From Mesorhizobium sp. C432A (GTDB lineage: Bacteria > Pseudomonadota > Alphaproteobacteria > Rhizobiales > Rhizobiaceae): a DNA stretch of 64,000 bases. The first letter of the stretch is position 1; every line of letters begins with the position of its first letter. Location: contig NZ_CP100470.1 of assembly GCF_030323145.1 (NCBI RefSeq), positions 3,079,001 to 3,143,000 on the forward strand, given 5' to 3'. Of the stretch, positions 1 to 64,000 are shown one piece after another. The notes beneath the pieces were generated by a model that worked only from the letters and a program-made list of their open reading frames with translations, searched no databases and was not told the DNA's origin. The translations under genes and the position numbers were made by a program.

Positions 1-1
1 C

Positions 2-1039
2 CGGCTGAGGCGCTCCTGGACCGGCATGGCCGGGCTGATCCTTGTCGTGCTTCTGGTGCTGATGGCGCTGTTTGCCGATTTCTTCGCGCCGATGGACCCC
101 AAGGTGACCGATGTCGCTTTCGCCCCGCCGCAAGTGATGAGTTTTCACGACAGAGACGGGAATTTCGTGCTCCAGCCGCGGGTCTATGCGCTGGCGGATT
201 CTGCAGACCTCGACCCGGTCACCTTCCAGCCGGTCGTCGGGCCGGATTACGAGCATCCGCGCCTGCTCGGCTTCTTCGTCAAGGGCGCCGACTACCGGCT
301 GCTTGGCCTGATCCCCGCCAACCGGCATTTCTTCGCTTCGGCCGACGGCCAGCCGGTGCATTTTCTCGGCACCGACAAATTCGGCCGCGATGTGTTGTCG
401 CGCGCCATCCAGGGCTCGCGCGTCTCGCTGATGATCGCGCTGACGGTGGTGTTCATCATCACCGTCATCGGCACCACAGTCGGCATGGTCTCGGGCTATT
501 TCGGCGGCCGCTTCGACGTCTGGATGCAGCGCTTTGTCGAGCTGGTGCTCGCCTTCCCGCAATTGCCGCTCTATCTTGCGCTGACGACGCTGATCCCGGT
601 GACCGCGCCGACCAACGTCTTCCTCGCCTTCGTCATCATCGTCATGTCGGCGCTGGGCTGGGCGCAGATGTCGCGCGAGGTGCGCGGCAAGACGCTGGCG
701 CTGGCGCGGATCGACTATGTGCGCGCTGCCATGGCGGTTGGCGCCACCGACATGCGTATCATCATGCAGCACATTTTCCCCAATGTGATGAGCCACGTCA
801 TCGTCGCCGTGACGATCGCGATCCCGACGGTGGTACTGCTCGAAGCCTTTCTCGGCTTCCTCGGCTTCGCCGTGAAACCGCCGCTGATCTCATGGGGGCT
901 GATGCTGCAGGACACGGCTACCTATTCGGTCATCGGCACCTATCCGTGGATCCTGTCGCCGGTCGGCTTCGTGCTGATCACCGTCTTTGCCTTCAACGCG
1001 CTGGGCGACGGCCTGCGCGATGCCGTCGATCCCTATTGA
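2..1039 (+). CDS. Dipeptide-type (DppC-like) ABC transporter permease, 5' end outside window
   Basis: Inner-membrane permease of a peptide/nickel/alpha-galactoside-type ABC importer. The frame is already open at base 2, where the codons read an Arg-rich stretch typical of the cytoplasmic N-terminus of DppC proteins, so the true start lies upstream of the window and the ATG at 26 is internal. A first hydrophobic segment is followed by a loop of about 90 residues, longer than in ordinary DppC, and then by the conserved permease core. The cytoplasmic EAA-like loop is visible around residues 215-250 (REVRGKTLALARIDYVRAA, then GATDMRI and HIFPN). The ATPase gene follows after 10 bases. With the downstream GH4 gene the set resembles the agp/mel alpha-galactoside cluster of Sinorhizobium, so this may be an AgpC counterpart. 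That substrate is inferred from context. Confidence 0.9.
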   Translation, partial: RLRRSWTGMAGLILVVLLVLMALFADFFAPMDPKVTDVAFAPPQVMSFHDRDGNFVLQPRVYALADSADLDPVTFQPVVGPDYEHPRLLGFFVKGADYRLLGLIPANRHFFASADGQPVHFLGTDKFGRDVLSRAIQGSRVSLMIALTVVFIITVIGTTVGMVSGYFGGRFDVWMQRFVELVLAFPQLPLYLALTTLIPVTAPTNVFLAFVIIVMSALGWAQMSREVRGKTLALARIDYVRAAMAVGATDMRIIMQHIFPNVMSHVIVAVTIAIPTVVLLEAFLGFLGFAVKPPLISWGLMLQDTATYSVIGTYPWILSPVGFVLITVFAFNALGDGLRDAVDPY

Positions 1040-1049
1040 GGTGGCCGGG

Positions 1050-2717
<1,668 letters not shown>

Positions 2718-2738
2718 CAAAGTGCCGGAGGTTTAATA

Positions 2739-4109
2739 GTGGCAAGACATCCCAGGATCACCTTCATTGGCGCGGGTTCGACCGTGTTCATGAAGAACAT
2801 TGTCGGCGACGTGCTGCAGCGCCCATCGCTGTCAGGCGCGACGATCGCGCTGATGGACATCAATCCGCAGCGGCTGGAAGAGAGCGCCATCGTCGTCAAC
2901 AAGCTGATCGCGACGCTGGGCGTGAAGGCGAAGGCCGAGACCTATTCCGACCAGCGCAAGGCGCTCGCCGGTGCCGACTTCGTGGTCGTCGCCTTCCAGA
3001 TCGGCGGCTTTGAGCCCTGCACCGTCACCGATTTCGAGGTGCCGAAGAAATACGGCCTGCGCCAGACCATTGCCGACACGCTCGGCGTCGGCGGCATCAT
3101 GCGCGGCCTCCGGACCGTGCCGCATCTGTGGAAGATCTGCGAGGACATGCTGGCCGTCTGCCCCGACGCGATCATGCTGCAATACGTCAACCCGATGGCG
3201 ATCAACACCTGGGCGATCTCAGAGAAATACCCTGAGATCAAACAGGTAGGCCTCTGCCACTCGGTGCAGGGCACGGCGATGGAACTGGCGCACGATCTCG
3301 ACATTCCCTACGACGAGATACGCTACCGCTCGGCCGGCATCAACCACATGGCCTTCTACCTGAAGTTCGAGCACCGGCAGCCGGATGGCTCTTACCGCAA
3401 CCTCTATCCGGACCTGGTCCGCGCCTATCGCGAAGGCAGGGCGCCGAAGCCGGGCTGGAACCCGCGCTGCCCCAACAAGGTGCGCTACGAGATGCTCACG
3501 CGGCTCGGCTATTTCGTCACCGAAAGCTCCGAGCATTTCGCCGAATACACGCCCTATTTCATCAAGGAAGGCCGCCCCGACCTGATCGACAAGTTCGGCA
3601 TTCCGCTCGACGAATATCCCAAGCGCTGCATCGAACAGATCGAGCGCTGGAAGGGCCAGGCCGAGGCCTATCGCTCGGCCGACCGCATCGAGGTCGAGCA
3701 ATCGAAGGAATACGCGTCCTCGATCATGAACTCGGTGTGGACCGGGGAGCCTTCGGTGATCTACGGCAATGTCCGCAACAATGGCTGCATCACCTCGCTG
3801 CCGGACAATTGCGCCGCCGAGGTGCCGTGCCTGGTCGACGGCTCCGGCATCCAGCCGACCTATATTGGCGAGCTGCCGCCGCAACTCACCGCGTTGATAC
3901 GCACCAACATCAATGTGCAGGAATTGACGGTGCAGGCGCTGATGACCGAAAACCGCGAGCACATCTACCACGCGGCGATGATGGATCCGCATACGGCCGC
4001 CGAACTCGATCTCGACCAGATCTGGGCGCTGGTCGATGAGTTGCTGGCGACACATGGCGACTGGCTGCCGGCCTGGGCGCGTGGGAGCGCCAAGGTCCGG
4101 GCCGCCTGA
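2739..4109 (+). CDS. melA: Glycoside hydrolase family 4, alpha-galactosidase (MelA-like)
   Basis: GH4 enzymes cleave alpha-glycosides such as melibiose by an NAD- and divalent-metal-dependent oxidation-elimination mechanism in the cytoplasm. The 456-residue protein starts with a Rossmann NAD loop (FIGAGSTVF). It carries the GH4 metal and catalytic landmarks NPMA, CHSVQ and GINHMAF near residues 150-205, in the MelA rather than the phospho-glucosidase arrangement. The start is GTG at 2739, preceded by GGAGG with good spacing. It follows the ABC ATPase by 21 bases, so transport and hydrolysis are probably co-transcribed. Substrate specificity within GH4 (alpha-galactoside, alpha-glucoside or glucuronide) cannot be fixed from sequence alone; the ABC context favours alpha-galactosides. 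Confidence 0.85.
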   Translation: MARHPRITFIGAGSTVFMKNIVGDVLQRPSLSGATIALMDINPQRLEESAIVVNKLIATLGVKAKAETYSDQRKALAGADFVVVAFQIGGFEPCTVTDFEVPKKYGLRQTIADTLGVGGIMRGLRTVPHLWKICEDMLAVCPDAIMLQYVNPMAINTWAISEKYPEIKQVGLCHSVQGTAMELAHDLDIPYDEIRYRSAGINHMAFYLKFEHRQPDGSYRNLYPDLVRAYREGRAPKPGWNPRCPNKVRYEMLTRLGYFVTESSEHFAEYTPYFIKEGRPDLIDKFGIPLDEYPKRCIEQIERWKGQAEAYRSADRIEVEQSKEYASSIMNSVWTGEPSVIYGNVRNNGCITSLPDNCAAEVPCLVDGSGIQPTYIGELPPQLTALIRTNINVQELTVQALMTENREHIYHAAMMDPHTAAELDLDQIWALVDELLATHGDWLPAWARGSAKVRAA

Positions 4110-4138
4110 GCGCTGCTGCGGCGGTATCTACTCCACCG

Positions 4139-5785
4139 TCAGGCCTCCGGTGGCGCCGGCAACCGGTGGCGCAGTTCCTCGACCAGCACGCGCTCGTTCT
4201 CCGAATAGTCGATCGGAACGACGACGAGATGGACGCCACCGCCGGCGAAAGCCTGTTCAAGCGTCGATTGTATTTCTGAGACGGCGCCGACCCTGGTTCC
4301 CTTGGCGCCATAGGCCTCGGCATATCTGACGAAATCGGGATTGCCGAAGGTCATGCCGAAATCGGGGAACTGGTCGACCGCCTGCTTCCAGCGGATCATG
4401 CCGAAAGCATTGTCCTCGATGATCAGCACGACGAGGTTAAGTTTCAGCCTGACGGCGGTTTCCAGTTCCTGGCTGTTCATCATGAAGCCGCCATCGCCGC
4501 AGATCGCCATGACGCGGCGTGCGGGATAGAGCATCGCGGCCGTCATCGCCGACGGCAGGCCGGCGCCCATCGTGGCCAGGGCGTTGTCGAGCAGCAAAGT
4601 GTTGGCGACGCGCGTGCGGTAATTGCGCGCGAACCAGATCTTGTACATGCCGTTGTCGAGCGCCAGGATGCCGTCGGCCGGCATCACCGCGCGCACGTCA
4701 TGCACCAGACGCTGCGGCGTGAAACGGTCTTCGGTGGCGCGGGCGGCAATGCGGCTCAAAATCCCTTCGCGCAGCGGCAGTAGCGCCTGCGCGTTGGGGA
4801 TCTTGCCCTCGATCCGGTCGGCAAGCAGCCTGAGCGAAGCGCCGATGTCGCCGACCACTTCGGTCTGCGGGAAATAGACCTGCTCGACATTGGCCGGCTG
4901 GTAGCCGACATGGATCACCTTCGGTCCCTTGTCGCCCATAATGAAGGGCGGCTTCTCGATCGTGTCGTGGCCGATAGTGATGATGAGGTCGGCCTGTTCG
5001 ATGGCCTCATGCACATAGTCGCGCTCGGAGAGCGCGGCGGTGCCCATGTAGAGTTCGGTGCCGCCGGGCACCGTGCCCTTGCCCATCTGCGTGGTGAAAT
5101 AGGGGATGCCGGTCCTGATCACGAACTGGGCGAGGTCGGAGGTCGAGCGCGGCCGCGATGCGGCGGCGCCCAGCATCGCCAGCGGACGTTTCGCCTTGAT
5201 GATCATCTCAGCGGCACGGTCGAGCGCCAGCGGGCTGGCCAGCGGAAGCTCGACCGGATGCGGCGGGATCAGCGCGACATCGTCGCACTCCTCGGCCGCG
5301 ATGTCTTCGGGCAGTTCCAGATGCACCGGCCCCGGACGCTCCTCCTCGGCAATCCGAAACGCTTCGCGCACCACGGCGGGAATGGTCTTCGCCGAGATGA
5401 TCTGGCGTGACAGCTTGGTCAGCGGCTTCATCGCGGCGACGATGTCGACGATCTGGAAGCGGGCCTGGCGCGACGACCGGATGCCCTTCTGCCCGGTGAT
5501 CATGATCATCGGCATGGCGCCGAGCAGCGCATAGGCGGCACCCGTCGTCAGGTTCAGGGCGCCGGGTCCCAGCGTGGTGATGCACACACCTGGCTTGCCG
5601 GTGAGCCTGCCATGGGTGGCGGCCATGAACGCCGCCGCCTGCTCATGACGGGTGAGGATGAGCTGGATCGAGGATTTGCGGATGGATTCGACGACGTCCA
5701 GGTTTTCTTCGCCGGGAATGCCGAAGATGCGATCGACGCCCTCATTCTCGAGGGCGGCAACAAGCAGGTCAGAACCTTTGGGCAC
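4139..5785 (-). CDS. Acetolactate synthase large-subunit-like ThDP enzyme
   Basis: Thiamine-diphosphate-dependent enzyme of the acetohydroxyacid synthase/pyruvate oxidase family, about 548 residues with the usual three domains. The catalytic Glu lies in RHEQAA (about residue 48). The ThDP/Mg motif is GDGGFMMNSQE followed by EDNAFGMIRWKQ near residues 430-470. The GTG at 5785 has AGGAG seven bases upstream; an in-frame ATG at 5839 would add 18 unsupported residues. No small regulatory subunit (IlvN) gene lies next to it, so a catabolic AlsS-like or other ThDP lyase role is as likely as branched-chain amino acid synthesis. It converges on the GH4 gene with 29 bases between the stops. Confidence 0.85.
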   Translation of the reverse strand: MPKGSDLLVAALENEGVDRIFGIPGEENLDVVESIRKSSIQLILTRHEQAAAFMAATHGRLTGKPGVCITTLGPGALNLTTGAAYALLGAMPMIMITGQKGIRSSRQARFQIVDIVAAMKPLTKLSRQIISAKTIPAVVREAFRIAEEERPGPVHLELPEDIAAEECDDVALIPPHPVELPLASPLALDRAAEMIIKAKRPLAMLGAAASRPRSTSDLAQFVIRTGIPYFTTQMGKGTVPGGTELYMGTAALSERDYVHEAIEQADLIITIGHDTIEKPPFIMGDKGPKVIHVGYQPANVEQVYFPQTEVVGDIGASLRLLADRIEGKIPNAQALLPLREGILSRIAARATEDRFTPQRLVHDVRAVMPADGILALDNGMYKIWFARNYRTRVANTLLLDNALATMGAGLPSAMTAAMLYPARRVMAICGDGGFMMNSQELETAVRLKLNLVVLIIEDNAFGMIRWKQAVDQFPDFGMTFGNPDFVRYAEAYGAKGTRVGAVSEIQSTLEQAFAGGGVHLVVVPIDYSENERVLVEELRHRLPAPPEA

Positions 5786-5892
5786 GAAGCATCTCCTGGG
5801 CAAAGCGGCGGCGAACCGCGTCGGGATATGATCAGACATAGTGCTGGCAAAGCCCTAGCGCGAGGCGCGGCCGCCGCCAATATCGCTCTGCC

Positions 5893-6801
5893 TTACAGAT
5901 CCTTCCGTTTCCTGAATTGGCCGGGCGAGACGCCGGCGTGGCGCCTGAAGGCGGTGGAGAAGGCGGCTTCCGAGCTGTAGCCGACCGCCTCGGCGACTTG
6001 GCCCAGGCTCTTGCCCTCGTGCAGCAGCCGGCTAGCCTGCCGCATGCGGCAGCCGAAGAGATAGGCCATGGGCGCTTCGCCGACGAGATCGCGAAAGCGG
6101 GCGGCAAAGGTTGCCCTGGAGAGCCCGACCGCGCGTGCCAGGGTCTCGATCGTCCAGCCGTGGCCATAGGCTTCATGCAGGGTCGCGAGCGCTCTGGCGA
6201 TCGCGGGGTCCTGCAATCCCCTCAGCCAACCTGGATTGTCCATGCTTTCCAGACCGGAGCGCAAGGCGCGCGTGACGATGGCCCCAGACAGGCGAGCCAT
6301 TACTACGTCGCTGCCGGGACCTTCGTCGGTCGCTTCCACCAGCAAGGCCTCGACATAGCCACGCAGCCATTTGGGCAGACGGCCATTCGATCCCCGGATG
6401 TGAACGATGCGCGGCAGGCCGGCAAGTGCCGGATGGTCGGCGTCGCGAAAGGCGAAGGCGCCGCACAGGATGACGGTCTTTTCGCCTTCGCCGCCGCTGC
6501 GAATACGCCCGGCTGCGGTTTGGGTCGCCAGTTCGGCGGCGGGGACGTTCGCGCTTTTGAGCGCGCCGGGCGACCGCAGCACATGCGGATCGGCGCGCGG
6601 TGCAATGATCAGGTCGCCGGCATCGAGAGGCTCGACATCTTCCTCACCGAACACCGCCTCGCATCGCCCCTTGATGACGACGTGAATGCCGCGAAGTCCA
6701 GCCTGGCTGAACGAGATCGCCCAGGGCGCGGCCAGTTCGAGGCGCCGGTACCCGGCGGCTGCGAAGTGCAATTCGCGCATGAGGGTAGCCAGGAGATCCA
6801 C
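5893..6801 (-). CDS. AraC family transcriptional regulator with N-terminal cupin-type sensor
   Basis: DNA-binding regulator of 302 residues. The N-terminal part (about 1-180) has a cupin-like pattern (VVIKGRCEAVF, then LDAGDLIIAPRADPHVL). The C-terminal 100 residues hold the two helix-turn-helix motifs of the AraC family (TIETLARAVGLSRATFAARF and SLGQVAEAVGYSSEAAFSTA). The start is a GTG at 6801 with GGAG six bases upstream. It is divergent from the glutathione S-transferase gene, 127 bases away, which is therefore its most likely target. The effector is unknown. Confidence 0.88.
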   Translation of the reverse strand: MDLLATLMRELHFAAAGYRRLELAAPWAISFSQAGLRGIHVVIKGRCEAVFGEEDVEPLDAGDLIIAPRADPHVLRSPGALKSANVPAAELATQTAAGRIRSGGEGEKTVILCGAFAFRDADHPALAGLPRIVHIRGSNGRLPKWLRGYVEALLVEATDEGPGSDVVMARLSGAIVTRALRSGLESMDNPGWLRGLQDPAIARALATLHEAYGHGWTIETLARAVGLSRATFAARFRDLVGEAPMAYLFGCRMRQASRLLHEGKSLGQVAEAVGYSSEAAFSTAFRRHAGVSPGQFRKRKDL

Positions 6802-6928
6802 GCTTCGCTCCAGAAACAGACGATCGATAAATCAATCCAGACGCTGTCGAATAGCGCGCCGGCCTTACTGGACCTAGCTATGCCCCGACAGGCCGCTTGT
6901 CGGCGATAACGAAACTCAGGAGTTATTC

Positions 6929-7585
6929 ATGCCGCCAATCGAGCTTTTTGTCGCGCAGCTTTGTCCCTATGCGCACCGTGTCAGGCTCGCCCTTGCCGAG
7001 AAAGGCCTGCAGGCGACGGAAATCGAAATCGATCTGCGCAACAAGCCGGCGTGGTTCCTGAAACTCACGCCGACGGGAAAGGTGCCGCTGCTGCGCCATC
7101 AGGGGCAATATGTCAGGGAGTCGGCGATCATCTGCGAATATCTCGATGATGCATTCCCCGAACGGCCGATTTTCCCCAGGGATGCTCATGCCCGCGCTGA
7201 GGCGCGCATCTGGATCAGCTTCGCCGACACGCAGCTTTACGCCAGGACGGCAACCATGATGCACAGTTCCGACGCTATGGTTCATGAGCGGATCAAGGCC
7301 CAGCTTGCCGACGATCTGCGCTTTGTGGAACAGCATGCCTTCGCCCTGCGAGGGGCGGACGAACGGTTTTTGCTGGGCTCGGAATTCAGCGCCGCCGACA
7401 TCGCCTTCTATCCCTGGTTCGAACAGCTGTGCGTGCTTGAGAAATATCTGGGCTTCGTCATGCCGACCGAATGCGAGCGCCTGCTGCGGTGGCAGGAAAC
7501 GGTTGCCGCCAGGGAGGCGGTGCGGACCTGCGCAAGGTCGCCCGGCTTCTACCTGGAATCCTATGGCCCGCTTCTCGCGGCCTGA
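6929..7585 (+). CDS. Glutathione S-transferase family protein
   Basis: Cytosolic GST-fold protein of 218 residues. The N-terminal thioredoxin-like domain carries CPYAHRVRLAL at about residues 11-21, placing a Cys where the lambda/omega-type GSTs have their catalytic thiol, followed by the cis-Pro region GKVPLL and the glutathione-binding ESAIICEYL. The helical C-terminal domain fills residues 90-210. AGGAG stands six bases before the ATG. The Cys-type active site suggests a thiol-transfer or reductive role rather than classical conjugation. It is divergent from the AraC gene and 132 bases upstream of the broken FMN reductase gene. Confidence 0.9.
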   Translation: MPPIELFVAQLCPYAHRVRLALAEKGLQATEIEIDLRNKPAWFLKLTPTGKVPLLRHQGQYVRESAIICEYLDDAFPERPIFPRDAHARAEARIWISFADTQLYARTATMMHSSDAMVHERIKAQLADDLRFVEQHAFALRGADERFLLGSEFSAADIAFYPWFEQLCVLEKYLGFVMPTECERLLRWQETVAAREAVRTCARSPGFYLESYGPLLAA

Positions 7586-7717
7586 GACGAGCGGGCAACG
7601 GAAAAAAATTCCTCACTATGGTGCTGCAAGGTCAGTCATTTGCTTCTTGCGGCAGGCGCAAGCCTGTAAACATGCGGTATGAAGCGGGCCTGCCCGCCGC
7701 GCAAGAGGTGCCAGAAT

Positions 7718-8277
7718 ATGCCCAATCCAACCGTCGTCGGGTTTTCCGGCAATTTCACCCGGCCGTCCAAGACGCGCGGCTTCGTCGACCAGGTCGTCAG
7801 GGACATTGCGCGCCAGCATGGATTGTCGGCGAGTACCTACGACATCGAAGACCTCGGCCCTCACTTGGCGCTGCCAAATGGGCGCGCGATCTCGACGGTC
7901 AGGCGCGGGCAATCTTCGACAGCGTCGTCAATGCCGATGTGCTGGTGGTGGGGTCGCCGACCTACAAGGGCAGCTACACCGGCCTGTTCAAGCACTTCTT
8001 CGATCTGTTCGATCCCGCTTCCTTGCGCGGCAAGCCGATGGTGCTGCTTGCCACCGGCGGCAACGATCGCCACGCGTTGATCGTCGAGCACCAGCTGCGG
8101 CCGTTGTTCGGCTTCTTCGAGGCGCTGACGCTGCCGACAGGGGTCTATGCCACGGACAAGGACTTTTCCGACGGCGTGCTGCGGGCCGAACCCATCCTGA
8201 AGCGCGTCGAGCAGGTTGTCGGCGAGGTCGGGCTGGTGCTGGCCAATCGCGCAGCTGCCGGCGTCGCGGCCGGATAG
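7718..8277 (+). pseudogene. NAD(P)H-dependent FMN reductase (MsuE-like), frameshifted
   Basis: Two overlapping frames together make one flavodoxin-like FMN reductase of about 185 residues. The first frame, from ATG 7718 (GAGGTG upstream), gives VVGFSGNFTRPSKTRGFVDQ and runs into unrelated residues after about base 7867. The second frame then continues with DLDGQARAIFDSVVNADVLV, GSPTYKGSYTGLFKHFFDL and TGGNDRHALIVEHQLRPLF, all typical of MsuE/SsuE-type enzymes that supply reduced FMN to two-component monooxygenases. Restoring one G in TTGGCG near 7867 would give a continuous frame through LGAAKWA. This is a true mutation or a sequencing error. No monooxygenase partner gene is adjacent. Confidence 0.8.
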
Positions 8278-8307
8278 CACGCAGATTTTTACGTCATCCG
8301 CAAATCA

Positions 8308-8337
8308 ATACCCCGCCGGCCAGGCCTGGCGGGGTAT
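8308..8337. terminator. GC-rich hairpin after the FMN reductase remnant
   Basis: ATACCCCGCC and GGCGGGGTAT form a perfect 10-bp stem around a 10-base loop that can pair further internally. It lies 30 bases after the reductase stop and before the convergent 2-hydroxyacid dehydrogenase stop at 8438, so it could terminate in either direction. No strong U-tract follows. Confidence 0.6.
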
Positions 8338-8437
8338 CGCCGTGCAAAGGTTCCCGCGCTTGCGGTCATCCTGAGCGACGATGACAACGCGGCTTGGCCA
8401 ACTCCGAAATCCATTTCAGACGGATTTATCGCGATAA

Positions 8438-9469
8438 CTAGTTCCTGTCCGCCGGCTTCGAACGCATCCTTGACACGGTCTCGCGCTCGGCGCGCTTGGA
8501 GCGCAGCGGCGGCAGGCCGCGGTCGATCAGGTCCATGTCTTCCAGAACCATGTCGCCCATGCGCTTGAAGGCGATGTCGAGCGCGCCGGCGCGGTGGGCG
8601 GAGCGCAGGAAGCCGGGGATCGCACGGACCGGATGGTCCGCCGCCAGCGGCTCTTCGGGGAAGACATCGCTGGCGGCAAGGATGTGACCACTCTTCACCG
8701 CCGCCATCAAGGCCGGAAAATCGACGACGCCGGCGCGGCTGAGCAGGATGAAGGCGGCGCCCTTGCGCATGCTGGTAAAAGCATCGGTGCCGAGAAAACC
8801 CTGGTTCTCCGAGGTCACCGAAGCGACGACGAAGACGAAGTCACTGGTCGACAGCACCTCGTCGAGCGAGGCCGGTTCGACGCCATTGTCGATCAGGATC
8901 GATGGCGGCAGCCAGGGATCGAAGACCTTGGTGCGGGTACGAAAGCCCGACAGCAGCCGGTTCAGCGCACGGCCCAGATCGCCGAAGCCGATGATGCCGA
9001 CATCGGCGCCGGACAGAAGCCGCGCCGTCAAATTGCCATCGCCGCCCCACAGCTCCTCGCCTTTGCGGAAAGCGAGGTCGGCATCGACAATATTTCGGGC
9101 AAGGTTGAGCGCCATGGCGAGGCCAAGCTCGGCCACCGGCTCGGCGAAGACGAGGCCGGTGGTGACGACATGGATGCCGCGCGCAAACAGCGTCTCATAG
9201 GGCATGTTGTTGATGAGGTTGGTCTCGACATTGAAGACGCAACGCAGCGCCTGCATCTGGTCCAAAGTCTCGGGCGAGATCGGCGGCTGGCCGATAATAT
9301 AGCGGGCTTCGGCCAGCACGTCGGCGGGCAAGTTCGCCACGCCCTCGGCCGTCGTCTCGACGACGCGGTAATGCGCCTTGAGGCGCGCCAGCTGCGGTGG
9401 GGTGAAGATCAGGTCGAGCGTGCGTGGTTCCGGCGCGCTGATGACCAGCGGCAAGGCCTTGTTTGGCAT
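8438..9469 (-). CDS. D-isomer-specific 2-hydroxyacid dehydrogenase family protein
   Basis: NAD(P)-dependent oxidoreductase of 343 residues interconverting a 2-hydroxyacid and a 2-ketoacid in the cytoplasm. The nucleotide-binding loop is VGIIGFGDLGRALNRLL (about 150-170). The family active-site block follows: LLSRAGVVDFPALMAAVKSG, DVFPEEP and SAHRAGA, the last supplying the catalytic His. GGGAGGA precedes ATG 9469. It is transcribed alone, or as a distal part of the aldehyde dehydrogenase operon 253 bases upstream, but the hairpin at 9695-9717 argues for separation. Its substrate is not evident. Confidence 0.88.
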   Translation of the reverse strand: MPNKALPLVISAPEPRTLDLIFTPPQLARLKAHYRVVETTAEGVANLPADVLAEARYIIGQPPISPETLDQMQALRCVFNVETNLINNMPYETLFARGIHVVTTGLVFAEPVAELGLAMALNLARNIVDADLAFRKGEELWGGDGNLTARLLSGADVGIIGFGDLGRALNRLLSGFRTRTKVFDPWLPPSILIDNGVEPASLDEVLSTSDFVFVVASVTSENQGFLGTDAFTSMRKGAAFILLSRAGVVDFPALMAAVKSGHILAASDVFPEEPLAADHPVRAIPGFLRSAHRAGALDIAFKRMGDMVLEDMDLIDRGLPPLRSKRAERETVSRMRSKPADRN

Positions 9470-9694
9470 GACGATTCCTCCCCGGCGCGATCCGCATCGC
9501 GTATTTTGCTTTGCACTTGTGGTAGTCCCAAAACCACTTGCCGCTTTCCGGCGGCATGTGCTTGAGGGGTAAAATACCCACCATCAAACGATTTACAACT
9601 CCGGGAGGGGCCGCCGATCGCGCGGCTCGAGCCTTGCCGGGTTTTGATGCGGGAATCCGTTGGCTCGCCAGGCAACGGCCCTGAGGGCTCCTTT

Positions 9695-9717
9695 CCTTCT
9701 CCCCCTGTGGGAGAAGG
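9695..9717. terminator. Palindromic repeat acting as probable terminator
   Basis: CCTTCTCCC and GGGAGAAGG form a 9-bp perfect stem with a 5-base loop, directly after the aldehyde dehydrogenase stop (9723, minus strand). The same repeat type recurs at 53189-53222. Such palindromes are dispersed between genes in Mesorhizobium-like genomes. Confidence 0.55.
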
Positions 9718-9722
9718 TGCAG

Positions 9723-11168
9723 TCAAAACGGATAGTGCTGCCCCGGATCCTCGATGGTTAGCCAGCGCAGGTCGGTGAACTCGGCGATCGAGGCCTTGCC
9801 GCCGAAGCGGCCGTAGCCTGAACCCTTGACGCCGCCGAACGGCATTTGCGCCTCATCGCCGACGGTCGGGCCGTTGATGTGGCAGATACCGGCTTCGATG
9901 CGCGCGGCGACCGCCATGGCACGGCGGATGTCGCGGCTGAACACGGCTGAAGACAGGCCGTATTCGGTATCGTTGGCGACACGTACCGCTTCGTCCTCGC
10001 CCTTGACGCGGATCACCGGCTTGACCGGGCCGAAGGATTCTTCCGAATAGACGCGCATCGCCGGCGTCACGTGGTCGAGCAATGTCGCCTCGACCACGGT
10101 TCCGGTGCGCTTGCCGCCGGCCACAAGCCTGGCGCCCTTGGCGACGGCGTCGGCAACCAGTTCTTCCATCTTGTCGGCGGCTTGGTCGCTGATCAGCGAA
10201 CCGAGCACGACATGGCCGCGCGGGTCGCCGGCAGGCAGCTGCGCGGCGCGGGCGGCGAGCTTGGCGACGAATTCGTCGGCGACCTTTTCATCGACGACCA
10301 GACGCTCGGTCGACATGCAGATCTGGCCCTGATGCATGTAGGCGCCGAAGGTCGCGGCATTGACCGCGGCGTCGATGTCGGCATCGTCGAGCACGACCAG
10401 CGGCGCCTTGCCGCCGAGTTCGAGCAGCGCCGGCTTCAAGTGACGGCCGGCGAGTTCGGCAATGATCCTGCCGACCTTGGTCGAGCCGGTGAAGTTGACA
10501 CGCCTGACTGCAGGGTGCGCGACCAGTGCCTCGACGATTGTCGCTGCGTCCTTGGGATCATTGGTGACGACATTGATGACGCCCTTGGGCAGGCCGGCCT
10601 CGACCAGCACCTGGCCGATCAGCCGGTGTGTGCCTGGGCACATTTCGGAGGCTTTCAGCACAACCGTGTTGCCGCAGGCGATCGGCATGGCGATGGCACG
10701 GGTTCCGAGGATGACCGGTGCATTCCACGGCGCGATGCCGAGGCAGACGCCGGCCGGCTGGCGGATCGCCATGGCCAGCGTGCCGGGCTTGTCGGAGGGA
10801 ATGACCTCGCCCGAAATCTGCGTCGTCATGGCGGCTGCCTCGCGCAGCATTTTGGCGGCGAGCATGACGTTGAAGCCGGCCCAGGGGCCGGTCGCGCCGG
10901 TTTCTTCCATCATCAATTTGGTGAATTCGCCGACCTTGGAGTCCATGACATCGGCCGCCTTGGACAGCAAAGCGCGGCGCTCGCCCGGACCGGTCTTCGA
11001 CCACGTCTTGAAAGCGGCAGCAGCGGCTTCGACCGCGGCATTGGCGTCGGCGATGCTGGCTGCGGCAGCGCGGGTCGCCAGCTTGCCGGTGAACGGGTCC
11101 ATGCGCTCGTAAGAGGCTGAGCCGGAGGCATCCCTTTTATCGCCGTCGATCAGAAGTCCGATGTCCAT
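9723..11168 (-). CDS. Aromatic-type aldehyde dehydrogenase (vanillin/benzaldehyde dehydrogenase-like)
   Basis: NAD(P)-dependent aldehyde dehydrogenase of 481 residues. Visible motifs are PWNAPVILGTRAIAMPIACG for cofactor and substrate binding, FTGSTKVGR for NAD, LELGGKAPLVVLDDAD with the general-base Glu, and GQICMSTERL with the catalytic Cys, then EESFGP. The overall pattern is that of the salicylaldehyde/vanillin/benzaldehyde dehydrogenase branch. It is the last gene of the run that starts at the ABC binding protein (16787) and includes the coniferyl-alcohol-dehydrogenase-like SDR. A plausible task is oxidation of aromatic aldehydes to acids that then enter the protocatechuate pathway encoded next door. 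Exact substrate is inferred. Confidence 0.88.
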   Translation of the reverse strand: MDIGLLIDGDKRDASGSASYERMDPFTGKLATRAAAASIADANAAVEAAAAAFKTWSKTGPGERRALLSKAADVMDSKVGEFTKLMMEETGATGPWAGFNVMLAAKMLREAAAMTTQISGEVIPSDKPGTLAMAIRQPAGVCLGIAPWNAPVILGTRAIAMPIACGNTVVLKASEMCPGTHRLIGQVLVEAGLPKGVINVVTNDPKDAATIVEALVAHPAVRRVNFTGSTKVGRIIAELAGRHLKPALLELGGKAPLVVLDDADIDAAVNAATFGAYMHQGQICMSTERLVVDEKVADEFVAKLAARAAQLPAGDPRGHVVLGSLISDQAADKMEELVADAVAKGARLVAGGKRTGTVVEATLLDHVTPAMRVYSEESFGPVKPVIRVKGEDEAVRVANDTEYGLSSAVFSRDIRRAMAVAARIEAGICHINGPTVGDEAQMPFGGVKGSGYGRFGGKASIAEFTDLRWLTIEDPGQHYPF

Positions 11169-11257
11169 TGTTCTCTCCCTCGCTCGCCGTGGAGCGTCTT
11201 TTCTATATTGACCACGATCTTATCCGAACATCGGCTCCCACTTTTCGGGATGATGGT

Positions 11258-12043
11258 CTAGAAGCCGAGCACCTCGGCATTGATCGATGCTTCAAGCCCA
11301 CCGTCAACCGGCACATTGGCGCCGTTGACCCAGCGTGCGCCGTCCGAGCACAGGAACAGCACGACAGGCGCGATGTCGCCCGATGTGCCGGCGCGGCCGA
11401 CACGGGCGATGTCGCTATCGACGCGGGCGTCGCCCAGCACATTGCGGAACTGTTTGAGGATCGGCGTCTCGACCGGGCCGGGGCTCACTGCATTGACGCG
11501 GATGCCGCGGCTCCTGAACAGGTCCTGATGCGCGGCGCTCTGCGTCCACAACAGCAGCAGCTCCTTGGAAACGGAATAGCCTTCCTCGTTCTTCACCTGA
11601 TGGTCGGCGACCACCTCCGCCACATCGGGAAAGCCTTCGATGCCGACCATCGATGCCGCGCGGTTGAGATTGGCGCGCCAGCCATAGCCGGCGATCGAGG
11701 CGACGTTGACCACGGCGCCGCCTTCACGAAGTCTGGGTGCGAGGCCTTCCGAGAGCGCGCGCAGGCCGTAGAAGTTGACGGCCAGTGTCGACACCGCACC
11801 GGTGTTGCCGGGGAGGCCGGCGACATTGCAGAGCGCATCGATGCGCTGCGGCAGGCGCCCGAGGAGATCGTCGACGCCGGCCTTGGATGAGATGTCAGCC
11901 TTGACGAAACTGCCGGCCGATGCTGCCGGTTCACGCACGTCGACGCCGATCACGTCAGCGCCCAGTTGGCCGGCAAGTTCGGCCGTGCGAGCGCCGATAC
12001 CAGAGGCGACACCGGTGATGAGGATGGTCTTGCCGAACAGCAT
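11258..12043 (-). CDS. Short-chain dehydrogenase, coniferyl-alcohol-dehydrogenase-like
   Basis: Classical SDR of about 261 residues with the NAD loop TGVASGIG, the NVAG motif (CNVAGLPG), the catalytic Ser region VVNVASIAGYGW and Tyr-Lys in GYSVSKELL. A long insert between Ser and Tyr (RAASMVGIEGFPDVAEVVAD) is typical of the coniferyl-alcohol/3-alpha-hydroxysteroid dehydrogenase branch. ATG 12043 has AAAAGG seven bases upstream and is preferred to a GTG at 12049 that overlaps the permease stop. It sits between the ABC permease genes and the aldehyde dehydrogenase, suggesting stepwise oxidation of an imported aromatic alcohol to aldehyde to acid. The substrate is inferred. Confidence 0.85.
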   Translation of the reverse strand: MLFGKTILITGVASGIGARTAELAGQLGADVIGVDVREPAASAGSFVKADISSKAGVDDLLGRLPQRIDALCNVAGLPGNTGAVSTLAVNFYGLRALSEGLAPRLREGGAVVNVASIAGYGWRANLNRAASMVGIEGFPDVAEVVADHQVKNEEGYSVSKELLLLWTQSAAHQDLFRSRGIRVNAVSPGPVETPILKQFRNVLGDARVDSDIARVGRAGTSGDIAPVVLFLCSDGARWVNGANVPVDGGLEASINAEVLGF

Positions 12044-12045
12044 GG

Positions 12046-13110
12046 TCACGCCTTTTCACTATGTGTTGCGGTCTGTTGCGGCGAAGGCGTGGCGTCGCTA
12101 TCGCCGGCGTTTGCCGGCAGCCTGACGCGATAGCCGACCGGTAGCAGGCGCAGGCCAAAGCGCTCCTCCAGCGTTCCCCACAGGCCGCGCGGCAGGAAGA
12201 GCGAGAACAGCACCGCCGTGGCGCCGAGACCGATCAGATACCAGACGCCGGTGCCGCCGAACCAGGTCTCGATGAGGAAGAACAGCAGCGCACCCAGAAT
12301 GGCGCCCTCGAAGGTGCCGATGCCGCCGACCAGGACCATGAAGATCATGTAGGCGGTCCACTGGACGTTGAAGTAGGTTTTCGGCTGGAAGGTGATCGAC
12401 GTGGCCAACCACAGCGCGCCGGCCATGCCGATGCCGAAGGCGGCGAGCACGAAGAGCAGCCGCTTGGTTCCGGTGACGCGCACGCCGACCGATGCCGCGG
12501 CCTCCTCATTGTCCCTGATGGCGCGGATGGCCGCACCCGTGCTGCCACGCAGCAGGCTAAACAGGGTGGCGAGCAGCGCCGTCATCGCGGCCATCGCCAG
12601 CCAGTAGATCGTCGCCCGCCTGACGCCGGCGTCATAGACGTTGAGCGAGATCAGCGACGTCCCGGTCTCGCCTTGCACCAGCCGGTCGAGATTGACCAGG
12701 AGATGGGTGAGCGCCGCGATCACCCACATGCCGATGGCGAACTCGCCGTTCTTCAGCTTCAGCATGAACAGCGACATTGGCCAGGAGATCGCGCCGACGA
12801 TGATCGCCGAGACAAACAGAGAAGCGAACGGGTTGAGGCCTGCATCGGCCAGGCGGATAGTGAAATAGGCGCCGAGGCCGAAGAACACTTGCTGTCCCAC
12901 CGAAACCAGCCCGCCGAAGCCGGCCAGCGCATTCCACATCGCCGCCAGCATCACATAGATGAACAAGGCGGTCATGCGGTCGACGGCGCCGGCCGACAGG
13001 AAATGCGGCGCAACAGCGAGCAGCGCGATGATGACGACGACCGCGATCGCCGAGATGCGCGAGGCGGAGGTGCCGCGCTCGATGACGGGGGCGTTTAAAA
13101 CCGCACTCAT
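12046..13110 (-). CDS. Branched-chain-type ABC transporter permease (LivM-like)
   Basis: Inner-membrane permease of about 354 residues with repeated hydrophobic segments and the LivM hallmark AAMWNALAGFGGLVSVGQQV near residue 60. The permease core motif AAIRAIRDNEEAAASVGV follows, then GGIGTFEGAILGA near residue 270. The start at 13110 overlaps the LivH stop by ATGA. It ends with a polar tail of about 40 residues. It works with the LivH, LivG, LivF and binding-protein homologues encoded just upstream in the same operon. Confidence 0.92.
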   Translation of the reverse strand: MSAVLNAPVIERGTSASRISAIAVVVIIALLAVAPHFLSAGAVDRMTALFIYVMLAAMWNALAGFGGLVSVGQQVFFGLGAYFTIRLADAGLNPFASLFVSAIIVGAISWPMSLFMLKLKNGEFAIGMWVIAALTHLLVNLDRLVQGETGTSLISLNVYDAGVRRATIYWLAMAAMTALLATLFSLLRGSTGAAIRAIRDNEEAAASVGVRVTGTKRLLFVLAAFGIGMAGALWLATSITFQPKTYFNVQWTAYMIFMVLVGGIGTFEGAILGALLFFLIETWFGGTGVWYLIGLGATAVLFSLFLPRGLWGTLEERFGLRLLPVGYRVRLPANAGDSDATPSPQQTATHSEKA

Positions 13111-14003
13111 GATGCTTTCCTCGCGGGCAGGCGCAGCAGGCCGCGCAGGCCGAGGCCGGAGGTGGAGAGCCGGATGAACAGCACGATCAGGAAGGCGACA
13201 TGGCCGCCGATCAGAAAACCTTGCGGATGGATCTGCGCGCCGAGGGTCTGGGCGAGCGCCAGCACGATGCCGCCGACCAGCGTGCCCCATAGCGAACCGG
13301 CGCCGCCGATCACCGCCGCCTCGAAAGCGAACAGCAATTGAGGTGCGCCGGTATAGGGATCGAAGGTGGCGCGCATGGCGAGGAAGGCGCCGGCCAGCCC
13401 AACGGTGACCATGGCGATGGCGGCGGCGAGGGCATTGGCGCGGCGCGCATCGACGCCGACGAGACCGGCCGTGTCGGGATCTTCCGACGTGGCGCGGATC
13501 GAGCGGCCAAGCCTGGTGCGGGTGAGGAACAGCTGCAGTCCGCCAAGCAATATGACGGCGGCGGCGAACATGATCACGGCAAGCTTGCCGACATAGATGC
13601 TGCCCGGCCATTCCCAGGAATCGTAGGAGAGGCTGCCGATATAGGGCGCCAGCGAACGTGTGTCGGCGCCGAACTGCTCGAACAGCGCATTGTCGATGAC
13701 GATGGCGAGGCCGAACGTGGTCAGGATCGGCAGGAGCGCGCCGCCGCGGGCGCTGCGCTCGAGCAGGAAGCGCTGCAGCGCCCAGCCGATGGCCGCCATC
13801 AGCGGCAGCACGATGAGCAGGCCGACGAAGGGCGAGATATGGAATTGCGAGGCGAGCCACCACAGCGCGTAGGCGGAAAACACGGCCAGGCTGCCATGCG
13901 CGAGGTTGATTATGCGCATCACCGAAAACATGAAGGAGAGGCCGCAGGCGATCAGCGCGTAGTAGCCGCCGAGCAGGATGCCCTGGACGATCTGGTTGCT
14001 CAT
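13107..14003 (-). CDS. Branched-chain-type ABC transporter permease (LivH-like)
   Basis: Permease of 298 residues beginning MSNQIVQGILLGGYYALIAC, the usual LivH N-terminus, with NLAHGSLAVFSAYALWWLA just after. The cytoplasmic loop reads IRATSEDPDTAGLVGVD, and the late motif GGAGSLWGTLVGGIVLALAQ matches the family. It is translationally coupled on both sides by four-base ATGA overlaps with the LivF- and LivM-like genes. It forms the membrane channel with the LivM-like protein. Confidence 0.92.
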   Translation of the reverse strand: MSNQIVQGILLGGYYALIACGLSFMFSVMRIINLAHGSLAVFSAYALWWLASQFHISPFVGLLIVLPLMAAIGWALQRFLLERSARGGALLPILTTFGLAIVIDNALFEQFGADTRSLAPYIGSLSYDSWEWPGSIYVGKLAVIMFAAAVILLGGLQLFLTRTRLGRSIRATSEDPDTAGLVGVDARRANALAAAIAMVTVGLAGAFLAMRATFDPYTGAPQLLFAFEAAVIGGAGSLWGTLVGGIVLALAQTLGAQIHPQGFLIGGHVAFLIVLFIRLSTSGLGLRGLLRLPARKAS

Positions 14004-14728
14004 GCCGGCACACTCCCGGCGCTTTTCCTGTGCAGGCCGAAATAGGCTTTCGTCACTTCATCGCGGGACATGCCCTTGCTCGGGCCTTCCAGCGCGACGC
14101 GTCCTTCGAGCATGCAGATGACCTTGTCCGAGACCGAGAGCGCGCGATTGAGGTCCTGTTCGACCAGGATGATCGTCGTGCCGGAGCTGATCAGCCCTTG
14201 CAGCGAAGCGTATACGCGATCGACCACCAGCGGCGACAGGCCGAGCGAGACCTCGTCGAGCAGCAGCAGCTCCGGATTGCTCATCAACGCGCGGCCGATG
14301 GCGGTGGCCTGCTGCTCGCCACCGGAGAGATGCCCGGTCTTGGCGTGGCGGCGCGGCTTCAGATTGGGGAACGTGTCGAGCACTCGTTCCACGCTCCAGT
14401 CGCCGGGACGGCCGGCGGCCTTGCCAAGCAGGAGGTTCTCCTCGACCGTCATCTGCACGAACAGTTTTCGCCCTTCCGGCACCAGCGCGACGCCCATGCC
14501 GACGCGCTTGTGCGAGGGAACGCCGGTGATATCGGCGCCATTCAGCAGCACGCGGCCGGCCGTCGGCTCATGGGCGCCGGCGATCGCCCGCAGCAGCGTC
14601 GTCTTGCCGGCGCCGTTGGCGCCGACCAGCGCCAGCGTTTCGCCGCGCTCGATCGAGAAGTTCACGCCGCGCACCGCCTGCAACAGGCCGTGGCGGACGA
14701 CCAGATTCTCGATTGCGAGCAGGCTCAT
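14000..14728 (-). CDS. Branched-chain-type ABC transporter ATPase (LivF-like)
   Basis: ABC ATPase of 242 residues. Walker A is GANGAGKTTL, the signature is SGGEQQATAIGRAL (LivF-type), Walker B is LLLLDEVSLGLSP, and the H-loop is replaced by ILVEQD, as is usual in LivF. ATG 14728 overlaps the LivG stop by ATGA. Together with the LivG-like protein it powers uptake through the two permeases. Confidence 0.92.
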   Translation of the reverse strand: MSLLAIENLVVRHGLLQAVRGVNFSIERGETLALVGANGAGKTTLLRAIAGAHEPTAGRVLLNGADITGVPSHKRVGMGVALVPEGRKLFVQMTVEENLLLGKAAGRPGDWSVERVLDTFPNLKPRRHAKTGHLSGGEQQATAIGRALMSNPELLLLDEVSLGLSPLVVDRVYASLQGLISSGTTIILVEQDLNRALSVSDKVICMLEGRVALEGPSKGMSRDEVTKAYFGLHRKSAGSVPA

Positions 14729-15465
14729 TTCGGGCCTCCGCCGAGATAGGCCCGCACGACTTCGGGGTCGGCCATCACCGCTTGCGGCTCGCCGTCGGCG
14801 ATGATCTTGCCGGCGTCCATGCAGATCAGCCGCTCGGCCACCTGCAGCAGGATGTGGACGATGTGCTCGATCCAGACGATGCCGATCTTGCGGCGGCGCA
14901 ATTCCTTGATGGTATCGACAAGTTCGCTCGCCTCGCCATCGGTCAGTCCGCCGCCGATCTCGTCGAGCAGAAGCAGCGTAGGCCTTGCCGCGAGCGCGCG
15001 GGCAAGTTCCAGCCGCTTGCGGTCGAGCAGGCCGAGCGTTTCGGCGCGCCGGTTGGCCACGCCCATCATGCCGCACAGTTTCAGCGACTCCAGCGCCTCT
15101 TCATAGGCCTCGTCGCGGGCGAGACCGGCGCCATGCGACGCGGCAACAAAAACGTTCTCGAACGTGGTCATGCCGCTGAACGGCTTGGGCACCTGGTGCG
15201 TGCGCACCAGGCCGAGACGACAGCGCGCTGTAGCCGGCATCGCGGTCACATCGCCACCCTTGAAGGCGACCGTGCCGGCGCTCGGCGGGAAGGCGCCTGA
15301 TAAGATGCTGAGCAGCGTCGTCTTGCCGGCGCCGTTCGGACCGACGATGCCGACGGCCTCATCGGCATTCATGGCGAAGTCGACATCGTCGAGCACCACC
15401 AGCGCGCCGAAGCGTTTCTGGATGCCGGCAGCGCGGAGGATCGCGGCGTTTGCTGAACCGTTCAC
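14725..15465 (-). CDS. Branched-chain-type ABC transporter ATPase (LivG-like)
   Basis: ABC ATPase of 246 residues. Walker A is GPNGAGKTTLL and the LivG-type region RTHQVPKPFSGMTTFENV follows. The canonical LSGGQ signature is replaced by ETLGLLDRKRLELARALA, as often in this branch. Walker B is LLLLDEIGGGL and the switch region reads IVWIEH. It lies 23 bases after the binding-protein gene and is coupled to the LivF-like gene by an ATGA overlap. Confidence 0.9.
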   Translation of the reverse strand: MNGSANAAILRAAGIQKRFGALVVLDDVDFAMNADEAVGIVGPNGAGKTTLLSILSGAFPPSAGTVAFKGGDVTAMPATARCRLGLVRTHQVPKPFSGMTTFENVFVAASHGAGLARDEAYEEALESLKLCGMMGVANRRAETLGLLDRKRLELARALAARPTLLLLDEIGGGLTDGEASELVDTIKELRRRKIGIVWIEHIVHILLQVAERLICMDAGKIIADGEPQAVMADPEVVRAYLGGGPK

Positions 15466-15488
15466 GATGCGATCCCCGTAACCGACCG

Positions 15489-16787
15489 TCAGCTGTTATA
15501 CGGCTGGAGCTTGGCCTCGACCGGAACCTTCGGGTCGGTGGCGTTCTCGGTCACGACGTAGTCGAGCGGGAATTTGCCGCCTTCCTTGGCCGCCACCCAT
15601 TGGGTGCCGATGATCGGGCCGGGAGAGACATTGGCGACCGGGCCGCTGGTGAAGTCGACCTTGCCGATCATGGTCTCGGTGTTGAGCGTGCTCAGCGCCT
15701 TGGCGACGGCCGCCTTGTCCTTGGCGTCGGTGCTTGCCTTCAGCGCCTCGAAGCCGGCGTCGAGCAGCGACATCGAGGCGCCGAGCTGCTGCGTCCACTG
15801 CTTGCCGCTGGCGGCCTCATAACCGTCGGCCAGTTCGGTCCCCGAAACGCCGGTCAGCGGCGACTTGTAGGGAAAGGCCTTGTGCCAGTAAGCGGCGCTC
15901 GAAATCTTGTTGCCGAGATCGCCCAGCGCCTCGATGTCGGACGGGAACAATCCGGTCTTGGCGACCTGGCAGATCTTGATCTGCTTGATCAGGCCTTGCT
16001 GTGCAGCCTGACGCCAGAAGGCGGCGAAGTCCGGCGGGATCGGGAAGGAGTTGAAGATCTCGACGCCTTCCTGCTTGAACAGCGCGATCTGCGAGGAATA
16101 GTCGGTGGTGCCGGTCTCGTAGGCGCCGGGATCGACGATGGTGAAACCCTGCTTTGCCAGCAACGGCGCCAGATGGGTGCGGATGGCATTGCCGTCGGCG
16201 TCGTTGGGATACATGACGCCGACCTTCTTGTTGGTCTCGATCAGGCTCCATTGCGAGATGTAGGTCCGGAAGAACTCGTCGACGCCGAAGCCGAAATGAT
16301 AGGTCCATTTGAACGGCGAGGGTTCGCCGGGCTTGGCGCCGCGGCCGAAATACCAGGCCTCCCACGGCATGACGGTGGAGAGGCAAGGCACGCCGGCGGC
16401 TTCGCAGGCGTCGGCGACCGGGTTGATCACCTCCGGCGTCGACACCGCCAGCATCAGGTCGACGGCCTGGTTGTTGATGAGGTCCTTGGCGAGCTGGCCG
16501 GCGCGCGACGGGTCGGATTGCGTGTCCTGGTCGATGATCTCGACACTGTATTTCTTGCCGCCGATGTCGAGGCCGTTGGCGAGCGCCTTGCGGGCGAGAT
16601 CGAGCACATAGCCGTCGGTCTGGCCGAAGCCGGCGAGCGGCCCGGTGCGCGGGCTGACAAAGCCGACCTTCAGCGTGTCGGCGGCCTGCGCGAATGCCTG
16701 GCCGCGGCTGAGCGCAAGTGCCGCGCCGCCGGCGAGCGATGTGGCGATGAACTGGCGCCGCGAGACGCCGGATTTGCTTGAGGTCAT
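15489..16787 (-). CDS. Periplasmic substrate-binding protein of branched-chain-type ABC transporter (Tat signal)
   Basis: Extracytoplasmic binding protein of 432 residues, the first gene of the transporter operon. The N-terminus carries a twin-arginine signal (SRRQFIA within the first 15 residues, hydrophobic stretch, then AFAQA), so it is probably exported folded. The mature part begins with LKVGFVSPRTGPLAGFGQTD, typical of LivK-type type I periplasmic binding proteins. GGGAGGA precedes the ATG. A PcaQ-type promoter lies about 180-230 bases upstream, so the likely ligand is an aromatic acid of the protocatechuate route or a precursor rather than an amino acid. The ligand is inferred from regulation and operon content. 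Confidence 0.9.
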   Translation of the reverse strand: MTSSKSGVSRRQFIATSLAGGAALALSRGQAFAQAADTLKVGFVSPRTGPLAGFGQTDGYVLDLARKALANGLDIGGKKYSVEIIDQDTQSDPSRAGQLAKDLINNQAVDLMLAVSTPEVINPVADACEAAGVPCLSTVMPWEAWYFGRGAKPGEPSPFKWTYHFGFGVDEFFRTYISQWSLIETNKKVGVMYPNDADGNAIRTHLAPLLAKQGFTIVDPGAYETGTTDYSSQIALFKQEGVEIFNSFPIPPDFAAFWRQAAQQGLIKQIKICQVAKTGLFPSDIEALGDLGNKISSAAYWHKAFPYKSPLTGVSGTELADGYEAASGKQWTQQLGASMSLLDAGFEALKASTDAKDKAAVAKALSTLNTETMIGKVDFTSGPVANVSPGPIIGTQWVAAKEGGKFPLDYVVTENATDPKVPVEAKLQPYNS

Positions 16788-16965
16788 GCTGGTATTCCTC
16801 CCTTTCCTGACGGCACCTGGAGGTCACCGCCGGCCTGCTCAAAATCGATGCCGCCCGTTCTTAAGATCGGAGATCGCCCCGGCATGCCTTGAGGCGGCAG
16901 CGGAACGCCGCCAATGCCGATAACGGCACGATTTCGATCCTCCCATCGTCACAGTGCCCTAGGTG

Positions 16966-17016
16966 TTTGGTTTGGTAAAATGATATTTTGCGGTGTTTCG
17001 TTAACCAACAGGTTAT
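16966..17016 (-). promoter_or_regulatory. PcaQ-type operator and conserved promoter block for the ABC/aromatic-oxidation operon
   Basis: On the minus strand the 16 bases at 17016-17001 read ATAACCTGTTGGTTAA, an exact match to the ATAACC-N4-GGTTAA motif described for PcaQ in rhizobia. Eleven bases further on, 16989-16966 carries a 24-base block identical to the one in front of pcaD at 18015-18038, with the same spacing from its box. A leader of about 180 bases separates the block from the binding-protein start at 16787. Confidence 0.8.
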
Positions 17017-17063
17017 GGAAATACGGCTGAAGGCCCGCTCTGCGCCAGATTGGCGAAAGGTGC

Positions 17064-17981
17064 TCAGGCGTTCTGGCTGGCCGCCTCGCGAATGGTCTGC
17101 AGCAGGATGGTGAAGGCCGGCGAAGGCGCAGTGTCGGTCCGCATCGTCAGGCCGACGGGCCCTTTGGTTTCCTCGGTGTTGACGGGCAAGGCGACGAAGG
17201 CGCCGCTGGAGAGTTCGTTGGCGACGACGCCTGTCGATATGATCCAGACCGCATTGCTTTGGCGCAGGAAGGCACGGCCGAAGGAATCCGAGACGGTCTC
17301 GATCTCGGTCGCAGGCGCCGTCATGCCGTTGGTGATGAACAGGCGGTCGACGAACGGGCGGATGACCGACTCCCGCGTCGGCATCAGCACCGGGAATTCA
17401 TCGAGCCGGGCGAAGATGTCCTGGCCCGGCTGCAGCAGCGGATGGCCGGCCCTCACCACGAACAGCACCGGTTCGGAATAGAGATGCTCGAAGAAGAAGC
17501 CGGTCATGTTTTCCGGCGCCGCAAGCCGGCCGACGACGAGATCGAGCGCACCGACGCGCAACTGTTCCAGCAGGACCGCGTTCTCGCCGGTGACGATCTT
17601 GATCGCAGCACCGGTATTTTCACTCAGGAACAGGCTTATGGCGCGTGGCATCACCTTGGCCGACACTGTCGGGAGCGCGCCGATGCGGATCGGATGCCGG
17701 TTGATGGCGCCGTCCTGGCGGACGGAATCGACGCCGCGCTTCAGTGCCGTGATCGCCGTGCCGGCATGGCCGAGAAAGATTTCGCCAAGCCGCGTCACCC
17801 TGATGCCGCGGCCGTCGCGTTCGACGACAGCGATGCCAAGCGCCTCCTCCAATTCGCGCAACGTCTTGGTCACGGCCGGTGGGCTGACATGGAGAAAGTC
17901 GGCCGCCCTCGCCACGCTGCCTTGCCGCGCTACCTCAAGGAATGCCTGCAGGTGACGGAACCTTATGCGGCTTTCGGACAT
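17064..17981 (-). CDS. pcaQ: LysR-type regulator PcaQ of protocatechuate catabolism
   Basis: LysR family activator of 305 residues. The N-terminal winged helix (about 1-65) reads FRHLQAFLEVARQGSVARAA then VSPPAVTKTLRELEEALG; the remainder is the periplasmic-binding-like effector domain. It is divergent from pcaD with a PcaQ-type box only six bases before its own start, so autoregulation is likely. In Agrobacterium and Sinorhizobium PcaQ activates pcaDCHGB in response to pathway intermediates such as carboxymuconolactone or carboxymuconate. Here a second box lies downstream in front of the ABC operon, suggesting a two-operon regulon. Placement and motif matches make the identity strong. Confidence 0.93.
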   Translation of the reverse strand: MSESRIRFRHLQAFLEVARQGSVARAADFLHVSPPAVTKTLRELEEALGIAVVERDGRGIRVTRLGEIFLGHAGTAITALKRGVDSVRQDGAINRHPIRIGALPTVSAKVMPRAISLFLSENTGAAIKIVTGENAVLLEQLRVGALDLVVGRLAAPENMTGFFFEHLYSEPVLFVVRAGHPLLQPGQDIFARLDEFPVLMPTRESVIRPFVDRLFITNGMTAPATEIETVSDSFGRAFLRQSNAVWIISTGVVANELSSGAFVALPVNTEETKGPVGLTMRTDTAPSPAFTILLQTIREAASQNA

Positions 17982-17987
17982 GTTCTC

Positions 17988-18038
17988 ATAACCTAGCAGT
18001 TAATGAAACGGCGTAAAATATCATTTTACCAAACCAAA
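17988..18038 (+). promoter_or_regulatory. PcaQ-type operator and promoter block for pcaDCHGB-pobA
   Basis: Bases 17988-18003 read ATAACCTAGCAGTTAA, one mismatch from ATAACC-N4-GGTTAA. The 24-base block 18015-18038 is identical to the one upstream of the ABC operon, again 11 bases from the box. pcaD starts 35 bases later. The box sits directly in front of pcaQ on the other strand, so it can serve both genes. Confidence 0.8.
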
Positions 18039-18073
18039 TGCCTTGTGCAATGTGAACACGGAGGATCGAAATC

Positions 18074-18883
18074 GTGCCATTCGTCAACATTGGCGGCATC
18101 ACGCTGCACCATCGCCATATCAAGGCGAAGGGAAATGCGCGGCCGATCGTGTTCATCAATTCGCTGGGCACCGACTTCCGCATCTGGGACGAGGTGTTGT
18201 CCGAACTGGGTGGCGAAATGCCTGTGTTGGTCTACGACAAGCGCGGCCATGGCCTGTCCGACATTGGTGGCGTCAGCTCGATCGACGAGCATGTCGATGA
18301 TCTGTCGGGCCTGATCGATCATTTCGAACTGAACAATGCGGTGCTGTGCGGCCTGTCGGTGGGCGGCCTGATTGCGCAAGGGTTTTATGCCCGGCGCCCC
18401 GAAATCGTCGACGGCCTCATCCTGTGCGACACCGCCCACAAGATCGGCACGGCCGACAGCTGGAACACCCGCATCGAAACGGTCGAAAGCAAAGGCATCC
18501 AGGCCATCGCCGATGCCGTGCTCAAAATGTGGTTTACGCCTGCCTTCCACGCGGACCGTGTCGCCGAGCTCGACGGCTACTGGAACATGATGACCCGGCA
18601 AGCCGTCGCCGGCTATGTCGGCACCTGCGCCGCGGTGCGCGATGCCGATTTTACCGAGGCTGCGCAGGCGATCGCGGTGCCCACGCTTTGCGTCGTTGGC
18701 GACCAGGACGGCTCGACGCCGCCGGATCTCGTCCGCTGGCTGGCCGATCTGATCCCAGGCGCACATTTCGAAATCATTCGTGACGCCGCGCACATCCCTT
18801 GCGTCGAACAGCCCGAGGCGCTGACCACCCTGATCCGCGATTTCGTCGCGGCGCTTCCCATGAGAAAGCAGACCCATGGATGA
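18074..18883 (+). CDS. pcaD: 3-oxoadipate enol-lactonase
   Basis: Alpha/beta hydrolase of 269 residues hydrolysing beta-ketoadipate enol-lactone to beta-ketoadipate. The nucleophile elbow is GLSVGG with Ser at about residue 95. An acid in VVGDQDGSTPP and a His in DAAHIP complete the triad, and YDKRGHGLSD is the usual enol-lactonase segment. The start is GTG 18074 with GGAGG nine bases upstream. It is the first gene of a compact operon and overlaps pcaC by eight bases. Confidence 0.95.
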   Translation: MPFVNIGGITLHHRHIKAKGNARPIVFINSLGTDFRIWDEVLSELGGEMPVLVYDKRGHGLSDIGGVSSIDEHVDDLSGLIDHFELNNAVLCGLSVGGLIAQGFYARRPEIVDGLILCDTAHKIGTADSWNTRIETVESKGIQAIADAVLKMWFTPAFHADRVAELDGYWNMMTRQAVAGYVGTCAAVRDADFTEAAQAIAVPTLCVVGDQDGSTPPDLVRWLADLIPGAHFEIIRDAAHIPCVEQPEALTTLIRDFVAALPMRKQTHG

Positions 18884-19289
18884 ACTGCCCAAAAACGAAA
18901 CCAGATACCGAACCGGGCTGACCGTCAGGCGCTCGGTGCTCGGCGACCCTCATGTCGATCGCAGCGAGGATGCCGTCACCGATTTCGACCGGCCGTTCCA
19001 GGAGCTGATCACCGAGGCAGCATGGGGCACTGTGTGGGCGCGTCCGGGCTTCAGCAGGCGCGAACGCTCGATCGTGACGCTGGCACTGCTGGCCGCCCTT
19101 GGCCATGATGAAGAGGTCGCCATGCATGTGCGCGCCACCGCCAACACCGGTGCGTCGCGCGACGATATCTGCGAAGCGTTCCTGCATGTCGCGATCTATG
19201 CCGGCGTGCCGGCGGCCAACCGCGCCTTCAGGATCGCCAAGGAGGTGTTTTCGGAAATGGACGGAAGCAGGGCTGGCCATGCCAGCTGA
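18876..19289 (+). CDS. pcaC: 4-carboxymuconolactone decarboxylase
   Basis: Small all-helical enzyme of 137 residues that decarboxylates gamma-carboxymuconolactone to the enol-lactone. Characteristic stretches are [30 protein letters not shown] and the conserved [18 protein letters not shown], followed by [16 protein letters not shown]. It is a stand-alone PcaC and not the fused PcaL form. It overlaps pcaD by eight bases and pcaH by eleven. Confidence 0.95.
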
Positions 19290-20034
19290 TGCCGGCTCGA
19301 ACCGCAGGCCCGAGACCGGCGCCTTCTTCCAGCGCGACCGCGGCTGGCACCCGCCGGCGCTGACGCCCGACTACAAGACTTCGGTGCTGCGCTCGCCGCA
19401 AAAGGCGCTGCTGGCCTTCGACAACACGGCGTCGGAGATCACCGGTCCGGTGTTCGGCCACGCCGTGCTGGGCGAACTCGACAATGACCTGATCCACAAT
19501 TTTGCAAAGTCCGGCGAGAGCGCCATCGGCGAGCGTATCATCGTCTATGGCCGCGTGCTCGACGAGCGCGGCCAGGGCGTCTCCGGCGCGCTGCTCGAAT
19601 TCTGGCAGGCCAATGCGGGCGGCCGCTACCGCCACAAGAAGGACGGCTATCTGGCGCCGCTCGATCCGAATTTCGGCGGCTGCGGCCGCACCATCACCGA
19701 TGCCGACGGCGGCTATGCCTTTCGCACGGTGAAGCCAGGTCCCTATCCCTGGCCGAACGGGCCCAATGACTGGCGGCCGTCGCACATCCATTTCTCGGTG
19801 TTCGGCCACGGCTTCGCACAGCGGCTGATCACCCAGATGTATTTCGAGGGCGACCCGCTGATCTGGCGGTGCCCGATCGTGCGCGGTATCCGCGACAAGG
19901 CGGCGATTGAGACGCTGGTTGCCGCGCTCGACATGCAGGCGACGATCCCGTTCGACGCGCGCGCCTACAAGTTCGACATCGTGTTGCGCGGACGCCGCGC
20001 CTCGCTGTTCGAAAACCGTCCGGAGGGCAATTGA
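19279..20034 (+). CDS. pcaH: Protocatechuate 3,4-dioxygenase beta subunit
   Basis: Catalytic Fe(III)-binding subunit of the intradiol dioxygenase that opens protocatechuate to 3-carboxy-cis,cis-muconate. The 251-residue protein has the beta-subunit N-terminus ([17 protein letters not shown]) and the iron site: Tyr in [12 protein letters not shown], Tyr in [10 protein letters not shown] and two His in [13 protein letters not shown] 19279 overlaps the end of pcaC by eleven bases. The stop overlaps the pcaG start by one base. Confidence 0.95.
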
Positions 20035-20648
20035 TGGCGCAATCGCTGACCCGGCTGAAGGAGAGCCCGTCGCAGACCGCCGGGCCCTACGTGCATATCG
20101 GGCTGACGCCGAATTTCGGCGGTATCGGCGGCGTCTACCCGACAGACCTGGGCGCCACGATGCTCAACGACAACGCCAAGGGCGACCGCATCGGTTTGCG
20201 CATTCGCGTGCTCGACGGCACCGGCACGCCGCTCAGGGATGCGTTGATCGAGATCTGGCAGGCGGATGCCAATGGCTTCTACAATTCGCCGGCCGAATTG
20301 CGCGGCGATGCCGATCCGGATTTTCAGGGCTGGGGCCGTCAGCCGACCGACATGGAAACCGGCCTGTGCAGTTTTCAGACGATCAAGCCGGGACGCGTGC
20401 CGTATGGCGACGGCCGGCTGATGGCGCCGCATATCAGCCTGTGGATCGTCGCCCGCGGCATCAATATCGGCCTCCACACGCGGCTCTATTTCTCCGACGA
20501 GGCCAAGGCCAATGCCGAGGATCCGATCCTGGCCCGCATCGAGCACAAGGTGCGCGTGCCGACGCTGATCGCCGAGCGGCAAGGCGACGACTATATTTTC
20601 GACGTCCATCTCCAGGGGGAGAAGGAAACGGTCTTCTTCGACAGCTGA
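20034..20648 (+). CDS. pcaG: Protocatechuate 3,4-dioxygenase alpha subunit
   Basis: Non-iron subunit, 204 residues, sharing the intradiol dioxygenase fold (TPSQTAGPY-like start as SPSQTAGPYVHIGLTP, then LIEIWQADANG, GWGRQPTD and PHISLWIVARGINI). It lacks the beta-type double-His iron motif, as expected for an alpha subunit. GGAGGG precedes ATG 20034, and its first base is the last base of the pcaH stop. The protein assembles with PcaH. Confidence 0.95.
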   Translation: MAQSLTRLKESPSQTAGPYVHIGLTPNFGGIGGVYPTDLGATMLNDNAKGDRIGLRIRVLDGTGTPLRDALIEIWQADANGFYNSPAELRGDADPDFQGWGRQPTDMETGLCSFQTIKPGRVPYGDGRLMAPHISLWIVARGINIGLHTRLYFSDEAKANAEDPILARIEHKVRVPTLIAERQGDDYIFDVHLQGEKETVFFDS

Positions 20649-20664
20649 CGGAGGAAACCAGCAC

Positions 20665-22889
<2,225 letters not shown>

Positions 22890-22902
22890 GGGCAGTGCGA
22901 TC

Positions 22903-24108
22903 TCAAACCCGTTCGAGCGCCACTGCGATGCCCTGGCCGACGCCGATGCACATGGTGGCGAGCGCATAGCGGGCGCCGCGCTCGCGCAGTTCCAGTGCCG
23001 CGGTGCCAGTGATACGCGCGCCCGACATGCCCAAGGGATGACCAAGCGCGATGGCGCCGCCATTCGGATTAACGTGCTCCGCGTCCTCGGAGATGCCGAG
23101 TTGGCGGAGCACGGCGATGCCTTGGGAGGCGAAAGCTTCGTTGAGCTCGATGACATCGAATTGCTGCGGTGTCAGGCCGAGGCGGGCGCAGAGCTTTTGT
23201 GTCGCCGGGGCAGGGCCGATGCCCATGATGCGTGGCGCCACGCCGGCAGCAGCGCCGCCGAGGACGCGGGCGATCGGCGTCAGGCCGTATTTTTTCACAG
23301 CCGCTTCGGAGGCGATGATCAGCGCTGCCGCGCCGTCATTGACGCCGGACGCGTTGCCGGCGGTGACGGTGCCGCCCTGGCGGAACGGCGTCGGCAATTT
23401 GGCTAGCGACTCGACCGTGGTGCCGGCGCGGGGATGCTCATCCTTCGATACGATAATCGCATCGCCCTTTTTCTGTGGGATCGTCACCGGGGTAATCTCC
23501 TTCGCCAGCCGGCCATTGGCCTGTGCCGCGACGGCCTTGTCCTGGCTGCGCACGGCAAAGGCGTCCTGGTCGGCGCGCGACACTGAAAAATCCTCGGCGA
23601 CGTTCTCGCCGGTCTCCGGCATGGAATCGACGCCATACTGTTTCTTCATCAGCGGGTTGATGAAACGCCAGCCGATGGTGGTGTCGTGGATCTCGGCATG
23701 GCGCGAAAAGGCGGTCTCGGCCTTGGGCATGACGAAGGGGGCGCGGCTCATCGATTCGACGCCGCCGGCGATCATCAACTCGGCTTCGCCCGCCTTGATG
23801 GCGCGGGCGGCGATGGTGAGCGCGTCCATGCCGGACCCGCAGAGGCGATTGACGGTCGAGCCTGACACTTCCTGCGGCAATCCGGCGAGCAGGAGCGACA
23901 TGCGCGCGACATTGCGATTGTCCTCGCCGGCCTGGTTGGCGCAGCCATAGACGACGTCGTCGATGGCCTGCCAGTCGATGCCGGAATTGCGCTCGACCAG
24001 CGCCTTCAGCGGAATGGCGCCGAGATCGTCGGCCCGCACCGACGACAGCGAGCCGCCGAAACGGCCGATCGGGGTGCGGATGTAATCGCAGATGAATGCC
24101 TCGGTCAT
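22903..24108 (-). CDS. pcaF: 3-oxoadipyl-CoA thiolase
   Basis: Thiolase of 401 residues splitting beta-ketoadipyl-CoA to succinyl-CoA and acetyl-CoA. The nucleophilic Cys is in VNRLCGSGMDAL (about residue 90); the other catalytic residues are in ALGHPLGMSGAR and TMCIGVGQG near the C-terminus. The start at 24108 is two bases after the pcaJ stop and places MTEAFICDYIRTPIGRFGG at the N-terminus, as in known PcaF. It converges on pobA with 13 bases between stops. Confidence 0.93.
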   Translation of the reverse strand: MTEAFICDYIRTPIGRFGGSLSSVRADDLGAIPLKALVERNSGIDWQAIDDVVYGCANQAGEDNRNVARMSLLLAGLPQEVSGSTVNRLCGSGMDALTIAARAIKAGEAELMIAGGVESMSRAPFVMPKAETAFSRHAEIHDTTIGWRFINPLMKKQYGVDSMPETGENVAEDFSVSRADQDAFAVRSQDKAVAAQANGRLAKEITPVTIPQKKGDAIIVSKDEHPRAGTTVESLAKLPTPFRQGGTVTAGNASGVNDGAAALIIASEAAVKKYGLTPIARVLGGAAAGVAPRIMGIGPAPATQKLCARLGLTPQQFDVIELNEAFASQGIAVLRQLGISEDAEHVNPNGGAIALGHPLGMSGARITGTAALELRERGARYALATMCIGVGQGIAVALERV

Positions 24109-24109
24109 G

Positions 24110-24898
24110 TCATGCAGCCTTTTCTTTTCCGCTTCCCTCATGCGCCGCCTTGGTGCGGGCCTGCAGGTCACGCAATGTCGTCAGCTCGAGTTCCGTCGGC
24201 GCCGGCGTTTCGTCAAGCGCCTCGGCGAACTTTACGATCCAGCCGCAGCTGTCCTGCACCTGCTGCCGCGTCACGCCGGGATGCAGCGACACCACGGTGA
24301 ATTCCTTGCTCATCGGGTCGGGCTTCCAGATGGCGAGGTCGGTGATCAGCAGCGTCGGTCCAGCGGTGTCGATGCCTAGGCGCTGGCGGTGATCGCCCCC
24401 ATCGCCATGGCCGAAGGAGGTGAAGAAGTCGATCTTCTCGACCATGCCGCGCTTGGACTGCGCCATGGTGATGTAGATCTCCTTCGACGAGGTGGCGATC
24501 TCCGGCGCGCCGCCGCCGCCGGGCAGGCGGGTCTTGGGATGCGCATAGTCGCCGATGATGGTGGTGTTGATGTTGCCGAACTTGTCGAGCTGGGCGGCAC
24601 CGAGGAAACCGATCGAAATGCGGCCGCCCTGCAGCCAGTAACGAAACATCTCCGGCACCGAGACGGTCGTGACGGCGGTGTCGCAAAGTTCGCCGTCACC
24701 GATCGACAGCGGCAAAACATCGGGCGCGGTGCCGATGGTGCCGCTTTCATAGATCAGCGTGATGTCGGGCGCATGCGTCAGCCGCGCGACGTTGCAGGCG
24801 GCTGACGGCGCGCCAATGCCGACGAAGCAGACATCGTCGTTTTTCAGGGCTCGGCTGGCGGCAATCGTCATCATCTCATTGGGAGTAAAGCCGCTCAT
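24110..24898 (-). CDS. pcaJ: 3-oxoadipate CoA-transferase subunit B
   Basis: Beta subunit (262 residues) of the succinyl-CoA:3-oxoadipate CoA-transferase. The catalytic Glu that forms the CoA thioester is in IYESGTIGTAP near residue 50. GGRISIGFLGAAQLDKFGN and TRLPGGGGAPEIAT are typical of the subunit. The start overlaps the pcaI stop by ATGA. Its partner gene pcaI is frameshifted, so as assembled the enzyme would be incomplete. Confidence 0.92.
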   Translation of the reverse strand: MSGFTPNEMMTIAASRALKNDDVCFVGIGAPSAACNVARLTHAPDITLIYESGTIGTAPDVLPLSIGDGELCDTAVTTVSVPEMFRYWLQGGRISIGFLGAAQLDKFGNINTTIIGDYAHPKTRLPGGGGAPEIATSSKEIYITMAQSKRGMVEKIDFFTSFGHGDGGDHRQRLGIDTAGPTLLITDLAIWKPDPMSKEFTVVSLHPGVTRQQVQDSCGWIVKFAEALDETPAPTELELTTLRDLQARTKAAHEGSGKEKAA

Positions 24899-25751
24899 CC
24901 CGCGCTCCTCAGATGCTTTACGCGGCCGGCGAAATCGTCCGCCGTGCGATCGAGGACATTGGCCTGCATCCAGGTCTGGAATTTTTCACGGTCGGCGGCG
25001 ATGTCGTCCCATTCGAGATAGGCGGCGTTGTCCCTGGCATAGTAGCCGTGCGTGTAGGAGGGATGCGAACCGCCTGATACCACCGAGATCGCAGCGATGG
25101 TCCAGCGCGGCAGCACGGTGAGGTTGGGATGCAGGTCGTCGAAATTGTCGACGACTTCCTCTACCGTCACCACGGCGCGCTTGGCCGCGAGCACCGCTTC
25201 CTTCTGGATGCCGATAATGCCTTCGACCAGAACATTGCCTTTTTGTCGGCCTTCTGAGCGTGGATGAAGGTCACGTCCGGTCGGATGGAAGGAACGGCGG
25301 CAAGCACCTCGCCGGTGAACGGGCAGGTGACCGAGCGGATGTTGGGATTGACTGCCGCCAGCCCGGCGCCGCGATAGCCGCGGAAAACCGCGCAGGGCAG
25401 GCCGGCCGCGCCCGCCTCATAGGCGTTGGCCATGCCGGCATGGCTGTGCTCCTCGATCTCGATCGCCCGGGGAAAGCCGTTCTCGATGGCATCGCGGGCG
25501 CGGCGCAGCAGGCCGACGCCGGGATTGCCGACATAGGAGAAGATGATCTTCTTCGCCATGCCCATGCCGATCATCTGGTCGTAGATCAGGTCGGGGGTCA
25601 TTCGGATGAGGGTGAGGTCGCGAAAGCCCTGGCGGATCGCCTCATGCGCCGCCGCCGTCGGGATCAGATGGGTGAAGCCTTCGAAGGCGACCGTGTCGCC
25701 ATCGTGCAGGTTCTCCGCCACGGCCTGTTTGAGGCGCAGGAATTTGACCAT
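24895..25751 (-). pseudogene. pcaI: 3-oxoadipate CoA-transferase subunit A, frameshifted
   Basis: The start ATG 25751 opens a frame with FLRLKQAVAENLHDGDTVA and continues normally to IHAQKADKK, then reads unrelated residues from about base 25240. A second frame resumes with VLAAKRAVVTVEEVVDNFD and runs to 24895. Adding one G to the AAAAAGG run at about 25237-25244 (minus strand) would restore ADKKGNVLVEGIIGIQKEAV, the expected PcaI sequence. Everything else in the pathway is intact, so a sequencing slip in a homopolymer is as likely as a real null mutation. The promoter region upstream holds a palindrome suited to PcaR. Confidence 0.88.
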
Positions 25752-25768
25752 CGCAGAAAACTCCAAAA

Positions 25769-25783
25769 GTTCGTATTGCGAAC
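25769..25783. promoter_or_regulatory. Palindrome between pcaI and pcaR, probable PcaR operator
   Basis: GTTCG-TATTG-CGAAC is a perfect 5-bp inverted repeat in the 108-base divergent gap. It lies 18 bases upstream of the pcaI start and 77 bases upstream of the pcaR start. Its form is like the operators described for IclR-type Pca regulators. Assignment to PcaR is by position and shape. Confidence 0.6.
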
Positions 25784-25859
25784 ATTTGTTTTGTATGAGA
25801 TATTTTTACATCGCGCCGCCGAGACGAGTCAAGGCGGCGCATTGTCTTGCGGAGGCCGC

Positions 25860-26630
25860 ATGGAGGACGAGGCAACGACGCGCGACCATGTCGGCTCGCT
25901 GGAGCGCGGCCTTGCAGTCATGGAGATACTGGCCAGGCATCCGGCGGGCTTGACACTGACCGAAATGGCGGAGGAGGCGGGGCTGACCCGCGCCGGCGCG
26001 CGTCGCTTCCTGCTGACGCTGACCGCCACCGGCTATGCCACGCAATCCGGCCGGCAGTTTTCGCTATCGCCGCGCCTGCTCACCATCGTGCGCTCTTGGC
26101 TCGGCGGCGCCTCGCTGTGGACATTCGCGGCATCCATCATGCGCGACGTCGCGGGCCAGTTCGACGAGGCCTGTAACGCGGCGGTGCTGTCGGGCGAGGA
26201 AGTCGTCTATGTCGCGCGCATTCCTGGCCGCCGCATCCTCAGCGTTTCGCTCGATGTCGGCACCAGGCTGCCGGCGCATTGCACCTCGATGGGGCGCGTC
26301 CTGCTTGCGGGGCTGGGCGCGGATGAGCTGAAGGCCTTCCTTGCAGAAGCCAAGATCGAACGGCGGACGCCGAAGACGATCACCAGCCGCGCCGCGCTGG
26401 CCAAGGCCATCGACGCGGCGAGGGCGGATGGCTTTGCCGTCGTCGATGAAGAGCTGGAGCTCGGCCTGCGCTCGATCGCCGTGCCGATCTGTGACCGCGC
26501 GGGCAAGACCGTCGCGGCGATCAACGTCTCGACCCAGTCGGCGCGGTTCTCCGTCGAGGCGATGGAGCGGGATATCCTGCCGGCGCTGGGGAAGGCCAAG
26601 CGACGGATCGAGGAATTTTTCTTCGTGTGA
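25860..26630 (+). CDS. pcaR: IclR-type regulator PcaR of the beta-ketoadipate pathway
   Basis: IclR family protein of 256 residues. The N-terminal winged helix (about 10-75) reads SLERGLAVMEILARHPAGLT then LTRAGARRFLLTL. The C-terminal IclR effector domain includes LPAHCTSMGRVLLA and DEELELGLRSIAVP. ATG 25860 has GCGGAGG five bases upstream. It is divergent from pcaIJF, the operon that PcaR activates in Agrobacterium and Pseudomonas in response to beta-ketoadipate. Confidence 0.92.
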   Translation: MEDEATTRDHVGSLERGLAVMEILARHPAGLTLTEMAEEAGLTRAGARRFLLTLTATGYATQSGRQFSLSPRLLTIVRSWLGGASLWTFAASIMRDVAGQFDEACNAAVLSGEEVVYVARIPGRRILSVSLDVGTRLPAHCTSMGRVLLAGLGADELKAFLAEAKIERRTPKTITSRAALAKAIDAARADGFAVVDEELELGLRSIAVPICDRAGKTVAAINVSTQSARFSVEAMERDILPALGKAKRRIEEFFFV

Positions 26631-26775
26631 GCGCAAGGCTAATCGCCTGAGGGAAGCGCTGCCCCCGCTCTGTCTCGGAGACGGGACGCCCTGCGCGGTT
26701 CGCGTCGCCATGCGAACAAACGATGCCCGGGGCACCTCCTGAGCACAACGCATATGCGTGAATCCAAATATATCG

Positions 26776-26832
26776 TTGACGTCGCCCTTCAACTCCAATA
26801 TCGAACAGGACTATACAGGTTTACTGAACAGG
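26776..26832 (+). promoter_or_regulatory. Repeat-containing promoter region of the GntR gene
   Basis: GAACAGG occurs at 26803-26809 and 26826-26832 with a related TACAGG at 26814-26819, giving spacings of about 11-12 bases, one helical turn. TTGACG at 26776 and TTCAAC at 26788 are possible -35 elements, and TATACA at 26812 a possible -10. The repeats overlap that -10, which suits a repressor site, perhaps for the GntR protein encoded eight bases further on. Confidence 0.4.
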
Positions 26833-26839
26833 TACCCAT

Positions 26840-27565
26840 ATGAAGCGGCGCGCGGTTCAACTGTCTCCCGGCACGGGCAAGCCCGAGCAGATCGCCACCG
26901 TTCTCGAACATGAGATCCGCTCCGGCGTGCTTGGCTTCGGCGACCGCCTGCAAAGCGAGAACGAACTCGTCCAGCGCTTTTCCGTCAGCCGCAACACGGT
27001 CCGCAAGGGCCTCGAGGAGTTGTCCAGCCGTGGGCTGATCACGACCAAGGTCGGCATCGGCTCCTTCGTCACTTTCGACGGCAAGCCGGTCGATGACAGC
27101 ATTGGCTGGTCGCGGGCGCTGGCCAATGCCGGCGCCAATGCCGAGACGCGGACGCTGCGGCTTGAAGTGATCGAGGATGCCGATCTTGCCGCGCTGCTTG
27201 GCATCGAAAGCCCGTTCTTCATCGCCGTCGACCGGGTGCGCACCAATGCTAGCGACGGCCATGCGATCTCCATCGAACGCAGCCGCCTGCCGCTGTCGCC
27301 CGAACTGGAGGACGTGCCGCTGCGCGGTCTGCGCGAAGGCTCGCTGCACCAGACGCTGCGCGGCGCCGGCCTCATCCCAGACCATGGCGAGGAATGGGTC
27401 GGCATCGAGATGCTGAATGCCGAAGACGCCGCCATTCTCGGCTGCCCGCAAGGCACGCCGTTCCTGCGCGGACGCCGGCTGACGCGTGCGGCCGACGACC
27501 GGCCGATCGAATATGTAACCAGCCTGCTCAACCCGGCGCATTTCGCGCTGCATATGAGGTTTTGA
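26840..27565 (+). CDS. GntR family regulator, HutC/UTRA type
   Basis: Regulator of 241 residues. The N-terminal winged helix (about 15-75) reads SENELVQRFSVSRNTVRKGL then EELSSRGLITTKVGIGSFV. The C-terminal UTRA domain (about 95-240) has LEDVPLRGLREGSLHQTLR and FLRGRRLTRAADDRPIEYV. UTRA domains bind small metabolites such as sugar phosphates or amino acids. It is first in a run of same-strand genes beginning with the ADP-ribosylglycohydrolase three bases later, and so probably controls them. Confidence 0.9.
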   Translation: MKRRAVQLSPGTGKPEQIATVLEHEIRSGVLGFGDRLQSENELVQRFSVSRNTVRKGLEELSSRGLITTKVGIGSFVTFDGKPVDDSIGWSRALANAGANAETRTLRLEVIEDADLAALLGIESPFFIAVDRVRTNASDGHAISIERSRLPLSPELEDVPLRGLREGSLHQTLRGAGLIPDHGEEWVGIEMLNAEDAAILGCPQGTPFLRGRRLTRAADDRPIEYVTSLLNPAHFALHMRF

Positions 27566-27568
27566 GCG

Positions 27569-28603
27569 ATGCCGGACAGAACCAACGACACGCTCGATCG
27601 CGCCATGGGCGCGCTTGTCGGTGGGGCGCTCGGTGATGCGCTGGGCATGCCGACGCAGCTTCTGTCGCCAGCGCGGATCGCCGAGCTATACGGCCATGTC
27701 GAGGATTTCGTGGCGCCGTTTGCCGATCATCCGGTGTCGAAGGGGCTCGTTGCCGGCACCATCACCGACGATACCGAACAGGCGCTGCTGCTTGGTCGCA
27801 TTCTGGTCCAGTCCGGCGACCGCTTCGATCATGCGCGCTGGGTGAACGCACTGCTCGACTGGGAGCGCGAGGTCAAGGCGCGCGGTAGCTATGACCTGCT
27901 GGGACCATCGACCAAGCGCGCCATCGACGCCATCAATGACGGCGTGCCGGCGGAAGAGGCGGGAAGCCGGGGCGACACCAATGGCGCGGCCATGCGCATC
28001 GCGCCGGTCGGCATCATGATGCCGCTGGAACCGCTCGACGCTTTCGTCGCCAAGGTGGCCGAAACTTGCCGTGCCACGCACAACACCTCGATCGCCATCG
28101 CTTCGGCCGCAGCAGTTGCCGCCGCCGCCAGCCACGGCGTCGCCGGTGGCGACTGGCGTGCCGCTTCCGACAGCGCGGTAGCAGCCGCGCGGCGAGGCGC
28201 CCGGCTCGGACATTGGGTGACTGGTGGCGATATCGCCGCGCGTATCGCCTGGGCGCAGGAGCTCGTGCGCGGCAAGACCATGCGGGATGCGATCGGGCTC
28301 ATCACCGATCTCGTCGGCACCGGTGTGGCCAGCCAGGAGTCCGTGCCGGCAGCTTTCGCCGTGCTTGAAGTCGCGCAGGGCGATCCCTGGCAAGCGGCAA
28401 TCATCAGCGCCAATCTCGGCGGCGACACCGACACGATCGGCGCGATTGCCTCAGGCATGGCCGGCGCCTGCGTCGGCTTTTCGCAACTGCCGCAACAACA
28501 CATTGCCGGGCTCGTCGGCATAGATATGGGGGAGGTGCGCTCGCTTGCCGAAGACCTCGTCGCGGCGCGCACGGCAAAGGCCAGCAAGGATGCCGCGGCA
28601 TGA
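27569..28603 (+). CDS. ADP-ribosylglycohydrolase (DraG/ARH) family protein
   Basis: Di-magnesium N-glycosidase family protein of 344 residues. The three metal-site motifs are present: GTITDDTEQALL near residue 65, RGDTNGAAMRIAPVG near 135, and NLGGDTDTIGAIASGMAGA near 285. Known members remove ADP-ribose from arginine in proteins such as nitrogenase reductase (DraG), or cleave related N-glycosides. No DraT gene or nitrogenase genes lie here. Tight linkage to a PfkB kinase (four-base overlap) and an uptake system instead suggests cleavage of an imported N-glycoside or nucleoside-like compound. That role is inference. Confidence 0.88.
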   Translation: MPDRTNDTLDRAMGALVGGALGDALGMPTQLLSPARIAELYGHVEDFVAPFADHPVSKGLVAGTITDDTEQALLLGRILVQSGDRFDHARWVNALLDWEREVKARGSYDLLGPSTKRAIDAINDGVPAEEAGSRGDTNGAAMRIAPVGIMMPLEPLDAFVAKVAETCRATHNTSIAIASAAAVAAAASHGVAGGDWRAASDSAVAAARRGARLGHWVTGGDIAARIAWAQELVRGKTMRDAIGLITDLVGTGVASQESVPAAFAVLEVAQGDPWQAAIISANLGGDTDTIGAIASGMAGACVGFSQLPQQHIAGLVGIDMGEVRSLAEDLVAARTAKASKDAAA

Positions 28604-29574
28604 GTGGGCGTCTGGTCCATATCGGCAGCGCCGTCGTCGACTATGTCTACCGCATCGACGCCTTGCCGGCGCCGGGCTGCGAGAAGACCGCGTCGAGCTT
28701 TGCGCAGGTCGCCGGCGGTGGCTTCAACATGATGGTCGCGGCCAGCCGCACCGGCATGATGGTGGTGTTCGGCGGCCAGCTCGGCAGCGGACCGAATGGC
28801 GATTTTTTGCGCGCCGCGTTTGCGGCCGAAGGCATCATAACGCTGACGTCGCCATCGCCGGTCATGGACAGCGGCAATTGCGTCGCCATGATCTCCGGGG
28901 ATGCCGAGCGCACCTTCGTGTCGTGGCCCGGTGCGGAGAGCATTCTCAGCCTCGAGATGATGAGGCCCGTGGTGGTCGCGCCTGATGATTGGGTGTTCAC
29001 GTCGGGCTATACGCTGAGCTATTCCGGCAGCCGCGACGCGCTGACCGACTGGATCGAGGCGCTGCCAGAAAACATTCCCTTCGTTTTCGATCCAACGCCG
29101 GTCATCGCGGATATCCCACGTCCCATCCTGTCGCGGGTGCTTGCCCGTACGACATGGCTGAGCTGCAACATGACGGAAGCGGTCGAGATCGCTGGGCAAG
29201 GCGATGTCGAGGCACTCGCCGCCCGGCTGCTCGCCGACCACTGCCCAAAGGCCGAAGGCGTCGTTATCCGCGCCGGCGCCAAGGGCTGTTTCGTGAGGTT
29301 GGTCAATGGCGAGACGCAGACCATTGCCAGCTTCAAGGTCGATGCCATCGACACCAATGGCGCCGGCGACACCCATATCGGCGGTTTCGTCAGTGCACTC
29401 TCGCGCGGCGTGCATCCCTTCGAGGCGGCGCGCTATGCCAATGCGGCGGCAGCACTTTCCGTCACCCGCCATGGCGGCTCATCGGCGCCGACCGACAGCG
29501 AGATCCAGATTTTCCTGAGCCAGGCCGCCACGGGCGAGCCGGGCCAGAACCAGAAGGCCCATCAGACAGCCTGA
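28600..29574 (+). CDS. PfkB/ribokinase family sugar kinase
   Basis: Cytoplasmic ATP-dependent kinase of 324 residues. The N-terminal glycine motif is GGGFNMMVAASRTG, and the C-terminal signature DTNGAGDTHIGGFVSAL holds the catalytic Asp. Ribokinase, adenosine kinase and pseudouridine kinase (YeiC) belong to this family. The start overlaps the hydrolase stop as ATGA. The pairing suggests that the sugar or nucleoside released by the hydrolase is phosphorylated here. The actual substrate is unknown. Confidence 0.9.
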   Translation: MSGRLVHIGSAVVDYVYRIDALPAPGCEKTASSFAQVAGGGFNMMVAASRTGMMVVFGGQLGSGPNGDFLRAAFAAEGIITLTSPSPVMDSGNCVAMISGDAERTFVSWPGAESILSLEMMRPVVVAPDDWVFTSGYTLSYSGSRDALTDWIEALPENIPFVFDPTPVIADIPRPILSRVLARTTWLSCNMTEAVEIAGQGDVEALAARLLADHCPKAEGVVIRAGAKGCFVRLVNGETQTIASFKVDAIDTNGAGDTHIGGFVSALSRGVHPFEAARYANAAAALSVTRHGGSSAPTDSEIQIFLSQAATGEPGQNQKAHQTA

Positions 29575-29607
29575 CCCGCCAAGCGGGCAAACAAGAGAGG
29601 AACGAAC

Positions 29608-30669
29608 ATGCGCATGCCAAGACTGACTGCCCTGCTGACGGCGACCGCCGTCATCACCTCCGCGCTCACGCTGGCCGCCAGTGCCGCCGAAGTGCATGTG
29701 CTCAACTGGAAGGGCTACGGCGCCGACGAGCCGTGGGCGATCGAAGCCTTCGAAAAGGCGACCGGCAACAAGGTCGTCAACGACTTCTTCAATTCCGAAC
29801 AGGAAATGCTGACCAAGATCCGCACCAATCCGGGCCTCTATGACGTGGTCATGATCAACGCCGCCTTCAACGATCAGGCGATGGCGGAAAAGCTGATCCA
29901 GCCGATCGATGTCTCGAAGCTGCCGAACTATGCCGACATCAGCAAGGACAAGGCGCAATCGCCGATGCTCGACCATGACGGCAAGGTCTATGGCGTGCCG
30001 TGGGTGTGGGGCCTGACGGCGCTGGCAATCAACGAAAAGTCCTTCGACAAGCCACCGACCTCGATCGCCGAAATGTGGGACCCAGCGCATAAGGGCCGGG
30101 TCGTCATTCGCGACGACGCTGTCGAAGCGGTGCAGTTCGGCGCCATCGCCACCGGTCAGAATATCAACGACATCAAGGATATGGAAGCGGTCAAGGCGAA
30201 GCTGACCTCGCTGATGCCGCAGATCAAGACGTTCTGGAGCTCGGAGAACGACTGGAACCAGATGGTCGCCTCCAACCAGATCGACATCGGCACCTATTGG
30301 AGCGGCTCGGCCGACCGTGCCAAGACGCATTTCAAGCTGCCGGTCTCGCTGGTCGTTCCGCAGGAAGGCGCCGTCGCCTGGCTCGACGCGTTCTCTATTC
30401 CCGTGGGCTCGAAGAATGTCGAGGGTGCGCAGGCCTTCATCAACTGGATGATCGATCCGAAATTCTATGTCGAATGGGTCACCAAGGTCGGCGCGCCGGT
30501 GTCGGCCAACACCAAGGCGGTGGAAGCGCTGCCTGAAGACTCCTTCAACCGCAAGGTGATGGGCGATCCCGAGGTGGCCAAGCGCATCCAGTTCCAGGCG
30601 CCGATCACCGACGCGCAGCGCGAGGCCTATCTGGCGCTGTGGCAGCAGCTCAAAGTCGACGTGAAGTAA
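29608..30669 (+). CDS. Spermidine/putrescine-type (PotD-like) periplasmic binding protein
   Basis: Binding protein of 353 residues with a Sec signal peptide (positive MRMPR, hydrophobic core, cleavage after ASAA near residue 28). The mature part begins EVHVLNWKGYGADEPWAIEA and contains YDVVMINAAFNDQAM and GVPWVWGLTALAIN, typical of PotD-like family members that bind polyamines, aminoethylphosphonate, opines or other solutes. GAGAGGAACG precedes the ATG. It is the first gene of a PotDBCA set, and a stable hairpin follows it. Confidence 0.9.
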   Translation: MRMPRLTALLTATAVITSALTLAASAAEVHVLNWKGYGADEPWAIEAFEKATGNKVVNDFFNSEQEMLTKIRTNPGLYDVVMINAAFNDQAMAEKLIQPIDVSKLPNYADISKDKAQSPMLDHDGKVYGVPWVWGLTALAINEKSFDKPPTSIAEMWDPAHKGRVVIRDDAVEAVQFGAIATGQNINDIKDMEAVKAKLTSLMPQIKTFWSSENDWNQMVASNQIDIGTYWSGSADRAKTHFKLPVSLVVPQEGAVAWLDAFSIPVGSKNVEGAQAFINWMIDPKFYVEWVTKVGAPVSANTKAVEALPEDSFNRKVMGDPEVAKRIQFQAPITDAQREAYLALWQQLKVDVK

Positions 30670-30683
30670 CGCTCACGTCCGGA

Positions 30684-30708
30684 CCAGCCGGCGGTTGGCG
30701 CCGGCTGG
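30684..30708 (+). terminator. Hairpin between binding-protein and permease genes
   Basis: CCAGCCGGCG and CGCCGGCTGG form a 10-bp stem around GTTGG, 15 bases after the binding-protein stop. It could protect the 3' end of the binding-protein message or cause partial termination, raising its level over the permeases. No U-tract follows. Confidence 0.5.
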
Positions 30709-30735
30709 CCCTTCAATCCTGGGGAGGAGGGTATC

Positions 30736-31605
30736 ATGGCAGTACAGGGTGCGGTCGCGTCGCGCAGCGGGCTGAGATCGGCCCTGCCGCTGCTGGCGCC
30801 GGCCTATCTCTGGCTGACGGTGGCGATCTTCCTGCCGCTCTCGGCCATGGTATTCTTCTCCTTCATGACCGACCTGCCGCTGTCGGGAAAGCCATGGGCG
30901 TTCACCCTTGGCAATTACGCCGCCTTCTTCTCGCAGAGCCTGTACCTGACGCTGCTGCTCGCTTCGCTGCGGCTCGGCCTCGAAGTGACTTTGTGGTGCG
31001 TCGTCATCGGCTACCCCGCCGCCTATGTGCTGGCCAAGGTGCTGAAGGGGCGCAGCCGCGAGGCGATCTTCCTGCTGGTCATCCTGCCGTTCTGGTCGAA
31101 CGGGCTGGTGCGCATCTTCTCCTGGGCGATGGTGCTGCGCGAGGGCGGCATCCTCGACACGGCGCTCAACGCCGTGCTGCCGTTCAAGATCAACATCGAC
31201 CTGATGTATTCCTATCCCGCAATCATCATCGGCCTGGTGCACTCCTACGTGCCCTATATGGTGCTGACCTGCTATCTCACGCTGCAGGCAATCGACGACT
31301 CGCTGATCGAGGCCGGGCGCTCGCTCGGCGCCTCGCGGCTGCAGGTGCTGAAGCGGGTGATCATCCCGCTGTCTATGCCCGGCCTGGTGGCAGGTGCGGC
31401 ACTGATCTTCGTGCCGGTCGTCGGCTCGTTCATGGAGCCGCGCATTCTCGGCGGTCGCACCGGCACCTTCTACGGCACGGTGATCGAAGACCAGTTCGTC
31501 GCCGTGTTCAACTGGCCGCTTGGTGCGGCATTGTCGTTCATCCTGCTCGCCGTCGTGCTGGTCATCCTCGCAGTTGCCTCGCCGGTGCTGCGGAGGGCTG
31601 CTTGA
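30736..31605 (+). CDS. ABC transporter permease (PotB-like)
   Basis: Inner-membrane permease of 289 residues with about six hydrophobic segments. The cytoplasmic EAA motif reads LIEAGRSLGASRLQVLKRVI around residues 190-210. The first half contains LVILPFWSNGLVRIFSWAM, typical of PotB proteins. GGGGAGGAGGG precedes the ATG. Its stop overlaps the PotC-like start by one base. Confidence 0.92.
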   Translation: MAVQGAVASRSGLRSALPLLAPAYLWLTVAIFLPLSAMVFFSFMTDLPLSGKPWAFTLGNYAAFFSQSLYLTLLLASLRLGLEVTLWCVVIGYPAAYVLAKVLKGRSREAIFLLVILPFWSNGLVRIFSWAMVLREGGILDTALNAVLPFKINIDLMYSYPAIIIGLVHSYVPYMVLTCYLTLQAIDDSLIEAGRSLGASRLQVLKRVIIPLSMPGLVAGAALIFVPVVGSFMEPRILGGRTGTFYGTVIEDQFVAVFNWPLGAALSFILLAVVLVILAVASPVLRRAA

Positions 31606-32393
31606 TGATGACGACCCGCATCCTCGAAGGACTAGGCCGCTTCTACATCGGACTGCTGCTCGTCTTCCTCTATCTGCCGATCATCATCATGGCGCTGATG
31701 TCGTTCAACGTCTCGCCCTTCTACCAATTGCCGTTCGAATGGACGACGGAATGGTATGCCTCGCTCTGGCAGAACGACCAGCTGATCGCGGCGACCTGGA
31801 ACAGCCTCGAGATCGCGGTCATCACCACGCTCATCTCAGTGGTGCTTGGCTCGGCCGCTTCGCTGGCGCTCTTCCGCTACGACTTCCGCGGCAAGAAAGT
31901 GCTGCAGGCGTTGCTGTTCCCGCCAATCGCCATACCATGGCTGATCACCGGCACGGCGATGCTGATCTTCTTCTTCGGCGTCGGCATCGGCCGCGGCCTG
32001 TCCGCCATCCTGCTCGGCCATGTCGCGCTGGCGCTGCCCTATGTCATCGTCGTCGTCTCGGCCCGGCTGCAGACTTTTGCACCGGAGCTGGAAGAGGCGG
32101 CGCGCTCGCTCGGCGCCAACCAGTGGCAAGTGACGAGGCGTGTGACGCTGCCGTGGATCATGCCCGGCGTCATTGCCGGCGGCTTGTTCGCATTTGCCGT
32201 GTCGTTCGACCAGTTTGTCGTCTCCTACTTCCTGGCGACGCCGGGGCAGACGACGCTGCCGGTGGAAATCTACGCCGCGATCCGCAAGGGGTTCACGCCC
32301 GAGATCAACGCGGTCTCGACCATCATCATCGTCGTGTCGATGGCGCTGATGCTGCTCACGGCGCGCTTCTTCAAATTCGGCGGAGAGAAATAA
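31605..32393 (+). CDS. ABC transporter permease (PotC-like)
   Basis: Second permease, 262 residues. LVFLYLPIIIMALMSFNVSP opens the protein and the EAA loop reads LEEAARSLGANQWQVTRRVT. ATG 31605 (or the next codon, also ATG) is coupled to the PotB-like stop by a one-base overlap, with CGGAGGG upstream. Its stop shares one base with the ATPase start. Confidence 0.92.
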   Translation: MMTTRILEGLGRFYIGLLLVFLYLPIIIMALMSFNVSPFYQLPFEWTTEWYASLWQNDQLIAATWNSLEIAVITTLISVVLGSAASLALFRYDFRGKKVLQALLFPPIAIPWLITGTAMLIFFFGVGIGRGLSAILLGHVALALPYVIVVVSARLQTFAPELEEAARSLGANQWQVTRRVTLPWIMPGVIAGGLFAFAVSFDQFVVSYFLATPGQTTLPVEIYAAIRKGFTPEINAVSTIIIVVSMALMLLTARFFKFGGEK

Positions 32394-33457
32394 TGGCCGG
32401 CGTGCAGGTATCGAACGTCTCGCGCAGTTTTGGCGCGCACAAGGCGCTGGACGACGTCTCCATCGATTTTGCCGATGGCGGCTTTTATGGGCTGCTTGGC
32501 CCCTCGGGCAGCGGCAAGACCACGCTGCTGCGCCAGATCGCCGGCTTCGACTTTCCCGACTCCGGGCGCATCGCCATTGGCGGCGAGAGCGTCGAACGGG
32601 TGCCGGTCGAAAAGCGGCGCATCGGCATGGTGTTCCAGAACTATGCGCTGTTTCCCAATATGAGCGTTGCCGACAATGTCGCCTTCGGCCTGTCGGTGCG
32701 CGGCGAAACGAAAGCGACGATCGCCACCGAAGTGCAGCGCGCGCTCGATCTCGTCCAACTCGGGAAGCTCGGCGAGCGCCGGCCGCACCAGCTCTCCGGC
32801 GGTCAACGCCAGCGTGTGGCGCTGGCGCGCGCCATCGTCACCAAGCCGCGCGTGCTGCTGCTCGACGAGCCGCTCGGCGCGCTCGACAAGGCGCTGCGTG
32901 TCGACATGCAGATCGAGCTGAAGCGCATCCAGCGCGAGATCGGCATCACCACCATCTTCGTCACCCACGACCAGGAAGAGGCGCTGACGATGAGCGACCG
33001 CATCGGAATCTTGCGGGACGGCAGGCTCGTGCAGGAAGGGCCGCCGGAGGAGATCTACGACCGGCCGAAGAGCGAGTTCGCCGCCACCTTCCTCGGTGAC
33101 GCCAACATTTTTCGCGGCGATGCGACCGGCAACGGCATCCGCCTGCCGGACGGCACGGCGATTGCCGCCGGGGTGGGTGATCGGCTTGCCGCCGGTACGA
33201 AGGCCAGCTGCGCGGTGCGTCCCGAACGCATTCGCATCGCCACCGATGCCGGGGCATCGAGCGGCAATGCCAACACGCTGAAGGGGCAAGTCTCCAAGCG
33301 CATCTTCGCCGGCAACAACAGCACCTATTTCGTCGAGCGCGCCGGCCAGACGTTGAAAGTCATCGTCCAGAATACCGGCAGTGACCGGCTGGCCGAGGGC
33401 CAGAATGTAATGCTCAGCTGGTCGCCGGAAAGCACTGTGCTGATTGCCGCAAACTAG
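32393..33457 (+). CDS. ABC transporter ATPase (PotA-like)
   Basis: ATPase of 354 residues. Walker A is GPSGSGKTTLL, the Q-loop is MVFQNYALFPNMSV, the signature is LSGGQRQRVALARA, and Walker B is VLLLDEPLGALD with H-loop VTHDQEEA. A C-terminal TOBE regulatory domain fills about residues 240-354. It completes the Pot-type transporter. The oxidoreductase gene follows after 103 bases. Confidence 0.93.
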   Translation: MAGVQVSNVSRSFGAHKALDDVSIDFADGGFYGLLGPSGSGKTTLLRQIAGFDFPDSGRIAIGGESVERVPVEKRRIGMVFQNYALFPNMSVADNVAFGLSVRGETKATIATEVQRALDLVQLGKLGERRPHQLSGGQRQRVALARAIVTKPRVLLLDEPLGALDKALRVDMQIELKRIQREIGITTIFVTHDQEEALTMSDRIGILRDGRLVQEGPPEEIYDRPKSEFAATFLGDANIFRGDATGNGIRLPDGTAIAAGVGDRLAAGTKASCAVRPERIRIATDAGASSGNANTLKGQVSKRIFAGNNSTYFVERAGQTLKVIVQNTGSDRLAEGQNVMLSWSPESTVLIAAN

Positions 33458-33560
33458 TTCGCACCGTCACCCCGGCATGGTTCTGATGGGAATTGATGGA
33501 GCGGACCTTGGCTGATGGGCCGGCCATGGCGTTATATCCTGTCGTCCAAGGGAGGAATGG

Positions 33561-34649
33561 ATGGCAGGCCAGGGTTTCGAGCCGGATGTAAGGGTTCGCG
33601 CCAGCGAATACCGGATCGGCTGCATCGGCGCCGGCATGATCATGGCCGAATGCCATCTTGCCGCCTATGGGCAGGCCGGTTTCCCAGTCGTTGCCATCGC
33701 TTCGCGCACCAAGGCCAGCGCCGAGAAGGTAGCTGCACGCTGGAGCATTCCGACCGTCCACGACACGCCGGAACAACTGATCGAGAATCCCGAGATCGAG
33801 ATCGTCGACCTTGCCTTTCCACCCGACCAGCAGCCGGCATTGATCCGCCATGCGCTGAAGCAGCCTCACATCAAGGCGATCCTGGCGCAGAAGCCGCTGG
33901 CGCTGTCGGTCGATGAAGCCGTGAAACTGCGCGACGAAGCCGCAAAGTCCGGCAAGATCCTCTCGGTCAACCAGAACATGCGCTACGACCAGTCGATGCG
34001 CGTCCTGAAGCAGATCATCGACAGCGGCGCACTGGGCGACATCGTCTTTGCGCAGATCGACATGCATGCGATCCCGCACTGGCAGACTTTCCTTCAGGAC
34101 TACGACCGGCTGACGCTCGCCAATATGAGCGTGCATCATCTCGACGTGCTGCGCTTCCTGTTCGGCGATCCCTCGGAAATCGCCACGCTGACACGCAAGG
34201 ACCCGCGCACTACATTCGAGCATAGCGACGGCATCACCGTCTCGACGCTGCGCTTTCCCTCCGGCGTGCTCGCCGTGTCGCTGGAGGATGTCTGGTCCGG
34301 CCCACGTCAGGAGGGCTATCTGGACGACCAGCACATCAACTGGCGCGTCGACGGCACCAACGGTGTCGCCAAAGGCACGATCGGCTGGCCGAAAGGCGTG
34401 GCCTCGACGCTGACCTATGCCTCGACCGAGACGACGGATGGCAAGTGGGTCAGCCCGAGCTGGGACACGATGTGGTTCCCGCATGCCTTCATCGGCGTGA
34501 TGGAGCAATTGCAGCATGCGGTAAAGACAGGCGCGCCGCCGGCATTATCGGTTGCCGACAACGTCAAGACGATGGCGCTGGTCGAGGCCGGCTACCGCTC
34601 GATGGCGCAAGGCCGCACCGTCAAGCTGTCCGAGATATCGATCGACTGA
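33561..34649 (+). CDS. Gfo/Idh/MocA family oxidoreductase
   Basis: NAD(P)-dependent sugar or cyclitol dehydrogenase family protein of 362 residues. The Rossmann loop is GCIGAGMIMAECHL. The family motif usually written EKP appears as AQKPLALSVDEAVKL (about residues 110-125), and HHLDVLRFLFG lies in the C-terminal domain. The Glu-to-Gln change in the EKP motif occurs in some members and leaves the Lys in place. GGAGGA precedes the ATG. It is followed by an IolE/MocC-like barrel and a MocD-like oxygenase, a grouping that recalls inositol/rhizopine catabolism. Confidence 0.88.
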   Translation: MAGQGFEPDVRVRASEYRIGCIGAGMIMAECHLAAYGQAGFPVVAIASRTKASAEKVAARWSIPTVHDTPEQLIENPEIEIVDLAFPPDQQPALIRHALKQPHIKAILAQKPLALSVDEAVKLRDEAAKSGKILSVNQNMRYDQSMRVLKQIIDSGALGDIVFAQIDMHAIPHWQTFLQDYDRLTLANMSVHHLDVLRFLFGDPSEIATLTRKDPRTTFEHSDGITVSTLRFPSGVLAVSLEDVWSGPRQEGYLDDQHINWRVDGTNGVAKGTIGWPKGVASTLTYASTETTDGKWVSPSWDTMWFPHAFIGVMEQLQHAVKTGAPPALSVADNVKTMALVEAGYRSMAQGRTVKLSEISID

Positions 34650-34703
34650 ACATGCCGCCGAATAGCGTGGCGGCTGAATCGCTCACAGGGAGGAGTTCAC
34701 ATC

Positions 34704-35618
34704 ATGATGCAGGCAGGTATATTCACCGGCTATTTCCCCTACGAGCTCGCGGAGGCCGCCCGCCGCATCCGCGCACTCGGCTTCAACACAGTGCAGCTCG
34801 ACATGCATTTCAGGGATGTCGATCTCACAGCCGGGCAGATCACCGGGGACAAGGCGAGGACAGTGCGCGACACGTTTCGCGACCACAATCTGCCGGTCTG
34901 CTGCATCTCCGGCTACACCAACATCATTCATCCCGACAAATCCGAGCGCGAGAAGCGCGTCGGCTATCTCAAGGAAATCATCCGCAATGCGCGCGACTTC
35001 GGCTCGCCCTACGTGATCTCGGAGACCGGCACCTACAACACCGAATCCGACTGGGTGCATCATCCCAAAAACAAGACCGAGGAAGGCTTCGAGGAATGCC
35101 GCAAGGTGATCTCGGACCTTGCCCAGACGGCTTACGACCACGGCGCGGTGTTCCTGCTCGAAACCTATGTCAACAATGTCGTCGGCTCGGTCGAGGAGAC
35201 GGTCAAAATGTTCGCGCAGGTCGACCATCCAGGCCTCGGCCTGCTGATGGATCCGACCAACTATTTCGAGGCGCACAATATCGACCGCATGGACCAGGTG
35301 CTGAACCAGGTGTTCGACACGCTGGCCGACAAGATCCGGATCGCGCATGCCAAGGATGTGAAACGCTCCGGCAGCGACAAGACGGAAAAGCATGCCGATA
35401 TCGGCGATGCGGATGCGCATGAGGGGCTGACCTTCCGCGGCGTCGGCGAGATCGAATTGCCGGCGCCCGGGCTGGGATCGCTGAATTACGATCTCTATCT
35501 GCAGCGGCTCAGTGAGAAGCACCCGAACATCCCTGTTATCATCGAGCATCTGACCGAGGACGACGTGCCGCGGGCGAAAACATTTCTCGACGGGAAGTTC
35601 CGCGCCAACGGGCTTTGA
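34704..35618 (+). CDS. Sugar phosphate isomerase/epimerase, xylose-isomerase-like TIM barrel (IolE/MocC type)
   Basis: TIM-barrel protein of 304 residues in the AP-endonuclease-2/xylose-isomerase-like superfamily, which includes IolE and MocC. Likely metal ligands sit in ISETGTYNTESDW, FLLETYVNNV, LLMDPTNYFEAHN and IAHAKDVK. The catalytic type (isomerase, epimerase or dehydratase) cannot be told from sequence. GGGAGGAG precedes the ATG. It lies between the MocA-like dehydrogenase and the MocD-like oxygenase. Confidence 0.82.
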   Translation: MMQAGIFTGYFPYELAEAARRIRALGFNTVQLDMHFRDVDLTAGQITGDKARTVRDTFRDHNLPVCCISGYTNIIHPDKSEREKRVGYLKEIIRNARDFGSPYVISETGTYNTESDWVHHPKNKTEEGFEECRKVISDLAQTAYDHGAVFLLETYVNNVVGSVEETVKMFAQVDHPGLGLLMDPTNYFEAHNIDRMDQVLNQVFDTLADKIRIAHAKDVKRSGSDKTEKHADIGDADAHEGLTFRGVGEIELPAPGLGSLNYDLYLQRLSEKHPNIPVIIEHLTEDDVPRAKTFLDGKFRANGL

Positions 35619-35634
35619 GGTAGGCGAGACGGTG

Positions 35635-36729
35635 ATGGCGACGGCGGCCAAGACAAAGCGCGATTACGGCCTGGTCGGCGAAAGCACCCGCCGGGCGATC
35701 GAGACCGGGATGGCCTCGGCCGAGTGGTATCACACCGACGTGCCGCGCAAGGCAATGAAGGAAATGATGCAGCGCTCCGACGGGCCGGCGATCCGCGATA
35801 CAGTGATCTGGATCGCAGCCATCCTGGGCTCGGCCGCCGGCATCGTGTGGTTCTGGGGCACGTGGTGGGTGGTGCCGTTCCTGCTCGTCTATGGCGTGCT
35901 CTATGGATCGTCGAGCGATTCGCGCTGGCACGAATGCGGCCATGGCACCGCCTTCCGCACACGCTGGATGAACGATGCGATCTACGAAATCGCCAGCTTC
36001 ATGGTGGTGCGCAATCCGGTGCAATGGCGCTGGAGCCATGCGCGGCATCACACCGACACGATCATCGTCGGCCGTGACGCCGAGATCGCGGTAATGCGGC
36101 CGCCAAATCTGGTCAAGGCGGCGCTTGCCTTCACCGGCATTCTCGATTTCCGTTATTCGCTGCCGATCCTGGCGCGCCAGGCGTTGGGCAAGCTGTCGGA
36201 CGACGAAAAGAGCTACATTCCTGAGACCGAACAGGGCAAGGCCATCACGGCGGCGCGCTGGCATGTCGCCGTGTACGTTGCGACGATCGCCCTCGCGATC
36301 GCGCTGGGTTCATGGCTGCCGCTAGTGCTGATCGGCCTGCCGCGTTTTTATGGCAGCTGGCACATGGTTCTGACCGGCCTGCTGCAGCATATCGGGTTGG
36401 CCGACAATGTCGTCGACCACCGGCTGAACACGCGCACCGTCTACATGAACCCGGTCAGCCGCTTCATCTACTGGAACATGAATTACCACGTCGAGCATCA
36501 CATGTTTCCGATGGTGCCCTACCATGCGCTGCCGAGGCTGCACGAGCTGGTCAAGCACGACCTGCCGGCGGCGAACCCGTCCATGTGGCATGCCTATCGC
36601 GAGGTCTGGCCGGTGCTGCTGAAGCAGCTGCGGTACGAGGATTATTTCCTCAAGCGCGAATTGCCGCCGACGGCGCGGCCCTATCGCGGTGAATTTCACG
36701 AGCTCGATATGTCGGCGGCGGCCGAGTAG
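35635..36729 (+). CDS. Membrane fatty-acid-desaturase-fold oxygenase (MocD-like)
   Basis: Integral membrane di-iron protein of 364 residues. The three His boxes are present: H99-ECG-H103, H135-AR-HH139 and H285-VE-HH289. Hydrophobic segments lie at about 55-93 and 207-238. The family includes fatty acid desaturases, alkane hydroxylases and the rhizopine protein MocD, a proposed demethylase. The company of MocA- and MocC-like genes favours hydroxylation or demethylation of a small polar substrate over lipid desaturation. No MocE/MocF-type ferredoxin or reductase gene is adjacent. GTG 35632 directly precedes the chosen ATG. Confidence 0.83.
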   Translation: MATAAKTKRDYGLVGESTRRAIETGMASAEWYHTDVPRKAMKEMMQRSDGPAIRDTVIWIAAILGSAAGIVWFWGTWWVVPFLLVYGVLYGSSSDSRWHECGHGTAFRTRWMNDAIYEIASFMVVRNPVQWRWSHARHHTDTIIVGRDAEIAVMRPPNLVKAALAFTGILDFRYSLPILARQALGKLSDDEKSYIPETEQGKAITAARWHVAVYVATIALAIALGSWLPLVLIGLPRFYGSWHMVLTGLLQHIGLADNVVDHRLNTRTVYMNPVSRFIYWNMNYHVEHHMFPMVPYHALPRLHELVKHDLPAANPSMWHAYREVWPVLLKQLRYEDYFLKRELPPTARPYRGEFHELDMSAAAE

Positions 36730-36814
36730 CGAATAAACCACCCGCCTTCTATCCGGCCTGTTACGGGGCCGGTAAGGTGACCGGGAAAAGCAACCAGCCA
36801 ACAGGGACATCCCG

Positions 36815-37618
36815 ATGAGCCGAAAGAGACCGACCGTCGCCGATCTGCGCGCCATGAAGGGCAAGCGCCAGCTGACCATGCTGCGCGTCCTGACCATGGA
36901 CGAGGCCGAGGCTGCCGAGCGGGCAGGGGTCGATATCGTCTCGGTGCCGCCCGAGCTGGTGCTCAACCCTGAGTATCGCGATGCGGCGCCCAGCCTGTTC
37001 ACCATGCCGGGCGAGAATTTTTATGAGATCGGCACGGCGGACGATTTCCTGCACTGGGCGTTCCGGCTCTACAAGGCCGGCGCCGACGCCGTTTATTGCA
37101 GCGCCGGTTTCGCCACCGTGAAGCGGCTCGCCGACGACGCGATCCCCGTCATCGGCCATGTCGGCCTCATTCCGTCCCGCGCCACCTGGACCGGCGGCTT
37201 CAAGGCCGTCGGCAAGACCGCCGACACCGCCATGCAGATTTTTGAGGCGGTCAAGCAGTATGAGGCCGTTGGAGCGCTTGGCGCCGAGATCGAAGTGGTG
37301 CCGGTCGAGGTGGCGAAGGCGATCTCAGAACGGACCTCGCTGATCATGCTGTCGATGGGTGCCGGCACCGGCTGCGACGCGCAGTATCTGTTCGCCGACG
37401 ATATTCTTGGCCAGAACCGGGGCCACATGCCGCGCCATTCCAAGGTCTACCGCAACTTCGCCGCCGAGTACGATCGCCTGCAGGCGGAACGCGTCGCGGC
37501 GTTTTCCGAGTACGTTGCCGACGTCGATAGCGGCGCCTATCCGGAAGACAGGCATGTCGTGCGCATGGATCCGGCCGAGCTCAGCCTGTTCATGAAACGG
37601 GTGGACGCAAAGGGCTAA
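36815..37618 (+). CDS. PanB-like protein (ketopantoate hydroxymethyltransferase family), divergent
   Basis: Protein of 267 residues in the PEP-mutase/PanB barrel superfamily. PanB-like parts are IPVIGHVGLIPSR with GGFKAVGKT (about 110-135), EIEVVPVEVAKAI and the C-terminal SMGAGTGCDAQYLFADDILG. The metal-binding VGDSLG motif of true PanB (near residue 45) is replaced by VSVPPELV, so pantothenate synthesis is doubtful. It ends the plus-strand run; its stop abuts the stop of the convergent lyase gene. Function unknown beyond the family. Confidence 0.75.
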   Translation: MSRKRPTVADLRAMKGKRQLTMLRVLTMDEAEAAERAGVDIVSVPPELVLNPEYRDAAPSLFTMPGENFYEIGTADDFLHWAFRLYKAGADAVYCSAGFATVKRLADDAIPVIGHVGLIPSRATWTGGFKAVGKTADTAMQIFEAVKQYEAVGALGAEIEVVPVEVAKAISERTSLIMLSMGAGTGCDAQYLFADDILGQNRGHMPRHSKVYRNFAAEYDRLQAERVAAFSEYVADVDSGAYPEDRHVVRMDPAELSLFMKRVDAKG

Positions 37619-39127
37619 CTACTCGGCCTCCTTGCCGATCATCGCTGCACCTTGCCATGTTCCGTCAGCGAGCATGGCATGGAGCACCTCGGCATCCGTT
37701 CCCAGCGGCCGGTCCTCCCTGAGCATCGCTACATGCGCGCGCACCGCGGTATGGACCGCTGCTGTGCCGGGCGCCAGCTTGAGACCGTCGCGCAGGTCCA
37801 CGGCCTGTGCGGCGGCCATCAGTTCGAAGGCGATCAGCCGTCGCCACAGCGCGATCATCCCGGCGCATTTCGACACGGCAAGCGGCGTCTGCGTGGCGTG
37901 GTCCTCTACGCCTTCGGACACGGCCAGGAAATCCAGCATCACCGGATTGGCCTTGTGGCGGATGCCGGCCAGGATTGCCGTTGCGGTCTTTTGCAGCGGC
38001 ACGAAACCGGCCGATGCGCCGCCGACCGGTGACAAATATTTTGGCAGGCCGTTGCGGCCGGAGCCGGCGAGCTGGATGAAGCGGGCAACGCTTGCCGCGG
38101 CACATTGCGCGATCGCCAGGCCGAGCGTTTCGAAGGCAAGCGCCAGCGATGCGGTGTGGAAATTGCCGGTCGACAGAACCAGCCCGTCATCGCCCAGCAC
38201 CAGCGGATTGTCGGCGGCGGCATTGAGTTCGATCTCCAGCGCCAGCCGCGCCTGATCGATCGCCTGGATCAATGCACCATGGATCGACGGCATGCAGCGG
38301 ATCGACAACGGGTCCTGCAAGGTGGTCGGCGCCGGCTCCTCGTCACGGGCAAGCAGGTCGCGCAGGCCCTTGGCCGCGAGTTGCTGGCAGGCTGCCGGCC
38401 GCGCCAGATGCAGGCGCGGATCGAGGATGGTGCGGTTGGCGCCAAACCCTTCCATGGTCAGCGCGCCGGCCTGCTGCTGTTGCGCAAAGGCCGACAGCGC
38501 GTCGGCCAGTACCAACGCGCCAGTGCCGGCTGATACCGCCGAGGCGTTGATCAGCGACAGGCCGTCTTTCGGCGCCAGGCTGATCGGAGCCAACCGCGCC
38601 ATCATCAACGCCTTGGCCGCCGGCATGCGCCGACCCTGATAGTCAGCTTCGCCGTCGCCGGTCAGCAGACGGGCGAGCGCCGTCATCAGCACGAGATCGC
38701 CGGCGCCGATCGAGCCCAGCTGCGGCATTACCGGATGCACGCCGGCATTGAGCGCATCGACAAGGGCGGTGAAAGCCGCCGGCGAAATGCCGGAACCGCC
38801 AACAGAGAACATCGCGGCACGGGCAAACATGGTCGCCCGCACCGCTTCTTGCGGCAGCGGCTCGCCGACAGCGCCGCTTCGCCCTTCCAGCAACTGGCGC
38901 TGGAAGGCGCTGGCATCGCCCTCGACCGACGTGCCGAGATTGGCGCCGAGCCCGGTGTTGAGGCCGTAAATCTGCTGGCCGGACGCGGCGACCTGATCGA
39001 GCACTTTTCGCGCTTTGTCGAGCCTCTCGATGACTGTCGGTTCAACCTCGACCTTGCGGCCGCCGCGGGCGACCTGCGCAACGTCCTCGACGCTGACGCC
39101 GGCGCCGGTGAGGACGAGCGCGCTCAT
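37619..39127 (-). CDS. HAL/PAL-type aromatic amino acid ammonia-lyase homologue lacking the MIO serine
   Basis: Protein of 502 residues along the whole histidine/phenylalanine ammonia-lyase fold. The active-site Tyr loop YGLNTGLGANL is at about 54-64, and LSLINASAVSAGTG and the C-terminal lyase domain are present. The tripeptide that normally cyclises to the MIO electrophile (ASG in GASGDL) is here GAG within LGSIGAGDLVLM (residues 138-148), so the Ser is absent and no standard MIO can form. It overlaps the ornithine-cyclodeaminase-like gene upstream by ATGA, so the two are co-expressed. A non-lyase or altered chemistry is possible. Confidence 0.85.
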   Translation of the reverse strand: MSALVLTGAGVSVEDVAQVARGGRKVEVEPTVIERLDKARKVLDQVAASGQQIYGLNTGLGANLGTSVEGDASAFQRQLLEGRSGAVGEPLPQEAVRATMFARAAMFSVGGSGISPAAFTALVDALNAGVHPVMPQLGSIGAGDLVLMTALARLLTGDGEADYQGRRMPAAKALMMARLAPISLAPKDGLSLINASAVSAGTGALVLADALSAFAQQQQAGALTMEGFGANRTILDPRLHLARPAACQQLAAKGLRDLLARDEEPAPTTLQDPLSIRCMPSIHGALIQAIDQARLALEIELNAAADNPLVLGDDGLVLSTGNFHTASLALAFETLGLAIAQCAAASVARFIQLAGSGRNGLPKYLSPVGGASAGFVPLQKTATAILAGIRHKANPVMLDFLAVSEGVEDHATQTPLAVSKCAGMIALWRRLIAFELMAAAQAVDLRDGLKLAPGTAAVHTAVRAHVAMLREDRPLGTDAEVLHAMLADGTWQGAAMIGKEAE

Positions 39128-40125
39128 GCGAAGCGCAGCCTCTGGCCGATGCCTTTATCAGCAGCCTTGGCCAGCATCGCCTTGCCCAGCGCAATGTCGG
39201 ACAGCGACAGGCCGCGATGCCAGAACAGGATCGTCTCGTCGTCGCTCTGGCGTCCCGGCTTGAGACCGGCAGCGATCTGGCCGAGCTCGGCGTGCAGCGT
39301 CGCTTCGCTCAGCCGCCCGGTCTCGACATGGGCGCGCAGCGAGCCGAACTTGCCGCCTTTGCACTGGCCCCAGTCGTCGACGACCATTTTCTGCATGATG
39401 TCGGTCAATGACAGCTCCACCGCGCTCATCGTACCATAGGGCACGACCAGCGCACCGGGCTTGATCCATTCGGTCTTGAGCAGCGGCTGCGGCTCCGGCA
39501 GCCGCGAGGCCTCGACGACGATGTCGGCGCCCTTGATGCAGCTTTCCCAGTCGGCAACCGCGGTAACTTTCTTGCCGAGATCGGCCGAGAGTTTGGCGGC
39601 GAAGCCGTCGCGGCTTTCCGGGCGGCGCGAATGGACGCGGATCTCGTCGAAGTCGAAGAGATGGTCGAGCAGGCGCACATTCCAATAGGCGGTGCCGCGC
39701 GCGCCGATATGGGCCAGCACCTTGGAGTTCTTGCGCGCCAGATGTTTGGCGCCAATGGCGGTGACGGCGCCGGTGCGCATGTCGGTGATGACGGTGGCGT
39801 CGAGAATGGCGCGCGGCGTGCCGGTGCGCGGATCGAACAGGTTCAAAATGCCAAATTCTGAAGGGAGCCCGTGCAGATAGTTGTCGACATAGTCGCCGAC
39901 GATTTTCACGCCCGCCGTATCGAGCGGCGCAACGTAGCCGCGCAGAACGTTGAAATGGCCATGGAAGGAAGGGGCGGGTTCAAGATGGACGCGCGGCTCG
40001 ATCACCGTCTGGCCATTGCCTTGCGCGATAAGCCCGGCTTCGACAGCGGCAATGATTTCGCCGTCGGTCATCTCCAGGGCTTCGATATCGAGGCCATTGA
40101 GGTAGTCGATATAGATAGGCTTCAT
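39124..40125 (-). CDS. Ornithine cyclodeaminase/mu-crystallin family protein
   Basis: NAD(P)-binding protein of 333 residues. ATG 40125 opens the family-typical MKPIYIDYLNGLDIEALEMT; the region upstream is non-coding or antisense to the MFS gene. The Rossmann part includes TAIGAKHLARKNSKVLAHIG, and VVPYGTMSAVELS follows. Members act as ornithine cyclodeaminases, amino-acid dehydrogenases or imine reductases; a closely similar group has been named tyramine oxidase subunit B in databases. Coupling to the lyase homologue (ATGA overlap) and a divergent MFS gene suggests a small amine or amino acid pathway. Confidence 0.85.
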   Translation of the reverse strand: MKPIYIDYLNGLDIEALEMTDGEIIAAVEAGLIAQGNGQTVIEPRVHLEPAPSFHGHFNVLRGYVAPLDTAGVKIVGDYVDNYLHGLPSEFGILNLFDPRTGTPRAILDATVITDMRTGAVTAIGAKHLARKNSKVLAHIGARGTAYWNVRLLDHLFDFDEIRVHSRRPESRDGFAAKLSADLGKKVTAVADWESCIKGADIVVEASRLPEPQPLLKTEWIKPGALVVPYGTMSAVELSLTDIMQKMVVDDWGQCKGGKFGSLRAHVETGRLSEATLHAELGQIAAGLKPGRQSDDETILFWHRGLSLSDIALGKAMLAKAADKGIGQRLRFA

Positions 40126-40234
40126 GCAATGTCCTTGGCCGCCCGCCCATCCATAACAGGCTGCGAGCCGACACGGAAGTTTGTTGGATAAGCTCTGGAC
40201 GGGGCCAGCCATATGCTGTTCAACGCGGTTCGCC

Positions 40235-40762
40235 ATGACTGCCGTTCCCGACACCGAGGCCTCCGCCGTAACCGCCAGCAATGCGCGGCGCGTGGCGTTG
40301 ATCGTTGCCATCGCCTTTTTCATGCAGCTGCTGGATTCGACGATCATCTCGACCTCGCTGCCGCAGATGGGACAATCCTTCGGCGTGCCGGCGGTGGCGA
40401 TGAGCATCGGCATCACCGCCTATATGCTGACCATGGCAGTGTTCGTGCCGCTGTCGGGCTGGCTTGCCGACCGCTTCGGCGCGCGCAACATCTTCCTGCT
40501 GGCGATCGTACTGTTCACGCTGGCCTCGCTGGCCTGCGGCTTCTCGCAAAGTCTGCCTCAGTTCGTTGCCGCTCGCGTCGTGCAAGGCCTTGGCAGCGCG
40601 CTGATGACGCCGGTCGGGCGAATTCTGGTGCTGCGCAATGCGTCGAAATCGGAGCTGCTCAACGCCACGGCGCTGATCACCTGGCCGGCGTTGTTTGCGC
40701 CCGTGGTCGGGCCGGTGCTTGGCGGCTTCATCACAACCTATCTCTCCTGGCACTGGAATTTC
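40235..40762 (+). pseudogene. MFS drug-type transporter, N-terminal fragment interrupted by IS element
   Basis: From ATG 40235 the frame encodes about 176 residues of a 14-TM EmrB/QacA-type MFS exporter: MQLLDSTIISTSLPQM in TM1, GWLADRFGARNIFLLAI (motif A), ARVVQGLGSALMTPVGR (motif B) and PVVGPVLGGFITTYLSWHWNF (motif C). It is cut after WNF at the insertion. Deleting the element plus one target copy (3771 bases) rejoins it in frame with the segment at 44534, giving WNFFINVPLG and a 477-residue transporter. It is divergent from the ornithine-cyclodeaminase-like gene. Confidence 0.9.
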
Positions 40763-40790
40763 CGGTATTATGGAGCAAACTCACCAAATA
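40755..40790. repeat. Left target duplication and left terminal inverted repeat
   Basis: GGAATTTC at 40755-40762 is the left copy of the 8-bp target duplication. The 28-bp left terminal repeat follows at 40763-40790, starting CGGTATTATGGAGCAAAC. Confidence 0.93.
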
Positions 40791-40831
40791 CGAGGTTTAC
40801 ATAATCGTATTCGATATGTTACCCATCATGC

Positions 40832-41302
40832 ATGGAGAACCGTCAGGAATACGATAGACCTAATACCGTGGCTGGCCTTGTCGGCAAGCATCGGGAGCTT
40901 ATGGCGCTGCGTGAGAAGTACCGCGCCGAGATCAAGAAGCTGACCATCGACATAGACCATCTGGACGCGGCCATCCGGCTCTTTGATCCCAGCGCCGACA
41001 CGTCTCCTCTGAAAGAGTACGTCACCAAGCACCGGGCCGTGAAAGGCTCTGTGAAGCGCTTTGTACTCAACACCATGCGGGAAGCTACCGCGCCTCTCAC
41101 GTCGCGCCAGATCACCGAGCTATGGGTTGCCGACCGTGGCCTAGCCGCCGACGAAGCGACCGTCACCACGATAAGGAAGCGCATCGGCGCCTGCATAAAG
41201 GTTTGCGTGATCCAAGGGCTGATTGAGGAATGCGGCTGGACCGACGATCACGACGCATTCGGGCCTTACAAGCTATGGAAACTGAAAAGGGGCGACCAAT
41301 AG
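40832..41302 (+). CDS. Hypothetical passenger protein with coiled coil and winged-helix-like C-terminus
   Basis: Protein of 156 residues, not recognised. Residues 12-48 are rich in charged heptads (HRELMALREKYRAEIKKL) and could form a coiled coil. Residues 75-150 (FVLNTMREATAPLTSRQITE, then TTIRKRIGACIKVCVIQGLI) look like a winged-helix domain of the kind often found in IS1595 cargo. It lies 41 bases inside the left terminal repeat. No clear ribosome binding site precedes ATG 40832, so the start is uncertain. Confidence 0.7.
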   Translation: MENRQEYDRPNTVAGLVGKHRELMALREKYRAEIKKLTIDIDHLDAAIRLFDPSADTSPLKEYVTKHRAVKGSVKRFVLNTMREATAPLTSRQITELWVADRGLAADEATVTTIRKRIGACIKVCVIQGLIEECGWTDDHDAFGPYKLWKLKRGDQ

Positions 41303-41319
41303 GCCGCCCCTGGCATTGC

Positions 41320-41514
41320 TTACGCCGAAGGGAAGTCGGCGGGGAGATCGCTTGCTGGAGGGATTTCGGGGAACCTACGTCCCGACATCACGTCAGCAAT
41401 CCGGCCAAAGTTGAGGCCGGGGTAGTAACCCGAAATCCACGAATACGGAATCCGCTTCTGTCGGGCCAGTTTGATAACCGGAACCATGTCCGGGGTGAGG
41501 TCTCGGTCGTGCAT
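41320..41514 (-). CDS. Small hypothetical protein (64 aa)
   Basis: A 64-residue protein beginning MHDRDLTPDMVPVIKLARQK. Related short proteins with the same opening and a GRIADVMSGRRFPEIPP-like end occur widely in rhizobia. The segment YSWISGYYPGLNFGRIADVM looks like a helix-turn-helix, so DNA binding is possible. AAAGGAAAAGG lies upstream. It is convergent with the 156-residue gene, with 17 bases between stops. Confidence 0.65.
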   Translation of the reverse strand: MHDRDLTPDMVPVIKLARQKRIPYSWISGYYPGLNFGRIADVMSGRRFPEIPPASDLPADFPSA

Positions 41515-41920
41515 TGCCTTTTCCTTTCACGAAAAGGGTGCGACCGAATATCGGTTGACGCCGATTCGAAGATGAATCATTGTCGTTGCGTTCATGTGTG
41601 CCGATATTCGGCCACGGTTTATGATCCGGGCTTATTCCCGGATCAGTGTGGCACCGGGCATTCGCGCCCGGCACCTACCGCCCAGCGGCGGCTGCTGAAA
41701 CTGACCAAGGTCGGCAAACCTCGTCAGATCAGGAAGCGGTCATATGGGTTCCATCGCATCTCCAATGCTCGAATCGCCGGGGGACAAATCCCCCGGCGGC
41801 TTGAACCTTATTGAAAACCGATCGCTTGGCAAGAGCCTTGTGAGTTAACCGCTGGATTTCTTCTCCCATTTGTTCTATTTGGTAATAGATTAAATAGACC
41901 AATCGAGTTGGAGAAGCCTC
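41515..41920. other. Non-coding, structured region inside the IS element
   Basis: About 400 bases without a convincing gene. CCGAATATCGG at 41544-41554 and its reverse complement at 41601-41611 form an 11-bp inverted pair. GATCCGGG-CTTATT-CCCGGATC at 41623-41644 is a perfect 8-bp hairpin, and CCGGGC-ATTCGC-GCCCGG follows at about 41654-41671. The right end holds the promoter of the gene at 41921. The cluster of stems could be a structured RNA or a terminator array. Confidence 0.45.
41874..41898. promoter_or_regulatory. Operator-like cluster of AATAGA half-sites
   Basis: TCTATT at 41874-41879, AATAGA at 41884-41889 and AAATAGA at 41892-41898 give a perfect TCTATT-TGGT-AATAGA palindrome plus a third half-site. 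It sits 22 bases before the gene at 41921 and is AT-rich in contrast to the surroundings. This suits a repressor site overlapping the promoter. Confidence 0.4.
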
Positions 41921-42670
41921 ATGGCTAACGTCCGCAGCCCCAATTACCCTGTCACTGATTTGGCCGGCGCTCTGGCCATGGCCAGGAAGCTCTACGAGAA
42001 AGATGGGCGGAACAAAGTGTCCAAGGCCGCGCTGGCGGGGCACCTAGGGCACGATAGCCTGAGCGGGCCGGCTCTCGGGAAGATCGGGGCTTTGCGGGCC
42101 TACGGGCTTATTGACGCCAATGGCGACGATTACAGAATCACCGATGACGGCCTTACTGCGCTGATGGCTCCGGAGGACTCATTGGACAGAGTGGAGGCGC
42201 TGCGTCGATTGGCATTCCAGCCGAGCCTTTTCAGTGCAATTGCAAAGGACTTTCCAACAGCGCCGAGCGATAGCAACCTTCGCTACTGGCTCGCTAAACG
42301 GGGCTTTTCTGCAGACGGCGCGGCGAAGGCGGCAAAGACCTATCTGGCTACTCTCGCGCTTGCGACCAGTATGGAGAAGGGGTACCCTCATTCTCCAAAC
42401 CCTATGGAGGATGAGATGATGGAGGCCACGGAACTGGCACGTCCGATTCAGCGACGGTCAACAGAGATGGTTGACGTGTCGCCGCTCAAGCCGGGGGTGC
42501 GTCAGGAAGTTATCGCGTTGGACGAAGGGGACGTGACCATCACATTCCCCGAAAACCTTTCGTCGGAAAGCTTCGAGGATCTAGAGGATCACTTGAAGAT
42601 TTTTGTTCGTAGGATGCAGCGGCGCGCGAACGCAAAGATTCTCGGCTTTGACGAGGGCGACCAGCACTAG
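41921..42670 (+). CDS. Hypothetical passenger protein (249 aa), possible winged-helix N-terminus
   Basis: Protein of 249 residues, not recognised. Residues 1-90 (LAGALAMARKLYEKDGRNKV, KAALAGHLGHDSLSGPALGK, ITDDGLTALM) look like one or two winged-helix units, the style of a predicted transcriptional regulator. The C-terminal part (EVIALDEGDVTITFPENLSS) is acidic with a helical end. GGAG stands upstream of ATG 41921. It is tail-to-tail with the transposase gene and their last codons overlap by four bases. Confidence 0.75.
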   Translation: MANVRSPNYPVTDLAGALAMARKLYEKDGRNKVSKAALAGHLGHDSLSGPALGKIGALRAYGLIDANGDDYRITDDGLTALMAPEDSLDRVEALRRLAFQPSLFSAIAKDFPTAPSDSNLRYWLAKRGFSADGAAKAAKTYLATLALATSMEKGYPHSPNPMEDEMMEATELARPIQRRSTEMVDVSPLKPGVRQEVIALDEGDVTITFPENLSSESFEDLEDHLKIFVRRMQRRANAKILGFDEGDQH

Positions 42671-43653
42671 GCGTTGCGGCGCTGCCAGTATCCGCACCAC
42701 TGATTCGACTTCGGCGCAACGCCTACTGCACCGACGACCATAGCGTACTGAGTGCCGTTGGCTTCGCGACGGTTATCTTCGCGCCATGCCATCTCGGCGG
42801 CATAGGAGCCGAGATAGTCGCCAGCGATGCGATGGTGAATGCCGATCTCGGCGCGGCGGATACGCGAGAAGAACGATTCGGCGGCATTCGTGCAAGCGCC
42901 GTCCTTGGAATACGCTTCCTGATGGTTGATGCGCTTTATCGGGAAATAGGCCGCCAGCTTGTCCCAGTGTGACGCCTCGTCGGCGTGGACGGTCGAACCG
43001 TGCTTCACGTTGGCAGCGACGAATGCAACGCCATCGGCTTCTGTGCGAGCCACGTGGGTGACGGTGCGGCCATCAGCTTCGCGGGCAACAATTACCGACT
43101 GGCGCTTGCCGGATTGGTTAGCGGTCAGGCGGCGGTCCTTGCGGTCGCTCTTGTTGTTTGCAGGCTTCACGTAGCCGCCGAAGTAAGCACCATCGACAGC
43201 GACGTTGCCGGCAAGCGCGCCTTCGTTGCGAGCAAGCTTTATGGCTTCGCGGACCTTGTGGAGCATCACGAATGCCGTCTTGTAGTCAACAGAAAGGTCG
43301 CGGGAGAGTTGAAGGGCGCTATAGCCCTTGGCGCCGTTTATGAAGACGGCAATGGCGGCAAGAATGTCGCGGACGGCCAGCTTGCGGCTGGCGAAGATCG
43401 TGCCGGACGTGATGCTGAATTGCTTGTAGCAAGCGCGGCACTTGTAAACCTGGCGCGTCTTGAGGTCATAGGCATCAACGCCGCCGCATTCCGGGCAAAC
43501 CGGCTCACCATCCGTTTCCGACCAGCGGATTTTGCGGAATGCCGTCCGGGCTTCCGTGTCCGACATGCGCATGACCTTGACCAGCGATAGGGTCTTAGCG
43601 GCGGGGGAGAGGAGGAAATGCTGAGACATATCAAATCCGATGATGTTCTGCAT
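42667..43653 (-). CDS. IS1595-family (ISXO2-like) DDE transposase
   Basis: Transposase of up to 328 residues. An N-terminal zinc ribbon has C53PEC56 and C72RAC75. The catalytic core has Asp in VAVDGAYFGG (about 154), Asp in VHADEASHWD (about 225) and the TNAAESFFSRIRRAE block (about 255-270), the family's Asn/Glu replacement of the third acidic residue. The 8-bp target duplication agrees with the family. An internal ATG at 43629 (MSQHFLLSP) may be the true start. Frame and motifs are intact, so it is probably active. Confidence 0.93.
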   Translation of the reverse strand: MQNIIGFDMSQHFLLSPAAKTLSLVKVMRMSDTEARTAFRKIRWSETDGEPVCPECGGVDAYDLKTRQVYKCRACYKQFSITSGTIFASRKLAVRDILAAIAVFINGAKGYSALQLSRDLSVDYKTAFVMLHKVREAIKLARNEGALAGNVAVDGAYFGGYVKPANNKSDRKDRRLTANQSGKRQSVIVAREADGRTVTHVARTEADGVAFVAANVKHGSTVHADEASHWDKLAAYFPIKRINHQEAYSKDGACTNAAESFFSRIRRAEIGIHHRIAGDYLGSYAAEMAWREDNRREANGTQYAMVVGAVGVAPKSNQWCGYWQRRNA

Positions 43654-43728
43654 CGGATATAGGACATTGAATCAGCACATGCAAGGGTATATATCATCAT
43701 CCGTGATGTTTTTTCTGGAGAAATGATG

Positions 43729-43965
43729 ATGGCGGATAATACCCTAACCGCGCCCTATGAGGAGCAGGCAAAAAACATACTGAAAGGCGAGTTGAAGCGT
43801 CGAGGCATAACCTACGCGGCGCTGGCCGAGAGGCTGACCGAGAAGGGCGCCCACGAGAGCGAGCGCAATCTGGCCAACAAGATAAGCCGTGGCAGCTTCA
43901 CCGCCGCGTTTTTCATGATGTGCATGGATGTGATCGGTGTGCGGTCAGTGAGTCTAGAGCACTGA
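43729..43965 (+). CDS. Small DUF6471-like protein, putative DNA-binding
   Basis: About 78 residues. KRRGITYAALAERLTEKG then ERNLANKISRGSFTAAFFMM matches the DUF6471 pattern, a short helix-turn-helix-like domain. Three in-frame ATGs at 43723, 43726 and 43729 follow GGAG; the third has the best spacing. It is divergent from the transposase gene, 75 bases apart, so it may regulate transposase expression. That role is inference. Confidence 0.75.
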   Translation: MADNTLTAPYEEQAKNILKGELKRRGITYAALAERLTEKGAHESERNLANKISRGSFTAAFFMMCMDVIGVRSVSLEH

Positions 43966-43966
43966 C

Positions 43967-44140
43967 CTAGCCGCGTCTGTGCGATTGGCGATCATAGGAA
44001 TCGTCGTCCTTGTTCCTATCAATCGCATTCTGGAACTCGCGCACGACCGCTTTGATCGGAGCGAAATAAAGATCCACGGACTCGCGAACGTCCGACTTTA
44101 GGGTCTCTAAAAAGTCCCTGTTGTCCTTCTGCTCACTCAT
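43967..44140 (-). CDS. Small charged hypothetical protein (57 aa)
   Basis: A 57-residue acidic and basic polypeptide (MSEQKDNRDFLETLKSDVRE, helical, then NAIDRNKDDDSYDRQ). It has no recognised domain. AGGGAG lies seven bases before ATG 44140. It overlaps the end of the preceding membrane protein gene by eight bases, so the two are probably translated together. It converges on the DUF6471 gene. Confidence 0.6.
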   Translation of the reverse strand: MSEQKDNRDFLETLKSDVRESVDLYFAPIKAVVREFQNAIDRNKDDDSYDRQSHRRG

Positions 44141-44369
44141 CTTGCAGCTCCCTTTTCCATGTCTTCCATACCGCGCGGACAAATTTCATACCTTCTACTA
44201 AAGCAAAAAATGACGCGCAAATCACGTCAATGACAAACAGTAGATAGGCTACCGCATCGCATATAACCAGAAGCCAGTAAGGGGCATTGTGTTCCCTCAT
44301 CCATTCGGTGAATTCCCAAATGACAAATGCTGCACAGGCCAATGCGAGGAATATTCCCACGCCGACCAT
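44133..44369 (-). CDS. Small two-TM membrane protein
   Basis: About 78 residues with two hydrophobic segments, GIFLALACAAFVIW near the N-terminus and YWLLVICDAVAYLLFVIDVI in the middle, and a basic C-terminus (VRAVWKTWKRELQDE). ATG 44369 is the first ATG; GTG and TTG codons lie just upstream. It is not recognised. It is coupled to the 57-residue gene and is the passenger nearest the right terminal repeat. Confidence 0.6.
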   Translation of the reverse strand: MVGVGIFLALACAAFVIWEFTEWMREHNAPYWLLVICDAVAYLLFVIDVICASFFALVEGMKFVRAVWKTWKRELQDE

Positions 44370-44497
44370 AATATGCACCAAAAAATTACCAGCAAGTTTT
44401 AGCGAATGCGGCAGAGGTCCCCTCCCTCTTGACGCATTGTTTTAGCCCAATGCTGTGCAGCCCACAAGAACCGCACATAAGGTGGTAACTATCATCA

Positions 44498-44533
44498 TAT
44501 TTGGTGAGTTTGCCCCATAATACCGGGAATTTC
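44498..44533. repeat. Right terminal inverted repeat and right target duplication
   Basis: The 28-bp right terminal repeat at 44498-44525 is the reverse complement of the left repeat with one mismatch. GGAATTTC at 44526-44533 is the right target copy. Confidence 0.93.
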
Positions 44534-45439
44534 TTCATCAACGTCCCGCTTGGGCTCGTCGGGCTGGCGCTGGTCGCGCGCTTCATTCCGGGCGACCGCG
44601 CGGCCGATCCCAAGCCGCTGGATTGGCCGGGGTTTTTCCTCACGTCGCTGGGGCTCGCGCTGCTGCTCTACGGCCTTGAGCGCATCGCACATCCGGAAGA
44701 CGGCGCCTTGCCCGCCGTGCTGCTGGTTGCCGCCGGCATCGTCATCGGCTGGCTGGCGGTGCGGCATCTCCGGCGCGCGCCGCATCCGCTGCTCGATCTC
44801 AGCGCGTTCAGGGTGCAGACCTTCGCCATCTCTACGCTTGCCGCCGGCACCATTTTTCGCGTGGCGATCAACGCCACGCCGTTCCTTTTGGCGCTGCTGT
44901 TTCAGGTCGGCTTTGGCCTTTCGCCGGTCGATGCCGGCTTGATGATCCTGGCCTATTTCCTCGGCAATCTCGGCATGAAGACGGTGACGACGCCGACGCT
45001 GCGGCGCTTTGGTTTTCGCACGGTCATGGTCGTCAACGGCCTGATCGCCTCGGCCTCGATCATGGCCTGCGCTGCGATCTCGCCGGAGACGCCGCAGGCG
45101 CTGGTGGTAGCGCTGATGCTGATCGCCGGCCTGACGCGCTCGATGCAGTTCACAGCGCTGAATACTCTGGCCTTCGCCGATATCGATGCGGCGCAGCGCA
45201 GCTCGGCGGCAACTTTGTCGTCCATGCTGCAGCAGATGTCGATGCTGTTCGGCGTAGCGGTGGCGGCTGCCATTCTGAACCTGTCGCAGATCGTCAGGCA
45301 CCGGCCGGCGCTCGACCTCGTCGATTTTCGCATCGCCTTCCTGGTCATCGGCGCCATCGGGCTGGCGGCGGCGTTGCGGTTCCTCGTGCTGCCGCCCGGT
45401 GCAGGCGCCGAAGTTTCAGGCCACACGTCCAGGACCTGA
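44526..45439 (+). pseudogene. MFS drug-type transporter, C-terminal fragment
   Basis: Continuation of the exporter cut at 40762. It starts with FFINVPLGLVGLALVARFIP, the segment that normally follows WHWNF in EmrB-type transporters, and runs through the remaining TM helices to 45439. It has no start or ribosome site of its own other than chance codons inside the terminal repeat. It would be functional only after precise excision of the element. Confidence 0.9.
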
Positions 45440-45459
45440 ATTCGCAATTTTCGCCGCTC

Positions 45460-45480
45460 AGGCGGCAATTAATTCCGCCT
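45460..45480 (+). terminator. Hairpin after the MFS gene
   Basis: AGGCGG and CCGCCT form a 6-bp stem around CAATTAATT, 20 bases after the MFS stop, followed by TTGTG. It is a modest but well-placed terminator candidate. Confidence 0.45.
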
Positions 45481-45710
45481 TGTGCTTTCGCCTCAGAACG
45501 GCACCTTCGCGCATACGCGCAATGGTGCAACCAAATGCCAAAAGCGCAGCCTTTTCCTAGGATTGCGCCAGTTCTAGCAATCGGTGCGTCCACTGGAAGA
45601 TTATCACTGCCAACGGGTGTTCCGAGCGCGGATTCATTTGACGAAGCGGCGCCGAGCCGATTAGCTTTCTCGGAAGGGGTGGCAGAGCTGCCATCGGGGC
45701 GAATGCAGAC

Positions 45711-46697
45711 ATGAACACGATTGGCTGGCCAAATGTCAGGAGCCTGAATCAGGAAGGCATTGTCTTTGCCATCGCCGTGGTGCTGTTCGTCGCCGCTGCC
45801 ATTGGGCTGCCTGGTTTCATCGCTGCCAACAATCTCGTTGCCATCGTCCGCTCGGTGTCGGTGCTGGGCATTTTGGCGCTCGGCATGGCGGTCGTCATAA
45901 TCGGCAGGGGCATCGACCTGTCGGCGGTGGCGATCATGGCGATGTCGGTCGCCTGGTATCTACAATTGCTCAACGCCGGAACGCCTGATGGGCTCGCCTT
46001 CGCCTATGTGCTGGCAGGCGTGCTCGCCATCGGCCTGCTCAACGGTTTTCTCGTCGCTTATGCCGACGTGCCGGCGATCTTCGTGACGCTGGCGACCGGC
46101 TCCTTCGTCTTCGGCTATGTCCGCTCGCAACTGATCACACAGGATGCGGTGCCGGTGCCTCAGGGCCATTGGGTGGAGTTGCTCGGCGGCCTGCGTTTCC
46201 TCGACATTCCGATCGAAGTGTTCGTCTTCGCCGGGCTCGCCTTCCTGTTCTTCCTGTTCCTGCGCTACACCAAATGGGGCCGCTACATCTATTTCGCCGG
46301 CGACAATCCGGTCGCCGCGCGCAACATCGGCATTCCGGTGCGGCCAATGCTGGTGCTGCGTTATGTGGTTTCGGCCTTCGTCGCGCTGATCGCCGGCCTG
46401 CTGACGGCGTCGAGCCTGCACTCGATCAACACCCGCGTCGTCAACTCGACGCTGCTCTATGACATCGTGCTGGTGGCGGTGATCGGCGGCATCGGCCTGT
46501 CCGGCGGGCGGGGCGGAGTGCGCAATGTGCTGGTGGGCGCTGCACTTATCGGCATCCTGTCGAACGCGATGACCATCATCGACATTCCGCTGCTCTATCA
46601 AAACCTGATCAAGGCGGCGATCCTGCTCGGAGCCATCATCGTCGACGGCATCATCAATCCGCGCGACGAACAGACCGCGCAGCAGGGCGACATCTAA
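45711..46697 (+). CDS. Ribose-type sugar ABC transporter permease
   Basis: Permease of 328 residues of the RbsC/XylH/AraH type with about nine hydrophobic segments. The family motif is MAVVIIGRGIDLSAVAIMAM (about 60-80) and GGIGLSGGRGGVRNVLVGA lies near residue 265-283. It begins an operon of five genes encoding a sugar-type uptake system with two permeases. Upstream 270 bases hold no gene. Confidence 0.9.
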   Translation: MNTIGWPNVRSLNQEGIVFAIAVVLFVAAAIGLPGFIAANNLVAIVRSVSVLGILALGMAVVIIGRGIDLSAVAIMAMSVAWYLQLLNAGTPDGLAFAYVLAGVLAIGLLNGFLVAYADVPAIFVTLATGSFVFGYVRSQLITQDAVPVPQGHWVELLGGLRFLDIPIEVFVFAGLAFLFFLFLRYTKWGRYIYFAGDNPVAARNIGIPVRPMLVLRYVVSAFVALIAGLLTASSLHSINTRVVNSTLLYDIVLVAVIGGIGLSGGRGGVRNVLVGAALIGILSNAMTIIDIPLLYQNLIKAAILLGAIIVDGIINPRDEQTAQQGDI

Positions 46698-46756
46698 GGG
46701 GTACCCGACGGGTCATGCGGACCGGCCGGCAATAAGTGAAAAACAGAGGATGTGAC

Positions 46757-47782
46757 ATGAAACTGATCAGAACACTGATGGCGGCCGCCACGGCGCTTGC
46801 CGCTACCGCCTTCGTCGCGCCGACCTTCGCCGCCGACGATCCGGGCCCGGCCGCATACGCGCAGGCGCTCAAGGGCAAGCGCGTCATGCTGGTGCCGCTG
46901 GCGATGGGCTTCGACCTTGCGCAGGGCTGGTCGCACTATCTGAAGACGGAAGTCGAGGCCTGGGGCGGCACCTTCGAAACACGCGATCCGAACTGGGTCG
47001 TCGATGCCGGCGCACAGGCGATCACCGACGCGATCTCGTCCGACACAAGGCCGGACGTGCTGATCATCCATGCGCCGGATCTCAACTCCTATTCCAAGCT
47101 GATGAAGAAGGCGCAGGCTGCCGGAACCTACGTCATACTGGTCGACAATCCCGCCAACTTCCCGGCCGACGCCTTTGTCGGCAGTGACTGGGACCGGCTC
47201 GGCCAACTCGAGGCCGAAGCGGCGATCAAGGGCTGCGGCGAGAATTCGTCGAAGAAGATCGGCCTTGTGCAGGGTGATCAGGCCAACTCGTCCAGTCTCT
47301 ACCAGTATGCCGGCATCATGAAGGTGCTGGAGAAGCACCCCGACTTCAAAGTCGTGGCCAAGCCCGACTCCAACTGGGATCCGACGACGTCGCGCAACGT
47401 GACGACGACAATGCTGCAGCAGAACCCGGACATCTGCTCTATCATCGACTTCTGGGATGGCGACGCCACCGGCGCATCCGCCGCCATCCGCGACGCTAAG
47501 CTCGACGGCAAGGTGTTTTTGGTCACCACCGGCGGCGGTGAAAAGGCGGCCGATTGCGACAAGCTGCAGGACGGCACCTATGGCGCCGTTGTCATGACAG
47601 ACCTTGCCCGCCAGTCCGGCGACATGAACGCTATCATCAAGTTCCTGCTGCAGAGCGGCCAGCCGGCCGGCACGTCGCACACCTACATCTACACGCTGGA
47701 GAAGGCTACGACCAAGGCCGACCTCAAGCCCGACAGCTGCTGGGACCTGAAGGCGCTGCAGGCCGAAGCGGCGGCGAAGTAA
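46757..47782 (+). CDS. Sugar-type periplasmic binding protein
   Basis: Binding protein of about 341 residues with a Sec signal peptide (MKLIRTLMAAATALAATAFV, cleavage after FAA near residue 25). The mature chain has the type I sugar-binding fold: KRVMLVPLAMGFDLAQGWSH, VVDAGAQAITDAI, VILVDNP and KVFLVTTGGGE. AGAGGA stands upstream of ATG 46757. A strong hairpin follows the gene. Four Cys in the mature part (near residues 157, 218, 264 and 330) are unusual for this class. The ligand is unknown. Confidence 0.88.
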   Translation: MKLIRTLMAAATALAATAFVAPTFAADDPGPAAYAQALKGKRVMLVPLAMGFDLAQGWSHYLKTEVEAWGGTFETRDPNWVVDAGAQAITDAISSDTRPDVLIIHAPDLNSYSKLMKKAQAAGTYVILVDNPANFPADAFVGSDWDRLGQLEAEAAIKGCGENSSKKIGLVQGDQANSSSLYQYAGIMKVLEKHPDFKVVAKPDSNWDPTTSRNVTTTMLQQNPDICSIIDFWDGDATGASAAIRDAKLDGKVFLVTTGGGEKAADCDKLQDGTYGAVVMTDLARQSGDMNAIIKFLLQSGQPAGTSHTYIYTLEKATTKADLKPDSCWDLKALQAEAAAK

Positions 47783-47804
47783 GCCGCGCTTTTCGACTGA
47801 AATA

Positions 47805-47837
47805 AACGAGGTGACTGGACAATCCGGTCACCTCGTT
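47805..47837 (+). terminator. Strong hairpin after the binding-protein gene
   Basis: AACGAGGTGAC pairs with GTCACCTCGTT and the stem extends by TGG/CCG (one G-T) around a 5-base loop, 14 bp in all. It lies 22 bases after the binding-protein stop and 23 bases before the next gene of the same operon. Message stabilisation or partial termination is likely. Confidence 0.6.
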
Positions 47838-47860
47838 CCCTCATGGAATAGCAGCCGCCG

Positions 47861-49984
47861 ATGTCCTTTCGCGAACGCCTCCAGTCCTGGCGCTACAATC
47901 TCGTGCCCGACCATCTGGTCGGCGAGATCCTGACAAAACGCTGGACCGACAACGCCATTCCGTTCCTGGCGCTGGTGGCGACGCTCAGCGTGTTCGGCTC
48001 GATCATTCCCGGCTTCTTCAAGCTGACCTCGCTGCAGGAATCGAGCCGCCAGCTCGGCGAGTTCTCGATGGTGGTCACCGGCATGACGGTGGTGATGCTG
48101 GGCGGCGGCATCGATCTGTCCGTCGGTTCGATCTTCGCGCTGTCCTGCTTCTCCGCCGTCTATGTCTTCTTCATCCTCGAACAGTCTATCTGGCTGGCGC
48201 TGGCGGCATCGCTTGCCACCGGGCTCATCTTCGGCGCCGTCAACGGCTACCTCGTCGGCTATCTCAGGCTGCGCGCCTTCCTGACCACCCTGGTAACGTT
48301 CATCTTCGGCCGGGCGCTGTTCGATATTCTCGTCACCACCTATGCCGCCGACGTGCAGCTTTCCCAGGCGACATCGGATGTGCTCGACTTCATCGGCGAC
48401 AGCACCTTCTGGGGGCTTTCGGTCTCGGTCTGGTTGGCGATCATTCTCGCCATCGTCACCCATATCGCGCTGACGCGCTCACGGCCGGGCTGGCATGTGC
48501 TGGCGGTCGGCGGCTCGCGGCGCTCGGCGCACAATGCCGGCATTCGCGTGCGCCGCACCGTGTTCATGACCTATGTCTTTTCCGGCTTCTGCGCCTCGAT
48601 CGGCGGCTTCCTCATCGCTTGCCGCTTGAGTGGGGCAGGGCCGGGCACCGGCCTCAACCTGGAGATCATGGCGCTGACGGCGGCGGTGGTCGGCGGCGTC
48701 AGCCTGGGTGGCGGGCGCGGCTCGGTCATCAAGGGGCTGATGGGCGCCATCATCGTCTTGACCATGACCAACGGGCTGATCCGGCTGGGCTATGGCACCG
48801 GCACCAACCAGATGGTGCTGGGCATCATGCTGGCGGTGGCGGTTACCATCGACATCCGCTGGCTGAAGAACCGCCACAAGGTGCTCAACGAGGTCTATGT
48901 CGCGCCGGTCTATCTCAAGATGGGCGAGACACAGTCTGCCGTGCCGGGCTCAGGCACGCCCTACGCGCTCGACAACCGGCTGTCGGCGGCCGACCATATC
49001 GGGCTCGGCGAGTTGGAAGGGCCGGAAGACGTCATCCTCGACCGCGACGACCATCTCTATTGCGGCACGCGCCATGGCGAGATCGTCCGCTTTTTCGCAC
49101 CGGACTATGTGAAGTCGGAGGTGTTTGCCCATATCGGCGGCTTTCCGCTGGGCCTGACCTTCGACAAATCGGGCAATCTGATCAGCTGCGTCGGCGCCAT
49201 GGGGCTCTATTCCGTCTCGCCGGATCGGGATGTGAAGCGCTTGTCGGCGGAGACGTCGCGCTCCTGGACCTCGATCGTCGACGATGCGCGGCTGCGCGAC
49301 CCGAACGACTGCGACATCGCGCCGGACGGTCGGATCTATTTTACCGACTCCACCAAGCGCTATGACGCCCACGATTGGGCGCTAGACTCGATCGAGAACC
49401 GCGCCACCGGCCGGCTGCTGGTCTATGACCCGAAGGACGGTTTGACGAAGACACTGCTCGACGGCTACCGCTACACCAACGGTGTGTGCATGGCGCACGA
49501 CGGCAAGTCGCTGTTCTTCGCTGAGAGCTGGGCCTGCCGCGTGCATCGCTACTGGCTGGAAGGGCCGAAGGCGGGCGTCGCCGAATGCGTCATCCGCGAC
49601 ATGCCGGGCTATCCCGACAACATCAACCGCGCCTCCGACGGCAATTACTGGATGGCATGGCTCGGCATGCGCACGCCGAGCTTCGACCTGTCGCTGCGCC
49701 ATCCCGATATGCGCAAGCGCATGACGCGCCGGCTGCCGCAGGACGAGTGGCTGTTCCCCAACATCAACACCGGCGGCGTGGTGAAATTCAACGACAAGGG
49801 CGGCATTATCGAGGCGATGGGCGACCTCACCGGCGGCGCGCATCCGATGGTCACCTCGATGCGCGAGCACAAGGGTTTCCTGTTCGTCGGCGGCATCCTT
49901 AACAACCGCATCGGCCGCTACAAGATTGCGGGCGCCGACCCGAACTGGACCAGTTCCGCTTCTTATTGGGGAGCGAAGCCATGA
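47861..49984 (+). CDS. Fusion: ribose-type ABC permease plus strictosidine-synthase/SMP-30-like beta-propeller
   Basis: A 707-residue protein. Residues 1 to about 335 are a complete ribose-type permease (VVMLGGGIDLSVGSIFALSC near 80-100, GGVSLGGGRGSVIKGLMGA near 285). After a linker, residues about 375-707 form a six-bladed-propeller-like domain of the strictosidine synthase/SMP-30 lactonase class (LEGPEDVILDRDDHLYCGTR, RDPNDCDIAPDGRIYFTDST, GYPDNINRASDGNYWMAW). Such propellers usually hydrolyse lactones with a divalent metal. Fusion to a permease would place the enzyme at the membrane. The next gene encodes a second propeller and starts inside the stop codon (ATGA). Confidence 0.88.
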   Translation: MSFRERLQSWRYNLVPDHLVGEILTKRWTDNAIPFLALVATLSVFGSIIPGFFKLTSLQESSRQLGEFSMVVTGMTVVMLGGGIDLSVGSIFALSCFSAVYVFFILEQSIWLALAASLATGLIFGAVNGYLVGYLRLRAFLTTLVTFIFGRALFDILVTTYAADVQLSQATSDVLDFIGDSTFWGLSVSVWLAIILAIVTHIALTRSRPGWHVLAVGGSRRSAHNAGIRVRRTVFMTYVFSGFCASIGGFLIACRLSGAGPGTGLNLEIMALTAAVVGGVSLGGGRGSVIKGLMGAIIVLTMTNGLIRLGYGTGTNQMVLGIMLAVAVTIDIRWLKNRHKVLNEVYVAPVYLKMGETQSAVPGSGTPYALDNRLSAADHIGLGELEGPEDVILDRDDHLYCGTRHGEIVRFFAPDYVKSEVFAHIGGFPLGLTFDKSGNLISCVGAMGLYSVSPDRDVKRLSAETSRSWTSIVDDARLRDPNDCDIAPDGRIYFTDSTKRYDAHDWALDSIENRATGRLLVYDPKDGLTKTLLDGYRYTNGVCMAHDGKSLFFAESWACRVHRYWLEGPKAGVAECVIRDMPGYPDNINRASDGNYWMAWLGMRTPSFDLSLRHPDMRKRMTRRLPQDEWLFPNINTGGVVKFNDKGGIIEAMGDLTGGAHPMVTSMREHKGFLFVGGILNNRIGRYKIAGADPNWTSSASYWGAKP

Positions 49985-51030
49985 TCCTCGATCCTGTGCT
50001 CGACCTGTTTCGTGGCAAGGCGGTGACCATCCCACCGCTCGACGGTGCCTTCCGTCCCAACACGCGGCTGGACGAGGCGCCAGTGTTCGCCGATTTGACG
50101 GAGCCCGACAATCTTCTGGTTGCCGATGGCCGGCTGCTCGTTTCCAGCGGCAATGCGGTATATTCGCTTGCCGCAGGGGTGGGGCCGAAGGTTGTCGGGA
50201 CCTTTCTTTCCCCCATCACGGCGCTGGCTCTATCACTGTCGGGCGAACTGACGGTGGGGTTGGAAAGCGGCAAGCTGCTGGTTGCCGGCAAGGAGGTTTC
50301 GCTGCCGGCCGGCGTCAGCTGCATCACCGCGCTTGCCTATGCAGACGACGGCACGTTGTGGCTGGCCAATGGCTCGGCTGAGCACACGCCGTCGCTATGG
50401 GCCGCCGACCTGATGAAGAAGGGCGCGTCCGGATCGCTTTGGAGGCGGGACGCAGCCGGCGGCGGGTTCCGCAAAGTGGCCGGCGAGATCGCCTTTCCCT
50501 ATGGGCTCCATCCCACGGGGCGGGATGTGCTGGTCAGCGAAAGCTGGCGTCACCAGCTCGTGCGCTTCGATGGTGCAACCGGTAGCCGCTCGACCGTGCT
50601 GACGCATCTGCCCGGCTATCCCGCGCGCCTCGCGCCGGCCGGCGATGGCGGCGCGTGGCTGGCTCTGTTCGCGCCACGCAACCGGCTGATCGAATTCGTT
50701 CTCCAGGAAACCCACTATCGGCGCGATATGCTAGACCAAGTGGCGCCGGCCTACTGGATCGCGCCGGCTTTGGCCTCCAATCGCAGCTTCCTCGAACCGC
50801 TGCAATGCGGCGGCATCCGCACCATGGGCATCCACAAGCCCTGGTCGCCGAGCCGCTCCTATGGGCTGGTGGTCAGGCTCGATCAGAACATGCAGCCGCA
50901 ATTCAGCCTGCACAGCCGCGCCGACGGCACGCGCCATGGCATCTGCAGCGTGGCGGAAACGGACGGCCGCCTGTTCATCGCCTCCAGGGGCGGCGATTGC
51001 GTGCTGGCCATCGACGCAGGAGGTCTCTGA
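49981..51030 (+). CDS. Stand-alone strictosidine-synthase/SMP-30-like propeller protein
   Basis: Protein of 349 residues with repeated propeller strands (LTEPDNLLVADGRLLVSSGN, ITALAYADDGTLWLANGS, IAFPYGLHPTGRDVLVSESW, and a C-terminal ADGTRHGICSVAETDGRLF). It resembles the C-terminal half of the preceding fusion protein. No signal peptide is evident, so it is probably cytoplasmic. It is coupled to both neighbours by ATGA and TGATG overlaps. A lactonase role in processing the imported sugar derivative is likely but unproven. Confidence 0.8.
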   Translation: MILDPVLDLFRGKAVTIPPLDGAFRPNTRLDEAPVFADLTEPDNLLVADGRLLVSSGNAVYSLAAGVGPKVVGTFLSPITALALSLSGELTVGLESGKLLVAGKEVSLPAGVSCITALAYADDGTLWLANGSAEHTPSLWAADLMKKGASGSLWRRDAAGGGFRKVAGEIAFPYGLHPTGRDVLVSESWRHQLVRFDGATGSRSTVLTHLPGYPARLAPAGDGGAWLALFAPRNRLIEFVLQETHYRRDMLDQVAPAYWIAPALASNRSFLEPLQCGGIRTMGIHKPWSPSRSYGLVVRLDQNMQPQFSLHSRADGTRHGICSVAETDGRLFIASRGGDCVLAIDAGGL

Positions 51031-52526
51031 TGGAACCGATCGTGCGCCTGGAAAATGTCACCAAGAACTATCGCGGCGTGCCCGCGGTCAGACAAGTCAG
51101 CTTCGAACTGCGCAAGGGCGAAATCCACGCGCTGCTCGGCGAGAACGGCGCCGGCAAATCCACGCTGACCAAGATCATCGCCGGCGTCGTCGACGCCACC
51201 TCAGGCAAGATGTTCCACAAAGGCCGCGAGATCGCTTATGCGTCGCCGCATGCGGCGCTCGAGGCCGGCATCGCCATGGTGTTCCAGGAGACCAGCCTGG
51301 TGCCGTCGATGACGGTGGCGCAAAACCTCTATCTCGGCACCGAAAAATTCCTCAACCGGCTGCGCGGCACCTACATTTCGGCGCAGCAGTTTTTGCAGTC
51401 GCTGAACTTTCCGGTCGACCCCAACGCCATGGTGGCGACGCTGGGCGCGGCCAAGCGTCAGATGGTCGAGATCGCGCGCGCCGTTCACCACAATGCCGAG
51501 ATCATCATCTTCGACGAGCCGACGGCGACGCTGACGCCGGAGGAGAAGCGGCACTTCTTCGCGCTGATCCGGCGGCTGAAGGCGAACGGCGTCTCGATCG
51601 TCTTCATCAGCCATGCATTGGAAGAGGCGCTGATGATCGCCGACCGCATCACAATCCTGCGCGATGGCGAGCTGGTCATAACCGACGACACATCGGCCTT
51701 CGATCGCGACAAGATCGTCGCCGCCATGGTCGGGCGTACACTGTCGGGACAGATCTATCGCCAACGCGACGAGGCCAGGCTGCGCAAGGCCGGCAAGAAG
51801 GTGCTGTCGGTGCAGGACATTTCGATGAGCAATGTCGTGCGCAACACCTCCTTCTCGATCTTCGAGGGACAGATCACCGGCGTGTTCGGGCTGATCGGCT
51901 CCGGCCGCACCGAGACCTTCAAGATCGTCTCCGGCATCTACAAGCGCGATTTTTTGCGCGGTGGCGCGATTGAACTCGACGACAGGCCGGTGCGCTATCT
52001 CGTGCCCAGTGAGGCGGTCGCCGACGGCATCGTCTATGTTACCGAGGACCGCAAGAGCGAGGGCATTTTCGAGACGATGGGCATCGCCGAGAACCTGTTC
52101 GGCGGGCTGCTGGCGGCGGGCCGCGAAAAGGCCTGGGTGATCAACCAGCGGGAGATGCGCACGCTTTCCGCTGAATGGACGAAGACGCTGAACATCAAGG
52201 CGATCAACGACAATGCCCGCGTGGTCGAGCTTTCCGGCGGCAACCAGCAAAAGGTGGTGATCGGCAAGGGGCTGGTGCAGCAGCCGCGCATCATCATTTT
52301 CGACGAGCCGACGCGCGGCGTCGATGTCGGCGCCATCGCCGAGATCCACCAGATCATCAATCGGCTGGCCGACGAGGGGTTGGCGGTGGTGGTGATCTCG
52401 TCCTACCTGCCGGAAATCATGAACCTGTCGGATCGGATTCTGGTGTGCCGACAGGGGCGCATCGTGGAGGAGTTCTCGCCGGCGGAGGCGACGGAGGAGA
52501 AGATCATGTATGCGGCAGTGCACTAG
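51030..52526 (+). CDS. Sugar ABC transporter ATPase, two-domain RbsA type
   Basis: ATPase of 498 residues with two cassettes. The first has Walker A GENGAGKSTL, a Q-loop MVFQETSLVPS and Walker B IIIFDEPTATLTPEE. The second has the degenerate Walker A typical of RbsA (GLIGSGRTETF), the signature LSGGNQQKVVIGKGL and IIIFDEPTRGVDVGA. ATG 51030 shares a base with the preceding stop and AGGAGG lies upstream. It completes the two-permease sugar importer. Confidence 0.93.
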   Translation: MEPIVRLENVTKNYRGVPAVRQVSFELRKGEIHALLGENGAGKSTLTKIIAGVVDATSGKMFHKGREIAYASPHAALEAGIAMVFQETSLVPSMTVAQNLYLGTEKFLNRLRGTYISAQQFLQSLNFPVDPNAMVATLGAAKRQMVEIARAVHHNAEIIIFDEPTATLTPEEKRHFFALIRRLKANGVSIVFISHALEEALMIADRITILRDGELVITDDTSAFDRDKIVAAMVGRTLSGQIYRQRDEARLRKAGKKVLSVQDISMSNVVRNTSFSIFEGQITGVFGLIGSGRTETFKIVSGIYKRDFLRGGAIELDDRPVRYLVPSEAVADGIVYVTEDRKSEGIFETMGIAENLFGGLLAAGREKAWVINQREMRTLSAEWTKTLNIKAINDNARVVELSGGNQQKVVIGKGLVQQPRIIIFDEPTRGVDVGAIAEIHQIINRLADEGLAVVVISSYLPEIMNLSDRILVCRQGRIVEEFSPAEATEEKIMYAAVH

Positions 52527-52774
52527 GTTGCCGGTCGGTGTTTGACGGTGCGCATAGGTCACCAATTGGCGAAGGTTTCAGCGCCTTCGTCATGCTCGGG
52601 TCTCCGCGACGGCGCTTCGCGCCTGCTTCGCCCCTGAATGACGAAGCTGAGATGCTTCGGCCAATCGCCATGGTTCTGTCAGCATCAAAAACTGAATCGG
52701 AATAGCCGGTTAGCCGCCCTTGCTCGAGACCTGATTCAACCACCTGATCCACCGATTCAACGAAAGGAAACGCC

Positions 52775-53182
52775 ATGGCCGCCACAAAACTCCTCAGCGA
52801 TGCCGAGGTCGAAAAAATCCCGGTTGCGAAGGCTGTGTTCGACGACATCCGCGCGACGCGCAAGTCGGACTTCGTCAACAATTTCTGGCGCGGGCTGGCC
52901 AACGATCCGGCCTTGCTGAAACGGACATGGGACCAGGTGAAAGTGGTGATGGCTACGGAAAGCGCCATCGATCCGCTGACCAAGGAGATGATCTACATCG
53001 CTGTGTCGACCGCCAATGGCTGCTCCTATTGCGTCCATTCGCACACGGCTGCGGCGCGGGCCAAAGGCTTGACCGATGCGCAGCATGGCGATCTGGTGTC
53101 GATCATCGGGCTGGCCGGGCAGACCAACCATCTGGTGACTGCGATGCAGATTCCGGTCGATTCTGAGTTCGAAGTGAAGTGA
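52775..53182 (+). CDS. Carboxymuconolactone decarboxylase/AhpD-like protein
   Basis: Small helical protein of 135 residues. The motif NGCSYCVHSHTAAARAKGL contains the CxxC...H arrangement of AhpD-type alkylhydroperoxidase-like proteins, giving a redox-active pair; it is thus unlike true PcaC. GAAAGGAAACG precedes the ATG. It stands alone between the sugar ABC operon and the convergent molybdenum hydroxylase operon. The 248 bases upstream hold only low-complexity repeat-like sequence. Confidence 0.85.
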   Translation: MAATKLLSDAEVEKIPVAKAVFDDIRATRKSDFVNNFWRGLANDPALLKRTWDQVKVVMATESAIDPLTKEMIYIAVSTANGCSYCVHSHTAAARAKGLTDAQHGDLVSIIGLAGQTNHLVTAMQIPVDSEFEVK

Positions 53183-53188
53183 GGGGCG

Positions 53189-53222
53189 GCTTTCCCTTCT
53201 CCCCTGTGGGAGAAGGGAAAGC
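53189..53222. terminator. Bidirectional terminator hairpin
   Basis: A perfect 15-bp stem (GCTTTCCCTTCTCCC with its complement) closes on a CTGT loop between two convergent stops at 53182 and 53228. It belongs to the same palindrome type as 9695-9717. Confidence 0.7.
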
Positions 53223-53227
53223 GTGCG

Positions 53228-54115
53228 CTATGCCGGTCTGTAAACCTTCTCTGCTGTATTCCAAAAGATATCCGCTTCCGCCACCGGACCGTGCTTCGCC
53301 ACGGCTGCACGATGCGCCTTGATCAGTTCGGCGTGGCTGGTCCAGAGCTTCTCTATCGGGAAGTTGGAGCCGAACATCAGGTGGTCAGCGCCCAGAATGT
53401 CGATGGCATTGTCGACGATGTAGGCAATCAACGCCGGATCGTTGCGGTGGGCGAAGGTGCCGAGGCCCGACAGCTTGGCGTAGAAGTTCGGCGCTGTTGA
53501 TAGAGTACTCAGGCCGGCTTTCCAGGCCTCGGTGGTTTCCGGCTCCATGCCGGTCAGCATGCCGGCATGGGTGAGGATGAAATTGGTGTCGGGGTTCTCG
53601 CCGACGAGCGTCAGCCCGTTCTTCATCTGGGCGGGGAAAAGCTGCAGGTCGAAGGACAGGCCATAGTCTTTAAGCCGCGCGACATTGGCCCGCACCCTGG
53701 GGTCGATGACCTGATCGGCCGAGGCAGCGAAGCGGAAGGCCGGCGTCTCGTGCCAATGCAGCTGCATGCGCACGCCGCGCAGCAGCGGGTACTTTTTCAA
53801 TCGATCGATCTGGGGCCGGACATCGTCGACAGTCATATCGGTATAGCCGACGATAGCGTGCGGCCAGCCGGTCTGGTCGGCAGTCTTCTGTAGGAAGGCG
53901 ACTTCTTTTTCGAAATCCTCCTTGGCCCAGTTGGTCTGGACATAGACGGCCTTCTCGACACCTGCGCCTTGCTGATCGGCGAGAAATTCCTCGATCGGAT
54001 AGTCGCGGCGGATCGGTTCGTAGGGGCCGAAAATGCGCGGCACCATCGGCCCGACCAGCCATGGCTGGTCCTGCTGGCGCCAGATGTGGAAATGCGCGTC
54101 GATGGCTTTCTGCAT
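53228..54115 (-). CDS. Amidohydrolase_2 family TIM-barrel hydrolase (lactonase-like)
   Basis: Metal-dependent hydrolase family protein of 295 residues. The N-terminal DAHFHIW supplies the first metal His pair; ILTHAGM and MFGSNFPIEKLW carry the later His and Asp. The family includes 2-pyrone-4,6-dicarboxylate lactonase, fuconolactonase and decarboxylases. It is the last gene of the molybdenum hydroxylase operon; ATG 54115 shares a base with the CoxE-like stop (a GTG at 54118 is also possible). It may hydrolyse the ring-oxidised product. The substrate is unknown. Confidence 0.83.
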   Translation of the reverse strand: MQKAIDAHFHIWRQQDQPWLVGPMVPRIFGPYEPIRRDYPIEEFLADQQGAGVEKAVYVQTNWAKEDFEKEVAFLQKTADQTGWPHAIVGYTDMTVDDVRPQIDRLKKYPLLRGVRMQLHWHETPAFRFAASADQVIDPRVRANVARLKDYGLSFDLQLFPAQMKNGLTLVGENPDTNFILTHAGMLTGMEPETTEAWKAGLSTLSTAPNFYAKLSGLGTFAHRNDPALIAYIVDNAIDILGADHLMFGSNFPIEKLWTSHAELIKAHRAAVAKHGPVAEADIFWNTAEKVYRPA

Positions 54116-55251
54116 CACGATACCCTTTTCCAGATTGCCGACGCCGCCGGGGCGGGGCGGGCGAGCGACAGGACGAAATCGGTGAGGCTCCCGAGCGACG
54201 AGCCGTCGATGAGATCGTCGAGATCAGGCAGGATGGCGCGGAGTGCTGCCGTGGTGGGAAGGAAACGCGGGTCACCGGCCAGCGGTGTGGCCAGCGACAG
54301 GCGAAAGGCGCGGGCGCTCAGCCGGCGCATTGCGGTCTCGAGATCGGCATGGTCGCCGCGCTCCAGCGCGTCCGACAGGATGATCACAGCGGCACCGCGG
54401 GCGAAAGCTGAGAAACGCGGCACCGAGAGGAAGGCGAGCAAGGTCGGTCCCATGCGCGTGCCGCCGTCCCAGTCGTCGACGAGTGCCGCCGCGCGGGCGA
54501 GAGCCTGGTCGCGATCGCGGATACGCAGTGCGGACGTGATGCGGGTGAGCCGCGTGCCAAAGGTGAAGATTTCGGCACGGTCAGCACCTTGTACGGCGGC
54601 GTGCCCCAGTTTGAGGTAGTCCGCCGTGTGCAGCTTCATCGAGCCGGAGACGTCGATCAGGATCAGCAGTTTGCGCGCCACCGTCTGGCGGCGGCGCAGC
54701 TGCGGCGAGGGGATATCGCCATCGGCGCTGACGATTTCCCTGAGCGAGCGGCGCAGATCGAGCTTGCCGCGCGAATGGGTGCGCACGGTGCGGAATGAGC
54801 GGCGCGCGGGGAGGGCTGAAGCGAGCTTGCGGCGGAAGGGCCCAAGGCCATCGTCGTCGCGGAGGAAGTCGCGGCTGCTGAGCTGTTCGATTGCCGACGA
54901 CAGCTCGCCGCCTTTCTCCTGGCGCATGGTCTCGCTCTCCTTCTCGCGCGTGCCGCCGTCGTCCTTGATGCGGGTCTCCTCGTCTTCCTCGCCTTCGACG
55001 GAAGGTTGGCCATCGCCATGGAAGTGATCGCGAAAATGCGCCTCGAATTCGCCGCGGCGATCGGGCGGGGGGGCAAGCGTTGCGAGCGCCGCCTCGCGGA
55101 TGTCGGCCATCGAGCGGGGGCCGAGCAGGGTGACCGCCTGCATGAAGCTGCAGACCTGCTCGGGGGCGACGGCAAAGGCGTGGCGGCGCAGCAGCCGGGC
55201 GAAGTCGAGGAAGGGCGCGGAGGCGAGAGGAAGGGTTCCCTGACGCATCAT
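54115..55251 (-). CDS. von Willebrand factor A domain protein, CoxE-like
   Basis: Protein of 378 residues. The C-terminal VWA domain has a MIDAS motif LLILIDVSGSMKLHTAD (about 190-206), then DDWDGGTRMGPTLLAFL and VIILSDALERGDHADL. The charged N-terminal part (EGEEDEETRIKDDGGTREKE) is low complexity. CoxE works with the AAA ATPase CoxD to insert or mature the Mo/Cu centre of CO dehydrogenase-type hydroxylases; here it probably matures the hydroxylase encoded upstream. Two ATGs (55251, 55248) follow AAGGA closely. Confidence 0.88.
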   Translation of the reverse strand: MMRQGTLPLASAPFLDFARLLRRHAFAVAPEQVCSFMQAVTLLGPRSMADIREAALATLAPPPDRRGEFEAHFRDHFHGDGQPSVEGEEDEETRIKDDGGTREKESETMRQEKGGELSSAIEQLSSRDFLRDDDGLGPFRRKLASALPARRSFRTVRTHSRGKLDLRRSLREIVSADGDIPSPQLRRRQTVARKLLILIDVSGSMKLHTADYLKLGHAAVQGADRAEIFTFGTRLTRITSALRIRDRDQALARAAALVDDWDGGTRMGPTLLAFLSVPRFSAFARGAAVIILSDALERGDHADLETAMRRLSARAFRLSLATPLAGDPRFLPTTAALRAILPDLDDLIDGSSLGSLTDFVLSLARPAPAASAIWKRVS

Positions 55252-55257
55252 TCCTTC

Positions 55258-55416
55258 GCGCCCCCCTCTGTCCTGCCGGACATCTCCCCCACAAGGGGGG
55301 AGATCAGCAGCTTTGGCGCTTCGGTTCTTTCTGCGCCGCTGGAGATTGGCGAAAACCAGGATGACGGCTGATCTCCCCCCTTGTGGGGGAGATGTCCGGC
55401 AGGACAGAGGGGGGCG
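55258..55416. repeat. 51-bp perfect inverted repeat pair
   Basis: Bases 55258-55308 are the exact reverse complement of 55366-55416, separated by 57 bases. Each arm itself contains an internal palindrome around CATCTCCCCC-ACAA-GGGGGGAGATC. It lies between the CoxD-like stop and the CoxE-like start, so in the operon transcript it would fold into a very strong hairpin. It looks like a paired dispersed repeat of Mesorhizobium-type genomes. Confidence 0.85.
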
Positions 55417-55486
55417 CTGTCCCGCCAGCGTTGCAGAGTGCCCAGGTGAGGCCACCTCGCTATGAACGAGCTGTTGACCTCACACG

Positions 55487-56368
55487 TCACCCCAGCGCCT
55501 CCTCGACAATCTGGCCAAGCTCCGGCGCGATCGCGGACAAATCCTCCTCGTCCTTGATAAGCACACCGATGGCTCGGCGGAAGGCTTGCGGCCATGGGCT
55601 GCCGCCTTTCTCCAGTATGGTGGCGGCGTTGGCCCATTCTACGGCCTCGGAGATGCCGGGCGGCTTGGCCAGCGGGCGGACGCGGATCTCCTGCACAGCG
55701 GCCGCCACGGCGCGGGCGGTGGTCTCGGCGACATCGCCGGCGCGCAGCATGATGATGGCGGCTTCGCGCTCGGCGTCGGGATAGCCGATCCAGTGATAGA
55801 CGCAACGCCGACGCAGCGCCTCCGCCAGTTCGCGGGTTCGGTTCGAGGTCAGGATGACGATCGGCTGCGCCTCGGCGCGGATCGTGCCGCGCTCAGGGAT
55901 GCTGATTTGGAAATCGGAAAGGAATTCGAGAAGCAGCGCTTCGAATTCGTGGTCGGAGCGGTCGATCTCGTCGACCAGCAGCACGCGCTGCTCCGGCGCC
56001 CGCAGCACCTGCAGCAATGGCCGCGCGATCAGAAAGCGGTCGTCATAGATGTCGATCTCATGCTCGCCGGCATGGCGGATGGCGAGCAGCTGGCGCTGGT
56101 AGTTCCATTCGTAGAGCGCGTGTGCTGCGTCGATGCCTTCATAGCATTGCAGCCGCACCAGATCGCGGCCAAGCAGTTGCGCGATCGCCTTCGCAGCTTC
56201 GGTCTTGCCAACGCCGGGCGCGCCTTCCAGCAGCAGCGGCTTGCCGAGCCGTATGGCCAGGAAGATGGCGGTGGCCAGGCTGTCGTCGGCGAGGTAGCGC
56301 GATCCAGCGAGGTGGCGTGCCACCGCCTCCGGCGAGGTCGCGACAGTCTCGGCATTCGGCTCCTGCAT
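55487..56368 (-). CDS. MoxR-type AAA ATPase, CoxD-like
   Basis: ATPase of 293 residues. Walker A is GAPGVGKTEAAKAIA (near 40-55), Walker B is VLLVDEIDRSDHEFEALLLE, sensor 1 lies in VILTSNRTRELAEALRRR. Its neighbour is a VWA protein, the usual MoxR partner, and both follow a molybdenum hydroxylase, so this is the CoxD role: chaperone-like maturation of the hydroxylase cofactor. It starts seven bases after the Mo-subunit C-terminal gene. Confidence 0.9.
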   Translation of the reverse strand: MQEPNAETVATSPEAVARHLAGSRYLADDSLATAIFLAIRLGKPLLLEGAPGVGKTEAAKAIAQLLGRDLVRLQCYEGIDAAHALYEWNYQRQLLAIRHAGEHEIDIYDDRFLIARPLLQVLRAPEQRVLLVDEIDRSDHEFEALLLEFLSDFQISIPERGTIRAEAQPIVILTSNRTRELAEALRRRCVYHWIGYPDAEREAAIIMLRAGDVAETTARAVAAAVQEIRVRPLAKPPGISEAVEWANAATILEKGGSPWPQAFRRAIGVLIKDEEDLSAIAPELGQIVEEALG

Positions 56369-56375
56369 GTCGTCC

Positions 56376-57380
56376 TCAGTTCGCCGCTTGCGCCTTCAGC
56401 GCGCGCAATATGCGCTCCGGCGTGATCGGCAGCGTGTCGATGCGCACGCCGACCGCGTCGAAGACGGCATTGGCAACCGCGGGGATCTGCGGGTTCGCGC
56501 ACATTTCGCCTGGCCCTTTGGCACCGTAAGGACCATCCGCCGACGGCCGCTCCAGCACGATGATCTCGGTTTGGGCGAGATCGCCCGGTCCCGGCATCAG
56601 ATACTGGTTGAAGTCGGTGCCGCCATGGTCGCGGTTGGGATAATAGGGCTCGGTCGTTTCGTAGAGCGCGTGGCTGATGCCCATCCAGGAACCGCCGACC
56701 AGTTGCTGCTCGACCATTTTCGGGTTCAGCGCGCGGCCGATCTCAAAGACGTTCTTCACGGTCAGCACCGTAACCTCGCCCGTCTCGTCATCGACCTCGA
56801 CCTCGGCCACCGTGCAGGCATGGGCGTAGCAGGTCGACGGCTTCATCGCGCCGGTCTCTTTCTCCGGATAGGAGCGCGGGATCAAGAACATGCCGCGGCC
56901 TGAGATCGAGCGGCCACGCTTGAAATGAGCCGACAGCGCGACATCGAAGATCGAGATCGACTTTTGCGGCGCGCCCTTGACCAGAATATTGCCCTGGCCG
57001 TCAGTCTCAAGGTCGGAAGCGTTGACCTCCAGCTCTTCCGCCGCCACTTCCAACATCACCTGGCGCGCTTCCTTGGCCGCCTGGATGACGGCGTTGCCGG
57101 CGCGGTGGGTGCCGCGCGAGGCGAAGGTTCCCATGCAGTGCGGGCCGGTGTCGGTGTCGGCGGTGTCGATGGTGACGCGGTCGGTCGGCACGCCGATGGT
57201 CTCGGCGCAGATCTGCGCCATGATCTGCTTCAGGCCCTGGCCGAGATCGACCGACGAAAGTGTGACCATAAAATTGCCGGTCGGCGTCGAATGCACCAGC
57301 GCCTGCGTCGGGTCGCCGCCAAGGTTCATGCCCGTCGGGTAGTTGATCGCGGCGACGCCGCGTCCGCGCCTTATCGCCAT
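56376..57380 (-). CDS. Molybdenum hydroxylase large subunit, C-terminal half
   Basis: A 334-residue segment with the C-terminal molybdopterin-binding domain of xanthine-dehydrogenase-family large subunits: SSVDLGQGLKQIMAQICAE, GTFASRGTHRAGNAV, and the catalytic Glu in YGAKGPGEMCANP near residue 290. It starts ATG GCG two bases after the stop of the N-terminal half. AAGGGAG stands upstream, so independent coupled translation is possible. In most relatives both halves are one protein of about 780 residues, so a single-base frameshift is the alternative. Confidence 0.85.
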   Translation of the reverse strand: MAIRRGRGVAAINYPTGMNLGGDPTQALVHSTPTGNFMVTLSSVDLGQGLKQIMAQICAETIGVPTDRVTIDTADTDTGPHCMGTFASRGTHRAGNAVIQAAKEARQVMLEVAAEELEVNASDLETDGQGNILVKGAPQKSISIFDVALSAHFKRGRSISGRGMFLIPRSYPEKETGAMKPSTCYAHACTVAEVEVDDETGEVTVLTVKNVFEIGRALNPKMVEQQLVGGSWMGISHALYETTEPYYPNRDHGGTDFNQYLMPGPGDLAQTEIIVLERPSADGPYGAKGPGEMCANPQIPAVANAVFDAVGVRIDTLPITPERILRALKAQAAN

Positions 57381-57381
57381 C

Positions 57382-58749
57382 TCAAGCTCCCTTCGTGTAG
57401 GAGGACATCGCCATATACTTCTCCGCCACCGGCCAGTTGGCGGCCCGCGACGCCTCCTGCATGCACTCGATCAGCGCCGCTCCTTCGGTCGGCTGGCGAT
57501 GCGCCTTCATGTCGCCATCGCGATAGGCGTTGATGAAGCGGAATTCGAGCGGGTCCATGCCGATCAGCCGCGCCAGCTTGTCCATCTGCACCTCAAGCGC
57601 GAAGTCGCCGATGGTGACGCCGAAGCCGCGCATGGCGGAGGAGGGGGTGCGGTTGGTGTAGACGCAATAAGTGTCGATCCAGACATTGGGAATGGTGTAG
57701 GGCCCGGGATAGTGCGCCGCTCCCTTCTGCGCGCCATAAGGCGAATGGCGCGAATAGGCGCCGGCATCGGTATAGCCGGTCACCTTGCGAGCCACGATGC
57801 GGCCATCGTTCATCACGCCATCCTTGATGATTATCTTTTCGGCGGCGCGCGGTGAGGAGATCTGCATCTCCTCTTCGCGGCTGTAGATGAAGGAGACGGG
57901 ACGTCCTGTGAGCTTGGCGCCAAGAATGGCGATCGGCTCGACGATGACGTCGACCTTGCCGCCAAAGCCGCCGCCGACGGTGCCGCCGACGAAATGCAGT
58001 TTTGAGCCGGGCATCTGCAGGATGATCGAGGCGTTGTCGAGGGTGAAGAACATCGCCTGGGTGTTGGTGTAGCAGGTGAAGCGGTCATTGCCTTCGGGCA
58101 CCACGACGCAGCCCGTGGTCTCGGTCGGCGCATGCTCGATCGGCGAGGACTGGTAGCTCTGTTCCAGGATGTGGTCGGCGCCGGCAAAGCCCGCCTCGAC
58201 ATCGCCGAAGCGCACCTTGCGGCATTCGCCGCTGTCATAGAGGTAATAATTCTGGCCGTGATATTCGTTGACCAAAGGCGCGCCGGGCTTCAGCGCTTCT
58301 TCCATGTCGAAGACGGCCGGCAGCACCTCATAATCGACCTTGACCTTGGCTGCCGCTTCCTGAGCCGCGCGCTCGGTCTCGGCCAGCACCGCCACCACGG
58401 CCTCGCCCTTCCAGCGTGGCTTGCCGTCGGCCAGCACCGTCTCGTCCTCCGGCCCGACCTGGATCAGGATCAGGATGGTGTAGACATTGTGCGGAACGTC
58501 CCTGGCAGTGAGGATTTTCACCACGCCGGGATGCTTCTCCGCTTCGGAAGTGTCGATCGAACGGATGCGGGCATGGTGGTGCGGACTGCGCACCATTTTC
58601 AGGTGAAGCATATTCGGGACGTTGCGGTCGGCGAAATAGGCGGTCTTGCCCGTCACATGACCCGGCGAATCCAGCCGCGGCCGCCCATGGCCGATCTCGT
58701 GCAGGCCGTCCTTGCGCTGATCGGCGAAATAGTTTTTGCGCAGTTCCAT
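57382..58749 (-). CDS. Molybdenum hydroxylase large subunit, N-terminal half
   Basis: A 455-residue segment with the a/b-hammerhead domain (VTGKTAYFADRNVPNMLHLK, VRSPHHHARI) and the first molybdopterin-binding domain (GGTVGGGFGGKVDV, SSAMRGFGVTIGDFALEVQM). The AMRGFG loop is of the xanthine dehydrogenase kind and not the CO dehydrogenase VAYRCSFR kind, so CO oxidation is unlikely and an aromatic or N-heterocyclic substrate is favoured. It ends at a TGA just before the other half begins. Confidence 0.87.
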   Translation of the reverse strand: MELRKNYFADQRKDGLHEIGHGRPRLDSPGHVTGKTAYFADRNVPNMLHLKMVRSPHHHARIRSIDTSEAEKHPGVVKILTARDVPHNVYTILILIQVGPEDETVLADGKPRWKGEAVVAVLAETERAAQEAAAKVKVDYEVLPAVFDMEEALKPGAPLVNEYHGQNYYLYDSGECRKVRFGDVEAGFAGADHILEQSYQSSPIEHAPTETTGCVVVPEGNDRFTCYTNTQAMFFTLDNASIILQMPGSKLHFVGGTVGGGFGGKVDVIVEPIAILGAKLTGRPVSFIYSREEEMQISSPRAAEKIIIKDGVMNDGRIVARKVTGYTDAGAYSRHSPYGAQKGAAHYPGPYTIPNVWIDTYCVYTNRTPSSAMRGFGVTIGDFALEVQMDKLARLIGMDPLEFRFINAYRDGDMKAHRQPTEGAALIECMQEASRAANWPVAEKYMAMSSYTKGA

Positions 58750-58760
58750 TCTTTTGGTCC

Positions 58761-59243
58761 TTAGGCCGCGTTCTGCGAATTGGCTCGGGCCGTCGTCAGC
58801 ACCGCCTCGATGATCGGCTCGTAGCCGGTGCAGCGGCAGATGTTGCCGGACAGCGCCTCGATCACGTCCTCGCGGCTCGGATTGGGCGTGTGGTCGAGCA
58901 GCACCTTGGCGGCCATGATCATGCCCGGCGTGCAGAAGCCGCATTGCGTGGCGAAGGCGTCGAGGAAGGCACGCTGCAGCGGATGCAGGACGCCGGCCTC
59001 AGCGAGGCCCGATGTGGTGCGGATGTCGGCGCCGCTGCAGGTCTCGGCCACGGTCAGGCAAGAGAGCCGGAGTTCGCCGTCGATGATCACCGAGCAGGCG
59101 CCGCAGGTGCCCTGGTGGCAGCCGCCCTTGGGCGAGGTGTCGCCGATCTTGTCGCGCAGCGCGTGCAGCAGCGTCGTGCCGCTGTCGACAAATTCGGCCT
59201 TCTCCGAGCCGTTGAGCGTGAACTGAACCGGAACCTTTGCCAT
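58761..59243 (-). CDS. Molybdenum hydroxylase 2Fe-2S subunit
   Basis: Electron-transfer subunit of 160 residues with two [2Fe-2S] sites. The plant-ferredoxin-type site is GGCHQGTCGACSVIIDG with a later LSCLT; the C-terminal helical site is QCGFCTPGMI and GNICRCTGYEPI. GGGAGGA precedes the ATG. It sits between the FAD and Mo subunit genes, in the CoxS/small-subunit position. Confidence 0.94.
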   Translation of the reverse strand: MAKVPVQFTLNGSEKAEFVDSGTTLLHALRDKIGDTSPKGGCHQGTCGACSVIIDGELRLSCLTVAETCSGADIRTTSGLAEAGVLHPLQRAFLDAFATQCGFCTPGMIMAAKVLLDHTPNPSREDVIEALSGNICRCTGYEPIIEAVLTTARANSQNAA

Positions 59244-59303
59244 GTTTTCCTCCCAGCGCGCCTGCCCGATTGATCGGACAGACGCGCGCCCCCCAAGCGG
59301 TGG

Positions 59304-60098
59304 TTAAGTAAGCAGCAGCCGGCCGAGATGGACCGGGAGAACCTCGGCGCGATACCAGGCGCTGGCGATCGGATCGGTGATTGGCGAAGTGCCTTCACCG
59401 GCTGCAGCCAGCGCCGCTGCGACGCCGTCCTGGTCAAGCCTGCTGCCGATCAGTGCCTTTTCCGCAGCGCGGGCGCGCATCGGCCGGTCTGCCATGCAGC
59501 CGAGCGCGATCCGCGCCGAGGAGACAGTGCCGTCGCCGGCCTGTTCGAGAACGGCGGCGATGCTGAGCACCGAGACGCCCTTCGGCTTGACCCGCGACAC
59601 TTTCAGGAAGCGGAAATTCTCGGCCCTTGGCAGTGCGAAGGCGACTGACGTGACGATGGCGCGGCTGCCGTCCCGCCTGGCCAGAAAATCCTCGATAGGC
59701 AATTCCCCATCATCGGTGCCAACCGTCGCATCCAGCGCCAGCAACACCACGGCGAAATCGCCATAGGGCGCCGGCGCAAACAAATTGCCGCCGACAGTCG
59801 CCATATTGCGGATCGCCGGGCCGCCGACGGCGCGCGCAGCCTTGGACAGCGCCGCAAGCTCGGGATGGCGGGCGATAGCCGCCATTGTCACCGAAGCGCC
59901 GATGCGGACCTTGCCGCCGGCAACGGTGATCCCGGAGAGGGTCGGATCGGTCGAGCGGACGAGGCCGGTGACGGAGACATCGCCTTCATTGGCGGCGCGC
60001 ACGACCAGCGTGCCGCCGCCGAGATAGCGGGTGCCGGGCGCCTTCAGCGCCGCGTTGGCATCCCTGACGGCCGAAAAGGTCTGGAGGGCAAGCGCCAT
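59304..60098 (-). CDS. Molybdenum hydroxylase FAD-binding subunit
   Basis: FAD subunit of 264 residues (CoxM/medium subunit class). FAD-binding motifs are RYLGGGTLVVRAANEGDV (about 24-41) and AIRNMATVGGNLFAPAPYG (about 95-113). The C-terminal CO-dehydrogenase flavoprotein domain includes LGCMADRPMRARAAEKAL. GGGAG lies before ATG 60098. It passes electrons from the 2Fe-2S subunit to the final acceptor. Confidence 0.92.
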   Translation of the reverse strand: MALALQTFSAVRDANAALKAPGTRYLGGGTLVVRAANEGDVSVTGLVRSTDPTLSGITVAGGKVRIGASVTMAAIARHPELAALSKAARAVGGPAIRNMATVGGNLFAPAPYGDFAVVLLALDATVGTDDGELPIEDFLARRDGSRAIVTSVAFALPRAENFRFLKVSRVKPKGVSVLSIAAVLEQAGDGTVSSARIALGCMADRPMRARAAEKALIGSRLDQDGVAAALAAAGEGTSPITDPIASAWYRAEVLPVHLGRLLLT

Positions 60099-60114
60099 GG
60101 CAGTCTCCCCTGAC

Positions 60115-60558
60115 TCAGCTCTGGCCAGAAAAGTGGCTCTTCAACGCATTGAAGCCACCCTGGAAGACATTGGCGGCCATGCCGGCGGCGATCTTGTCGG
60201 CCTCTTCGGGCGCCGCGTCGAAAGTTGCTGTCCATTCGGCATAGGTGCGGTCGCCGTCGGTAACGCGGCGCAATTGCAGCGTCGCCTTGTGATTGGTCAG
60301 CGGCTGCGGCGTCTCCAGGATGGAGTAGCTGACGCGGAAATTCGCGTCGGAGAAGTCGAGCAGTTTTTCGCGGATACGCGCGCCGCTGGCGAGCTCGAAA
60401 TTACGCACGCAGCCGATGGTTTCGGCGCTCTTGCCGTCTTCGATATGGCTCTTGACCATGCGCGGATGCCAGCCCGGCAGGTCATTGAAGTCGCGTATGC
60501 GCGCCCAGACCTTTTCGACCGGCGCGTCGATGACGCTGGAGACGGTGACTTCAGCCAT
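60115..60558 (-). CDS. SRPBCC family protein (CoxG/polyketide-cyclase-like)
   Basis: Protein of 147 residues with the START-like helix-grip fold: VTVSSVIDAPVEKVWARIRD at the N-terminus, WHPRMVKSHIEDG, and a long C-terminal helix (ADKIAAGMAANVFQGGFNAL). It is the first gene of the hydroxylase operon. CoxG proteins of CO dehydrogenase clusters have the same fold and are linked to membrane anchoring, while other members bind hydrophobic ligands. Either role is possible. Confidence 0.85.
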   Translation of the reverse strand: MAEVTVSSVIDAPVEKVWARIRDFNDLPGWHPRMVKSHIEDGKSAETIGCVRNFELASGARIREKLLDFSDANFRVSYSILETPQPLTNHKATLQLRRVTDGDRTYAEWTATFDAAPEEADKIAAGMAANVFQGGFNALKSHFSGQS

Positions 60559-60671
60559 ATGATCATTCCCCTACGAATTCGATACGCAGCAGGGTAGGGC
60601 GGCGGCCGGTGCTGCGCTTATCAATGGGTCTTGCGGCCCTATCAAGGAGTCTGAAAAACGAGCGGCTTGGC

Positions 60672-61499
60672 TCAGGCCATGGCCCGCGCCGCCTCGCGGT
60701 AAAGCGTCGGCGGCACGCCGACATGGTCGCGGAAGAAGCGCGAGAAATTGCCCTGGGTGGTGAAGCCGAGATTGCAGGCGACCGAGATCAGCGGCTCCTG
60801 CGACCACTGCAACTGCCGCACGGCTTCCTCCATGCGCAGCGTGTTCCAGTAGACATTGGGCGTGAGATTGGTCTGTTCCTTGAACAATGCGAAGAAATGC
60901 GGCCGCGACAAGCCAACGCTGCGGGCGACGTCGTCGAACGAGATGCGTTCGCAGACATTGGCCTTCATCAGCTGGATTGCCTTGCGGACGCGAAAGTCCT
61001 GCATTGTGTTGACCCGGATGCGCGCCTCCTGCGGCGCCGAGGCGTCGGCGGCGTCGAGCACGCTATCGATGAAGCGCTCGATCTCGTAATTGGCGACGTC
61101 GTCGATGCTTTCATTCTCGCTCAAATGGTCAAGCAGGTTGGCGGCGGCCCGGTGCAGCCATGGTTCGAGCGTGATTGCCGCCTGTGCAAACAGCGGCGCC
61201 GACGAAGGCAGGTCGCGGCGCCGGCGCGCCCAATCCGGATCGATGTAGAAGGCGAGGAACAGGCCGGGCCTGCCGTTCTGCGACAGAATGTGGCTGTGCG
61301 GCTGGTAGGAATTGATGCCGGCGGCGGTGCCGGGTCCCAGAAGCACCGTCTCGCGGCCGACGGTCATCTCGCCGGCCGTGCCCTCCAGCCAGATGATGAT
61401 GTGGGCCTCGACATGCGCATGGGTGACGAAGTCGCTGGCGACATTCAGGACAGAAACATGTCCGAACCGGCCCCAATAGAGCCTGATCGCGTCCGTCAT
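60672..61499 (-). CDS. AraC family transcriptional regulator
   Basis: Regulator of 275 residues. The N-terminal cupin-like sensor has FVTHAHVEAHIIIWLEGTAG and NSYQPHSHIL. The C-terminal AraC domain has RISFDDVARSVGLSRPHFFA and PLISVACNLGFTTQGNFSRF. ATG 61499 has GAGG seven bases upstream. It lies 113 bases before the SRPBCC gene on the same strand, so it is the likely activator of the molybdenum hydroxylase operon. Confidence 0.9.
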   Translation of the reverse strand: MTDAIRLYWGRFGHVSVLNVASDFVTHAHVEAHIIIWLEGTAGEMTVGRETVLLGPGTAAGINSYQPHSHILSQNGRPGLFLAFYIDPDWARRRRDLPSSAPLFAQAAITLEPWLHRAAANLLDHLSENESIDDVANYEIERFIDSVLDAADASAPQEARIRVNTMQDFRVRKAIQLMKANVCERISFDDVARSVGLSRPHFFALFKEQTNLTPNVYWNTLRMEEAVRQLQWSQEPLISVACNLGFTTQGNFSRFFRDHVGVPPTLYREAARAMA

Positions 61500-61648
61500 G
61501 GGTATACCTCCCGCAGACGACTGGCCTCCCTTCGCCTGCAACGGGATTGTGCGGCTGAGTTCGGGGTCGCGTCAAGGCTAGGAGGTGTGGTGAGCTTGGG
61601 GGGCCGCTTATGCCGACGGATTTTCAGACTGAGCGATAGGGTTTCTCG

Positions 61649-62419
61649 TCAAACCGAAGCCGTCATGCCGCCGTCGACATAAAGCGTATGGCCGTTGACG
61701 AACGATGAGGCGTCGGAGGCGAGGAACACGGCGGCGCCGATCAGTTCGTCGACATAACCCCAGCGGCCGGCCGGCGTGCGCTTTTCCAGCCAGGCGGAGA
61801 ATTCCTGGTTGTCGACCAGCGCCTGGTTCATCTCGGTGCGGAAATAGCCGGGGGCGATGGCATTGATCTGCAAGCCGTATTTCGCCCAGTCGGTGCACAT
61901 GCCCCTGGTCAAATTGCGGATTGCGCCCTTGGTCGCCGTATAGGGCGCGATGTTGGGCCGGGCGAGTTCGCTCTGCACCGAGCCGATGTTGATGATCTTG
62001 CCCTTGCCTCGCGCGATCATGTTGCGGGCGACCGCCTTGCCGGCATGGAAGGCGCCGGAGACATTGGTCTTGAACAGCCGCTCCCACTGCTCCTCGGGAA
62101 AGTCCTCGAGCGGGGCGCGGAACTGCACGCCGGCATTGTTGATCAGGATGTCGATGGCGCCGATCTCGGCCTCGATGCGGGCGACATCGGCATCGACCGC
62201 GCGAAAATCCGTCACGTCGAAGGTCGAGGGGTGCGCTTTGAAGCCGGCGTCGCGCAAGCCGGCGACGGCACCGGCAACCTTGCCGGCATCGCGGCCGTTG
62301 AGCACGACACTTGCGCCATGCTCGGCAAGGCCGCGCGCCAGCGCCAGGCCGATGCCCTGGCCGGAGCCGGTGATCAGCGCCAGCCGGCCGTTGAGCTCGA
62401 ACAGGGATTTCGATGTCAA
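61649..62419 (-). CDS. Short-chain dehydrogenase (gluconate 5-dehydrogenase-like)
   Basis: Classical SDR of 256 residues: ALITGSGQGIGLALARGLAE, the NNAG motif in LINNAGVQFRAPL, Ser region IINIGSVQSEL, and catalytic Tyr-Lys in YTATKGAIRNL, ending FVNGHTLYVDGGMTASV. Such enzymes often oxidise sugars or sugar acids. It is 39 bases after the sugar ABC permease gene in the same direction, so it probably acts on the imported sugar or a derivative. Confidence 0.9.
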   Translation of the reverse strand: MTSKSLFELNGRLALITGSGQGIGLALARGLAEHGASVVLNGRDAGKVAGAVAGLRDAGFKAHPSTFDVTDFRAVDADVARIEAEIGAIDILINNAGVQFRAPLEDFPEEQWERLFKTNVSGAFHAGKAVARNMIARGKGKIINIGSVQSELARPNIAPYTATKGAIRNLTRGMCTDWAKYGLQINAIAPGYFRTEMNQALVDNQEFSAWLEKRTPAGRWGYVDELIGAAVFLASDASSFVNGHTLYVDGGMTASV

Positions 62420-62457
62420 GGCAACGGTTCCAGCCGGAAGGTTCAGTCCAAAAACAT

Positions 62458-63456
62458 TCAGTCATTGCGCCTGAAGTTGCGGATCCGGTCGAACAGCACC
62501 GCGAGCAGGATGGCGCCGCCGATGAACACGCCTTGCCAGAAAGCATTGATGCCGAGCAGACCAAGGCTGTTGCGGATCACTTCGATGAGCGCGGCACCGA
62601 CAATGGCGCCGAAGGCGGTGCCGACGCCGCCGGCGAGATTGGCGCCGCCAATGACCGTGGCAGCGATGACCTGCAGTTCCATGCCGGTTCCGAGATTGGT
62701 GGTGACGGCACCCAGCCATCCGGTCTGGATGATGCCGGCAATTCCCGCCGCCAGCGCCGAGATCATATAGACGGCGACCTTGATCTGCTTGACGGGAACG
62801 CCGGTCAGCGTCGCCGCGTGCTCATTGCCGCCAATGGCGAAGATGTGGCGGCCAAACTTGGTCCAGCGCAGCGTGAATCCGGTGATCAGCGCCAGAAGGA
62901 TCATGTAGAGGACCGGATTGGCGATGCCGAACACCCACGCGCCGCCGCCCAGCGCCAGAAGCTTGTCGTGATCCGGGCCGAACTGGAAGACGACGGTGTT
63001 GTTGGAGGCGACCATGGCCAGGCTGCGGGCAATCGACAGCATGCCGAGCGTCACCACGAAGGGTGGAAAGCCGAGATAGGCGATCATGATGCCGTTGAAG
63101 GCGCCTATGGCGAGCGCGGTGGCGATCGAGGCGAGGATGCCGACTTCTATGGAGTAGCCGGCATGCATGGTGACGGCCAGCACCATCGACGACAGGCAGA
63201 GCACCGAACCGACCGACAGGTCGATGCCGCCGGTGATGATGACGAAGGTCATGCCGAGCGCGATGATGGCGACGAAGGTGATGTTGCGGGTGATGTTGTA
63301 AAGGTTCTTCGACGTGGCGAAGGCGTCGGTGGCAAAAGACAGGAACAGGCAGGCCAGGATGACCGCGATCACCACCCAGAAGGTCTGGCTGGCAAACAGT
63401 CTTGCCGGCAAGGATTGCTGTTTTTGTTCGATCGGCTGGTCAATTGTCAGTGCCAT
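62458..63456 (-). CDS. Ribose/fructose-type sugar ABC transporter permease
   Basis: Permease of 332 residues with a hydrophilic N-terminus of about 25 residues and eight to ten TM segments. The family motif is MTFVIITGGIDLSVGSVLCL, followed by GGNEHAATLTGVPVKQIKV and TVIGGANLAGGVGTAFGAIV. It follows the ATPase gene by 41 bases. It forms the channel of a second ribose-type importer in the window, distinct from that at 45.7-52.5 kb. Confidence 0.92.
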   Translation of the reverse strand: MALTIDQPIEQKQQSLPARLFASQTFWVVIAVILACLFLSFATDAFATSKNLYNITRNITFVAIIALGMTFVIITGGIDLSVGSVLCLSSMVLAVTMHAGYSIEVGILASIATALAIGAFNGIMIAYLGFPPFVVTLGMLSIARSLAMVASNNTVVFQFGPDHDKLLALGGGAWVFGIANPVLYMILLALITGFTLRWTKFGRHIFAIGGNEHAATLTGVPVKQIKVAVYMISALAAGIAGIIQTGWLGAVTTNLGTGMELQVIAATVIGGANLAGGVGTAFGAIVGAALIEVIRNSLGLLGINAFWQGVFIGGAILLAVLFDRIRNFRRND

Positions 63457-63497
63457 CGTCGACCTTCATGTGCTGTGCGTGGTGAAATTCGCTGAGA

Positions 63498-64000
63498 TCA
63501 AACCTGTTCGATGGCGCCGGTGATCAGCCCGGTGACTTCCTCGGGCGAACTTGACGCAATCGTCTTGTCGGCGACCTTGCGGCCGCGCCGCATGACGATG
63601 ACGCGGTCGGCGACGGTGAACACGTCAGGCATGCGGTGGCTGATCAGCACCACTGCGATGCCTTGGTCGCGCAAATGGCGGATCAGGTTCAGCACTTCGG
63701 CGACCTGGCGCACCGAGATCGCGGCCGTCGGTTCGTCCATCAAAACGATCTTGGCCTGCGACAGCATGGTGCGGGCAATCGCTACTGCCTGGCGCTGGCC
63801 GCCCGACATCTGCTTGACGAGGTCGCGCGGACGGGTCTCGGACTTCAACTCGGCGAAGAGTTGGCCGGCGCGCTTGTACATGGCGGCATAGTCGAGGATG
63901 CGTAAAGGGCCGAGGCCGCGGCGCAATTCACGGCCGAGATAGACATTGGCGGCGGCGGTCAGATTGTTGCACAGCGCCAGGTCCTGGTGGACGATCTCGA
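63498..64000 (-). CDS. Sugar ABC transporter ATPase, C-terminal part of cassette, 5' end outside window
   Basis: The frame is open to the window edge, where the codons read IVHQDLALCNNLTAAANVYL, the Q-loop region of ribose/fructose-type ATPases; Walker A lies outside. Inside are the signature MSGGQRQAVAIARTML, Walker B IVLMDEPTAAISVRQV and H-loop LISHRMPDVF. It ends shortly after one cassette, so this is a single-domain type (like FrcA) and not the two-domain RbsA type. Confidence 0.9.
   Translation of the reverse strand, partial: EIVHQDLALCNNLTAAANVYLGRELRRGLGPLRILDYAAMYKRAGQLFAELKSETRPRDLVKQMSGGQRQAVAIARTMLSQAKIVLMDEPTAAISVRQVAEVLNLIRHLRDQGIAVVLISHRMPDVFTVADRVIVMRRGRKVADKTIASSSPEEVTGLITGAIEQV

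Follow-up and report, generated by a model that had tools for sequence, protein, structure and literature searches.

The importer promoter of a Mesorhizobium locus as an apparent inverted copy of the PcaQ-type pcaQ–pcaD promoter

In Agrobacterium, PcaQ activates the pcaBGHCD operon, according to PMC12285266, and in Sinorhizobium meliloti the PcaMNVWX proteins (the SMb20568 system) are described in PMC4495286 and PMC5002191 as a PcaQ-regulated importer of protocatechuate. We analyzed a stretch of 64,000 nucleotides (hereafter the window) from the single-contig, 6.02 Mb genome of Mesorhizobium sp. C432A (NZ_CP100470.1, positions 3,079,001–3,143,000). The promoter of the S. meliloti pcaDCHGB operon is similar to that of the window: it serves a LysR activator system, carries ATAACC-N4-GGTTAA beside the pcaQ start and has AATATCATTTTAC at the same distance from this box, as does the pcaD promoter of Phyllobacterium. 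In the two stretches of S. meliloti and Phyllobacterium that were examined, a single promoter of this type lies beside pcaQ, whereas in the window it is duplicated. The window also differs from the Sinorhizobium pcaDCHGB arrangement in that its pca operon includes pobA. As detailed below, the best explanation is that a duplicate of the pcaQ–pcaD promoter, inverted and extending through the pcaD start codon, landed before a pre-existing operon for aromatic uptake and oxidation and would so have placed it under PcaQ, a reading that we hold to be quite probable from the sequences compared.

The pcaQ gene (17064–17981, minus strand) encodes a LysR-type activator that matches TIGR02424 with 418.3 bits (cut-off 303.8) and contains PF00126 and PF03466. 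To its right lies the pcaD-pcaC-pcaH-pcaG-pcaB-pobA operon (18074–22889, plus strand), with gaps of −8 to +16 nt, in which pcaH and pcaG were assigned because they resemble annotated genes of Phyllobacterium. The last gene, pobA, shares 4 nt with pcaB and is accordingly placed in the PcaQ operon. To the left of pcaQ and in the same direction, a complete HAAT-type importer is encoded in one operon with gaps of −4 to +23 nt. It comprises a solute-binding protein of the Peripla_BP_6 type (15489–16787, minus strand, as is the whole operon; PF13458, 150 bits), a LivG-like ATPase (14725–15465; LivG is the best model, below its cut-off), a LivF-like ATPase (14000–14719; PF00005), a LivH-like permease (13107–14003; UrtB and LivH models below cut-off) and a LivM-like permease (12046–13104; PF02653). 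The operon continues with a short-chain dehydrogenase (SDR) of the "coniferyl-alcohol dehydrogenase" subfamily (11258–12049; NF009092, 359.8 bits, cut-off 242), which displays the motifs TGVASGIG and YSVSK (residue 158), and, after a gap of 89 nt, with an aromatic aldehyde dehydrogenase (ALDH; 9723–11168). A 2-hydroxyacid dehydrogenase located 253 nt further on is found beside the operon in two of 38 pca-linked loci, that end being cut in some of them, and in genome G524.

The window contains several other features of note. The two importer ATPase genes share an exact direct repeat of some 26 nt (14592–14617 and 15311–15336), which probably reflects a conserved nucleotide-binding motif. The pcaI gene for 3-oxoadipate CoA-transferase subunit A (24895–25766, minus strand) is split over two ORFs, 25167–25766 and 24895–25194. 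Of five relatives tried, L004 and L006 read pcaI in one frame, and L005, L010 and L031 gave no comparable ORF. The split is either a sequencing error or a recent break, and a break would stop the pathway served by the PcaQ regulon unless a second copy exists. A perfect 51-nt inverted repeat with a 58-nt loop (55258–55308 and 55367–55417) looks like a small palindromic intergenic element.

Two candidate PcaQ boxes match ATAACC-N4-RGTTAA exactly, one at the importer promoter (ATAACCTGTTGGTTAA, 17001–17016, minus strand; copy A) and one at the pcaD promoter (ATAACCTAGCAGTTAA, 17988–18003, plus strand; copy B), with the pca operon downstream of the latter. Each box is followed after 11 bases by the 24-base block AAAATATCATTTTACCAAACCAAA, which is identical at 24 of 24 positions between 16989–16966 (minus strand, copy A) and 18015–18038 (plus strand, copy B). 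Boxes and identical blocks had all been placed at these positions by the first-pass annotation, and this is confirmed. When up to two mismatches are allowed, the box pattern gives four matches in the window, namely the two boxes, the first box read on the opposite strand and 30545–30560, and shuffled windows give 0.64 matches on average and 3 at most. The box core ATAACC-N5-GTTA occurs three times in the 6.02 Mb genome, as does a control pattern, and the box by itself is therefore not specific. The third genomic box (3882370), which is without the block and belongs to a pattern no more frequent than its control, was taken as a chance match. A genome search for box and block had been proposed earlier; run as a 20-base pattern with up to three mismatches, the block was found in the whole genome at the two promoters only, against none for the control.

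The likeness noted earlier on both sides of the block was understated. The inverted segment at copy A (17035–16897, minus strand) aligns to 17969–18107 (plus strand) over 140 columns with 77% identity (E 8e-27), and the local alignment score of 146 compares with a maximum of 32 among 500 mononucleotide shuffles. The alignment runs from the pcaQ start to the pcaD ribosome site, the GTG start and about 11 pcaD codons, and the leader of copy A holds a remnant of these last three elements that, as far as can be judged from its sequence, is without evident coding role. The importer promoter is, on this alignment, an inverted duplicate of the pcaQ–pcaD promoter. Because the pcaD start lies inside copy A, copy B is the donor and the copying proceeded from the pcaD promoter to the importer. 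The likeness of each copy A to its own copy B past the ribosome site ranks with the highest 1% of 200 shuffles for 8 of the 39 genomes; it is clear in the window, L004, L005, L006 and L023 (scores 40–43 against shuffle maxima of 20–22) and marginal in L028, L037 and L052. In the other 31 of the 39 A copies the shuffle test detects no pcaD remnant past the ribosome site, as one would expect if the leader is decaying, and for each of these genomes on its own the case is weakest here. A flip of pcaQ by recombination between the inverted copies was seen in none of the 38 pca-linked loci.

The element downstream of the box recurs in promoters of other PcaQ systems. Sinorhizobium and three Mesorhizobium loci have pcaM promoters in which TCATTTT stands exactly 18 bases after the TTA of the box; these promoters are not copies of the pcaD promoter and have no evident longer likeness to it. 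In S. meliloti the box sequence has its centre 134.5 nt away from the pcaM start codon, and for this reason the position figure in PMC5002191 is taken as relative to the transcription start. The arrangement TTA-N18-TCATTTT is present in copies A and B, in the pcaD promoters of S. meliloti and Phyllobacterium, and in the pcaM promoters of S. meliloti and the three Mesorhizobium loci. The fuller grammar TANCC-N6-TTA-N18-TCATTTT is matched in 84 of 394 family genomes, which represent 30 of the 109 genera, and a reversed-pattern control is matched in 7 genomes; the pattern was drawn partly from the same genera as were surveyed, its matches were counted by pattern alone, and a few of them, in small AT-rich genomes, look like chance. 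As a signature of PcaQ promoters, box-N18-TCATTTT extends the box and has greater specificity than the box has by itself, and it may explain why the block is conserved. MacLean et al., in 2011, reportedly mapped a pcaM start that puts the PcaQ site at −73 to −58, and are also said to have reported that ABC systems of other alphaproteobacteria, the present importer perhaps among them, are preceded by sites resembling that of PcaQ. Carried over from pcaM, transcription starts are predicted near 18061 (plus strand) and 16943 (minus strand), which would place the box at −73 to −58 and the block at −46 to −23 in both copies. In LysR-type promoters the latter interval holds the activation site and the −35 element, and LysR activators contact DNA there beside the polymerase. 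A simple scan of 16700–18200 for sigma-70-like promoters found none. Such a site is often missing in activator-dependent promoters, and its absence lends the PcaQ-promoter reading no support either.

Both promoters were extracted from 38 relatives in addition to the window, which gave 39 A and 39 B copies (78 in total); copy A of L052, 2572 nt long with an insertion, is absent from the printed alignment and included in the conservation, neighbour and grammar counts. TAACC is present in 37 and GTTA in all 39 of the A copies, and both are present in 39 of 39 B copies. The strict grammar is departed from in copy A of L027 and L052 (two of 38 loci), by one base of TAACC; in L052 the insertion adjoins copy A. 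The block has a mean column conservation of 0.978 in A and 0.991 in B (39 copies each), and the linker between box and block of 0.947 and 0.937, respectively. At 46–70 nt past the block start, by contrast, copy A has drifted (0.587) and copy B, which is coding there, has not (0.901). The two classes are mostly marked by CTAACC..GGTTA in A and ATAACC..AGTTA in B, and the window's copy A, with ATAACC, is unlike the others in lacking the usual C at the first base. In all 78 copies the nearest neighbours belong to the copy's own position class, which indicates a single, old duplication whose products were kept separately, and rules out ongoing gene conversion between A and B as a general process. 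A single conversion may have occurred within the window's branch, where CCAAACC is common to both copies; elsewhere the sequence is mostly CCGAACC.

The distribution of promoter pair and importer was surveyed in 146 genomes of the genus, with up to two mismatches allowed in the block and the importer recognized by a binding protein of at least 92% identity. The block is matched in 88 genomes, of which 62 have one copy on each strand, 23 a single copy and 3 two copies on one strand. In all 62 paired genomes the minus-strand copy lies at the lower coordinate, at a spacing of 1003–3352 nt (median 1042). The importer is found in 63 of the 146 genomes, that is, in every paired genome and in G519, where it sits at a contig end and which is the only importer genome of the 63 without the pair; conversely, the promoter pair occurs in none of the 83 importer-less genomes. 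None of the 23 single-copy genomes has the importer, and 19 of them have PcaQ at E 1e-80 or better. In G508 the importer and pcaQ are on separate contigs, and in G399 the importer binding protein is read as two pieces. Some 2.3 kb of extra DNA separates pcaQ from copy A in G314, where copy A is still beside the importer gene. The proposal that the ABC operon is linked to PcaQ is well supported by this comparison, in which the operon's promoter is of the complete PcaQ type and persists throughout the genus.

Two individual genomes show other arrangements. In G520, a distance of 1.47 Mb separates copy A from pcaQ, and copy A is followed by a truncated SDR and the ALDH; at this site (L160, 4292–6000) it stands directly 5′ of the last ~47 SDR codons, followed by an intact ALDH, apparently a natural deletion product that keeps a PcaQ-type promoter and the ALDH together. 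G439 contains two pcaQ–pcaD loci (L164 and L165) about 32 kb apart on one contig, with box and block in both.

The captured operon has counterparts outside PcaQ control. Among the best 80 of 245 importer loci, 38 are pca-linked and 42 are not, and the closest relatives of the importer in this set are from Mesorhizobium. In Rhizobium, an AraC-linked ALDH-importer-SDR-ALDH operon contains an orthologous importer (binding protein 83–86%), the SDR and the second ALDH in the same order. The extra ALDH lies directly upstream of the operon in 40 of the 42 other loci, and a divergent AraC gene is found in 39; of the exceptions, L071 and L073 end too early, and L079 has an AraC relative at 32%. In the available sequence of these 42 loci the strict PcaQ grammar is absent from the operon, and the only match, in L055, is at its distant pcaQ. 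The best match to the Rhizobium AraC in the window's genome is at 26%. In a tree of the binding protein, the PcaQ-linked sequences form one clade (100/100), nested among the AraC-type sequences with 90/81 support. The root of this tree is unreliable, as both branches of the outgroup are degenerate, with lengths of 10 and 8.17. The 90/81 support and the direction of the promoter copy suggest that AraC control came first. By this sequence evidence, an operon that already combined import with alcohol and aldehyde oxidation appears to have been rewired to PcaQ by promoter capture.

A comparison with PcaMNVWX reveals a different importer under a similar promoter. Both systems are of the HAAT type and have a PcaQ box with the TCATTTT element, but the likeness of the window's binding protein to the pcaM stretch of S. 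meliloti is confined to about 100 residues, at 35%, and the two importers are not orthologous, contrary to the equivalence with the Sinorhizobium PcaQ-controlled ABC system that was implied earlier. No SDR or ALDH relative was found in the 40.9 kb pcaM stretch of S. meliloti, and no PcaM orthologue in the window's genome (best match 25%). PcaM, at 76% identity or more, is found in 13 of the 146 genus genomes, of which one, G524, also has the window-type importer. Fisher's test on this overlap gives P 0.007 for the 146 genomes and 2e-5 for the 90 with PcaQ, values that are not true probabilities as the genomes are related; 18 of the 90 have neither importer. In G395, G464 and G530 the position next to pcaQ is taken by PcaM together with relatives of its ATPases, and in G524 and G520 PcaM follows pobA. 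Three PcaQ-grammar sites occur in one locus in L005 and in L200 (G524, 16391–17691); in G524 one lies at pcaD, one at the window-type importer and one in front of pcaM, and both importers may therefore be PcaQ-controlled there. The literature search found no report that joins PcaQ to a Mesorhizobium importer; the paper that it yielded concerns S. meliloti networks (PMC4560400). We give an even chance to the wider proposal that the PcaQ-controlled importer has been swapped in Mesorhizobium: an unrelated importer, with alcohol- and aldehyde-oxidizing enzymes of its own, would have come under an inverted pcaD promoter copy and have replaced PcaMNVWX in much of the genus, and PcaQ, a switch for ring cleavage, would now also drive uptake and side-chain oxidation of hydroxybenzyl alcohols or aldehydes, with PobA passing the products to protocatechuate.

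The substrate of the operon was considered from its proteins. The solved structures closest to the ALDH are salicylaldehyde dehydrogenase (6qhn, 611 bits), vanillin dehydrogenase (9ihb, 580) and NahF (4jz6, 565), the next scoring 336 bits; none of the 25 NCBIfam matches listed, out of 45, attains its cut-off, and the SSADH and HpaE models are best by E-value. The closest solved relative of the SDR is a 3-alpha-hydroxysteroid dehydrogenase (82 bits). By sequence, the solved relatives of the binding protein include 4q6w, 3sg0, 4dqd, 4evs, 4ey3/4eyg/4eyk and 4f06, several of which are titled as complexes with hydroxybenzoates, vanillate or phenylpyruvate. Its AlphaFold model is middling (pLDDT 61.6, pTM 0.60). 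The aromatic-acid binding proteins of Rhodopseudomonas palustris and Bordetella (4eyo, 4eyq, 4evs, 4eyg, 4q6w) have the same fold and 16–21% identity to it, some with modest sequence likeness. Naming the ligand from structure was abandoned, as binders of leucine, urea and pyroglutamate score as high and the neighbours are of mixed ligand classes. A genome search with VanA_C gave two matches over the cut-off, of 74.4 bits and of 22.8 bits (24.1 with its neighbours), and the ORF of the first matches neither a further Pfam domain nor, at E 0.001, any NCBIfam model; a clear vanillate O-demethylase was thus not found by this search, a limited statement for which the first match was followed. The feed-in of coniferyl alcohol and vanillin proposed previously rests on the NCBIfam subfamily name and is not supported, and no report naming coniferyl alcohol dehydrogenase together with Mesorhizobium was found in the literature searched. 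With pobA placed in the pca operon and no clear vanillate demethylase among the search results, p-hydroxybenzyl alcohol or aldehyde would be the more economical fit, better than coniferyl or vanillyl compounds.

In the proposed mechanism, each copy would be an ordinary LysR-activator promoter, with the box as the PcaQ recognition site and the block holding the activation site and the −35 element at their predicted positions. PcaQ, with an inducer derived from the pathway, would activate pcaDCHGB-pobA rightward and importer-SDR-ALDH leftward. Through the operon's products, an aromatic alcohol, aldehyde or acid would be taken up and oxidized to a benzoate that feeds PobA and PcaHG. The first-pass annotation had instead raised the possibility of a second protein at the block, and an independent regulator that co-controls both promoters might account for a block that is kept more strictly than the linker or the downstream promoter and that, in copy B, contains the inverted repeat GTAAAAT-ATC-ATTTTAC. 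This we consider unlikely: TCATTTT is found at a fixed distance from the box in pcaD and pcaM promoters of other genera, the block falls on the predicted contact region of a LysR activator, and it occurs nowhere else in the genome at up to three mismatches. The sequence evidence argues that the block is probably the PcaQ activation site and −35 element, for which a separate protein is not needed.

Copy A might also be a functionless by-product of the duplication, the importer being expressed by read-through from pcaQ or from its own promoter; pcaQ and the importer are codirectional and 276 nt apart with no terminator-like site found between them on their strand, and the simple scan found no sigma-70-like promoter in either copy. 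Yet box and block of A are conserved about as in B while the rest of A has drifted, and copy A stays beside the importer despite the DNA inserted before pcaQ in G314, which makes this account quite improbable. Separate origin of box and block before the two operons by selection has a precedent of a kind in the pcaD and pcaM promoters, which share box and TCATTTT without longer likeness, so that convergence or very old descent does occur. Here, however, the 140-bp likeness includes pcaD coding sequence and a ribosome site, which PcaQ contact does not explain, and convergence is very hard to credit. Capture of the pcaQ–pcaD promoter by the importer operon is the reading that we retain.

Regulon rewiring has mostly been inferred from the turnover of short boxes. 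At this locus the event itself would be readable, as the donor's start codon lies inside the captured leader and the source promoter is 1 kb away. Genomes with and without the capture event are available within one genus, and one genome has both importers.
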